From a virus: a DNA stretch of 33,612 nucleotides. The stretch is from positions 1-33,612 of the IMG/VR virus record IMGVR_UViG_3300044637_001129. One strand, given 5' to 3'. Position 1 is the first letter of the stretch. Each line of letters opens with the position of its first letter. The notes below the pieces were generated by a model, which ran no database searches, was not told the origin of the DNA, and worked only from the letters and a program-made list of their open reading frames with translations. The position numbers were made by a program, and so were the translations under genes. This document shows positions 1-33,612 of this stretch, piece by piece.

Positions 1-3000
1 AGATTAAGAATTCATTTTCATTTTGCTCAGATGCAACCAATTTAATGGTAGTGAATTCAGTTTTGTTTGAAAGTGATAATGAAGAGTATCCTTGATCAAC
101 AAATGCAGATTCACTTCCATCTATACTCATTCCAGAAATTGATCTTAATGATGCTGAGCATGTTGTGCCATTGAAAGTTGATACAAATTCTGAACTAATT
201 CCAACAGAATTATAAAGTTTATTTTTTGTAGCATAAACTGAATTTCCACCACCAAACTTAGATGAAGTGAATTGAGTTGGAATTTGAATATAATAAGAAT
301 CTAACAATGGTTCATATGTACTTGAAATTGTATGTGAGGTATTAATTCCAATTAGAGATACTCCATTAAACTCATATTTGTATACTAAAGATGACTGTGG
401 GTGAGTGACTTTTGGAGTATTATTGATTTCTCTAGTAATGGAAATTAATTGTCCAGCAGAAACTCCTTCATACTTAATTATTTCATCATTAATAAGAATA
501 TATCCTGGATTCAATTCAGTTACTAAAGAACCTTCAAAATTTGCAAAATTTGTAGTGCTTGCAACGCTAATTGCTGCTACTGAATTTATATCATATTGTG
601 CAGTTAATGTTGTTGGTGGCACATCAGAGAAAACACCTTCAATTTGAACAATATTATTAGCAGAATTCATTCCATGATTTGGATGATTTACTAACATGTA
701 ATATCCATCATTTGGAGCATCTGATCCAACTCCAACTACAATTGGATTTTCTGGCAATAGATTTTCAGAATCTTCAGTTTCTACTTTAGAGTTGTAAAAT
801 CTTGCTGTTCCTCCAGAAGTTGAAAAACTGCACTTTTTGAGGGTAAACTTAAGATCGTCAGTTTGAATTGGAGTCCAAGTAGTTCCATTTTGGGAAATGA
901 ACATAGATCCTAGAGAAGGTTGTGAGTTAATAATAACTTTCTGCACTTCTGGTAGATTTGCTGTAGATATTTCAACTTCACCAATTCTGGAGATCCATAC
1001 ATTGTAATTGAAGGAGTCTGACAATAAGACAACAGCATATTCTCTTCCACCCTCCAATCTTGTCAAATTGTCAAATGTAAATGTAGTTGCAACACTAGCA
1101 TCTAAACTTGTTTTGACCTCAGATGCTTGTAAAACTTTCTGCAGATTTCCAACTATTTTATCTGGCCCACCAGGAATGCCATTGATAACTTCTCTAATTT
1201 GAAGTGATACTGAAATGCTGTCGTCTTTGCTTGCAAAAAATACATCTACAGAAGATGGAATAATTCCATTTTGATCTGAAACTATAAAAGATTGTGCTAA
1301 TGGATCATAGTAATTTATTCTGGTTGTTTTAATTTCTGATCCAGATGATGTAAAATTAGATTCTGCAGAACTTACAAATTCTCCAGGAATTCCAAGTGAT
1401 GTTGATTGAGTTAACTGTACTGTAGTTGCTCCAGTTTTAAATTTCAAAGAACTATTGTTTGGATCTGGAATAAATATACTTCCAACTAAAGTTCCAGTAT
1501 TATCTGTAATTAGTTGATTATCTGAAACAGTAGCAGTGGACTTACTAGTAGAACCTACTAAAGTACAATTTTTAATAATATTTCCAGAGAATATTGATAT
1601 ATTAGATATTTGTAATGATGATGTATCAACATTTAGTATTGTTGATTGGGGTCCATATACTGATGCAATGCCAGAAGATGTATTGTATGGATTAATAGAA
1701 TATACTGATTCTGGAGAATTGTGTGGACCAGATTTATGATTTGCTGCACAAATTCTAAAAGTACAAATTTTTTGACTATTATTATTTGTTGAATTAGTAT
1801 ATGCAGTTACAGTTTCTCCAACAATAAATGATCCTACAACATTAGATATTTGTAGTAATTTGGGGAAACAATATGTAAATCCATCAATATTAGAACTTAA
1901 TTCTTTGGAATCAAATAGAAGTTTAAACTTAGTATTTGGTTTAAGTCTTGTTGCAATAAATTCAATATTTCTAGATCTAATATATGGAATTGTTGTTTGA
2001 GTAGATGTAATATTCGCAGATCCCCTTCTCATGGGATCTGCAACAGATCTAGATTCTGAAATTTCTACAGACCAAGTATCACTATTTGGATTTAGTGTCA
2101 ATAATCCAGACCAAGTAACAACCTGATATGGATTTATATTACTAATTCTACTTGCAAATGGTTGCCTTACATGATTAACTTCAGTGTAATTTAGAGATAG
2201 AGTATTTCCAGTTAACTTTAAGTTATTTGAGTTTGTATCTGCTAAATTTATTTCAGAGGAAGAATTTTGATTGTCACTTGCATATAGTGATAAATTAATA
2301 GAATTTTTATTTGTTTGTGATGACAAAGAATTATTTGTAATGTTTGCTCTATAAATTTGAGAAGTTACATCAGACAGATTATAAGAACTAAAATTATCCA
2401 CAAAAAATCCAGATTTAAATCTATTAAATCCATCTTCATCTTCAATCAATAGATTTTGAGTTGTTGATTCTAATAATGAAAGACTTGTATAATATTCTAA
2501 TGATTCTACACGAGATTCAATATTTCTCAAATCTGACATTGTATATCTTTTATTGTTTGTTAAGATAATATCAACATCATTTTTGATATCATAAACATAT
2601 GCAGATGATTTAATAGTTGCTAAATCTAACACCTCAGAGGAAATGCTTGGGAGTTTTGGATTTTCGTCAGATTTTCCTAGAACTAATTCAAATTTCCCAT
2701 CTGATGATAAAGTTAATTTATCATATCTTGGCAAGTAGAAAGAATAGTCAAATATAAAATCTTCATTGGGGGCAAGTATTTGATCTACATTGGATCCAGA
2801 TTTAGAAAAGTCTCTAGAACCAAACTCAAATGGACTTAGTGTGCTTGAAGTATTATAATCAAATACTCTTGGTCTCAAATCTATTGTGTCAAGATTTCTA
2901 ATATTGTTGTAAGTTGCAATTTTATTTTTATCAACTGAAGGTGGATAACTGTTTACAGTAATGACATCTCCATTATCTGTAGATTCATATGAAAATCTAT

Positions 3001-5872
3001 CAAAATAAATCTTAATTCTATGTGATGGTTCTTTTGCAGAATCCTTTCTTACAATTCTCCCAAAATCATAAATGTGCTTTCTTTGTCCATTGTCAAGATA
3101 AAAATCACTAGTAATGTTTATTGATCCAACATTAACTGTTGATACAGTTGCAGTATAACCACTTTCTTTAAATGAAATTACTTCAGAAGCAGAAAATACT
3201 TTATTATTTTTATAAATTATGTAAATTTGACTTGCTGCTTTACTCTCTGCATAAATTGCAACTGCTCCAGAGTCTTGTCCTACTATGAGTTCTCCAACAA
3301 TCAAGTCTGTGGTATTGCCACTTGGACCACTAATCCCAGTTAATCCTAACCAAGGGGCAGTTGGAGTTCCTGTTCCTGTAGATTCAAATATGCCATGAAC
3401 TTCAAGAATATCTGGATAATTTAGACAAATTTCAGAGTCCTCTACTCTAACTCCATATACTGATGTTGATGCCAATCCAACATTTGGTGGAGTTGAATAC
3501 TTAGTTTTTGTAATATTTACAAAAGAACATCTATTTAACTTCTTAAACTTATGAGTTACATTAGATTTAATTTGAGTAGTAATAACCTTGCAAGGTCCTG
3601 CAGAAGCACTTAACCCAGTAAATTCCGCATTTTTATTTCCATTAGATCTAGTAAAAGTTGCATTAGAAAGATTTTCTACAGATCCATCAGCATTAACAAC
3701 AATATATCTTTCTTCATCAAAAGAAGCATAGGTATAGTCTCCAACTAAAGTAGTTAATGTTAATGTAGTTGAAGATTTAGTTAAATTTGTATATTGTTTT
3801 TTGATGTAAATATTTGAATTTAAAGTGCTTACCTCAGAGATATTACTATGATTTAATTCAGAATATAATGTTGAATTTTCAGAATTTGCTACTATCTCAG
3901 GTTTAATAACTTTTAAATCTGAAATTTGGTAAGATGTAGATACTCCAATATCCCCAGAACAAATATTTTGGACAGTTGATAATCCAACTGCACTAATTTT
4001 ATTTTTAGTTGGGAATACTGAGGTAACTCCAATATAAATTGAAGATGTTAATCCAGATCTCGTAAATTCTAAAACATCATTTACTTTTAAATTTGCTGCA
4101 AATGAATTGCCACTATTACTTGTAATAGTTGCTATTCCAGATCCAACTTGTGCTGTGAACTGTCCAGCAATTGAAACTTTTTTAGATAATAAAGTATCTG
4201 CTACAAACTCAGATTCTTGATTATAAATTGATTTAATATCATCAATAGAATAATCTGTAACTGAAGAAATTGATTGAGATTTTTCAATTCCATTTACTAT
4301 CAAATTTTCTCCTAAAGAGAATTTGCCTGAAACTTGATATAGTTTGATTGAAGATCCATTTACCTCTTTTGCGTATCCAAAAGATCCACTACTTTTCCCT
4401 TTAACATATGCTCCAACAGATAATTCTGAAACTGCTCCACTTAGTGTTAAATTTGTATAAGTTTGTATGTCAAACAAATATAAATTTGATTGACTTGCTG
4501 GACTTTCATATGATGTATTGTGAGATTCAAAATTATAAACTCTTGCAAATCCTATAGTGGATCCCAAAGCTACTTTATTAGTTAATCTTTGATCTAATAA
4601 TGAAACTGAGAATGTAGTTGTTAATCCAATATTTGGAATATTTTTGATATTATTTACTCTAATTAAATCCCCACCATAAAAGGATGATGATGAGGATTCT
4701 ACAGATTTAGTAGTTCTTGGTTTTGGAAAATCTAATAAAACCGTGCTAGATGGAACTTCATATCCTTTGACGTAAGCTTTTCCTGGAGATACTTTTAAAA
4801 TTCCAAGATCATCTGAAGGAGTAGATCCTTCCTGAGTAACTTGATTTTCTGTGTATAATCCAGAATTGCCTAAATTGTCATTTAATGAATTTATTGCTTC
4901 TACATCAAAAGGATTTACATAGTAATTTCCAGATTCATCAAAAGTTCTTCTTGCTAAAATTTCATTAATAAAAGCATACCTATCATCTTGTTTAATTGAA
5001 GATACTAATCCATTAGTAACTCTAAACAATTCTATGAAATTGTCATCATTAAAATCATCTATTGATTTTTTACTTAAATTCAAAGTAATTTTTAATCTAT
5101 CTGCTCCAGGTGCAGCATAATTTGAAAATCCTTGAGCATTATCATTTAATGATGAATCTTCATCAGAATCTATAATATCCTCTACAATTTCTAATCCAAC
5201 TCTATAAGATGGAGTATTTGTATATTGGTCTAGAATTATAGTTTCAGAGTTTACTCCAATAAAATACCCTCTAACAAAATAAATTCCTTCTTTTATGTTA
5301 GCTGCAGATCCAACAGAGGTTCCTTTTCTATTTGTAAGAGCAATAACTCTAGCAAATTCTGAATTTGCAAAAATATAAGAATCGCCAACTGCAATATCAG
5401 AAGAAACTATTAACTCCTCACCATCATCAAAAATTTCTTTGGTGAATAAGTTTTCTTCTGAATTGGTTGAAGATGATGTATACTTTACATATAGTGTAGT
5501 GTTTGATCTTTCAGAGTCTTCTTTTGATAATACATTTACTACTCTAGCATTAATTCCTGTATTTTTGCCCTTTATTTCAACACCAACTAAATTTTCATAG
5601 TATGATTCTACATTAATTCCCTTATAAGTACTTTCAATTTCTACAGAGTTATAATTTCCATCATAATTATGTGCTCCTGGGATTACTACCCCACCATTAG
5701 TATAAAAACTATTTCCAAATTTTTCAATTTGACTCTGCAGTATCGACTGCAGAGTAGTTAATTCTCTAGCCTGTACAGTTGTTCCAGGTTTGAATAAAAC
5801 TTTGTAATAATTTTTATCTTCACTAAAATCATCAAAATAAGGACTCTTATTTAAGTTAGTGCTTTGGGGCAT
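1..5872 (-). CDS. DUF4815-like baseplate/tail structural protein, 3' part outside window
   Basis: The frame is open from an ATG at 5872 to the left edge (about 1957 codons, no stop), so the C-terminus is missing. The N-terminus carries FKPGTTVQARELTTLQS (residues about 27-43), which I recognise from the DUF4815 family of phage structural proteins. Later come LKPNTKFKLLFD (about residue 1305) and YDPLAQSF (about 1521), both recurrent in large cyanophage tail proteins. The start lies 1 nt after the gp8 stop, so it belongs to the baseplate operon at the place where T4 has genes 9-10. A late promoter box sits 97 nt upstream inside gp8. Likely role: virion component at the baseplate periphery or fibre attachment. 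The family call is fairly secure; the exact role is inference. Confidence 0.8.
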   Translation of the reverse strand, partial: MPQSTNLNKSPYFDDFSEDKNYYKVLFKPGTTVQARELTTLQSILQSQIEKFGNSFYTNGGVVIPGAHNYDGNYNSVEIESTYKGINVESYYENLVGVEIKGKNTGINARVVNVLSKEDSERSNTTLYVKYTSSSTNSEENLFTKEIFDDGEELIVSSDIAVGDSYIFANSEFARVIALTNRKGTSVGSAANIKEGIYFVRGYFIGVNSETIILDQYTNTPSYRVGLEIVEDIIDSDEDSSLNDNAQGFSNYAAPGADRLKITLNLSKKSIDDFNDDNFIELFRVTNGLVSSIKQDDRYAFINEILARRTFDESGNYYVNPFDVEAINSLNDNLGNSGLYTENQVTQEGSTPSDDLGILKVSPGKAYVKGYEVPSSTVLLDFPKPRTTKSVESSSSSFYGGDLIRVNNIKNIPNIGLTTTFSVSLLDQRLTNKVALGSTIGFARVYNFESHNTSYESPASQSNLYLFDIQTYTNLTLSGAVSELSVGAYVKGKSSGSFGYAKEVNGSSIKLYQVSGKFSLGENLIVNGIEKSQSISSVTDYSIDDIKSIYNQESEFVADTLLSKKVSIAGQFTAQVGSGIATITSNSGNSFAANLKVNDVLEFTRSGLTSSIYIGVTSVFPTKNKISAVGLSTVQNICSGDIGVSTSYQISDLKVIKPEIVANSENSTLYSELNHSNISEVSTLNSNIYIKKQYTNLTKSSTTLTLTTLVGDYTYASFDEERYIVVNADGSVENLSNATFTRSNGNKNAEFTGLSASAGPCKVITTQIKSNVTHKFKKLNRCSFVNITKTKYSTPPNVGLASTSVYGVRVEDSEICLNYPDILEVHGIFESTGTGTPTAPWLGLTGISGPSGNTTDLIVGELIVGQDSGAVAIYAESKAASQIYIIYKNNKVFSASEVISFKESGYTATVSTVNVGSINITSDFYLDNGQRKHIYDFGRIVRKDSAKEPSHRIKIYFDRFSYESTDNGDVITVNSYPPSVDKNKIATYNNIRNLDTIDLRPRVFDYNTSSTLSPFEFGSRDFSKSGSNVDQILAPNEDFIFDYSFYLPRYDKLTLSSDGKFELVLGKSDENPKLPSISSEVLDLATIKSSAYVYDIKNDVDIILTNNKRYTMSDLRNIESRVESLEYYTSLSLLESTTQNLLIEDEDGFNRFKSGFFVDNFSSYNLSDVTSQIYRANITNNSLSSQTNKNSINLSLYASDNQNSSSEINLADTNSNNLKLTGNTLSLNYTEVNHVRQPFASRISNINPYQVVTWSGLLTLNPNSDTWSVEISESRSVADPMRRGSANITSTQTTIPYIRSRNIEFIATRLKPNTKFKLLFDSKELSSNIDGFTYCFPKLLQISNVVGSFIVGETVTAYTNSTNNNSQKICTFRICAANHKSGPHNSPESVYSINPYNTSSGIASVYGPQSTILNVDTSSLQISNISIFSGNIIKNCTLVGSTSKSTATVSDNQLITDNTGTLVGSIFIPDPNNSSLKFKTGATTVQLTQSTSLGIPGEFVSSAESNFTSSGSEIKTTRINYYDPLAQSFIVSDQNGIIPSSVDVFFASKDDSISVSLQIREVINGIPGGPDKIVGNLQKVLQASEVKTSLDASVATTFTFDNLTRLEGGREYAVVLLSDSFNYNVWISRIGEVEISTANLPEVQKVIINSQPSLGSMFISQNGTTWTPIQTDDLKFTLKKCSFSTSGGTARFYNSKVETEDSENLLPENPIVVGVGSDAPNDGYYMLVNHPNHGMNSANNIVQIEGVFSDVPPTTLTAQYDINSVAAISVASTTNFANFEGSLVTELNPGYILINDEIIKYEGVSAGQLISITREINNTPKVTHPQSSLVYKYEFNGVSLIGINTSHTISSTYEPLLDSYYIQIPTQFTSSKFGGGNSVYATKNKLYNSVGISSEFVSTFNGTTCSASLRSISGMSIDGSESAFVDQGYSSLSLSNKTEFTTIKLVASEQNENEFLI

Positions 5873-5873
5873 T

Positions 5874-7415
5874 TTAGAACTCTATAATAATTTTAATATC
5901 TTCTCTTTGTTGAGATTGTCTTGATACAGATGCTCTGTTATCAATATAAACAATCTCACCACTCTTTGTATTTATATCTGGATTTGAAAGTCCTGATGTA
6001 AAAGTTTGTCCCAAAAATACATCTCCAATTTGAGATCCAGAAACATTGGCAATATTATATGTATTGGTTTCAATTATTATTTGATCTGTATTAAAATTGG
6101 AATAATTGTAAGATGCTGCTGTAGACAATCCTACTCCAGCAGTTAAAAATCTATCTGATGTTTTTGTAATGTTTCCAGAAGAATATGTATCAACATAAAA
6201 CTCTTTTGGCTTTGTATACTTGACAACAGTATATAATCCACTAACAGAAGATGCACTTACTAAACTTCCAATTGCTTTGGTTGAGTTTTGGGTTATTAAT
6301 GAATCTTCTCCCTCAGTGCTTGCACTAGTGCCATCAATGATTAATCCATAAACTCCAGACCCAGTAGTGTCTGTAAACAATGTATCACTTCCATATTGTG
6401 TAACATCCTTTATAATCCCAACTCTGGCAAATTGATTTCCTTCAATGAAATCTGGATTGGTTATGGTATTTTCTATTCTGGAATAAACAAGAACTCTGTT
6501 TGCTCCCAATTCTGTGTACACGTTCTTTCCATGTCCACCTGGAGGTGGAATAATGACATTAAATACTGCTTTACTTGATAATGGAGAAACAATTGAATCT
6601 AGATCTAAAGTTGCAAATGTATATCCAGATCCTCCATTTGTTACAGTAACTGAGATTGGTTTACCTTCTTCGTCAAAAATTACTGAAGCCAATCCTCCAG
6701 ATCCATCACCAATAATTGGAACATCATTGACTATATTTGAAGTTGATTGAATTAGATATCCCTCAGAACTTTCTATCAAAATAGTTTCTATTTGTCCATT
6801 TACTGCAGAATCTCTAATTCTAGAAATTTCAGAATCTTCTGAAGTTGTCCAATTGTTTGGAATAGATATGTAATTTGTAGAATCAAACTTTAGGGCATCT
6901 GCTGGGGAGATTGTATATAGATATTTCCAAATATACCCATCATTTTCAATTTCTGGAGACTCTGATGTATGTACTGGTTCATTTACAGAGATGACACCCT
7001 TATTGTTATTTGATGGTGCTGCCCCATTATTAATGCAGATATAAACTCTATAATCTTTGTTTAGGACATAATACCTACTATCATATAGTCTTGTGGAATT
7101 TGTAATTGGGGTTAAATTATATCTACTATAATCATGCCTATACATATCATACTTTAATCCAGTTGTCCACTGAATTTTTGGTACTACTCTAATTACATCT
7201 GAGGTAGTTATTTTTTTAACTCCCAGCAAAGTATTTTTATGTTCATTTAAGTACCCAAAATTATCTACTGGATCTGGAGTATTGCTATTCCAATCTGAAA
7301 AATAATCATCATAATTAGATAGTCCAATAAAAGTATAGTAATTTCCATTACTAACATCATTGATAAAATTGGTGCAATTTCTGATCTTTAAATTATCAGT
7401 TATTATAGCTGGCAT
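5874..7415 (-). CDS. 8: Baseplate wedge subunit gp8
   Basis: This is a 513-aa homologue of T4 gp8, a wedge subunit that links gp7, gp10 and gp6 in the baseplate. The C-terminal end SGEIVYIDNRASVSRQ followed by EDIKIIIEF parallels the T4 gp8 end (SGEMIYMENR...EINILFTF), and ENDGYIWKYLYTISP parallels GDGYVWEYLFEIPP in T4; both comparisons are from memory. It is longer than T4 gp8 (334 aa). The extra length is mostly a mid-protein insertion (about 205-300) with a TNGGSGYT motif and PPPGGHGKNVYTELGA, which I recall as typical of cyanophage gp8. Its own late promoter box lies 22 nt upstream of the ATG. The next gene starts 1 nt after its stop. Confidence 0.92.
   Translation of the reverse strand: MPAIITDNLKIRNCTNFINDVSNGNYYTFIGLSNYDDYFSDWNSNTPDPVDNFGYLNEHKNTLLGVKKITTSDVIRVVPKIQWTTGLKYDMYRHDYSRYNLTPITNSTRLYDSRYYVLNKDYRVYICINNGAAPSNNNKGVISVNEPVHTSESPEIENDGYIWKYLYTISPADALKFDSTNYISIPNNWTTSEDSEISRIRDSAVNGQIETILIESSEGYLIQSTSNIVNDVPIIGDGSGGLASVIFDEEGKPISVTVTNGGSGYTFATLDLDSIVSPLSSKAVFNVIIPPPGGHGKNVYTELGANRVLVYSRIENTITNPDFIEGNQFARVGIIKDVTQYGSDTLFTDTTGSGVYGLIIDGTSASTEGEDSLITQNSTKAIGSLVSASSVSGLYTVVKYTKPKEFYVDTYSSGNITKTSDRFLTAGVGLSTAASYNYSNFNTDQIIIETNTYNIANVSGSQIGDVFLGQTFTSGLSNPDINTKSGEIVYIDNRASVSRQSQQREDIKIIIEF
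5969..5976 (-). promoter_or_regulatory. Late promoter box TATAAATA inside gp8
   Basis: The minus strand reads TATAAATA, the perfect T4 late (gp55) consensus, inside the last 35 codons of gp8 and 97 nt before the DUF4815-like gene. It would give a leader of about 90 nt. It lies in AT-rich coding sequence, so a chance match is possible. Confidence 0.45.
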
Positions 7416-7436
7416 TTTTTATGGACACTTTTATGT

Positions 7437-7444
7437 TATTTATT
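7437..7444 (-). promoter_or_regulatory. Late promoter box AATAAATA before gp8
   Basis: The minus strand reads AATAAATA, fitting the NATAAATA late box known from cyanophages. It overlaps the stop codon of the 923-aa gene and lies 22 nt upstream of the gp8 ATG, a spacing that gives a short leader. It sits in one of the few intergenic gaps of the structural operon. Confidence 0.65.
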
Positions 7445-10214
7445 ACAATTTCCTCCAGATAGAAAGTGAAATTGTATTAGTGCCTATTGGGGATGATGAT
7501 TGGTAAAAAGTTTTTCCTATTCCAATAATATTTGTTCCAATAGAAGATACAGTAACTCCAGTTCCAGTATAACTAGATTCAACATAGTCCCCAATAGTAA
7601 TAAGAGATCCTATTCCAACTGAACTATTGATCTGAATGAAATTAGTGTTTAGTCCTACAAATGTTCCATCAGTAGACCCAATTCCAGTGAGAAGACCAAC
7701 TCTAGATCTTTGCAAATATCTAGATTTACTGACATATTCGCCAGAAATAATTGTATCTTGTTTTTGTGGAGTCCAAGAAATTGATCTAAATTGGGATGAG
7801 TTTTGTGAAAGTCCTGTTTTATTGTACAATTCAGTCTGCAATGTATCTGAAGTTAATATTCTTTTAACTGTTCTTGTTTGTTGTTGTTGTGGAATTGTAT
7901 TAAATAAATCTTTGCGTATTTGTAATAAATCTCCAGGTTCTACTGGTGAATCAATGTCTATAAATTCTGTATCATTAAAACTTCCTTTATAGAAATAAAC
8001 TTTTAAAGTACTTCCTGCTGGAGGGGACTCAGTGAAGGAAATTTGAGTACCTCCATTGAAAATATACGACTCTCCTGGAATTTGTAAGACATCATTTACA
8101 AATATAAGTAAATTATATGCAAGATCTATTTGAGATCCGTCTATGGTTTCCAAACTTAATGGTTGTGATTCTCCATTGACAGTTTCATAAATTGTAAATG
8201 TCTTTCTTCTGCCATTAACATAAGGAGTTAAATCATTTAGTTTTTGTAATATTCCAATGTTCCAAGCAGAAAATGTATCCTTTGCCACTTCATTGATTAC
8301 AATCTTTGGTGGATTATAATTTGATCCAGTAACTATTCCAATTGGAGTTAAAACTTCTCCTACAGTGTATCCATACCCTGGATTAGTAAATCTAAAATTG
8401 GATATTTCTCCAGAACTTGTAACATCAAATGAAACTGATGCTCCTATGCCAGAATTTGAACCACTCAATGGAATATTTTCATATCCAAATGGAGGATCAA
8501 TTACTACAATTGGAGTTCCCATGCCTACAGTGTAAATTCCCCTCTCAATAATGTCTAAAGAAATCACATGACCATCTTGCACAATTGCAGTTGCTGATCC
8601 AGTAGTTCTGATACCTGAAGATGATTCAAAGTTGACTTTATATACTAAATCAGATCTATATCCAGACCCAGATACACCTATTGCAATGTTGTCTATATTG
8701 ATTTCCTGTTCTGGCAAAATTCCAGTTACATAAAGTTCTGCTGGAATCATAGGTTGTAAATTTTGTCCACCACTTAATCCATATCCAACTATTATTCCAC
8801 CTCTTGGAAGACCACCAACATTGACATCATAATTTTTAGTTGTTCCAAATCCAGAAGGAGAATACTGACCTTTACTTCCTATAAATGAAATGCTGGTAAT
8901 CCCAGAAATAGAATCTTCTTGGAATATAAATGCCTCTTCAAACTCTGGATATTGAAATATATTATTAATCAATACAATTCCATTGTCAGATTTAATTCCG
9001 ACAGTATTGATTCCTGAGATTTTTAATGGGAATGAAGTTGATATGCCATTAAATCCTTCAGAAATATCATCAAAAACTGCATTTCCAGAATAATTCGATC
9101 TTAAGAAAACTCTTCCATGAAAAGATGTATTATTGTTTGGAATTATTTGGATTAACTGTAGATTAGTTACTGGATTTTCTATATCAACTGAATCTATAAG
9201 TTCTATTTTTTGTTTATTAATTGCATTTAAATAACTTTGTGCAAAACTAAAATTGTTTTCTGAGTTTTTGATAATAAAATAATTATTTCCAGAGATTAAT
9301 CCTCCAGGAGGAACTGCACCATAAACAGAAACTTGAGATCCTGTAATAAAATTATTAGTGAAATAATTAAATGAATATGAGGATATTCCAGAAGATCCAT
9401 AATTAATATCTTGTGGGGAAACTGTTATTTCATATGTTGTTCCCTCCAAAGGAGCACTTGTAAAATAAATTTTATCTTTGACTATATTATAATTTCCTTC
9501 CATCACATAAGCAGTTTTAACTCCCACTATAGATGTAGAAGCAGTTCCCAAAAAGGACTCAGAATTAAATATTGAGATATCATATCCAGTTCCATACCCA
9601 ACTGGAGTTGTCTTTAAATCATAATCTACAGCAGAAACCCTTGATAAGGTATCATCAATTTTCAATATTGTTCCAGGTTTAATATTAATTAAAGAATCTA
9701 CTCTAAGTTTTCCTGCAAAATTTAAAAATACTGTTTGTATTCCAACTGAAGATGCTACTGAAACTGGTGATTGTATGACATTATCAATTGAAATCAGGCA
9801 TTTAGTATTTTGCTTTTCTGCTTCAAAATAATGATTAGTGCCTATACCAACGGATGTTATATTTACATATGAGTTAGAGAGTGCTAAAGATGATGCTAAT
9901 GCTACTCTTATAGTGTCTTTATCTACAACTATTGGATATACTATATCTGGAAAACAAGTGGCAATTCCAGAGGCTCCTGGACTTAATGTGCTTATTCCTA
10001 TGCTTGAAGTTCCAGCACCAACTAATTTATAATATAACTTTTCTCCAGTTTTGAAGAAATGATTTTCTACTCTAATAGTATCATTGTCAATATCAACTAT
10101 TTCTGAATCACTCCCATTAAAAAATTTATAGAATATTGGACTTCCATTATGTCTTAAAGGGAATGAAGTTCTGCCAAAAATATTTGGAATGTATGTAGCG
10201 TCTATGGTTGCCAT
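7443..10214 (-). CDS. Virion structural protein between gp7-like and gp8 genes
   Basis: A 923-aa protein rich in Gly, Ser, Ile and Asn with beta-type repeats. The N-terminus (about 45-100) has a module of the type H-F-x-T-G-E-x-hydrophobic-Y (HFFKTGEKLYYKL) that recurs in the 2841-aa neighbour. Two further modules of the kind FVNDVLQIPGESYIFNGG (about 695) and NNIFQYPEF (about 410) resemble repeats common in phage tail structural proteins. A Q-rich stretch (QQQQ) lies near residue 775. The ATG follows the upstream stop directly (TAAATG), so the two are co-transcribed and probably translationally coupled. Position in the wedge operon supports a baseplate role. I know no T4 homologue. Confidence 0.75.
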   Translation of the reverse strand: MATIDATYIPNIFGRTSFPLRHNGSPIFYKFFNGSDSEIVDIDNDTIRVENHFFKTGEKLYYKLVGAGTSSIGISTLSPGASGIATCFPDIVYPIVVDKDTIRVALASSLALSNSYVNITSVGIGTNHYFEAEKQNTKCLISIDNVIQSPVSVASSVGIQTVFLNFAGKLRVDSLINIKPGTILKIDDTLSRVSAVDYDLKTTPVGYGTGYDISIFNSESFLGTASTSIVGVKTAYVMEGNYNIVKDKIYFTSAPLEGTTYEITVSPQDINYGSSGISSYSFNYFTNNFITGSQVSVYGAVPPGGLISGNNYFIIKNSENNFSFAQSYLNAINKQKIELIDSVDIENPVTNLQLIQIIPNNNTSFHGRVFLRSNYSGNAVFDDISEGFNGISTSFPLKISGINTVGIKSDNGIVLINNIFQYPEFEEAFIFQEDSISGITSISFIGSKGQYSPSGFGTTKNYDVNVGGLPRGGIIVGYGLSGGQNLQPMIPAELYVTGILPEQEINIDNIAIGVSGSGYRSDLVYKVNFESSSGIRTTGSATAIVQDGHVISLDIIERGIYTVGMGTPIVVIDPPFGYENIPLSGSNSGIGASVSFDVTSSGEISNFRFTNPGYGYTVGEVLTPIGIVTGSNYNPPKIVINEVAKDTFSAWNIGILQKLNDLTPYVNGRRKTFTIYETVNGESQPLSLETIDGSQIDLAYNLLIFVNDVLQIPGESYIFNGGTQISFTESPPAGSTLKVYFYKGSFNDTEFIDIDSPVEPGDLLQIRKDLFNTIPQQQQTRTVKRILTSDTLQTELYNKTGLSQNSSQFRSISWTPQKQDTIISGEYVSKSRYLQRSRVGLLTGIGSTDGTFVGLNTNFIQINSSVGIGSLITIGDYVESSYTGTGVTVSSIGTNIIGIGKTFYQSSSPIGTNTISLSIWRKL

Positions 10215-13200
10215 TTATGTTCTTACAGATAAGATATTTTTTTCAAAGAATTTAATTGAATAATCTGCATTTGATGCTGGAGTATAAGTTAAAACATAAG
10301 AATTTGATGCTAAATCATAAATTGTATTAAATTCCAAATCATCTATATTTCCAAGTATTGAATAATTTATATTGTTTAAATATGTATCTTGGATGTAATG
10401 AATAGAATCTATTTGAATGAAACTCTTTTGTGTTGTTAATCCCACAGTTTTTGTAACTTCCACTCCAAATTTTGATACTCCATAATCTCCAGATACTGTA
10501 GATATTACTTCAGCAGCTCCTATAGTATATGATCCAGTTATCATAGAACTATTTAATCTGGTTAGGGTGTCAGTAATAATGTTTGGACTAGATAATGTAT
10601 TATCTAAAAATGTAACATTTGCATAAACAGTAACTCCAATTCCAGGAACACCATCATAAGTTACTAAAATATTTCCACCAGAATCTACAACTCCAACAGT
10701 TCCAAGTCCAACTAGTTGATTTTGAGTATAAACATTATATTCTAAAGTTCCTGGATTATATAAGAATGACATTTCAACCGAACTTTGTATATTATTAAAT
10801 GCTGATGATATTCCAACAAATAAGGTTCCTGAAGAACATTCTGATATTGGTATTGAATAAATTACTTTTTGAGTTGGAGAAATTTGGGATGAATAGTAAG
10901 TAGTAATTGCAACATTTCTAGCATATCCATATGAAGTTGTGACGATTCCAACTTCATAATTTGCATCTTCTCTTAAAGCTCTTATTGATAAAGTATTGAA
11001 TGGATTAACTGGAACAAAACTTACAGAAATTGTATTATTATCAACTACAGAAGCTTGTATTTTTCCAATGTCATTGTTTTCAAAATATGAATATGAAGTT
11101 AAATTGACAGTAGTTCCATTTCTTGTTAATAGAAGTTCAAAAAATTGTGGATTTATAAAATCTCCAAAGAATGAAGTGGAAGATTGTATAAAAAATAAAT
11201 ATTTGACTACAATATCATCAGTAATTTCATCTACTGGAATTGAAATATTATTTGGTATGTCAGTATCAAATAAATCTGAAATATCATCTATTGATAATAC
11301 AAGATTTTCTTTTGATAGTAAGTAGTCTGATAATACTTTACTATTAAATTTGATGATGTCTGAAGATAAGTTATTATAATCTTCTACATTTTCTAATACA
11401 AGATCAAAATCATTTATTGTAGATAAACTAGAATAAGACTGTAAGGAAATATTTACTTGAGATGAACTTTCTGCTGTAATTGAAGAAATTCCTAAAGATT
11501 CTGATTCTACTATTAAATCACTAAATTTCTTATATCCAGATACATGTGAGACATCAGAAACTATTGAATTCCATTCAGATATAGGTTTTTTGCTCTTTAG
11601 TGAATATGAAAATCTTTGATAGTAATCATTATCTGGTAGTTTTTGAACTATAGATGATAGATTTCCTTGTTGTGACTTCCAACCTATTACTTGAGGAACA
11701 CTTGAAGATGATTTTAAAGTTAATTTATAGTTTTCAATTTTTGATACTTTTCCCTTAGAATAGCTGTATGCTCCAGATATATTATCTCCAACCTCTATAG
11801 TATTTGGATTTTTGATTTTAATTAAATTTGTTATGGGATCATTATCAGTATTAGTAATAATTTTAGAATCCCCTATTAACTCTCCACTGTAAAAAATATT
11901 TTCTACAAGGTTTGCAGTTATTTTGGGTAAAATATTTGAATTAACTACATATGCATTATTGGTTAAAGTAGTCTCTAGTACTAAAACTCCTGGATAATTA
12001 TTCATTTGATAAGTGATCTGCGCAGCATCTTGAGATCCATATGCAGTTTGTACTCCAACAACTTCAAAGAAATTATAGTCATAATCACTAGAATTAAAAC
12101 CATTTCCTATAGAGGATACCTTATCCACAAATACATTATCTCCAATAGAAAATGGCAATGGATTGCTAGTAGTATATCCAGTTATTGGAGTTTCTAAAGT
12201 TAATGTAACCAAAACTCCATTTGAGTTTGCTGAAGTACTTAGTCCTAAAATTCTTACTCCATTATTATTTTCTGTAAATACAATTTTATCATCAGTAGAT
12301 AATAATCCAGAACTTGGGTTAACTAATTCAATTTCGTCTATAGACCCATTTTTAATTGTAACATTAGCAGAAAAATCTGATATTAACTGATTATTATCTA
12401 CACTGTATAGATTAATCTTAGGAGCACTTAAATAATTTGCACCTCTATCAACTATGCTTAAAGATCCTACTTTATAATTATTATAAACAAATGTAGATGA
12501 ATAACTATTTGAAAAGGGTCTTAAAGTTTTATCTGAAGGCAATACAAATTCATTGTTGATTACTGAATGATTTAAAATTTTTCCTATACTGTTGCTAAGT
12601 GGAATTAAATTGTGTCCAGAACCATTTCCAGATATAGAAGAAATTTTTGGAAGTTTTTGATATCCACTTCCCTTTGAAAGTAATTTTACTTTACTTATAG
12701 ATCCAGGAATATTTGAAGAAACTATATTATATGATATGGTGGAATTATTTGAGGTATAATTTCTAATTTCTGGATTTCCTGGGTAGTTAATTGTAAATGT
12801 CGAATTTGAAGTTGTGGTAATTCCAGAAATTATATTATTATAGAAACTGGGATTGATTATGATAGTATTGAATTTAGATACAGATTCGTCAGAAAATACA
12901 TTTTTGGTTGAAGACTCTATGTTATAATAAAGAATTCTTGGAGTATTCTTTGAGATTGATAAAGTTAGTGAAGTATTTGTTCTCACTACTTCAATACCAT
13001 TTTCCAGATTTCCTAAGTACTCATTAACAAAATTAGAATCTGTATATAATTTAAATCTTGTCCCAGACAAAGTATTAGAAGATAAATTAAATATTATCTT
13101 TTCATTTTCATAAGCATTAATTAGAGGATTATTTTGAGAATTTACTCTTAATTTTGCTGTGGAAGAATTGTATGTTACTGTGTATGTGGTGGTAATACCG

Positions 13201-16200
13201 GAGGTAATATTTAAGTAAATTTGATCACCTACAGACAATCCATGGGTTTGTGCAGTAGAAACTATAGTTTCATTTGTAGTTATATTAGCAGTAACTATAT
13301 TTCTATCAGTCTTCAATTTGTGTAAGTAATTATTTTCTGCTGAAGTATAATATAATAACTTGTCAGTTGTATTAATGGATGTTTTTGAGCTAGTCAGCCC
13401 AATTACATTATCATCAATTTTGACAACATACAATGTAGATATTCCACTTAAACTTCCAGATCCAGAAACTACTATTGGAGTTTGGTCTGTAATATATAAA
13501 ACTTTTTCTCCAGATTTAAATTTGTGATTTGGTAAAAATATTCTTCCAGTGGGAATAAACTGAGTATTACTTACCCCAAATCCTAAAGGTAAGATTGATA
13601 ATGTATTTCCTGCACCAACTGCAGTAGAAATGCCTAAGGAAACTGATTGTGAGGGATTGAAATAATAGGTTTCGTTTTTATCTGGAAGACTTATTGGGGA
13701 TGGGTAATTAAATGAAAAGTTGCTCTGGAGTAATGTTACTGATGTTCCTAAACTATGCCCTGTTGCTCCAGATTCCCTTAAAACATTTACCAAATTATTT
13801 GTTAAATCTAATCCAATTACTTTTAAAGTTTCTGAGTCTATTGTTACTAAAGAATCTATTTCAAAATTTAAAATAGAATCTCTAACTTTAATTGATGTTA
13901 CTATTCCAGTTGTACTTTGATCAAGTAAATTTTGAGAAAGTTTTGTTTCTGTAAATGGAACATCTACTTGAACAAATCCTTCCAAAGTTGAGAAATCTGT
14001 TGATGAGATACCACTTATCTTGATATAATTTCCATCATCAATATTGTGAGTTGTAGTTGCAACCCCAACTACAGAACCTTTTTTGTAAGTTAAAGTAACA
14101 TTTGGTATACTTTGTGTTGTTGAATAAATGCTATTAATACCAACTCCAGAAAGTTCTGATACCTCTGCTAATGCCCCAGAACCCCCAGTATTAGAATTGT
14201 CAAATGATATTCTATCTCCAATAGAATATCCAGATCCTCCATTCACTACAGAAACACTGTCAACTCTTCCTCTTGAAGTATTTGTAACTAAAATTTCTTC
14301 AGTTTTTGATTTTTCATTAAAATTAAAATATTCATAATAATTAGTTTTATTTTCTACTCCATAAGGTAAAGTATGTTTAATTATTCCCAAATCTGCAAAA
14401 TTTAAATCTTGATTAAATTTTAAATCAAAATTATCTTGTTCTGGGACAAATTTATAAGAATTTCCTATAAAATATGGGAATTGTGCAGATCTATTTTTGG
14501 TGATTGCACAAAAATAAGCATAAACTCCATTTGGATACTCTGGTGTTACACAAAATCTACCATTGTATCTGTCCAGTGTTCCAAGCCCTTCTACATATTC
14601 ATAATCTTCTATAAAAAATCCTTCTGGATAAATTGATGTATCTGGTCTATTATCAGATAATGTTGATTTTAATCTATAACTAGTGGTCATTCTTCTCAAT
14701 CCACCAGTTCCATTTACGTTTGTATATGCATCTGGACCATAAATTGGACATCCATCATATGCCCAACCAATAATTGGAGAATGGATTGTTGGATTCTGAC
14801 TAGAACTTAAAGATGGAATATTAAATTGAGTATATAAATTGGAATTTAAATAATATACTGCAAAAATATTTCCAAAAAGTGAATACTTTTTGCCCAAAAG
14901 AATTCCTGAAGATACATTAGATGTCCCAAATTTAAAAATATCATTTACAGTCCAAGATTTTAGATTTGCAGAAATCTTTAAATTTTTACCAAGAGGAGAA
15001 ATTTTTATATTAGTAGATGATCCATATCCAATTCCACCATTTACAATAGTAACTGATGTAATTTCTCCATCAACAATATTTGGTTCTAGTTTTGCTCCAT
15101 ATCCAGAACCTTCAACATTTAATTTAATTGAATTGTAATAGTTGCTTCCTGAATTTTTAACTATGACTTTTATAATTTTCCCATCTACAATAAATGGTTC
15201 TAAATTGGCACCAGATCCAACTAATTCTTTAATTTTAGGAGAGTCTTGTAGATTTAAAATTGATTGAGAACCATATACAGTTTGAGTTTGACTACTGGAG
15301 ACTCTAACTTCTGTTACTTCCCCTAAAACTATTGCTCTTATAGATGCAGCAGTTCCTATAATATTATTTTTATTGTCTACTGCTAGAGATCCTAAAATAT
15401 TAACTCTAATTGGTGAATATTCAAAATAATAAATTGAAAAAATATCTGAAGATCCAATATTCAAATATGTAGTTGATGCTTTAGATTGCTTTAATTTGAA
15501 TCTATTATTGTCCAATTTATAAACATAATAATTAGTTTCTGTGGAAATGCCTGATAAAGAAGTTCCAATAAAAGAATATACTACTTCATCATCAGTTAAA
15601 AATCCATGATCATTTATGGTGATAATATTGTCATAATGATTGATATCATCTGGGTTTGCAAAAACTTTCTTATACTTAAATTCTGTATTAAAATCTATTA
15701 AATTTACTGTATCAATTGCAAGTTTTTTGTTTGGGGACACAAATCTTTGAGTTCCTGCACCATATTCTCTTATTGAAATATAATTATTGGATACTGCATC
15801 ATCTTTAGTATATGCCAATTTAAAAGATGTGCCAGCTCCAACATTAATCACATAGTAAGAACTATTATCTACCAAGTATTCTGTAGGTAGATCTCCAATT
15901 CCAATAGCAGATCCCCCTAAAGTTTGATATATTATTTCGTCTCCAGTTACAAAATTATGTTTAGATAAAAATCTAAATTCATCATTAATATCACTGACAT
16001 ATCCAGCAGAAGAAGAAGCATTGAATTCTAATTCTTTTGCCTTAAGTTTCATCTTGACTTCAGTTTTAACTGAGTCATTTCCCCCACCAGATACTGTAAC
16101 TGTGGGGGTATCTTTATAATTAAATCCAGAGTCTATAACAACAAATTCCTTAATTTTTCCACTTAATTGTGGATACAAAATTGCTTCTGCGTTTTCTTGA

Positions 16201-18740
16201 TTATTAATTAAAAATCTTGGAGGATTTGTTAAATCATAGTTTTCTCCACGATTTAATAAATTTATGGAGTTAATTTTTCCATAATAAATTTTGTCATATG
16301 ATTTATAATTCTCTATTTCTACACCATTTGCCAGAATACCTATTGGTCCTGATAATGTTTCTATTTCTGAAGTTGATGTAGAAAGATTTTTTGGAAACTT
16401 TTTAAATATTTTTGCACTTGTAAAATCGTTATCATATAATTTGCTGTCTATTAATGTAAATGATTCAACAAATCCAGATACACTATTATCTACTGGAGGA
16501 TTGACCAATTCGTAAAAACTGATAAAAGAAGACAATCCAACATTTTGTGCAGAATATGTTAACTTAATATTACTTCCATCTACTTTTTTAACATAGAATG
16601 AAATTCCAGTATTGACTCCAACTGGATTTGAATAATCGCCAAAAATTTGATAATTTTGAACAGTTACCAATTCCCCATCATAAAAATTATGAGGACCCTG
16701 CAGAGTCTCATAATCTGATTGATTTAGTGTAAATGAGAATTCTCTTTTATAAGGATTTGTGCTATAATTTGGAAATCCATTAGAAGTAATGTAATTATAG
16801 TTTTCATCAGTGTAGGAATTTTGAATATTTGCAGTAAATTTATTATTAATTTCTGGATAATTTGTTGATGTAGATTTAAATAATTTTCTCTTTGCTGTTA
16901 TTCTTGATCCAACATAAGAAGAAATTCCAGAAACGTTAATACTATACTGCTTTGGAGTGGAGTTATTTGTAGATACAGTTACCCCAGTCTTAATTTTTTG
17001 ATTAAAATTAGTTCTATATAAATCTACTATATCTCCATTTTTTAATTTGTGGTCATATAAGGTTCTTGCAGATCCATTAGTTAAACTAATTCCCTCTAAA
17101 CTGTATTCTTCTAAATTAGAAGTTAAAATTCCAGAATATACTGTGAGTGGTAAATTATAGATTAATGATTTTGTAAAAGCATTATTATCAATACTTCCCA
17201 AATTGTCAACTTTAATTGGATCATTTTTTGTTGCGTATAAGTTATCTGAAAATTCAATTCCAGATAAAGATCTAATAATTCTTAATTTTACTTCAGTATT
17301 GGAATTGATCTCATATCCATAAACATAGTTGCTTCCATATAATTCAGTTTTTTCTAAAATATTTTGTGTTATTCCTGAACAATTTAAAAATTGATTTGAT
17401 GTTTTGTCAGTATAAGTTACCTCTATATCACCAACAATTACTGTTCCAGAATTATCAAACCCAATTGTAGAATCTACTGTAATTACATTTGAACCTGAAG
17501 TGACATCTTCAACAACGTATGTTTTTGGAGTTTCTATAAATTCTCCAAATATAGATCCCTTTGGATTTAAATTGTTAGAATATCCAGAAAATATATTAAT
17601 TTTATAGTGGGTTTTATTTTTTAAGTAAAATCTATCTACACTATAAATTGATCCAGAAGCTGGTAAAATTTTTCCATTAGGACTTTCATCTTGGAGTAAA
17701 GTTTGCCCTGATAGTTTAGTAGGATCTCCTGATATCAGTTCACATACAAATGACTCACAAATAGTCCATTTATCATCAGAGGGTTTGAATGTATAATCAT
17801 CTGGTTTAATTATTTGTACATCTTCACCATAAAGAACTTTGAATAAAATTTTGTATGCCTCATCTGTTCCTTTTGTTTCATAAAATGTTCTTGCTTTGCT
17901 AATGAAATTGGGAACATTTATGTCAGGATCAAATTCAATCCCTTCAAATCCTGGAAGGAATTGATATTTAATTTTATTAAAGAATTCTTTTAAGAACAGA
18001 GATGTTAAATTAGTTACGGGGGATCCAATAATATGATCACTTGCTTGAGATTCTGAAAAATTAAGATACTCTGGATTATTTTCTTGTGATAGTGAATCTA
18101 TACCACTAAACCCACGAATACATCCAGTAAATTTTGGAAGATCTACTTCGTAATTATATCTACTTAATGTGCTATATCCAACTACAGAAGTAGATGCTAT
18201 TCCAACTGAAGATAATACTACATAATTTCCAGAAACATTAACATCTACAATTGTAGGATTTTGTATTTGATTTCCTTGTAAATCTTCAATGTAATGCTTG
18301 AATTTAAATTCTCTTCCAATATAATCTTCTGTTATATTTGCATCATAGATGATAGCTATTGTTGATCCTACTGATACCTTAGCAGTATCTGCTATTATAT
18401 TTCTATCTAATCCAGTATAAGTAATGATCTCATCATCAATTTTGAGTAGTCCATATTCATTTGGATATCCATCAACTGAATCTACAAAAATTTGATCATC
18501 AAAAAAATCTACTTCTTTTGTTAAGGATGTATTTGAATATAAATTGGTATTATCAAATGCATCTATATTTTTGTAGTCTATTAAATTTTCTGCAAGATCT
18601 ACTGAAGAACCTTGAAATTCTTGAGAAATATAATACTGTTTTAAGAACTCGACAAAATTTGGATTGTCTGCTAGTATAAACTCGGGGATTTGATTACTAA
18701 CAATATCTTTAATTTTAACTACTTTATTGTCTTGATTCAT
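10215..18740 (-). CDS. Giant baseplate protein: gp7-like N-terminus plus YHYH domain and repeats
   Basis: 2841 aa. Residues 18-38 (PEFILADNPNFVEFLKQYYIS) and about 280-310 (ARTFYETKGTDEAYKILFK, VLYGEDVQI) match the C-terminal part of T4 gp7 as I remember it (NFEAFCEAYIQYLS; SYDFYSTKGIEASYKFLFK). Gene order 25-6-(this)-8 agrees with the gp7 position. A YHYH-type domain lies at about 1300-1460 (GWAYDGCPIYGPDAYTN; YPNGVYAYFCAIT). The rest is made of two recurring motifs: NGGSGY-like turns followed by a Pro-rich strand (for example near residues 895, 1195, 1225, 1510) and H-x-F-x-x-G-[DE]-x-V-x-Y modules of about 60 aa that end in YYVxxVDxxxFKL. T4 gp7 is 1032 aa, so this is a large expansion with the conserved wedge module at the opposite end. 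The start is 1 nt after the gp6 stop. Confidence 0.8.
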   Translation of the reverse strand: MNQDNKVVKIKDIVSNQIPEFILADNPNFVEFLKQYYISQEFQGSSVDLAENLIDYKNIDAFDNTNLYSNTSLTKEVDFFDDQIFVDSVDGYPNEYGLLKIDDEIITYTGLDRNIIADTAKVSVGSTIAIIYDANITEDYIGREFKFKHYIEDLQGNQIQNPTIVDVNVSGNYVVLSSVGIASTSVVGYSTLSRYNYEVDLPKFTGCIRGFSGIDSLSQENNPEYLNFSESQASDHIIGSPVTNLTSLFLKEFFNKIKYQFLPGFEGIEFDPDINVPNFISKARTFYETKGTDEAYKILFKVLYGEDVQIIKPDDYTFKPSDDKWTICESFVCELISGDPTKLSGQTLLQDESPNGKILPASGSIYSVDRFYLKNKTHYKINIFSGYSNNLNPKGSIFGEFIETPKTYVVEDVTSGSNVITVDSTIGFDNSGTVIVGDIEVTYTDKTSNQFLNCSGITQNILEKTELYGSNYVYGYEINSNTEVKLRIIRSLSGIEFSDNLYATKNDPIKVDNLGSIDNNAFTKSLIYNLPLTVYSGILTSNLEEYSLEGISLTNGSARTLYDHKLKNGDIVDLYRTNFNQKIKTGVTVSTNNSTPKQYSINVSGISSYVGSRITAKRKLFKSTSTNYPEINNKFTANIQNSYTDENYNYITSNGFPNYSTNPYKREFSFTLNQSDYETLQGPHNFYDGELVTVQNYQIFGDYSNPVGVNTGISFYVKKVDGSNIKLTYSAQNVGLSSFISFYELVNPPVDNSVSGFVESFTLIDSKLYDNDFTSAKIFKKFPKNLSTSTSEIETLSGPIGILANGVEIENYKSYDKIYYGKINSINLLNRGENYDLTNPPRFLINNQENAEAILYPQLSGKIKEFVVIDSGFNYKDTPTVTVSGGGNDSVKTEVKMKLKAKELEFNASSSAGYVSDINDEFRFLSKHNFVTGDEIIYQTLGGSAIGIGDLPTEYLVDNSSYYVINVGAGTSFKLAYTKDDAVSNNYISIREYGAGTQRFVSPNKKLAIDTVNLIDFNTEFKYKKVFANPDDINHYDNIITINDHGFLTDDEVVYSFIGTSLSGISTETNYYVYKLDNNRFKLKQSKASTTYLNIGSSDIFSIYYFEYSPIRVNILGSLAVDNKNNIIGTAASIRAIVLGEVTEVRVSSSQTQTVYGSQSILNLQDSPKIKELVGSGANLEPFIVDGKIIKVIVKNSGSNYYNSIKLNVEGSGYGAKLEPNIVDGEITSVTIVNGGIGYGSSTNIKISPLGKNLKISANLKSWTVNDIFKFGTSNVSSGILLGKKYSLFGNIFAVYYLNSNLYTQFNIPSLSSSQNPTIHSPIIGWAYDGCPIYGPDAYTNVNGTGGLRRMTTSYRLKSTLSDNRPDTSIYPEGFFIEDYEYVEGLGTLDRYNGRFCVTPEYPNGVYAYFCAITKNRSAQFPYFIGNSYKFVPEQDNFDLKFNQDLNFADLGIIKHTLPYGVENKTNYYEYFNFNEKSKTEEILVTNTSRGRVDSVSVVNGGSGYSIGDRISFDNSNTGGSGALAEVSELSGVGINSIYSTTQSIPNVTLTYKKGSVVGVATTTHNIDDGNYIKISGISSTDFSTLEGFVQVDVPFTETKLSQNLLDQSTTGIVTSIKVRDSILNFEIDSLVTIDSETLKVIGLDLTNNLVNVLRESGATGHSLGTSVTLLQSNFSFNYPSPISLPDKNETYYFNPSQSVSLGISTAVGAGNTLSILPLGFGVSNTQFIPTGRIFLPNHKFKSGEKVLYITDQTPIVVSGSGSLSGISTLYVVKIDDNVIGLTSSKTSINTTDKLLYYTSAENNYLHKLKTDRNIVTANITTNETIVSTAQTHGLSVGDQIYLNITSGITTTYTVTYNSSTAKLRVNSQNNPLINAYENEKIIFNLSSNTLSGTRFKLYTDSNFVNEYLGNLENGIEVVRTNTSLTLSISKNTPRILYYNIESSTKNVFSDESVSKFNTIIINPSFYNNIISGITTTSNSTFTINYPGNPEIRNYTSNNSTISYNIVSSNIPGSISKVKLLSKGSGYQKLPKISSISGNGSGHNLIPLSNSIGKILNHSVINNEFVLPSDKTLRPFSNSYSSTFVYNNYKVGSLSIVDRGANYLSAPKINLYSVDNNQLISDFSANVTIKNGSIDEIELVNPSSGLLSTDDKIVFTENNNGVRILGLSTSANSNGVLVTLTLETPITGYTTSNPLPFSIGDNVFVDKVSSIGNGFNSSDYDYNFFEVVGVQTAYGSQDAAQITYQMNNYPGVLVLETTLTNNAYVVNSNILPKITANLVENIFYSGELIGDSKIITNTDNDPITNLIKIKNPNTIEVGDNISGAYSYSKGKVSKIENYKLTLKSSSSVPQVIGWKSQQGNLSSIVQKLPDNDYYQRFSYSLKSKKPISEWNSIVSDVSHVSGYKKFSDLIVESESLGISSITAESSSQVNISLQSYSSLSTINDFDLVLENVEDYNNLSSDIIKFNSKVLSDYLLSKENLVLSIDDISDLFDTDIPNNISIPVDEITDDIVVKYLFFIQSSTSFFGDFINPQFFELLLTRNGTTVNLTSYSYFENNDIGKIQASVVDNNTISVSFVPVNPFNTLSIRALREDANYEVGIVTTSYGYARNVAITTYYSSQISPTQKVIYSIPISECSSGTLFVGISSAFNNIQSSVEMSFLYNPGTLEYNVYTQNQLVGLGTVGVVDSGGNILVTYDGVPGIGVTVYANVTFLDNTLSSPNIITDTLTRLNSSMITGSYTIGAAEVISTVSGDYGVSKFGVEVTKTVGLTTQKSFIQIDSIHYIQDTYLNNINYSILGNIDDLEFNTIYDLASNSYVLTYTPASNADYSIKFFEKNILSVRT

Positions 18741-18741
18741 T

Positions 18742-20640
18742 TTAACTTCTTATACTTGAGTCAGAGAAATAACTTGATTCTGGAACAAATCTACTACCAG
18801 ATGCATTTTCGCCAGATGAGATTAAATCCTTAACCATTGATATATTGCTGCTTCCAATATCTAATTTTAAATAAATTGATTTTTTGGCAATTACATCATT
18901 GGAATAAGGTATTGCATCTATTTGAATAATATTATTTAATTTTAGTGTAGAAGATACATTTATATTATCTATATCTATAATTCCAGTGGAATAATTGACA
19001 GTTCCAATATTACTTGTTTTTTTAACTATGGTGTTATTTTCATATGAAAATAGATATAGTGTTCCAGTGGTTAGAGTGGAATCATCTACCAAGTCACCAA
19101 TGTAGAGTTCTGAAGATTCTCCAGTAATAGTAAATCCACTAGATCTAATATTTAATTCAGTGCTGTTTCTATTATCTCTTACACTAAATCTATTTTCAAA
19201 ACAAATTTGATATTTTGTTGGAGTATCTAAAATTACTTCAAAATTTCTTCTTATTCTAACTTTAGTAATGTTTGATGTAATAGCAGTGCTTGTGGAATCA
19301 ATAATTCCCAATACTTTACTATACTTAAATCTTCCTCCAAATTTATTTAAATCTGAAGAATTTGAATATGTGGTCAATGAAGATACTACAGAAGTTTTTA
19401 AAGAATCTGCAGATGACGTTAAGTTTGAATTATAATAAACAGTTGAATCTAATTCAACATACAGCACATTAATATCTACAAATTCTGGTCTAATTCCTGC
19501 AATGGTATACTTTTTAAGGTCATTAAGAATGAATTCCTTAGTTGATTGTGAAAGATAATCAGAATTTTTTGGTTTTACTGCAAGAAATACCTTTCCATAT
19601 TGTGGAGGACTTAATTCTTCTCCACCATATGCAGTTACTGATTCAATATTTGAGTAAATTGATGGTAAAATTGCTTCATAATCATTTGCAGTCACTGCTC
19701 TTCTTTGTGCTGCATATAATCTTGGAGCATAATACCTTACAGATTCAATTGATTGGATGTCATCACCATTCTCTGAAGGGGTATTTGTTATTACAGACCC
19801 AACATTACCACTCAAGTTTGTATTATTATCTGCTATTAACTGTCCTGAGAATGTAAAATTGGATGCTCCATTGCCAGAAGGACCATTTGTAACAAGATAA
19901 CTTGCTACTATTCTATTATTATTGCTTAATTTTTTGCCAAAAATGCCATCACCAAAGAAAAGTTCATATTTTTCATCAGAAACTTCTTGAATTAAGAAGA
20001 TCTGAGATGTAGAATTGATTCCAACAATGTCATTTACTGAAGAATATTCTTCTGAAGTTGTATCTTGACTGTCATTATAGACATTAACTCTAATACTAGA
20101 AATGTCTATGAATGGATTTGGTAAAATATATTTTTGATTTGGTTGAGAAGTATCTACAGTAAAGATTTTAGTGAGAAGTGTTCCCTCATGAATATCAATA
20201 TCTGAGAAAATTGCTTCTCCTCCAGATACTCCAACACTAATATCTTCTGGGATTGAAAAAATATAACTTGTATTATCTAAATTGCCAGTACAAACAATTC
20301 CCTTTTTTAATGTTACTTGTTTAACTTGAGAATTGATATTTGATACTATGAATGAAATATTTGCCTTTGCTGCTTTTCTTGACTGTGGAACATATCCTAT
20401 ATTCCTTGCCAGAGACACTACGTTCTCCCTTAAGGTGGCACTGTCTATGAATGCCTCATTTGCCACCATGTTGGTGTTGTAGGCAGTCAGATAGGTGTTA
20501 TATGCTAGTATATCAATTAGTATTGATAAGTTAGATCCTTCAAAATCAAAATCCGTAAAGGTAGAGTTGGACCTCATGTAGTCCTTGATGGATGCTCTTA
20601 CCTGATCAAAATCTAAATTTGTAAATTGGGTGAATGCCAT
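18742..20640 (-). CDS. 6: Baseplate wedge subunit gp6
   Basis: 632 aa, close to T4 gp6 (660 aa). In T4, gp6 dimers form the inner ring that joins the wedges and holds gp25 and gp53. Typical N-terminal features are FTQFTNLDFDQVRASIKDYM, ILAYNTYLTAYNTNMVANEAF and SLARNIGYVPQSRKAAKA (about 80-97), seen in gp6 and the related Baseplate_J proteins. The C-terminal half carries the attachment-type beta segment KYSKVLGIIDSTSTAITSN. The start codon overlaps the gp25 stop by 1 nt (TAATG), so translation is coupled to gp25. Identification is firm. Confidence 0.93.
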   Translation of the reverse strand: MAFTQFTNLDFDQVRASIKDYMRSNSTFTDFDFEGSNLSILIDILAYNTYLTAYNTNMVANEAFIDSATLRENVVSLARNIGYVPQSRKAAKANISFIVSNINSQVKQVTLKKGIVCTGNLDNTSYIFSIPEDISVGVSGGEAIFSDIDIHEGTLLTKIFTVDTSQPNQKYILPNPFIDISSIRVNVYNDSQDTTSEEYSSVNDIVGINSTSQIFLIQEVSDEKYELFFGDGIFGKKLSNNNRIVASYLVTNGPSGNGASNFTFSGQLIADNNTNLSGNVGSVITNTPSENGDDIQSIESVRYYAPRLYAAQRRAVTANDYEAILPSIYSNIESVTAYGGEELSPPQYGKVFLAVKPKNSDYLSQSTKEFILNDLKKYTIAGIRPEFVDINVLYVELDSTVYYNSNLTSSADSLKTSVVSSLTTYSNSSDLNKFGGRFKYSKVLGIIDSTSTAITSNITKVRIRRNFEVILDTPTKYQICFENRFSVRDNRNSTELNIRSSGFTITGESSELYIGDLVDDSTLTTGTLYLFSYENNTIVKKTSNIGTVNYSTGIIDIDNINVSSTLKLNNIIQIDAIPYSNDVIAKKSIYLKLDIGSSNISMVKDLISSGENASGSRFVPESSYFSDSSIRS

Positions 20641-21044
20641 TAGTACCTTGTTGGCTGTAATATGAAACTTATTGCCTGTGTAGGAACTGCTAATCCCACA
20701 ATATCATATATGATACTAACATTCAATTCATTATCATCTGGAACCACTTGAAGATTAACTCTTTTTAAATTAATCCTTGGTTCAAAATTATTTAACAGTA
20801 TAGTGATCTCTTCTTGCAAAGGATCAAAAAATCCTGAAGATGTTAATTCAAACAAAGAATCTTCTATATTTGAACCAAGTATAGAATTAAAAAACCTTTC
20901 GCCAATTCTAGTTCTGACTAAATTGACTACAGACTTTTTAATAGCATCTTCATTATAAATTGCAGCAACATCATTAGTTACAGGATGCCTAAGGAACGAC
21001 AAGCTGATATCTTTGAATCCTCTTGATATATTCTCTAGGGGCAT
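20640..21044 (-). CDS. 25: Baseplate wedge protein gp25 (GPW/gp25 family)
   Basis: 134 aa against 132 aa in T4. It is the small sheath-initiating wedge protein that contacts gp6 and the first sheath ring. The family signature is clear: a RHPVTNDVAAIYNEDAIKKS segment, then VRTRIGERFFNSILGSNIEDSLFE (stated in parts) like the canonical R-x-G-E-R-x-F-N-P-x-x-G-S motif, then the helix that precedes the C-terminal beta strands. A late promoter box lies 27 nt upstream. AGG triplets in the leader (ACTAGGTATAGG before ATG) can serve as a weak ribosome binding site. It is the first gene of the late baseplate operon in this window. Confidence 0.94.
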   Translation of the reverse strand: MPLENISRGFKDISLSFLRHPVTNDVAAIYNEDAIKKSVVNLVRTRIGERFFNSILGSNIEDSLFELTSSGFFDPLQEEITILLNNFEPRINLKRVNLQVVPDDNELNVSIIYDIVGLAVPTQAISFILQPTRY

Positions 21045-21070
21045 CCTATACCTAGTAAATAAGTTATTTT

Positions 21071-21078
21071 TATTTATT
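21071..21078 (-). promoter_or_regulatory. Late promoter box AATAAATA before gene 25
   Basis: The minus strand reads AATAAATA (NATAAATA late consensus), 27 nt before the gp25 ATG and overlapping the stop of the 79-aa gene. It marks the shift from the small early/middle genes to the late structural operon. Confidence 0.72.
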
Positions 21079-21313
21079 GTGGTTTTCCATAAATTGGTTC
21101 AGTACCATAATCCCAGTCATCATAATCCTCATCATTACGAATTTTTTCATGAAGTTCTGCCTGCTCCTTTAGATGATGATCTTTGACTTCTAATTCATCA
21201 TACATGACCTCTCTAAGGTCCTTCTTGACTGGTTTGTAGTCTGTTACTAGTCTATCAGTCCCCCACATCTGATACATGTAGGAGGGGTCTCTATCTGTCT
21301 CTCTGTTAATCAT
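21074..21313 (-). CDS. Conserved small acidic phage protein, unknown function
   Basis: 79 aa, highly charged (many D, E, K), no membrane segment. It has an aromatic N-terminal part YMYQMWGTDRLV, a helix of alternating charge in the middle (KKDLREVMYDELEVKDHHLK) and an acidic tail DEDYDDWDYG. I recognise this type from cyanophages next to gene 25 but know no function. It is transcribed with the genes upstream; its stop codon overlaps the late promoter of gene 25. Confidence 0.7.
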   Translation of the reverse strand: MINRETDRDPSYMYQMWGTDRLVTDYKPVKKDLREVMYDELEVKDHHLKEQAELHEKIRNDEDYDDWDYGTEPIYGKPQ

Positions 21314-21322
21314 TGGTTTTTC

Positions 21323-21341
21323 CTAATTCTATTTGAATTAG
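21323..21341 (-). repeat. Short hairpin between two small genes
   Basis: A 7-bp perfect inverted repeat (CTAATTC / GAATTAG) with a 5-nt loop lies in the 34-nt gap between the 72-aa and 79-aa genes. There is no U-tract on the minus strand. It could be an mRNA processing or pausing element, or chance in AT-rich DNA. Confidence 0.35.
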
Positions 21342-21347
21342 AACTTT

Positions 21348-21566
21348 TTATGGGGTTCCTATCCCAAAGTCTAAAATTTTATCTCTATGAAAAGTTAGGT
21401 TTTTTTGTATCCTAATATCAGAGTTTTTAAATGTCCAACAATGTCCACCATTATCTAGGAACACAACCCATTCAAGATCATGTTCCTGAGAACGATCAAT
21501 TAAAAAAAATGCCCAGCCTGAACCTTTAGGGGTCAAGACTGGGATTTGAGGATTCAATTGAATCAT
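21348..21566 (-). CDS. Conserved phage hypothetical protein (MIQLNPQIPV family)
   Basis: 72 aa. The beginning MIQLNPQIPVLTPKGSGWA and the middle HDLEWVVFLDNGGHCWTFKN, then RIQKNLTFHR, match a small beta-rich family found in many phages of water bacteria (recognised from the pattern, no function known to me). No signal or membrane segment. It follows the 47-aa basic gene at a gap of 3 nt, so it is part of the same operon leading to gene 25. Confidence 0.75.
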   Translation of the reverse strand: MIQLNPQIPVLTPKGSGWAFFLIDRSQEHDLEWVVFLDNGGHCWTFKNSDIRIQKNLTFHRDKILDFGIGTP

Positions 21567-21569
21567 TTA

Positions 21570-21713
21570 TTATCTTCCTTGTCCTCTGTAGCGTTTCTTT
21601 GCAGCATTACGAGAAGATGCAGATAGTTTAGTATGTTGTGAACACCCTTGACGAGTCTTCTTTGGTTTGCTCTCAATTACAACCTTACCATTAAGTGAAG
21701 GACGCTTTGCCAT
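21570..21713 (-). CDS. Small basic protein, possibly uvsY.-2-like
   Basis: 47 aa, too short for usual ORF lists. MAKRPSLNGKVVIESKPKK then TRQGCSQHTKLSASSRNAAK and KRYRGQGR; about a quarter of residues are K or R, so it may bind nucleic acid. In T4 the small genes uvsY.-2 and uvsY.-1 lie close to genes uvsY and 25, and a comparable basic peptide is conserved in cyanophages, so uvsY.-2 is a candidate by position; I cannot confirm it. A good ribosome site (GAGGAAT, 8 nt before ATG) supports the start. Confidence 0.75.
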   Translation of the reverse strand: MAKRPSLNGKVVIESKPKKTRQGCSQHTKLSASSRNAAKKRYRGQGR

Positions 21714-21718
21714 AATTT

Positions 21719-21889
21719 TTATTCCTCAGTACTTGTACATTCTACCATAAGGTCCACAGGATTGGGAACCCCTGTCTCATAATATTGTAAGGCAAGATCA
21801 TCCATGATCTCAAACATTTCTTCTTCGGAAATGCCTGAATAGATTTTCCTGCCCTTACACAGAATATCAAATGATTCTGGTTTTTTCAT
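21719..21889 (-). CDS. Conserved small acidic cyanophage-type protein
   Basis: 56 aa: MKKPESFDILCKGRKIYSG, then SEEEMFEIMDDLALQYYETG, then an acidic tail ending STEE. It starts 23 nt inside the end of the glycosyltransferase-like gene with AGTAGGAC directly before the ATG as ribosome site, and ends 5 nt before the 47-aa gene. Length and pattern fit a small protein conserved in cyanophages upstream of gene 25; function unknown. Confidence 0.75.
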   Translation of the reverse strand: MKKPESFDILCKGRKIYSGISEEEMFEIMDDLALQYYETGVPNPVDLMVECTSTEE

Positions 21890-22628
21890 GTCCTACTCTA
21901 ATTTGTGGATGACACCAAATCTCAAAATTACATTTGCGAATAGCATCAAGACAGAATGAAACATCTTCACCACACATATCCTGAACTTCACCAGATTCAA
22001 AGACTTGCATCTGAGGTGCAAACCAAGGATACTTCATCTCAGGATGTTCAAATACACCTTTCTTAATTAGTACCCAACCAAATCCAGTATAATCAACAGT
22101 GAATGGTTTCTTTCTATTTGAGATAGTATCTACCATCTCATGATTCATAACCCCACCATTATTCTTAAAATCATCCTCTTCTAACCAGTGTGCAACTGAA
22201 GTGGTTCTACCATCTTCTGTAGCATACCAACCACAAGCAATATCTTTATCCATTGCAAAGATTGCCCAGAAGGCATCAGTACTGAATACAATATCACTAT
22301 CAATCCATAGTTGATAATCATACTTTAGATTACCTTGCCAAGGTAGTTGATCTGGTCCTTTGAGAACATTTGCCCCTAGTACTTTACATCTTGCAAAGTT
22401 AACCATGGAACTATAGTCCTGACTAATTTGAATACTTGCACCACATTGTACAAGATCAAAACATAGTTGAACAAAATTCTTTAAAAATGTATATGATACT
22501 CCTCGTCCAGGTAGACAAAATACAATACTCTTACCTCTAATTCTTTCCTTACACTCCTCAAGATTAAAGAGTGGTTGTTGCTGTTGCTCTTCTGGTTGTT
22601 TTGCTTTTACAGTAAATCCTTTTGCCAT
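21867..22628 (-). CDS. Glycosyltransferase-like protein (GT-A fold, DxD motif)
   Basis: 253 aa. After a Q-rich N-terminus (QQQQ, 15-18) comes a beta strand KSIVFCLPGRGVSYTFLKNF (33-52), a segment SMVNFARCKVLGAN (74-87) that fits the nucleotide-sugar fold, and YQLWIDSDIVF with a DSD motif at 110-112, the metal-binding DxD of GT-A enzymes. A conserved acidic patch GEDVSFCLDA follows near 222. The likely role is sugar transfer to a virion, DNA or host surface component; the acceptor cannot be read from sequence. It is the first gene after a sigma70-type promoter (22668-22696) and heads the operon of small genes that reaches gene 25. Confidence 0.7.
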   Translation of the reverse strand: MAKGFTVKAKQPEEQQQQPLFNLEECKERIRGKSIVFCLPGRGVSYTFLKNFVQLCFDLVQCGASIQISQDYSSMVNFARCKVLGANVLKGPDQLPWQGNLKYDYQLWIDSDIVFSTDAFWAIFAMDKDIACGWYATEDGRTTSVAHWLEEDDFKNNGGVMNHEMVDTISNRKKPFTVDYTGFGWVLIKKGVFEHPEMKYPWFAPQMQVFESGEVQDMCGEDVSFCLDAIRKCNFEIWCHPQIRVGHEKTRII

Positions 22629-22642
22629 AAAATTTTCAAATT

Positions 22643-22662
22643 GTGATGTACGTACGTATCAC
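22643..22662 (-). repeat. Inverted repeat at the predicted transcript start of the glycosyltransferase-like gene
   Basis: GTGAT and ATCAC arms flank a 10-nt core that overlaps the perfect palindrome TACGTACGTA (22649-22658). The repeat begins about 6 nt after the -10 box, so it would be the first 20 nt of the mRNA. It could be an operator or a 5' stabilising hairpin. Confidence 0.4.
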
Positions 22663-22667
22663 TTCAT

Positions 22668-22696
22668 ATGATACCATGCTATTTAGTTTTGGTCAA
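22668..22696 (-). promoter_or_regulatory. Sigma70-type promoter, TTGACC-17-TATCAT
   Basis: The minus strand has TTGACC (22691-22696), a 17-nt spacer and TATCAT (22668-22673) with an extended -10 (TGG before it). The start would be near 22661, giving a leader of about 33 nt to the glycosyltransferase-like gene. The spacer sequence (CATGG before TATCAT) resembles the cassettes of the early region, but no stem-loop lies upstream. Confidence 0.75.
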
Positions 22697-22742
22697 TAGA
22701 ACCACCTATCTGAAAGAGAAATTGCGGTCATAAAGTCCTCAA

Positions 22743-23048
22743 TCACTCACAATCCTCCAAGTCTTCCACCAATTCATTAAAACTCTCAAACTTGTAAATA
22801 TCCACTTTCCCAGTTCTCACATCTTCTGCCAACTGATACAGATATTCTAGGAACTCTTTTGAGTATAACTCATCCCCATTGAGATCATACCAAAACCACC
22901 CCAGACACTCTGTAAGGGGGTCATCGGTCTTCAGTAGGGCATAATGCTTATAATCTCCCCTCATCAGGTCTACCCAGGTCTTAAAGGTGCCTCTGATGTT
23001 ACTCCACCCAGTTACTATCTGATAGTACAAGTAATCAATTTGTGTCAT
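22743..23048 (-). CDS. Hypothetical early protein
   Basis: 101 aa with many aromatic residues (MTQIDYLYYQIVTGWSN, LGWFWYDLNGDEL) and an acidic C-terminus (FNELVEDLEDCE). No known domain recognised. I chose the ATG at 23048, not an upstream GTG, since GAGG stands 6 nt before it. It overlaps the preceding gene by 14 nt and is the last gene of the operon driven from 23484-23512. The 114 nt beyond its stop lead to the next promoter. Confidence 0.65.
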   Translation of the reverse strand: MTQIDYLYYQIVTGWSNIRGTFKTWVDLMRGDYKHYALLKTDDPLTECLGWFWYDLNGDELYSKEFLEYLYQLAEDVRTGKVDIYKFESFNELVEDLEDCE

Positions 23049-23214
23049 CACATACCTCACAGTTTATTATTAAAAAATCTTCTATCTGAAAATCCGTTGA
23101 AAACCCTGCACAGATCATATTGTGAATATCTGTGAGAGCACCCTGGCATTGTGCCAAATCACCCTCACAAAATACCCTGTCCCTTGCAATCAACCTATAG
23201 ACCATTTTTTTCAT
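23035..23214 (-). CDS. Small hypothetical protein
   Basis: 59 aa from ATG 23214 (MKKMVYRLIARDRVFCEG, then DLAQCQGALTDIHNMICAGF); a second ATG three codons on is equally possible. Four cysteines. It overlaps the gene before it by 20 nt and the one after by 14 nt, a compact arrangement that supports real coding. Function unknown. Confidence 0.55.
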   Translation of the reverse strand: MKKMVYRLIARDRVFCEGDLAQCQGALTDIHNMICAGFSTDFQIEDFLIINCEVCDDTN

Positions 23215-23437
23215 CAGAAATTTTTTTATATATGTTCCATCCAAGTATCTTTGATGTCTCCCACAGGCAAACACTAATATAACTCACCTCATCCCAAGGA
23301 CTTGTCTCTGTGCCCCACACATTATTATACAATAACCTCACAGGGGTTTTTTTACCCCAGAAAATTTTTTTTAGAACTTGATATCGCTTTGTCAATTTGT
23401 CACCTCTGTAGGTTAGGGGAGTCTTGGATTTTCGCAT
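23195..23437 (-). CDS. Small basic hypothetical protein, first gene of operon
   Basis: 80 aa from ATG 23437: MRKSKTPLTYRGDKLTKRYQ, a basic stretch KKIFWGKKTPVRLL, then VSYISVCLWETSKILGWN. An in-frame ATG at 23479 would add a hydrophobic MAVVLCYYCVVVVV segment and would begin only 5 nt after the -10 box. I prefer the inner start, with a leader of about 40 nt, but the longer form is possible. No family recognised. Confidence 0.5.
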   Translation of the reverse strand: MRKSKTPLTYRGDKLTKRYQVLKKIFWGKKTPVRLLYNNVWGTETSPWDEVSYISVCLWETSKILGWNIYKKISDEKNGL

Positions 23438-23483
23438 TACCACAACAACAACACAATAATAACACAAAACAACTGCCATATTC

Positions 23484-23512
23484 ACTATAGCACAGCACAT
23501 CACATTTGTCAA
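23484..23512 (-). promoter_or_regulatory. Strong sigma70-type promoter, TTGACA-17-TATAGT
   Basis: Perfect -35 TTGACA (23507-23512), 17-nt spacer, extended -10 TGC-TATAGT (23484-23489) on the minus strand. It fires away from the origin-like region into the three-gene operon 23437-22743. It is the closest match to consensus in the window. Confidence 0.85.
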
Positions 23513-23560
23513 CCCCTGTATCACTGAGACTCACACATATCATCACTGGTTTATACTGAG

Positions 23561-23622
23561 TTTTCCACAAGTTAACTATACTTTTTCACAGGTTTTCCAC
23601 AAATATTTACTAGTTTTCCACA
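23561..23622 (+). promoter_or_regulatory. Left cluster of DnaA-type boxes
   Basis: Exact TTTTCCACA at 23561-23569, 23593-23601 and 23614-23622, with a variant TTTTTCACA at 23582-23590. All four read on the plus strand. Their starts are 21, 11 and 21 bp apart, close to 2, 1 and 2 turns of the helix, so the boxes face the same side of the DNA. Confidence 0.65.
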
Positions 23623-23691
23623 GGCATATTCACTGGGTTTCACTATAATCACTGTCCCCCACTGTGTTCTCACTGATTATCACTTAAGACC

Positions 23692-23700
23692 TGTGGAAAA
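23692..23700 (-). promoter_or_regulatory. Single inverted DnaA-type box
   Basis: TGTGGAAAA on plus, that is TTTTCCACA on minus, lying between the left cluster and the plus-strand promoter. Confidence 0.55.
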
Positions 23701-23720
23701 CTATCACTGTCAAGGGGTCA

Positions 23721-23779
23721 TGTGCCAGTTCTGAGTGTGTCTGAGGAGTGTTGACATTTGGGGGAGTTTGTGATACAAT
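23721..23779 (+). promoter_or_regulatory. Plus-strand stem-loop/promoter cassette, TTGACA-17-TACAAT
   Basis: TTGACA (23751-23756), 17-nt spacer, TACAAT (23774-23779) with an extended TGA before it. A degenerate copy of the 24-nt stem-loop unit (left arm TGTGCCAGTT, 23721-23744) lies 6 nt before the -35. The total of 59 bp equals the length of the minus-strand cassettes, so this is an inverted member of the same family. Transcription from about 23786 would run through the iterons and the right box cluster. There is no plus-strand gene there. Confidence 0.7.
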
Positions 23780-23850
23780 GTGGGCCAAGATCACAACAAG
23801 TTACACCATTTCTGGACACATTTATTATAACAATAGATCACTAGAACATG

Positions 23851-23890
23851 AGACATTTAGAGACATTTAGAGACATTTAGAGACATTTAC
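23851..23890 (+). repeat. Four tandem 10-bp iterons
   Basis: AGACATTTAG is repeated three times exactly and a fourth time with C as the last base. The 10-bp period is close to one helical turn. The repeats sit downstream of the plus-strand promoter and just before the right cluster of DnaA-type boxes, as initiator-binding iterons often do. Confidence 0.8.
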
Positions 23891-23914
23891 TGAATATAAC
23901 ACAATTAACACACT

Positions 23915-23946
23915 TTTTCCACAACTTTATCACAAACTGTGGAAAA
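23915..23946. promoter_or_regulatory. Right cluster of DnaA-type boxes
   Basis: Exact TTTTCCACA at 23915-23923 (plus) and 23938-23946 (minus), facing each other, with a variant TTTATCACA at 23926-23934 between them. Starts are 11 and 12 bp apart. Together with the iterons this forms the right edge of the origin-like region. Confidence 0.6.
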
Positions 23947-24006
23947 CTCATATACATTTATTTTCACATTTAATTGATTTCTGTTATACTGTACGGAATG
24001 AACATT

Positions 24007-24216
24007 TCACCATAGATCTACATCAAACTTGTCCTCTAGGATATATGCTAACTCACTCACATAGGACCACTCTAACCATGCTGCTTCTTTACACATCTCA
24101 GTATCACACTGCTGAATCACTTGATTACACTTTTCTTTGTAATCTTCCATTGCACTAATGATCCTTTGTGCATCCTCATAACATAACTCAATTTGAAAAA
24201 CTTTGTTGCTTTTCAT
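24007..24216 (-). CDS. Hypothetical early protein
   Basis: 69 aa from ATG 24216 (MKSNKVFQIELCYEDAQRI), mostly helical and acidic, with Cys-rich centre EKCNQVIQQCDTEMC and acidic tail LEDKFDVDLW. The ATG stands 1 nt after the stop of the 70-aa gene (TAAGATG), so translation is probably coupled. It is the last gene of the operon that starts at 24868 and borders the origin-like region. No family recognised. Confidence 0.65.
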   Translation of the reverse strand: MKSNKVFQIELCYEDAQRIISAMEDYKEKCNQVIQQCDTEMCKEAAWLEWSYVSELAYILEDKFDVDLW

Positions 24217-24217
24217 C

Positions 24218-24430
24218 TTAACTTTTGACTTCAACATAATCAATGGAATTGATACACCAACCAGACTGACATGTGATTTCTTCAATTAGATCATCTTCAT
24301 CATCTACAACCCATTGTGTACCAACATACTCATCCATTAATTCTTGTTGAACTAGATCAATATGTTCCTCTGGGATACTATCATCATCAGTGGAAAGATC
24401 AAAGGTGATTTCTGTAACTTGATACATCAT
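24218..24430 (-). CDS. Acidic hypothetical protein
   Basis: 70 aa, very acidic (STDDDSIPEEHIDLVQQ, VVDDEDDLIEE), with two Cys in CQSGWC near the end. It starts with two ATGs; the first overlaps the preceding stop as ATGA, the rule in this region. Charge suggests it could mimic DNA or bind a basic host protein, which is speculation. No domain recognised. Confidence 0.65.
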   Translation of the reverse strand: MMYQVTEITFDLSTDDDSIPEEHIDLVQQELMDEYVGTQWVVDDEDDLIEEITCQSGWCINSIDYVEVKS

Positions 24431-24552
24431 TTTGCTTGAATCTTGTTAATAGCAGTGGTGATAGATGTGGTCAGGAGAATACACACATCTTGTTGGAATA
24501 CTGCATAAACAGGTTGTTTGGTTTGAATGTCAAAAGTGTACTTAATGGTCAT
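24427..24552 (-). CDS. Small hypothetical protein
   Basis: 41 aa: MTIKYTFDIQTKQPVYAVFQ then QDVCILLTTSITTAINKIQAK. The beginning is a beta hairpin pattern, the end an amphipathic helix. Its stop overlaps the next ATG (ATGA) and it begins 22 nt after the stop of the 97-aa gene. The tight fit supports coding; function unknown. Confidence 0.6.
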   Translation of the reverse strand: MTIKYTFDIQTKQPVYAVFQQDVCILLTTSITTAINKIQAK

Positions 24553-24574
24553 TTGTTGAGTGTTAGTTTGTGAT

Positions 24575-24868
24575 TCAGTTGTTTTCTTCTTTGTGATGAT
24601 CAAACATCATTTCATTGATCTCATCATGATTGACAAGTTCATCATCCCAGGATACACCATCTCTGGTTTCATGTTGATCACAATTTACCATGCACTTGAT
24701 GAACTTTTGGTAGGGGGTTTCTTTATCAGCATTGTGATACTCTACACATGCCACTGCAGTATTATACAGAAAGGGTTGATTCTGAATCCACAGAGATACA
24801 TTCCAGGTTTGATAATTTGCCCAACCATTATAGGTTTGGGGTTTGGTGGTTGTGGTTTGATTTTTCAT
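24575..24868 (-). CDS. NGWxNYQTWNV-family protein (DUF7249-like), leaderless
   Basis: 97 aa. The motif YNGWANYQTWNVSLWI (13-28) marks a small family widespread in phages and plasmids of unknown function; DUF7249 is my tentative match. The C-terminus is acidic and His-rich (DEINEMMFDHHKEENN). A longer frame exists upstream, but its extra codons lie inside the promoter and stem-loop. The ATG at 24868 comes exactly 6 nt after TATCAT, so the mRNA should start with AUG. The first codons (MKNQTT) are shared with other cassette genes. Confidence 0.75.
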   Translation of the reverse strand: MKNQTTTTKPQTYNGWANYQTWNVSLWIQNQPFLYNTAVACVEYHNADKETPYQKFIKCMVNCDQHETRDGVSWDDELVNHDEINEMMFDHHKEENN

Positions 24869-24874
24869 ACATGT

Positions 24875-24934
24875 ATGATAGCATGGATTTAGGGAAAAGT
24901 CAATGGGGTGTGTGCCACTTGTTCTAGTGGCACA
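24875..24934 (-). promoter_or_regulatory. Cassette 1: stem-loop plus promoter TTGACT-17-TATCAT
   Basis: The stem-loop (24911-24934, 9-bp perfect stem TGTGCCACT/AGTGGCACA, 6-nt loop) begins 16 nt after the stop of the 63-aa gene. After 7 nt comes TTGACT (24898-24903), then 17 nt, then extended -10 TGC-TATCAT (24875-24880), then 6 nt and ATG. Confidence 0.85.
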
Positions 24935-24950
24935 GCATATCATTTAGAGG

Positions 24951-25142
24951 TCACACATCCATGCTATCATCATAATCATTTTCCATGATGTAGGCATCAG
25001 TAGGATAATCTTCAACCACAGGAACTTGATCCTCTTGAGTATCAACTACAGCATCAAGAATCTCAAGCAATTGATTACCATCTTGTGCCTTTGCAAGCAT
25101 AGACATTGCAACAACTTTAGGCATGGAGATAGTAGCAGTCAT
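24951..25142 (-). CDS. Small conserved acidic protein with LxxAxxGxxLLxILDA motif
   Basis: 63 aa: MTATISMPKVVAMSMLAKAQ, then DGNQLLEILDAVVD (21-34), then an acidic tail ending SMDV. The helix motif L-x-x-A-x-x-G-x-x-L-L-x-I-L-D-A recurs in the 49-aa protein at 30378-30527, so the two may be distant paralogues. I recall similar short proteins from cyanophages; function unknown. An inner ATG (residue 7) is a possible start. It follows the ArdA-like gene in the same operon. Confidence 0.65.
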   Translation of the reverse strand: MTATISMPKVVAMSMLAKAQDGNQLLEILDAVVDTQEDQVPVVEDYPTDAYIMENDYDDSMDV

Positions 25143-25171
25143 TTGGTTAATTATGAAAAGGAAAATGCAAC

Positions 25172-25267
25172 TTAGAAGGTTGCAGAAAATCCACCTAGAA
25201 GGAAGGATTTAGTGCAATCATCAATAGTTTTTGTTGAACACAAAACCACCATTAAATGCAAAATCAT
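25172..25267 (-). CDS. Doubtful 31-aa ORF in the gap between two genes
   Basis: The 141-nt gap between the ArdA-like gene and the 63-aa gene holds a frame MILHLMVVLCSTKTIDDCTK followed by SFLLGGFSATF. There is no ribosome site, and a small inverted repeat (TGCAAC/GTTGCA, 25167-25185) overlaps its end. It may be non-coding. Confidence 0.25.
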   Translation of the reverse strand: MILHLMVVLCSTKTIDDCTKSFLLGGFSATF

Positions 25268-25283
25268 AGCGAAGATTACAATT

Positions 25284-25652
25284 CTAGGTTGCAGTCCAGT
25301 CTACAACAACAGGAGTATCATTCAGATTGATTGCATAACAATCAGACACATATTGTTCTGCAAAGTCTTCCTCACTGTCATACTGCCCATAATAGGCATC
25401 AGGGAAATGTGCAATGCAATCAATACCAAACTCATCAATGAAAGCATCTACTGCCTCATAAGAATAGTCTTCACCATTCTGCACATATTCTTCATAGAAG
25501 TTCAGGAAATTGTCATTTCCAAACTGTTCAATGAAGGCAACCATGTCCTCTTCTGCATAGTTTTGAACTTTCAGTTCATCAATCATTTCCTGCACATTTT
25601 GAGGAATGGAGGTAGCAAGAACTTGAGTCATTTCAGTGGTTTGATTTTTCAT
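25284..25652 (-). CDS. ardA-like: ArdA-like antirestriction protein, leaderless
   Basis: 122 aa. The segment FPDAYYGQYDSEEDFAEQYVSD (83-104, quoted in full 20+2 as FPDAYYGQYDSEEDFAEQYV then SD) matches the conserved ArdA motif F-x-D-A-W-W-G-x-x-D-S-E-E-x-F-A (E. coli plasmid ArdA, from memory). ArdA is an acidic DNA mimic that blocks type I restriction enzymes; this protein is strongly acidic throughout (FIEQFGNDNFLNFYEEYV, EDYSYEAVDAFIDEFG). It is shorter than classical ArdA (about 165 aa) and lacks most of the N-terminal domain. As first gene after a cassette promoter with AUG at the predicted +1, it would be made at once after infection, as an antirestriction protein needs. Confidence 0.72.
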   Translation of the reverse strand: MKNQTTEMTQVLATSIPQNVQEMIDELKVQNYAEEDMVAFIEQFGNDNFLNFYEEYVQNGEDYSYEAVDAFIDEFGIDCIAHFPDAYYGQYDSEEDFAEQYVSDCYAINLNDTPVVVDWTAT

Positions 25653-25658
25653 ACATGT

Positions 25659-25718
25659 ATGATAGCATGGATTTCAGGATTTTGCAAGGAGGTTTGTGCC
25701 AGTTCTACAAGTGGCACA
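25659..25718 (-). promoter_or_regulatory. Cassette 2: stem-loop plus promoter TTGCAA-17-TATCAT
   Basis: Stem-loop 25695-25718 (TGTGCCA/TGGCACA, 7 bp, 10-nt loop), 7 nt, TTGCAA (25682-25687), 17 nt, TGC-TATCAT (25659-25664), 6 nt, ATG of the ArdA-like gene. Confidence 0.8.
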
Positions 25719-25726
25719 TGATATAA

Positions 25727-26005
25727 CTAACAGGCACCTGCCATAGGATTACCAAGTTGCGGAAGATTGACGTTGTCCTTAACAAACTCATACCCATAAG
25801 AAGCATACTCACGCAGTTGCAATTTCTTCTCAACTGTGTTAATGAACTTCTTTGAGATTGTCTCAATACCTTGCCACTCTAGAACCTTAAATGTCCAGGT
25901 TTTGGATATATCACCAAAGGGAGTTTTAACAGGATAGAATGACACAATCATTGTGCCATCCTTAGATTTTAGAGTGGGGAACTCAGTTGTGATTTGATTT
26001 TTCAT
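25727..26005 (-). CDS. Hypothetical early protein, leaderless, single-gene unit
   Basis: 92 aa: MKNQITTEFPTLKSKDGTMI, a beta-rich part VSFYPVKTPFGDISKTWTF, a helix ETISKKFINTVEKKLQ and a C-terminal LPQLGNPMAGAC. No known domain. The ATG is 6 nt after TATCAT, so a leaderless mRNA is expected. It shares the MKNQ opening of its neighbours. A stem-loop follows its stop at once. Confidence 0.65.
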   Translation of the reverse strand: MKNQITTEFPTLKSKDGTMIVSFYPVKTPFGDISKTWTFKVLEWQGIETISKKFINTVEKKLQLREYASYGYEFVKDNVNLPQLGNPMAGAC

Positions 26006-26011
26006 ATGTGT

Positions 26012-26071
26012 ATGATACCATGGATTCCAGCAAAAATCAAGTGCTATTGTGACACTTCTACATCTGGCACA
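26012..26071 (-). promoter_or_regulatory. Cassette 3: stem-loop plus promoter TTGATT-17-TATCAT
   Basis: Imperfect stem-loop 26048-26071 (TGTGACACTT, loop CTAC, ATCTGGCACA) overlaps the last codons of the 76-aa gene. Then TTGATT (26035-26040), 17 nt, extended -10 TGG-TATCAT (26012-26017), 6 nt, ATG 26005. Confidence 0.78.
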
Positions 26072-26274
26072 TCAGTATCAATCTTGTCCATCATTTGCAG
26101 TACAATCAGATCAATTTTGTCAAGAACAGTTAGTGTAATATTCTTGACCTTTTCTTTGCCATTGTTTTGATTGAAACTCCGCACCATAAACGATACCACA
26201 CCCACAATGATTGCGGAGATAGTAGCAACATTGTAGATTAGAGTTTGAGTAAAGGTTTTAGTAAAGTTTTTCAT
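26044..26274 (-). CDS. Small membrane protein
   Basis: 76 aa, one clear membrane segment LIYNVATISAIIVGVVSFMV (12-31), a basic patch NGKEKVKN, then an amphipathic helix VLDKIDLIVLQMMDKID and acidic end. Probably an inner-membrane protein made early; function unknown. It begins MKNF like cassette genes but has no cassette directly before it and depends on the HAD gene promoter. Confidence 0.65.
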   Translation of the reverse strand: MKNFTKTFTQTLIYNVATISAIIVGVVSFMVRSFNQNNGKEKVKNITLTVLDKIDLIVLQMMDKIDTDVPDVEVSQ

Positions 26275-26365
26275 GTTGTTTAGAAATTAACATCACACAT
26301 TGATGCATGTTAAACATCATCAATGCTATCACAATCCCTAACTTTTGTTCATCACTGGTCACCAT
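26258..26365 (-). CDS. Possible 35-aa membrane peptide
   Basis: A frame beginning MVTSDEQKLGIVIALMMFNM with a hydrophobic middle overlaps the HAD gene end by 14 nt and the 76-aa gene start by 17 nt. The overlaps fit the compact style of the region but no ribosome site is seen. Otherwise the 77 nt here would be a leader. Confidence 0.35.
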   Translation of the reverse strand: MVTSDEQKLGIVIALMMFNMHQCVMLISKQHEKLY

Positions 26366-26825
26366 AGTCTGCCCAGAAATCATCATTATGAGAGGGACGA
26401 ATGCAATGCACACCATGATCACGGATAACTTGTGCATTGAAAGGTGAATCATCAACCCAGAACTTAATGTCATCCCAGAAACGCAGAATGTCCATCAGTT
26501 GCTCACCTTTACATTGTGAGCCAGTAGAATCATCATCACTGTTCTTCATATAAAGTGCATCAAACTCTGGGAGATGTTGTTGCAACCACATTGCAGTTCC
26601 TTCCACATACTCATCAGGACGTGCAGTAGCAATAACTAGATCAAATCCATTAGATTTGCAATGCTTAGCAACATCAACAACAGCATCAATAGCAGGGAAT
26701 TGATCACATTCATCAAATCCAGTTTGTGAACCATGATGACACAGAGTTGCATCTAGATCAAATACAACACAGGTAGGATTGCTGATGTTGTAAATGAGTT
26801 TGGAGAAAGTTTTGTTTTTTTGCAT
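26352..26825 (-). CDS. HAD-family phosphatase, leaderless
   Basis: 157 aa. All four HAD motifs are visible: VVFDLDATLC (D23, D25, T27: nucleophile and acid/base), IATARPDEY (T67), a lysine in SQCKGEQL, and FWVDDSPFNAQVI (paired D). The pattern and size resemble the 3'-phosphatase part of T4 polynucleotide kinase and other phage HAD proteins; it might act on nucleic acid ends or nucleotides. No kinase domain is present. ATG lies 6 nt after the -10 box, so it is leaderless like its neighbours. Confidence 0.85.
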   Translation of the reverse strand: MQKNKTFSKLIYNISNPTCVVFDLDATLCHHGSQTGFDECDQFPAIDAVVDVAKHCKSNGFDLVIATARPDEYVEGTAMWLQQHLPEFDALYMKNSDDDSTGSQCKGEQLMDILRFWDDIKFWVDDSPFNAQVIRDHGVHCIRPSHNDDFWADYGDQ

Positions 26826-26831
26826 ACTGCA

Positions 26832-26891
26832 ATGATAGCACGGATTTCAGGATTTTGCAAGCACTATAGTGCCACTTCTACAGGTGGCACA
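26832..26891 (-). promoter_or_regulatory. Cassette 4: stem-loop plus promoter TTGCAA-17-TATCAT
   Basis: Stem-loop 26868-26891 (GTGCCAC/GTGGCAC, 7 bp), 7 nt, TTGCAA (26855-26860), 17 nt, TGC-TATCAT (26832-26837), 6 nt, ATG 26825. Confidence 0.82.
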
Positions 26892-26902
26892 TGATAACAC
26901 TA

Positions 26903-27040
26903 TTACTGCTTAATTTGTGATAGTTGTGTATTGAGTTGCTCTGCATGAGTTTGTACAATGTTCAGACCAACATCTAGGATTTGCGCAACACCACTGAATC
27001 CAACAGTAGCAACAACTAGACCAGCAAAAAACAGTTTCAT
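26903..27040 (-). CDS. Small secreted or membrane peptide
   Basis: 45 aa: MKLFFAGLVVATVGFSGVAQ is a signal-peptide-like hydrophobic segment (2-20), followed by a polar helix ILDVGLNIVQTHAEQLNTQL. The ATG follows the preceding stop directly (TAAATG), so it is translated by coupling. It is the last gene of its operon and is followed 11 nt later by a stem-loop. Function unknown. Confidence 0.65.
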   Translation of the reverse strand: MKLFFAGLVVATVGFSGVAQILDVGLNIVQTHAEQLNTQLSQIKQ

Positions 27041-27217
27041 TTAGTTAATATCAAAAATGTCAAACAACTCAAATTCAGTTTTAGTGAACAGATTTTGAGG
27101 TTCTGGATAGTTGTGAACTTCCTGTTGAAGTTCTTTATACACATACATCATATTACGAAGAGCAGTCAACTGCTTCTCTGTAAGAGCATCTTCAATCATT
27201 AGAACTTGATCAAGCAT
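27041..27217 (-). CDS. Small hypothetical protein
   Basis: 58 aa from ATG 27217: MLDQVLMIEDALTEKQLTAL then RNMMYVYKELQQEVHNYPEP, helical, with an acidic end FELFDIFDIN. A GTG further upstream would extend it into the preceding gene with a hydrophobic segment, which I think unlikely because the ATG lies 7 nt after the upstream stop. No family recognised. Confidence 0.6.
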   Translation of the reverse strand: MLDQVLMIEDALTEKQLTALRNMMYVYKELQQEVHNYPEPQNLFTKTEFELFDIFDIN

Positions 27218-27224
27218 GATATTA

Positions 27225-27449
27225 TCAGTTAGGGAGAACACAAAATGTACCACACCAACCACGAACCCAGTTAAGAGTTTCACTGTAACTGGTGCGAGGT
27301 TTGGACATCACCATGCTACAATTCTTCTCAGGATTGTATGCAATAGCAACATACTTATCTTCAACTTTTTGAATCCACATTTGATTCACTTTACCTTCCT
27401 TCCAGTTGGTGTGATAGTGGTAGACTTGAGAGGTGTTTTGATTTTTCAT
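27225..27449 (-). CDS. Hypothetical early protein, leaderless
   Basis: 74 aa: MKNQNTSQVYHYHTNWKEGK, then NQMWIQKVEDKYVAIAYNPE, then YSETLNWVRGWCGTFCVLPN. It looks like a small beta fold with many aromatic residues. It shares the MKNQ opening encoded by the cassette. ATG is 6 nt after TATCAT. No known domain. Confidence 0.68.
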   Translation of the reverse strand: MKNQNTSQVYHYHTNWKEGKVNQMWIQKVEDKYVAIAYNPEKNCSMVMSKPRTSYSETLNWVRGWCGTFCVLPN

Positions 27450-27455
27450 ACTGCA

Positions 27456-27514
27456 ATGATACCATGGATTTGGGGTCTGTGCTCATTTCGTGTGACACTA
27501 GTACAAGTGGCACA
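27456..27514 (-). promoter_or_regulatory. Cassette 5: stem-loop plus GAGCAC-17-TATCAT
   Basis: Imperfect stem-loop 27491-27514 (TGTGACACTA...AAGTGGCACA) lies 5 nt after the HNH stop. The -35 position holds GAGCAC (27479-27484) instead of a TTG-type box. After 17 nt comes TGG-TATCAT (27456-27461), 6 nt, ATG 27449. Confidence 0.75.
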
Positions 27515-27519
27515 TGGTA

Positions 27520-27909
27520 TCACTGACCTGACCTTCTTAATGGTCTACCATTGCCCCTATTCTTTGACTTGTAGGTATCAGTTTGAGAATGGCAATTAGG
27601 ACAAATAATTCTCAAATTATTTGGATTATTATTTGTATGGATACCATCAATGTGGTCTATTTCTAATGATAATGATTTTCCATTCCATTCATTAATTCCA
27701 CAAACTTCACATCTATTTCCTCTATCTTCAAATAAAATTGTTTTAATATATTTCCAACCAGGAGCATTTTGATTGTTATACCAATCTTCTCTTATTTGCT
27801 TTTTTTCATAACTCTTTTGACATTTATTTGAGCAATAAATGGATGTTGACCTTGTGCATTCGCAACCACAGTTCAAACAATTAGATCTTGGTTTTTTAGG
27901 ATTTGGCAT
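27520..27909 (-). CDS. HNH homing-type endonuclease
   Basis: 129 aa. N-terminal zinc ribbon C11-x2-C14 with C26-x3-C30, then the HNH fold: C67-x2-C70, DH at 85-86, N97/N98 in NNPNNLRI, C103-x2-C106 and H107. This is a free-standing HNH endonuclease of the kind that moves between phage intergenic sites. It lies directly after tRNA-Thr. Its leader holds a stem-loop with a perfect late promoter in the loop (27917-27949), an arrangement known from T4 I-TevI, so it is likely silent early and made late. Base and codon use is AT-rich like the structural genes. Confidence 0.88.
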   Translation of the reverse strand: MPNPKKPRSNCLNCGCECTRSTSIYCSNKCQKSYEKKQIREDWYNNQNAPGWKYIKTILFEDRGNRCEVCGINEWNGKSLSLEIDHIDGIHTNNNPNNLRIICPNCHSQTDTYKSKNRGNGRPLRRSGQ

Positions 27910-27916
27910 CTCAACT

Positions 27917-27949
27917 TACAACCTACTTTAGTTATTTATACAGGTTGTA
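27917..27949 (-). promoter_or_regulatory. Leader stem-loop controlling the HNH gene
   Basis: On minus, arms TACAACCT (27942-27949) and AGGTTGTA (27917-27924) form an 8-bp perfect stem, extendable by two G-U pairs, with a 17-nt loop that contains TATAAATA. The 3' arm holds AGG, the best Shine-Dalgarno-like sequence, 12 nt before the ATG. Read-through RNA from the tRNA operon would hide it; RNA from the internal late promoter lacks the 5' arm and would leave it free. Confidence 0.65.
27933..27940 (-). promoter_or_regulatory. Late promoter box TATAAATA for the HNH gene
   Basis: Perfect late consensus on the minus strand, 24 nt before the HNH ATG and inside the loop of the leader hairpin. Transcription should begin near 27926, downstream of the 5' arm. 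Confidence 0.72.
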
Positions 27950-27958
27950 GTTTGTATA

Positions 27959-28031
27959 AGCTCCCAGACGGAATTGAACCATCCTCTCCTGATTACAAGT
28001 CAGGTACATCGCCACTAAATGCTTTAGGAGC
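27959..28031 (-). tRNA. trnT: tRNA-Thr (anticodon UGU)
   Basis: Full cloverleaf on the minus strand: acceptor GCTCCTA/TGGGAGC, D stem GCAT/ATGT, anticodon stem CCTGA/TCAGG with loop CTTGTAA (anticodon TGT at 27995-27997), T arm GATGG-TTCAATT-CCGTC. No CCA is encoded. It reads ACA, common in the AT-rich structural genes. A late promoter box CATAAATA lies 20 nt upstream. Confidence 0.93.
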
Positions 28032-28037
28032 AAAAAA

Positions 28038-28352
28038 TCAGTCTTTGAGTGTATTTATGAGCATCCAAATACCAAGACCAAGAATACCAAATAGGAGGAC
28101 ATACTTCCAGGCAGCAATTAGAATAAATGCTGCAAATGCAAGTAATGCAAACCCAACATCAAATCCTGATGATGAACCAGAACTAGATTCTTCATCATCA
28201 GAACTGTATGAGTTGTCTATAACTGCCATGATACATTTACCACCAGTCATAGACTCAGCAAATGAAACTGCATCACTGTGAGAATATGCTTCTACCCTCA
28301 CAGTTTGTAACCAATTAGATGGTGTCCTTACAGTACACTTCCACTCATTCAT
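28038..28352 (-). CDS. Small membrane protein with two membrane segments
   Basis: 104 aa. A soluble N-terminus (MNEWKCTVRTPSNWLQTVRV...) with a VEAYSHSDAVSFAESMTGGK pattern, a Ser/Asp/Glu linker SSDDEESSSGSSSG (50-63), then two membrane helices at about 65-82 and 84-100. The start overlaps the nuclease stop (ATGA). Its end contains a late promoter box for the following tRNA. Function unknown; likely an inner-membrane protein. Confidence 0.72.
   Translation of the reverse strand: MNEWKCTVRTPSNWLQTVRVEAYSHSDAVSFAESMTGGKCIMAVIDNSYSSDDEESSSGSSSGFDVGFALLAFAAFILIAAWKYVLLFGILGLGIWMLINTLKD
28052..28059 (-). promoter_or_regulatory. Late promoter box CATAAATA before tRNA-Thr
   Basis: NATAAATA match on minus within the last codons of the 104-aa gene. 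Predicted start near 28045, some 14 nt before the mature tRNA 5' end at 28031. Confidence 0.6.
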
Positions 28353-29029
28353 TTGTTATTGTACTCCTGAATGTATTGCTTGAGAGTGTCAACATAATCA
28401 TCAGGATTCTTGACAAAAACTTGTGTTTCACCTGAATGACAAGAAACAAGGGTTACAATTTGTTCTACTTTGCGACCAGTCATTTCCTCATACATTTTAG
28501 CATAACCTGTCTCTTGCACAAAATAACCAAGAATCTGAGATTCATACTTTGGTTTAGAAGAACTCTTGAAGTCAATGATAGACAGTTTACCATCAAACTC
28601 TGCAATGCAGTCTACACGACCAGCAATGCCTAATTGTTCAGAATACAATGCACATTCTTGATAGTGAACATTGTTAATCATATCAAGCAGGTGCTTGAAT
28701 TGATTGAACAATTTTAGAGCAACTTCATAATTCTCATTGCCTTCATACTCTACAAAGTCAATGGAATTGTCCACATATTGCTCTACAATACTGTGGAACT
28801 TTGTACCATTAGTAGATGCAAACTGACTGATCTTGTTTGCAACTTCTTCACCTACACGTTGCCTCCACTCATTGATACTATGACGAGTCTGATAGGAAGT
28901 AACAGAAGTAATGGAAGGCAACAGTTTGCAATTCACACAATACTTACGAGAACCATTAACAGTTTGAGTAGGAATGTCTGCAAGTTTAGGCAGATCAAGG
29001 TGATTGAAAGGTTGAGAGATAGTCAGCAT
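28349..29029 (-). CDS. PD-(D/E)XK nuclease (MGME1/exonuclease-like)
   Basis: 226 aa from ATG 29029. Motifs: GTKFHSIVE with H79, E125 in YQECALYS, GIAGRVDCIAEF (D140) and LSIIDFKSSSKPK (D153, K155), then Q165 in ESQILGYF. This is the RecB-like exonuclease pattern, closest in my memory to the cyanophage exonuclease related to mitochondrial MGME1. It probably degrades or trims DNA in replication, recombination or host DNA breakdown. A TTG at 29062 would add 11 Asn-rich residues; neither start has a ribosome site. Second gene of the operon from cassette 6. Confidence 0.85.
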   Translation of the reverse strand: MLTISQPFNHLDLPKLADIPTQTVNGSRKYCVNCKLLPSITSVTSYQTRHSINEWRQRVGEEVANKISQFASTNGTKFHSIVEQYVDNSIDFVEYEGNENYEVALKLFNQFKHLLDMINNVHYQECALYSEQLGIAGRVDCIAEFDGKLSIIDFKSSSKPKYESQILGYFVQETGYAKMYEEMTGRKVEQIVTLVSCHSGETQVFVKNPDDYVDTLKQYIQEYNNK

Positions 29030-29066
29030 TTTGTTGTTAATAATGTTGTTGTTGGTAGTCAAAGAA

Positions 29067-29216
29067 TCAGAGAAACTCTGCCATGTAGTAATCTACAGTG
29101 ATTTCTAATTCTGCTGCTTTTGCTTCAAGTTCCATAGCATATTCTTCTGCCATTTGTGCATCAGCATGGTCACAGAAGAGATCAAGAGTGGAATCAGTCA
29201 TAAATTTATCTTTCAT
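29067..29216 (-). CDS. Small acidic protein, leaderless
   Basis: 49 aa from ATG 29216: MKDKFMTDSTLDLFCDHADA then an Ala/Glu helix EEYAMELEAKAAELEITVDY. A longer frame begins at 29255 but lies in the promoter and stem-loop. The chosen ATG is 6 nt after TATCAT. Acidic amphipathic helix; function unknown. Confidence 0.7.
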   Translation of the reverse strand: MKDKFMTDSTLDLFCDHADAQMAEEYAMELEAKAAELEITVDYYMAEFL

Positions 29217-29222
29217 ACATGT

Positions 29223-29282
29223 ATGATACCATAGATTCACCAGAAAGTCAATCATGTCTGTGCCAGTTCTACAAGTGTCACA
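29223..29282 (-). promoter_or_regulatory. Cassette 6: stem-loop plus promoter TTGACT-17-TATCAT
   Basis: Imperfect stem-loop 29259-29282 (TGTGCCAGTT, CTAC, AAGTGTCACA), 7 nt, TTGACT (29246-29251), 17 nt, TGG-TATCAT (29223-29228), 6 nt, ATG 29216. The stem-loop contains the stop codon of the 39-aa gene. Confidence 0.82.
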
Positions 29283-29397
29283 TTGTATAACTTTGGTGCA
29301 TCATTTTTTGTGTATCATGCTGAATCTGTTTGTCTGCATTGTTACTCACAACAAATGCAATCATCAAACAAATAATACAAAATACTGCTGATTTCAT
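29278..29397 (-). CDS. Small secreted or membrane peptide
   Basis: 39 aa: MKSAVFCIICLMIAFVVSNN is a signal or membrane segment (3-18), followed by polar ADKQIQHDTQKMMHQ. The start overlaps the preceding stop (ATGA) and the stop lies in the cassette 6 stem-loop. Function unknown. Confidence 0.62.
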   Translation of the reverse strand: MKSAVFCIICLMIAFVVSNNADKQIQHDTQKMMHQSYTM

Positions 29398-29804
29398 TTG
29401 TAGAGATAACTTCCTGCCCAGTCTGCACGTTTATACATTTGTTCACAAGATTGTTCATCTATAAGATTGTATCTCACACCCTTAGCAGGTGCCTTCCATG
29501 ATGCAGATTTGTATACATCACCAGTGTTAAGATCTACAAAGGCATGAGCACTTTTCTGTCCACTAGAGTTAATGTGAATGATTTTGGCATACTTTTTACC
29601 TTTCACATAGGTGTATTGATCAACACCTTCACCCATGCAAAGTTTATCAATTTGTTCCCTGTGCCATTCTTTAGTTTCAGGATCATCAAGAAACTTTCTA
29701 TGACATTCAATAGAATAAGATTGAAAGTTAGTACGCAGAACATCACAGAACTGCTCAATCTTGTCAATAACTTGTTCAGTGGTCAAAGTTGTGTTTTTAA
29801 TCAT
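29394..29804 (-). CDS. Conserved phage hypothetical protein, leaderless
   Basis: 136 aa. A helical N-terminus (TTEQVIDKIEQFCDVLRTNF) and a conserved C-terminal part AFVDLNTGDVYKSASWKAPA followed by KGVRYNL, a pattern I know from many phage hypotheticals. It looks like a small beta sheet that may bind ligand or protein. ATG is 6 nt after TATCAT. The following small membrane gene is coupled to it. Confidence 0.75.
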   Translation of the reverse strand: MIKNTTLTTEQVIDKIEQFCDVLRTNFQSYSIECHRKFLDDPETKEWHREQIDKLCMGEGVDQYTYVKGKKYAKIIHINSSGQKSAHAFVDLNTGDVYKSASWKAPAKGVRYNLIDEQSCEQMYKRADWAGSYLYK

Positions 29805-29810
29805 ACAAGT

Positions 29811-29869
29811 ATGATAGCATGGATTTGGGGTCTGTGCTCTTTTATTGTGCCAGTTCTACAGGTGGCACA
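29811..29869 (-). promoter_or_regulatory. Cassette 7: stem-loop plus GAGCAC-17-TATCAT
   Basis: Stem-loop 29846-29869 (TGTGCCA/TGGCACA) starts directly after the stop of the 70-aa gene. GAGCAC at 29834-29839, 17 nt, TGC-TATCAT (29811-29816), 6 nt, ATG 29804. It is identical over 51 nt (29802-29852) to cassette 11. Confidence 0.8.
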
Positions 29870-30082
29870 TCAATAACGACTAGGAAGGTCACAATATGGT
29901 GTAGAATCATAGTCATAACCACCACTCATTGATACTTGAGCATTATAGATCTCTTTTGCTTTATACAATGTAAACTCAATGTCTTCAATAAGTTCACTCA
30001 AATCATCATCAGTTTTGCCACGCAAAGCATCATCAATTCTATCAAATGATGCTGCTGTTTGTAGAGTATGTTGGTGTATCAT
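29870..30082 (-). CDS. Small hypothetical protein
   Basis: 70 aa: MIHQHTLQTAASFDRIDDAL, then an acidic helix TDDDLSELIEDIEFTLYKAK and a Tyr/Gly/Asp-rich end. The start overlaps the stop of the 41-aa basic gene (ATGA). It closes the operon that contains tRNA-Arg. No family recognised. Confidence 0.65.
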   Translation of the reverse strand: MIHQHTLQTAASFDRIDDALRGKTDDDLSELIEDIEFTLYKAKEIYNAQVSMSGGYDYDSTPYCDLPSRY

Positions 30083-30204
30083 TTTACTTTATATTTCTCT
30101 TTTATATGATTGAGTGCTTGTTTTCGTGCTTTAATCTTGCCTTTGCAAGTGCCTTTTGTATTCTTTTGTTTACCTGAGTTATGTATCCAGTTAGGTGTAT
30201 TCAT
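30079..30204 (-). CDS. Small basic protein
   Basis: 41 aa, very lysine-rich: MNTPNWIHNSGKQKNTKGTC then KGKIKARKQALNHIKEKYKV. Net charge is strongly positive, so nucleic acid binding is possible. It begins 15 nt after the tRNA-Arg gene. Its stop overlaps the next ATG (ATGA). Confidence 0.6.
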   Translation of the reverse strand: MNTPNWIHNSGKQKNTKGTCKGKIKARKQALNHIKEKYKVK

Positions 30205-30219
30205 TGTTCTTAAGTATAA

Positions 30220-30292
30220 CAGGCACAGAGGGACTCGAACCCCCAATCGTCATCTTAGAAGGATGTTGCATTATCCATTATGCTATGTGCCC
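30220..30292 (-). tRNA. trnR: tRNA-Arg (anticodon UCU)
   Basis: Cloverleaf on minus: acceptor GGGCACA/TGTGCCT (G1-U72 wobble), D stem GCAT/ATGC, anticodon loop CTTCTAA with TCT between stems CATC/GATG, T arm GGGGG-TTCGAGT-CCCTC. The fifth anticodon-stem pair is A-A. No CCA is encoded. It reads AGA, heavily used in the structural genes. A late box GATAAATA lies about 80 nt upstream. Confidence 0.9.
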
Positions 30293-30371
30293 AGAGTCCC
30301 TCCTGTTTGTGCATTGTTAAGAGGCATGGAGGGGGCAGGGACTTACTCAAAGTTTGGACCTTTGATGCCCC

Positions 30372-30379
30372 TATTTATC
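30372..30379 (-). promoter_or_regulatory. Late promoter box GATAAATA before tRNA-Arg
   Basis: NATAAATA match overlapping the stop of the 49-aa gene (TGATAAATA). Predicted start near 30365, in the 85-nt gap before tRNA-Arg, which holds no other gene. Confidence 0.55.
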
Positions 30380-30527
30380 AGAACTCAATCCATTCAGAGG
30401 TTGGTTGAGCAACTGCACTTTCAGTGGCACTGGTATCATCACTGTTGGTGATAGCATCAAGAATTGAAAGAATCTCACTGCCAGTTTGACCACGACGAAG
30501 AGCAGAAACCATCAGTTCAATAGACAT
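30378..30527 (-). CDS. Small conserved protein with LxxGxxxxEILxILDA motif
   Basis: 49 aa: MSIELMVSALRRGQTGSEIL then SILDAITNSDDTSATESAVA. The helix pattern A-L-x-x-G-x-x-G-x-x-I-L-x-I-L-D-A is shared with the 63-aa protein at 24951-25142. I recall similar short proteins in cyanophages; function unknown. It comes just before tRNA-Arg. Confidence 0.65.
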   Translation of the reverse strand: MSIELMVSALRRGQTGSEILSILDAITNSDDTSATESAVAQPTSEWIEF

Positions 30528-30537
30528 AATAAAGAAA

Positions 30538-30603
30538 TCAAGTGAAGAGAACAAGTTGGGTAACTTTATCGATCAGACATTTCCAATCCTTAGGCAAACC
30601 CAT
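30538..30603 (-). CDS. Possible 21-aa peptide
   Basis: MGLPKDWKCLIDKVTQLVLF plus T, in the 86-nt gap between the 45-aa and 49-aa genes, 10 nt after the stop of the former. The AGGA directly before ATG is too close for an ideal ribosome site. It may be real or the rest of a longer gene. Confidence 0.35.
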   Translation of the reverse strand: MGLPKDWKCLIDKVTQLVLFT

Positions 30604-30613
30604 TCCTATACAA

Positions 30614-30751
30614 TCAAGCAGTAAGTCCTATCTCAACATCTTCATCTTCATCAGGTAGATTATAAATGAGTTCATAGTAATCATCATAATCTACACCAAG
30701 ATAAGAAGCAAACTGTTCTAGATCATCATGTAGTTTGCAAGTGTCAATCAT
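30614..30751 (-). CDS. Small acidic protein
   Basis: 45 aa from ATG 30751 (MIDTCKLHDDLEQFASYLGV then DYDDYYELIYNLPDEDEDVE), strongly acidic. An upstream in-frame ATG at 30778 overlaps the -10 box and cannot be in the mRNA; GAGG stands 6 nt before the chosen start. This is one of the few early genes here with a normal leader. The charge suggests a DNA mimic or host-protein binder, but this is a guess. Confidence 0.62.
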   Translation of the reverse strand: MIDTCKLHDDLEQFASYLGVDYDDYYELIYNLPDEDEDVEIGLTA

Positions 30752-30776
30752 TGGTTCCTCAACTGTTGATGTATAC

Positions 30777-30835
30777 ATCATAGCACATAAACTCAGGTTT
30801 TGGGAGTGTCATGTGCCACTTTGATTGGTGGCACA
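30777..30835 (-). promoter_or_regulatory. Cassette 8: stem-loop plus extended -10 TATGAT
   Basis: Stem-loop 30812-30835 (8-bp TGTGCCAC/GTGGCACA) lies inside the end of the 42-aa gene. The -35 position has TCCCAA, unlike both other classes. Extended -10 is TGC-TATGAT (30777-30782). The gene starts some 20 nt after the predicted +1. Confidence 0.65.
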
Positions 30836-30921
30836 GTCTGTGCTTTAAGAGTCACAAATGGGTCTCCAATGAGGAGAATAGAAGTCAAAAGAATGACCTT
30901 CCAGAGTTTATCAGACATCAT
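30793..30921 (-). CDS. Small secreted or membrane peptide
   Basis: 42 aa from the first of two ATGs at 30921: MMSDKLWKVILLTSILLIGD is a signal-like segment, then PFVTLKAQTVPPIKVAHDT. The start overlaps the preceding gene by 11 nt. The cassette 8 stem-loop lies within its last codons. Function unknown. Confidence 0.55.
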   Translation of the reverse strand: MMSDKLWKVILLTSILLIGDPFVTLKAQTVPPIKVAHDTPKT

Positions 30922-31081
30922 ACAGTTTGTTAGCATTGAGTTGATCTTGATACCAAGCATTATCTGCTTCAGTGTTAAAGAACATTCCAAGCATAAAGTT
31001 ATAGTAATCTACCCACATATTACAACTACTTTCAAACCATTCTTGACTAGGTTTAGTAATAGAATAATCTTTGAAGTTCAT
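30911..31081 (-). CDS. Small aromatic-rich hypothetical protein
   Basis: 56 aa from ATG 31081: MNFKDYSITKPSQEWFESSC, NMWVDYYNFMLGMFFNTEAD, ending NANKLYDV. Two earlier ATGs overlap the -10 box. The leader is about 16 nt. It contains many aromatic residues; no family recognised. Confidence 0.6.
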   Translation of the reverse strand: MNFKDYSITKPSQEWFESSCNMWVDYYNFMLGMFFNTEADNAWYQDQLNANKLYDV

Positions 31082-31103
31082 TTCAGTTTTGTTTGATGAG
31101 ATC

Positions 31104-31162
31104 ATCATAGCATGAAGAGAGGCACTGTGCTCATTTACAGTGCCAGTTCCACAAGTGTCACA
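31104..31162 (-). promoter_or_regulatory. Cassette 9: stem-loop plus GAGCAC-17-TATGAT
   Basis: Imperfect stem-loop 31139-31162 (AGTGCCAGTT, CCAC, AAGTGTCACA) right after the stop of the 71-aa gene. GAGCAC at 31127-31132, 17 nt, TGC-TATGAT (31104-31109). Predicted start near 31097. Confidence 0.72.
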
Positions 31163-31164
31163 CC

Positions 31165-31380
31165 TTATACATCAACTTCTGCAAGTTTCTTCTTATTGCG
31201 CAGTTCTGTGATGATGATTTGTAGTTCAATTACATCCTGTCTACAATCTTCCAGATCTTCTACCATAATTTCATATTGATATTCACTTCTACACTTTCTG
31301 ATTTGCTTACTGAGTTTCTCATACCTCTTTTTTGCATCTTTGAGGTCTTTTTCGTATTCCTGAATAGATTTGTAGTTCAT
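31165..31380 (-). CDS. Coiled-coil protein
   Basis: 71 aa, almost entirely a charged helix with heptad pattern (YEKDLKDAKKRYEKLSKQIR, VEDLEDCRQDVIELQIIITE). Likely a dimeric coiled coil, perhaps acting with the small membrane protein before it, to which it is coupled (ATGA). Function unknown. Confidence 0.68.
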   Translation of the reverse strand: MNYKSIQEYEKDLKDAKKRYEKLSKQIRKCRSEYQYEIMVEDLEDCRQDVIELQIIITELRNKKKLAEVDV

Positions 31381-31502
31381 TTGATGTAAGGACTATTGAA
31401 ATAACGACGAAAAACAGTGATAAGAATAATAGCAGTGCTAGTAACACCAACCAAACCAAGGAAGGTAACAGCATTACCAGTAAAATCTAAATTGTTAGGC
31501 AT
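31377..31502 (-). CDS. Small membrane protein
   Basis: 41 aa with a single membrane helix AVTFLGLVGVTSTAIILITV (11-30) followed by basic FRRYF, so the C-terminus is probably cytoplasmic. First gene after cassette 10 with a leader of about 16 nt (no clear ribosome site). Its stop overlaps the next ATG (ATGA). Confidence 0.66.
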   Translation of the reverse strand: MPNNLDFTGNAVTFLGLVGVTSTAIILITVFRRYFNSPYIK

Positions 31503-31523
31503 TTGCTTTTTGATTACTTTGTA

Positions 31524-31582
31524 ATGATAGCAGATCTGAGAGCAAAAATCAAGAGGTAGTGTGCCACTTGATCAGGTGTCCA
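31524..31582 (-). promoter_or_regulatory. Cassette 10: stem-loop remnant plus TTGATT-17-TATCAT
   Basis: TTGATT (31547-31552), 17 nt, TGC-TATCAT (31524-31529). The stem-loop unit (31560-31582) has an intact left arm TGTGCCACTT but a changed right arm. It touches the stop of the 61-aa gene. Confidence 0.72.
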
Positions 31583-31768
31583 TCAGGGAGTTGGGTCAAA
31601 GTAAACAATTTCTTCTAGTGTAGGAAGAATCTCATATTGAATAGTTTCTAAATGAGTTCCCATAATAGTCATATCAATTTCATGGAGTTTATTTTCACGC
31701 TCTACAACTTCTTTAAGAATATTGTAGGCATTTTCAATTTGAGGATAAGAGTATATAATATTTGTCAT
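31583..31768 (-). CDS. Small hypothetical protein
   Basis: 61 aa: MTNIIYSYPQIENAYNILKE, helix VVERENKLHEIDMTIMGTHL, end LEEIVYFDPTP. The start overlaps the preceding stop (ATGA); a GTG two codons upstream is less likely. Mostly helical; no family recognised. Confidence 0.63.
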   Translation of the reverse strand: MTNIIYSYPQIENAYNILKEVVERENKLHEIDMTIMGTHLETIQYEILPTLEEIVYFDPTP

Positions 31769-32043
31769 TTCCACATACCACGCTGAATCATGTATTTTTT
31801 AATTTCAGTATATATAAACTTCTTAAGTTTTGGGTCATTGGTTTTATCAAATGCCTGATACATTCTCTTCAAATAAGCATCAGGAGTAGTAACACGAACT
31901 ACTTCAACTTTAGTAACACCAAGACCAGAGATAGGTGATCCTGCTTTAGTCTTAGGACGACCAAAGTTTCCAGTTACATTACCTTGAGTGCGAAGTTTGG
32001 GTTTAATCTTGGAAAGGTTTGAGGTCATTTGAAATTTATTCAT
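31765..32043 (-). CDS. Basic hypothetical protein, leaderless
   Basis: 92 aa, basic: MNKFQMTSNLSKIKPKLRTQ, then Gly/Pro-rich GNFGRPKTKAGSPISGLGVT and a C-terminal helix DPKLKKFIYTEIKKYMIQRG. A flexible basic N-terminus with a helical end could bind nucleic acid. ATG is 6 nt after TATCAT, so it should be leaderless. Confidence 0.68.
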   Translation of the reverse strand: MNKFQMTSNLSKIKPKLRTQGNVTGNFGRPKTKAGSPISGLGVTKVEVVRVTTPDAYLKRMYQAFDKTNDPKLKKFIYTEIKKYMIQRGMWK

Positions 32044-32049
32044 ACAAGT

Positions 32050-32108
32050 ATGATAGCATGGATTTGGGGTCTGTGCTCTTTTATTGTGCCACTTCTACAA
32101 CTGTCCTC
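32050..32108 (-). promoter_or_regulatory. Cassette 11: stem-loop remnant plus GAGCAC-17-TATCAT
   Basis: GAGCAC (32073-32078), 17 nt, TGC-TATCAT (32050-32055), 6 nt, ATG 32043. The stem-loop unit (32085-32108) keeps left arm and CTAC loop, but the right arm has changed to CTGTCCTC as it became part of the end of the 62-aa gene. Confidence 0.78.
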
Positions 32109-32269
32109 TGGATGTGCTCAACTGTGCTCTGTAGTTTGTTATAGAGGGCACTGAGGGACACTTTACCACTACTCTCCATCAACTTTTGCTCTTTCCTTGA
32201 CAACAACTGTAGAGCACTCTTAAGTGCATCCAACTCATCAAGATTTAGTTTAACAAAATCCTCAGTCAT
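32081..32269 (-). CDS. Small helical protein
   Basis: 62 aa: MTEDFVKLNLDELDALKSAL, QLLSRKEQKLMESSGKVSLS, ending VVEVAQ. Two amphipathic helices. The start overlaps the preceding stop (ATGA). Its last codons are formed by the cassette 11 stem-loop unit. Last gene of a five-gene coupled operon. Confidence 0.65.
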   Translation of the reverse strand: MTEDFVKLNLDELDALKSALQLLSRKEQKLMESSGKVSLSALYNKLQSTVEHIQRTVVEVAQ

Positions 32270-32457
32270 TTAGAAGAGACTCCAGTATTTTTGAAAATAG
32301 CATTAGCAAGGAAGATGATAGCAAAGTTCTGCCAGAATGACAGATTCACACCAAACCAAGACAGAATCAAACCAAGCAACCATGCTTCAAATAGAATAGA
32401 AGCAACAACAATGACGATTGCTACGAAAGCAACTCCAAGAGCAGTAGAGTTTTTCAT
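32266..32457 (-). CDS. Small membrane protein
   Basis: 63 aa, strongly hydrophobic: LGVAFVAIVIVVASILFEAW (7-26), LLGLILSWFGV and FAIIFLANAIF (44-54). Probably two or three membrane spans. Joined on both sides by ATGA overlaps. Function unknown; it could act in lysis timing, superinfection exclusion or host envelope change, but nothing in the sequence decides. Confidence 0.7.
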   Translation of the reverse strand: MKNSTALGVAFVAIVIVVASILFEAWLLGLILSWFGVNLSFWQNFAIIFLANAIFKNTGVSSK

Positions 32458-32693
32458 TTCTTTTCTGGTTTAGGTTGAGGTTTAACTTTGGTAGGATCGA
32501 CATAAGGAACTCTGCCATCCTGTTCATACATCAGAATGTCATACTTAAACTTACATTCATGAGGTCGTTGATTACATAGAATCAATGTATCATTAACTGC
32601 TTTATATGCTCCATGAGAAGAACCAATAGCAGCACCAATCAACAGAGAAAATACAATAAAGGAAGTAATTTTTGCTCCCATATTATACATCAT
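32454..32693 (-). CDS. Membrane-anchored small protein
   Basis: 79 aa. Membrane segment or signal (ITSFIVFSLLIGAAIGSS, 9-26), then a soluble part with two cysteines (LCNQRPHECKFKYDILMYEQ) and a Pro/Lys tail KVKPQPKPEKK. The two cysteines could form a disulfide outside the cytoplasm. ATGA overlaps at both ends. Confidence 0.68.
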   Translation of the reverse strand: MMYNMGAKITSFIVFSLLIGAAIGSSHGAYKAVNDTLILCNQRPHECKFKYDILMYEQDGRVPYVDPTKVKPQPKPEKK

Positions 32694-32896
32694 TTAACAA
32701 GTCTCCAGTTAGGATCATTTACTTTATCAATCCAAAAGAAGTATTTCTTATTGATTGATGCTAGGAATAATTGTTTATCATTTTCTTGTTCTACATTGCA
32801 TCCATGAAGTTTGTCCATCATGTTTGCAAACCTATTCTTTGCTTTACTAGAAATAGGTTCAACATTAACCATTTTACGTTTCACTTTAGTTTGCAT
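32690..32896 (-). CDS. Small basic hypothetical protein
   Basis: 68 aa from ATG 32896, which overlaps the preceding stop (TGATG): MQTKVKRKMVNVEPISSKAK, NRFANMMDKLHGCNVEQEND, KKYFFWIDKVNDPNWRLVK. Basic N-terminus, aromatic C-terminus. A TTG upstream would extend it into the preceding gene; unlikely. No family recognised. Confidence 0.65.
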   Translation of the reverse strand: MQTKVKRKMVNVEPISSKAKNRFANMMDKLHGCNVEQENDKQLFLASINKKYFFWIDKVNDPNWRLVK

Positions 32897-33306
32897 CAAT
32901 TTACTCCACAAAAAGACCACCAAGGTTGATCTTCACCTACAGTATCATCAAAAATATAGATAAAATCACAATCACTATTTTTTGCATACTTATACATTTG
33001 CTGATAATTTTTGAAATGCTTGGGATAGATTATATTTTCATCAGTCTCACCCCTTTCATAATAGTAAAGAGGTTGTTCTTCACGAGTATTATTATACTCA
33101 TCATTTACAAAGGCAGAATCCCAAGTAGTTTTAGTTTTGAGTGATGAAATATCACCACCATCAATCAAATCAACAACCTTACTGCGTGTTTGATAATCTT
33201 CTTTCAGGATCTTACCATTCCACTCAGGATAACCATCCCAATGACAATATACACCAGAATAGGTATTATCTTTGTGTTTGATTGAAATGAAACTACGAGT
33301 TCCCAT
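32896..33306 (-). CDS. Conserved phage hypothetical protein (MGTRSFI family)
   Basis: 136 aa. MGTRSFISIKHKDNTYSGVY then CHWDGYPEWNGKILKEDYQT is the signature of a family common in phages and some plasmids (function unknown), with the YCHWDGYP core. The C-terminus CDFIYIFDD and PWWSFCG complete the usual length. First gene after cassette 12, with a leader of about 16 nt. Confidence 0.8.
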   Translation of the reverse strand: MGTRSFISIKHKDNTYSGVYCHWDGYPEWNGKILKEDYQTRSKVVDLIDGGDISSLKTKTTWDSAFVNDEYNNTREEQPLYYYERGETDENIIYPKHFKNYQQMYKYAKNSDCDFIYIFDDTVGEDQPWWSFCGVN

Positions 33307-33328
33307 GTGTTTGATTGATTACAAAGTA

Positions 33329-33387
33329 ATCATAGCATGGATTTGGGGTCTGTGCTCTTTTATTGTGCCACTTCCACATGTGGCACA
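33329..33387 (-). promoter_or_regulatory. Cassette 12: stem-loop plus GAGCAC-17-TATGAT
   Basis: Stem-loop 33364-33387 (8-bp TGTGCCAC/GTGGCACA) lies 3 nt after the stop of the right-edge gene. GAGCAC (33352-33357), 17 nt, TGC-TATGAT (33329-33334), predicted start near 33322. Confidence 0.78.
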
Positions 33388-33390
33388 CAA

Positions 33391-33612
33391 TTAGTTTGGC
33401 ACATCATCATAATCCCAAGGTGCCTTACGATTCATAAGTTCTTTAATTCTTTCCACCACAGCAGGGTCTGGTGGTTCATTAATTCTTCGCACAAGTTCAT
33501 CATATGCCTCTGCAGATACAATAATCCTTTCTGGTTCTTGTCCCAATCTCAACCTACGTTCTGGACTGATAGTTAGATTGTAAGGGTCATCATAAGGATA
33601 GATGTATTCCTG
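33391..33612 (-). CDS. DUF1778/antitoxin-like C-terminus, partial
   Basis: The frame is open at the right edge; 73 residues are visible. RIIVSAEAYDELVRRINEPP, DPAVVERIKELMNRKAPWD resembles the C-terminal toxin-neutralising part of DUF1778/TacA-type antitoxins (SAEAF...LDNPPxPN...LxxxxAPWE). The N-terminal DNA-binding part lies outside. No toxin is visible downstream; cassette 12 and the MGTRSFI gene follow. It might be a stand-alone phage antitoxin. The family call is tentative. Confidence 0.5.
   Translation of the reverse strand, partial: QEYIYPYDDPYNLTISPERRLRLGQEPERIIVSAEAYDELVRRINEPPDPAVVERIKELMNRKAPWDYDDVPN

Follow-up and report, generated by a model that had tools for sequence, protein, structure and literature searches.

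Many small genes in the window (all 33,612 nt of IMG/VR virus record IMGVR_UViG_3300044637_001129) are preceded by a repeated unit that combines a hairpin without a U-tract, a sigma-70-type promoter (an extended -10, with an optional -35), a gap of 6 nt and the ATG of the gene. It is probable that this unit recombines between genes and gives rise to leaderless mRNAs, with an inverted repeat in it that would probably be an operator. Leaderless or nearly leaderless mRNA is the best reading of the cassettes with 6-nt spacing, as a prediction from sequence: host RNA polymerase would most likely take the A of the ATG, or a base no more than ~5 nt from it, as its start point, and, in place of a Shine–Dalgarno (SD) sequence, an A/C-rich, unstructured start would help ribosomes to load on the 5'-terminal AUG. 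The cassette promoters would form an early class, judged by their host-type sigma-70 motif.

An earlier note had named eight positions at which TATCAT and ATG are separated by exactly 6 nt, and the arrangement was confirmed at all eight, on the minus strand in every case. In each unit the hairpin comes first, followed by a -35 or an extended -10, the 6-nt gap and the ATG:

24575..24934, minus strand: cassette 1 and gene; hairpin 24911-24934, -35 TTGACT 24898-24903, -10 TATCAT 24875-24880, spacer ACATGT 24869-24874, ATG 24866-24868, CDS 24575-24868 (phrog_871, function unknown)
25284..25718, minus strand: cassette 2 and gene; hairpin 25695-25718, -35 TTGCAA 25682-25687, -10 25659-25664, ATG 25652, CDS to 25284 (phrog_36653, anti-restriction protein)
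25727..26071, minus strand: cassette 3 and gene; hairpin 26048-26071, -35 TTGATT 26035-26040, -10 26012-26017, ATG 26005, CDS to 25727 (phrog_500)
26352..26890, minus strand: cassette 4 and gene; hairpin 26869-26890, -35 TTGCAA 26855-26860, -10 26832-26837, spacer TGCAGT, ATG 26825, CDS to 26352 (phrog_415, polynucleotide-kinase type)
27225..27514, minus strand: cassette 5 and gene; hairpin 27491-27514, GAGCAC replacing the -35, -10 27456-27461, ATG 27449, CDS to 27225
29067..29282, minus strand: cassette 6 and gene; hairpin 29259-29282, -35 TTGACT 29246-29251, -10 29223-29228, ATG 29216, CDS to 29067
29394..29869, minus strand: cassette 7 and gene; hairpin 29846-29869, -10 29811-29816, ATG 29804, CDS to 29394 (phrog_818)
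31765..32106, minus strand: cassette 8 and gene; imperfect hairpin ~32085-32106, -10 32050-32055, ATG 32043, CDS to 31765

All eight carry the extended -10 TGnTATCAT, and five possess a TTGNNN -35-like hexamer 17 nt upstream; the cassettes at 27449, 29804 and 32043 have GAGCAC in its place, leaving the extended -10 as the element they would depend on. The ORFs opened by the eight ATGs encode 49–157 aa, and in six of them this ATG is the most upstream start codon of the frame, the frames of 24868 and 29216 extending further upstream through promoter and hairpin. No SD match was found upstream of any of the eight, as had been proposed. The window holds 10 copies of the pattern TATCATNNNNNNATG where 1.39 would be expected, a count reached in none of 100 shuffles, and 74 of the 86 hairpin-anchored promoters of related IMG/VR contigs have the ATG exactly 6 nt past the -10; chance spacing was therefore rejected.

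In these related contigs the +6 ATG opened the longest frame of the gene in 74/74 cases, and the start lay 22–49 nt from the -10 in the remaining 12 promoters. Many related viruses thus share the arrangement, which stands in frame ahead of genes unrelated to one another. An initial pattern scan with AAATCCATGNTATCAT had returned mostly chance matches in unrelated viruses. The unique set comprised 78 cassettes with exact 6-nt spacing (39 clusters at >=86 %), copies that are related by recombination and do not represent 78 independent events. None of the 78 had an SD sequence, all had T at -1 and A at +1, and in 53 an in-frame stop preceded any other start codon. The first 27 nt after the ATG were rich in A and C (A.52, C.24, G.08, T.17, compared with A.31, C.16, G.23, T.30 inside genes), and the minimum free energy of the first 40 nt was -0.9, compared with -6.9 and -5.5 inside genes. 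CA repeats following the AUG raise translation of leaderless mRNAs (PMC9031893), and the A/C-rich, unstructured post-AUG sequence found here, with G at 0.08, agrees with that rule.

Judged by its sequence, the source virus is a T4-type cyanophage, Kyanoviridae-like and of freshwater type. The top tblastn matches, at the level of 40–46 % identity, were cyanophages or marine viruses (T4-type baseplate genes phrog_438, phrog_219 and phrog_261), the baseplate genes being nearest to those of Synechococcus phages, and megablast with the window returned no near-identical isolate. A divergent form of the cassette, with the 6-nt gap kept and different spacers, was present in marine isolates (Syn33, S-SSM4, S-MbCM6, Bellamy and others), and the +6 ATG is the annotated start in Syn33 and S-SSM4. 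The leaderless type is a minority in the marine isolates, most of whose promoters have 21–28 nt between -10 and ATG. The freshwater isolate DSL-LC03 was rejected as a laboratory model, since its promoters are predominantly leadered and 6-nt spacing is absent; one candidate has 4 nt.

Translation might start instead at an internal ATG, the promoter-proximal one adding a little-used, short in-frame extension. A second ATG lies 5–11 codons on in several genes (in the window, those at 25652, 29216 and 32043), and a second in-frame ATG that could act as start falls within 10 codons in 30/78 unique cassettes. Orthologues in leadered cassettes (L114, L088) begin near this second ATG, and the internal ATG is the annotated start in S-MS29, where AAGGAG precedes it, and in S-MbCM6. 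However, no SD preceded the next in-frame ATG in any of 34 cases in the IMG/VR set, codons 1–40 contained no other in-frame ATG in 25/78 cassettes and, in a further 19, one only from codon 18 onwards, and the in-frame position in 74/74 would be unexplained if the +6 ATG were unused; we regard an internal start as improbable. Sigma-70 start sites scatter by 1–3 nt, so that leaders of 2–4 nt or starts inside the ATG are possible.

Stems are present in the hairpins with no T-run on the gene strand, which speaks against canonical intrinsic terminators. The lack of a U-tract, and the occurrence of several of the small variable genes downstream of the cassettes in tandem, would also suit transcription from upstream that passes through the hairpin, in which case most messages would be leadered and the -10-like block of little importance. 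This is very unlikely, however, given that an extended -10 is present in every block, often together with a -35 at 17 nt, that these are conserved as a unit across contigs, and that read-through messages would offer no SD for the +6 ATGs.

Four other cassettes had been credited with leaders of about 16–20 nt; their -10-to-ATG distances of 21–25 nt correspond to expected leaders of 15–19 nt:

30751..30835, minus strand: leadered cassette; hairpin 30812-30835, -10 TATGAT 30777-30782, dyad TGATGTATACATCA, GAGGA in leader, ATG 30751
31081..31109, minus strand: leadered cassette; -10 TATGAT 31104-31109, dyad TGATGA-TC-TCATCA, ATG 31081
31502..31552, minus strand: leadered cassette; -35 TTGATT 31547-31552, -10 TATCAT 31524-31529, dyad ATTAC-AAA-GTAAT, ATG 31502
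33306..33387, minus strand: leadered cassette; hairpin 33364-33387, -10 TATGAT 33329-33334, dyad TGATTAC-TTT-GTAATCA, ATG 33306

Base 7 after the -10 was a purine in 10/11 leadered cassettes.

An inverted repeat spans the -10, the spacer and the ATG, and would probably be the operator of a dimeric protein. Binding of a dimeric repressor to TATCAT-ACATGT-ATGATA might itself set the 6-nt spacing, the ATG being a by-product later adopted as start codon, which we rate as quite possible, a little short of evenly balanced. In several relatives TATCATACATGTATGATA is a perfect 18-bp palindrome, and the arms covary: a G follows the ATG (ATGG) in seven of eight TACNAT contexts vs seven of 62 TATNAT contexts (Fisher p=2e-5), and a TATGAT -10 pairs with ATCA, the ATG then being lost. 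The mean best dyad had 7.22 of 9 pairs, compared with 6.18 when halves were swapped (0/2000), and the dyads TGATTACnnnGTAATCA and TGATGTATACATCA are retained in leadered cassettes without the ATG. Against this, the marine cassette of Syn33, S-CAM8 and S-MbCM6 has the 6-nt spacing but no obvious dyad, every +6 ATG is in frame, and half-site sequence and centre are more variable than one protein would easily tolerate. Those of the window proteins that were scanned with Pfam or PHROGs included no candidate regulator for the dyad, the small ORFs near the baseplate genes showing no DNA-binding domain. A bidirectional promoter arising from the palindrome gained no support: where the ATG reads ATGAAA, as it most commonly does, the reverse-strand hexamer (e.g. 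TTTCAT) is without the essential A.

An operator of this kind is compatible with leaderless messages, and disputes only the reason for which the spacing was kept. The earlier proposal of leaderless mRNAs is well supported by comparison as a predicted architecture (6-nt spacing, frame, lack of SD, T(-1)A(+1), A/C-rich, unstructured 5' ends and the marine cassette), and the initiation by 70S ribosomes and the benefit to early genes that it also put forward may follow. The spacing alone is no proof of selection for leaderless translation, since the -10 and ATG lie within an inverted repeat whose arms covary. That repeat had been missed, as had the likeness of the repeated cassette to PeSL elements.

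The unit would be swapped between genes by homologous recombination, bringing transcription and translation start together; both can be exchanged at once because its own start codon, and often several of the next codons, lie inside it. Codons 2–6 of unrelated genes were more alike within a contig (0.743) than after label shuffling (0.685; 0/500). Gene exchange with breakpoints in the cassette was found in one case, the near-identical relative L128, which has one extra cassette and gene compared with the window:

24856..24894, minus strand: block common to both L128 alignments, where recombination may have taken place within the promoter and start codon

More tentatively, and rather less likely, the cassette may be a mobile operator–promoter–start-codon module placed before unrelated genes, conferring leaderless messages, a short common MKNQ-type N-terminal tag and control by one dyad-binding regulator. 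Should the leaderless cassettes be borne out, phages would move a complete transcription and translation start signal as one short recombining unit, a newly gained gene would be expressed without a ribosome-binding site of its own, and cyanophages would have a leaderless translation programme on a scale known in few phages; N-termini and 5' ends are predicted to the base.

The unit resembles the PeSL elements (promoter(early)-stem-loop), mobile cassettes known from T4-type phages and reportedly described by Arbiol in 2010 and Comeau in 2014 (cited in PMC4503421). Both have a hairpin and a host-type promoter among small variable genes, many similar copies, and gene gain or loss at the repeats. 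What would set the present unit apart is that the ATG, placed 6 nt beyond the -10, and in many copies the first codons too, belong to it, that its hairpin lacks a U-tract and that a dyad overlaps the -10 and ATG. The marine T4-like cyanophages Syn9, Syn33 and S-CAM8 likewise have TTGACA-N17-TATNAT promoters, some preceded by hairpins, and S-CAM8 even a GTAATCAATCAAAC-type leader, but their leadered promoters have leaders of ~15–22 nt, often with an SD. Phage mRNAs starting at the AUG, as predicted here, include the lambda cI message, from a single repressor gene, and, in Thermus phage phiYS40, reportedly the majority of the middle and late transcripts, on a genome scale; phiYS40 uses later classes and another promoter type and lambda a single gene, whereas host-type promoters on small variable genes are involved here. 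Cyanobacteria translate leaderless mRNAs (PMC9938897), and in cvkR and cas12k of Anabaena 7120 the start codon lies at the +1 of the promoter, as predicted for the present cassettes. The CvkR-controlled promoters also carry a palindromic operator, AnnACATnATGTnnT, which differs in sequence from the dyad described here (PMC9938897). Those are single host genes with mapped 5' ends, whereas the present case is a repeated phage cassette read from sequence.

All eight of the TATCAT-N6-ATG sites that the earlier note had listed were present on the minus strand, and the pattern itself occurred 10 times in the window compared with 1.4 expected. The ATG opened an ORF at every site, six of the eight having no further in-frame start codon upstream. 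All eight possessed an extended −10 (TGnTATCAT) and an upstream hairpin of the GTGCCA...TGGCAC type (some copies imperfect), and five had a −35-like hexamer 17 nt off. The observation of exactly 6 nt between TATCAT and ATG was confirmed. Four further cassettes in the window, with TATGAT or TATCAT as −10, had 21–25 nt between −10 and ATG. The block found in the cassette promoters also occurred within a gene, at a place kept in the related contigs L114, L128, L129, L031 and L088, as a chance match, an antisense promoter or a recombination copy:

24951–25142 (−), gene whose 3′ end carries TCCATGCTATCAT on the opposite strand, at 24957–24970 (+)

Related sequences were collected through protein and DNA-pattern searches, with the hairpin and extended −10 as anchors and no demand for an ATG. 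The ATG lay exactly 6 nt from the −10 in 74 of 86 hairpin-anchored cassettes, a set somewhat biased towards ATG because one of the three collecting scans did demand it; in the other 12 the start was 22–49 nt away, with nothing at intermediate distances. The 6-nt ATG opened the longest frame in 74/74 cases, where an unused ATG would be in frame in about one-third. Distances from this ATG to a conserved anchor differed by whole codons within gene families. The 78 unique cassettes, which are mutually related (86 % identity across 65 nt groups them into 39 clusters), precede approximately 15–18 different kinds of gene.

At sigma-70 promoters, +1 usually falls at position 7 after the −10. The T directly before the ATG in 78/78 cassettes and the purine at base 7 in 10 of the 11 leadered cassettes (those with the start codon further downstream) both fit a +1 at this position. 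The lack of a Shine–Dalgarno (SD) site claimed for the window held throughout the unique cassettes (0/78 upstream of the ATG), and none preceded nearby internal ATGs in this set (0/34); six of the 11 leadered cassettes had one. The 27 nt after the ATG were rich in A and C (G 0.08 vs 0.23 further inside the gene), and the first 40 nt were almost unstructured (mean MFE −0.9 vs −6.9 and −5.5). Leaderless initiation in Escherichia coli is favoured by a 5′-terminal AUG, little structure and CA repeats after the AUG (PMC9031893), and the A/C-rich, weakly structured cassette 5′ ends share such features. Leaderless mRNA is the best reading of the cassettes and, as predicted from sequence, probably the correct one.

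A divergent form of the cassette was found in marine isolates by blastn with the cassette consensus as query. Syn33, S-CAM8, S-MbCM6, S-SSM4, S-MS29, Bellamy and S-CAM9 had a hairpin followed by a promoter-like block exactly 6 nt from an ATG, with a TTGNNN −35 at 17 nt in all except S-CAM8 and with the spacers ACAATC, ACAGTC, ATTAGT, AACAGT, ACTGGT and GGCCAC; S-RIM12, S-RIM14 and ACG-2014a aligned at 94–100 % across the stretch. In Syn33 and S-SSM4 the 6-nt ATG is the deposited start, and ACG-2014f has ATA at this site and a gene start 24 nt downstream. This cassette agrees with the leaderless reading. Distances from −10 to ATG across isolates were bimodal (6 nt, or mostly 21–28 nt), indicating that the leaderless design is a minority in isolates and the majority in the window's phage group. 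In S-MS29, a single gene may be started in both ways, leaderless and SD-led, and a leader with an SD-like site, TATAAGAGTCAAAGG, precedes the ATG at several marine cyanophage promoters, forming a second repeated hairpin–promoter–leader unit:

S-MS29 (L181), 463–498, leaderless-type ATG (ATGGAAAACAAAGGAGACCACATG), sharing its frame with another ATG that follows an AAGGAG site
Syn33 (L177), 8170, 11437 and 12649, TATAAGAGTCAAAGG-type leaders
Syn9 (L180), 46290, 47205 and 48559, TATAAGAGTCAAAGG-type leaders

The cassettes were alike ahead of unrelated genes. Across most of its length, the related contig L128 matched the window at 98–99 % identity, but it had one additional gene together with that gene's cassette; both alignments flanking this gene overlapped at window 24856–24894, within promoter and start codon. 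Unrelated genes also began alike (e.g. MKNQT, MKNQK, MINQ, MEKQ and MKDQ), similarity at codons 2–6 within a contig being 0.743 compared with 0.685 after contig labels were shuffled within gene families (0/500 shuffles; one family, whose N-terminus is fixed and particular to it, was excluded). Orthologues in other contigs were more similar (0.807), so exchange would be only partial. Breakpoints and shared codons are consistent with recombination via a cassette that has the start codon inside it.

The −10, spacer and ATG together form a dyad, TATCATACATGTATGATA being a perfect palindrome in some relatives. Its arms change jointly, TACCAT with ATGG, TATCAT with ATGA and TATGAT with ATCA (TACCAT/ATGG, Fisher p=2e-5, uncorrected for relatedness of the cassettes), and swapping right halves between cassettes lowered the symmetry in 2000/2000 trials. 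With TATGAT as left arm, the right arm holds no ATG, and the start codon used lies further downstream, sometimes behind an SD; this persistence of symmetry without ATG suggests a DNA-binding site that overlaps the core promoter. We infer a putative operator, and only that, because the dyad's centre and half-sites vary among cassettes and no regulator for it was found.

The large genes of the 33.6 kb window encode T4-type baseplate proteins closest to those of Synechococcus and Prochlorococcus myoviruses (40–46 % identity), which identifies the virus, on sequence grounds, as a divergent T4-like cyanophage; no close isolate was found in the phage collection searched. The leaderless-type cassettes sit in a small-gene cluster upstream of the baseplate genes, and Syn33 and like marine relatives keep small variable genes at the corresponding place. 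Other features of the window were:

23561–23946, 0.4-kb intergenic region with all six window matches to the DnaA-box-like TTTTCCACA (0.9 expected window-wide), a candidate replication origin
23850–23889, four perfect tandem copies of GAGACATTTA, adjoining the six TTTTCCACA matches
25284–25652 (−), leaderless gene 2, matching anti-restriction family phrog_36653
27520–27909 (−), HNH endonuclease gene directly ahead of cassette 5 and tRNA-Thr
27959–28031 (−), tRNA-Thr(TGT), among the small genes
30219–30293 (−), tRNA-Arg(TCT), among the small genes

The HNH gene could be a homing-type mobile gene aiding local gene turnover, and the phrog_36653 match suggests that the cassettes may serve counter-defence genes required soon after entry.

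Leaderless phage messages reportedly occur in number in phiYS40, and the novelty would therefore lie in the mobile cassette with its own start codon and in the cassette's dyad. The nearest known idea to the mobile unit, as described in a citing paper, is the promoter(early)–stem-loop (PeSL) cassette of T4-type phages. The cyanobacterial regulator CvkR, which represses promoters via a palindrome and is itself made from a leaderless mRNA, provides a precedent combining both themes of the window cassettes (PMC9938897).
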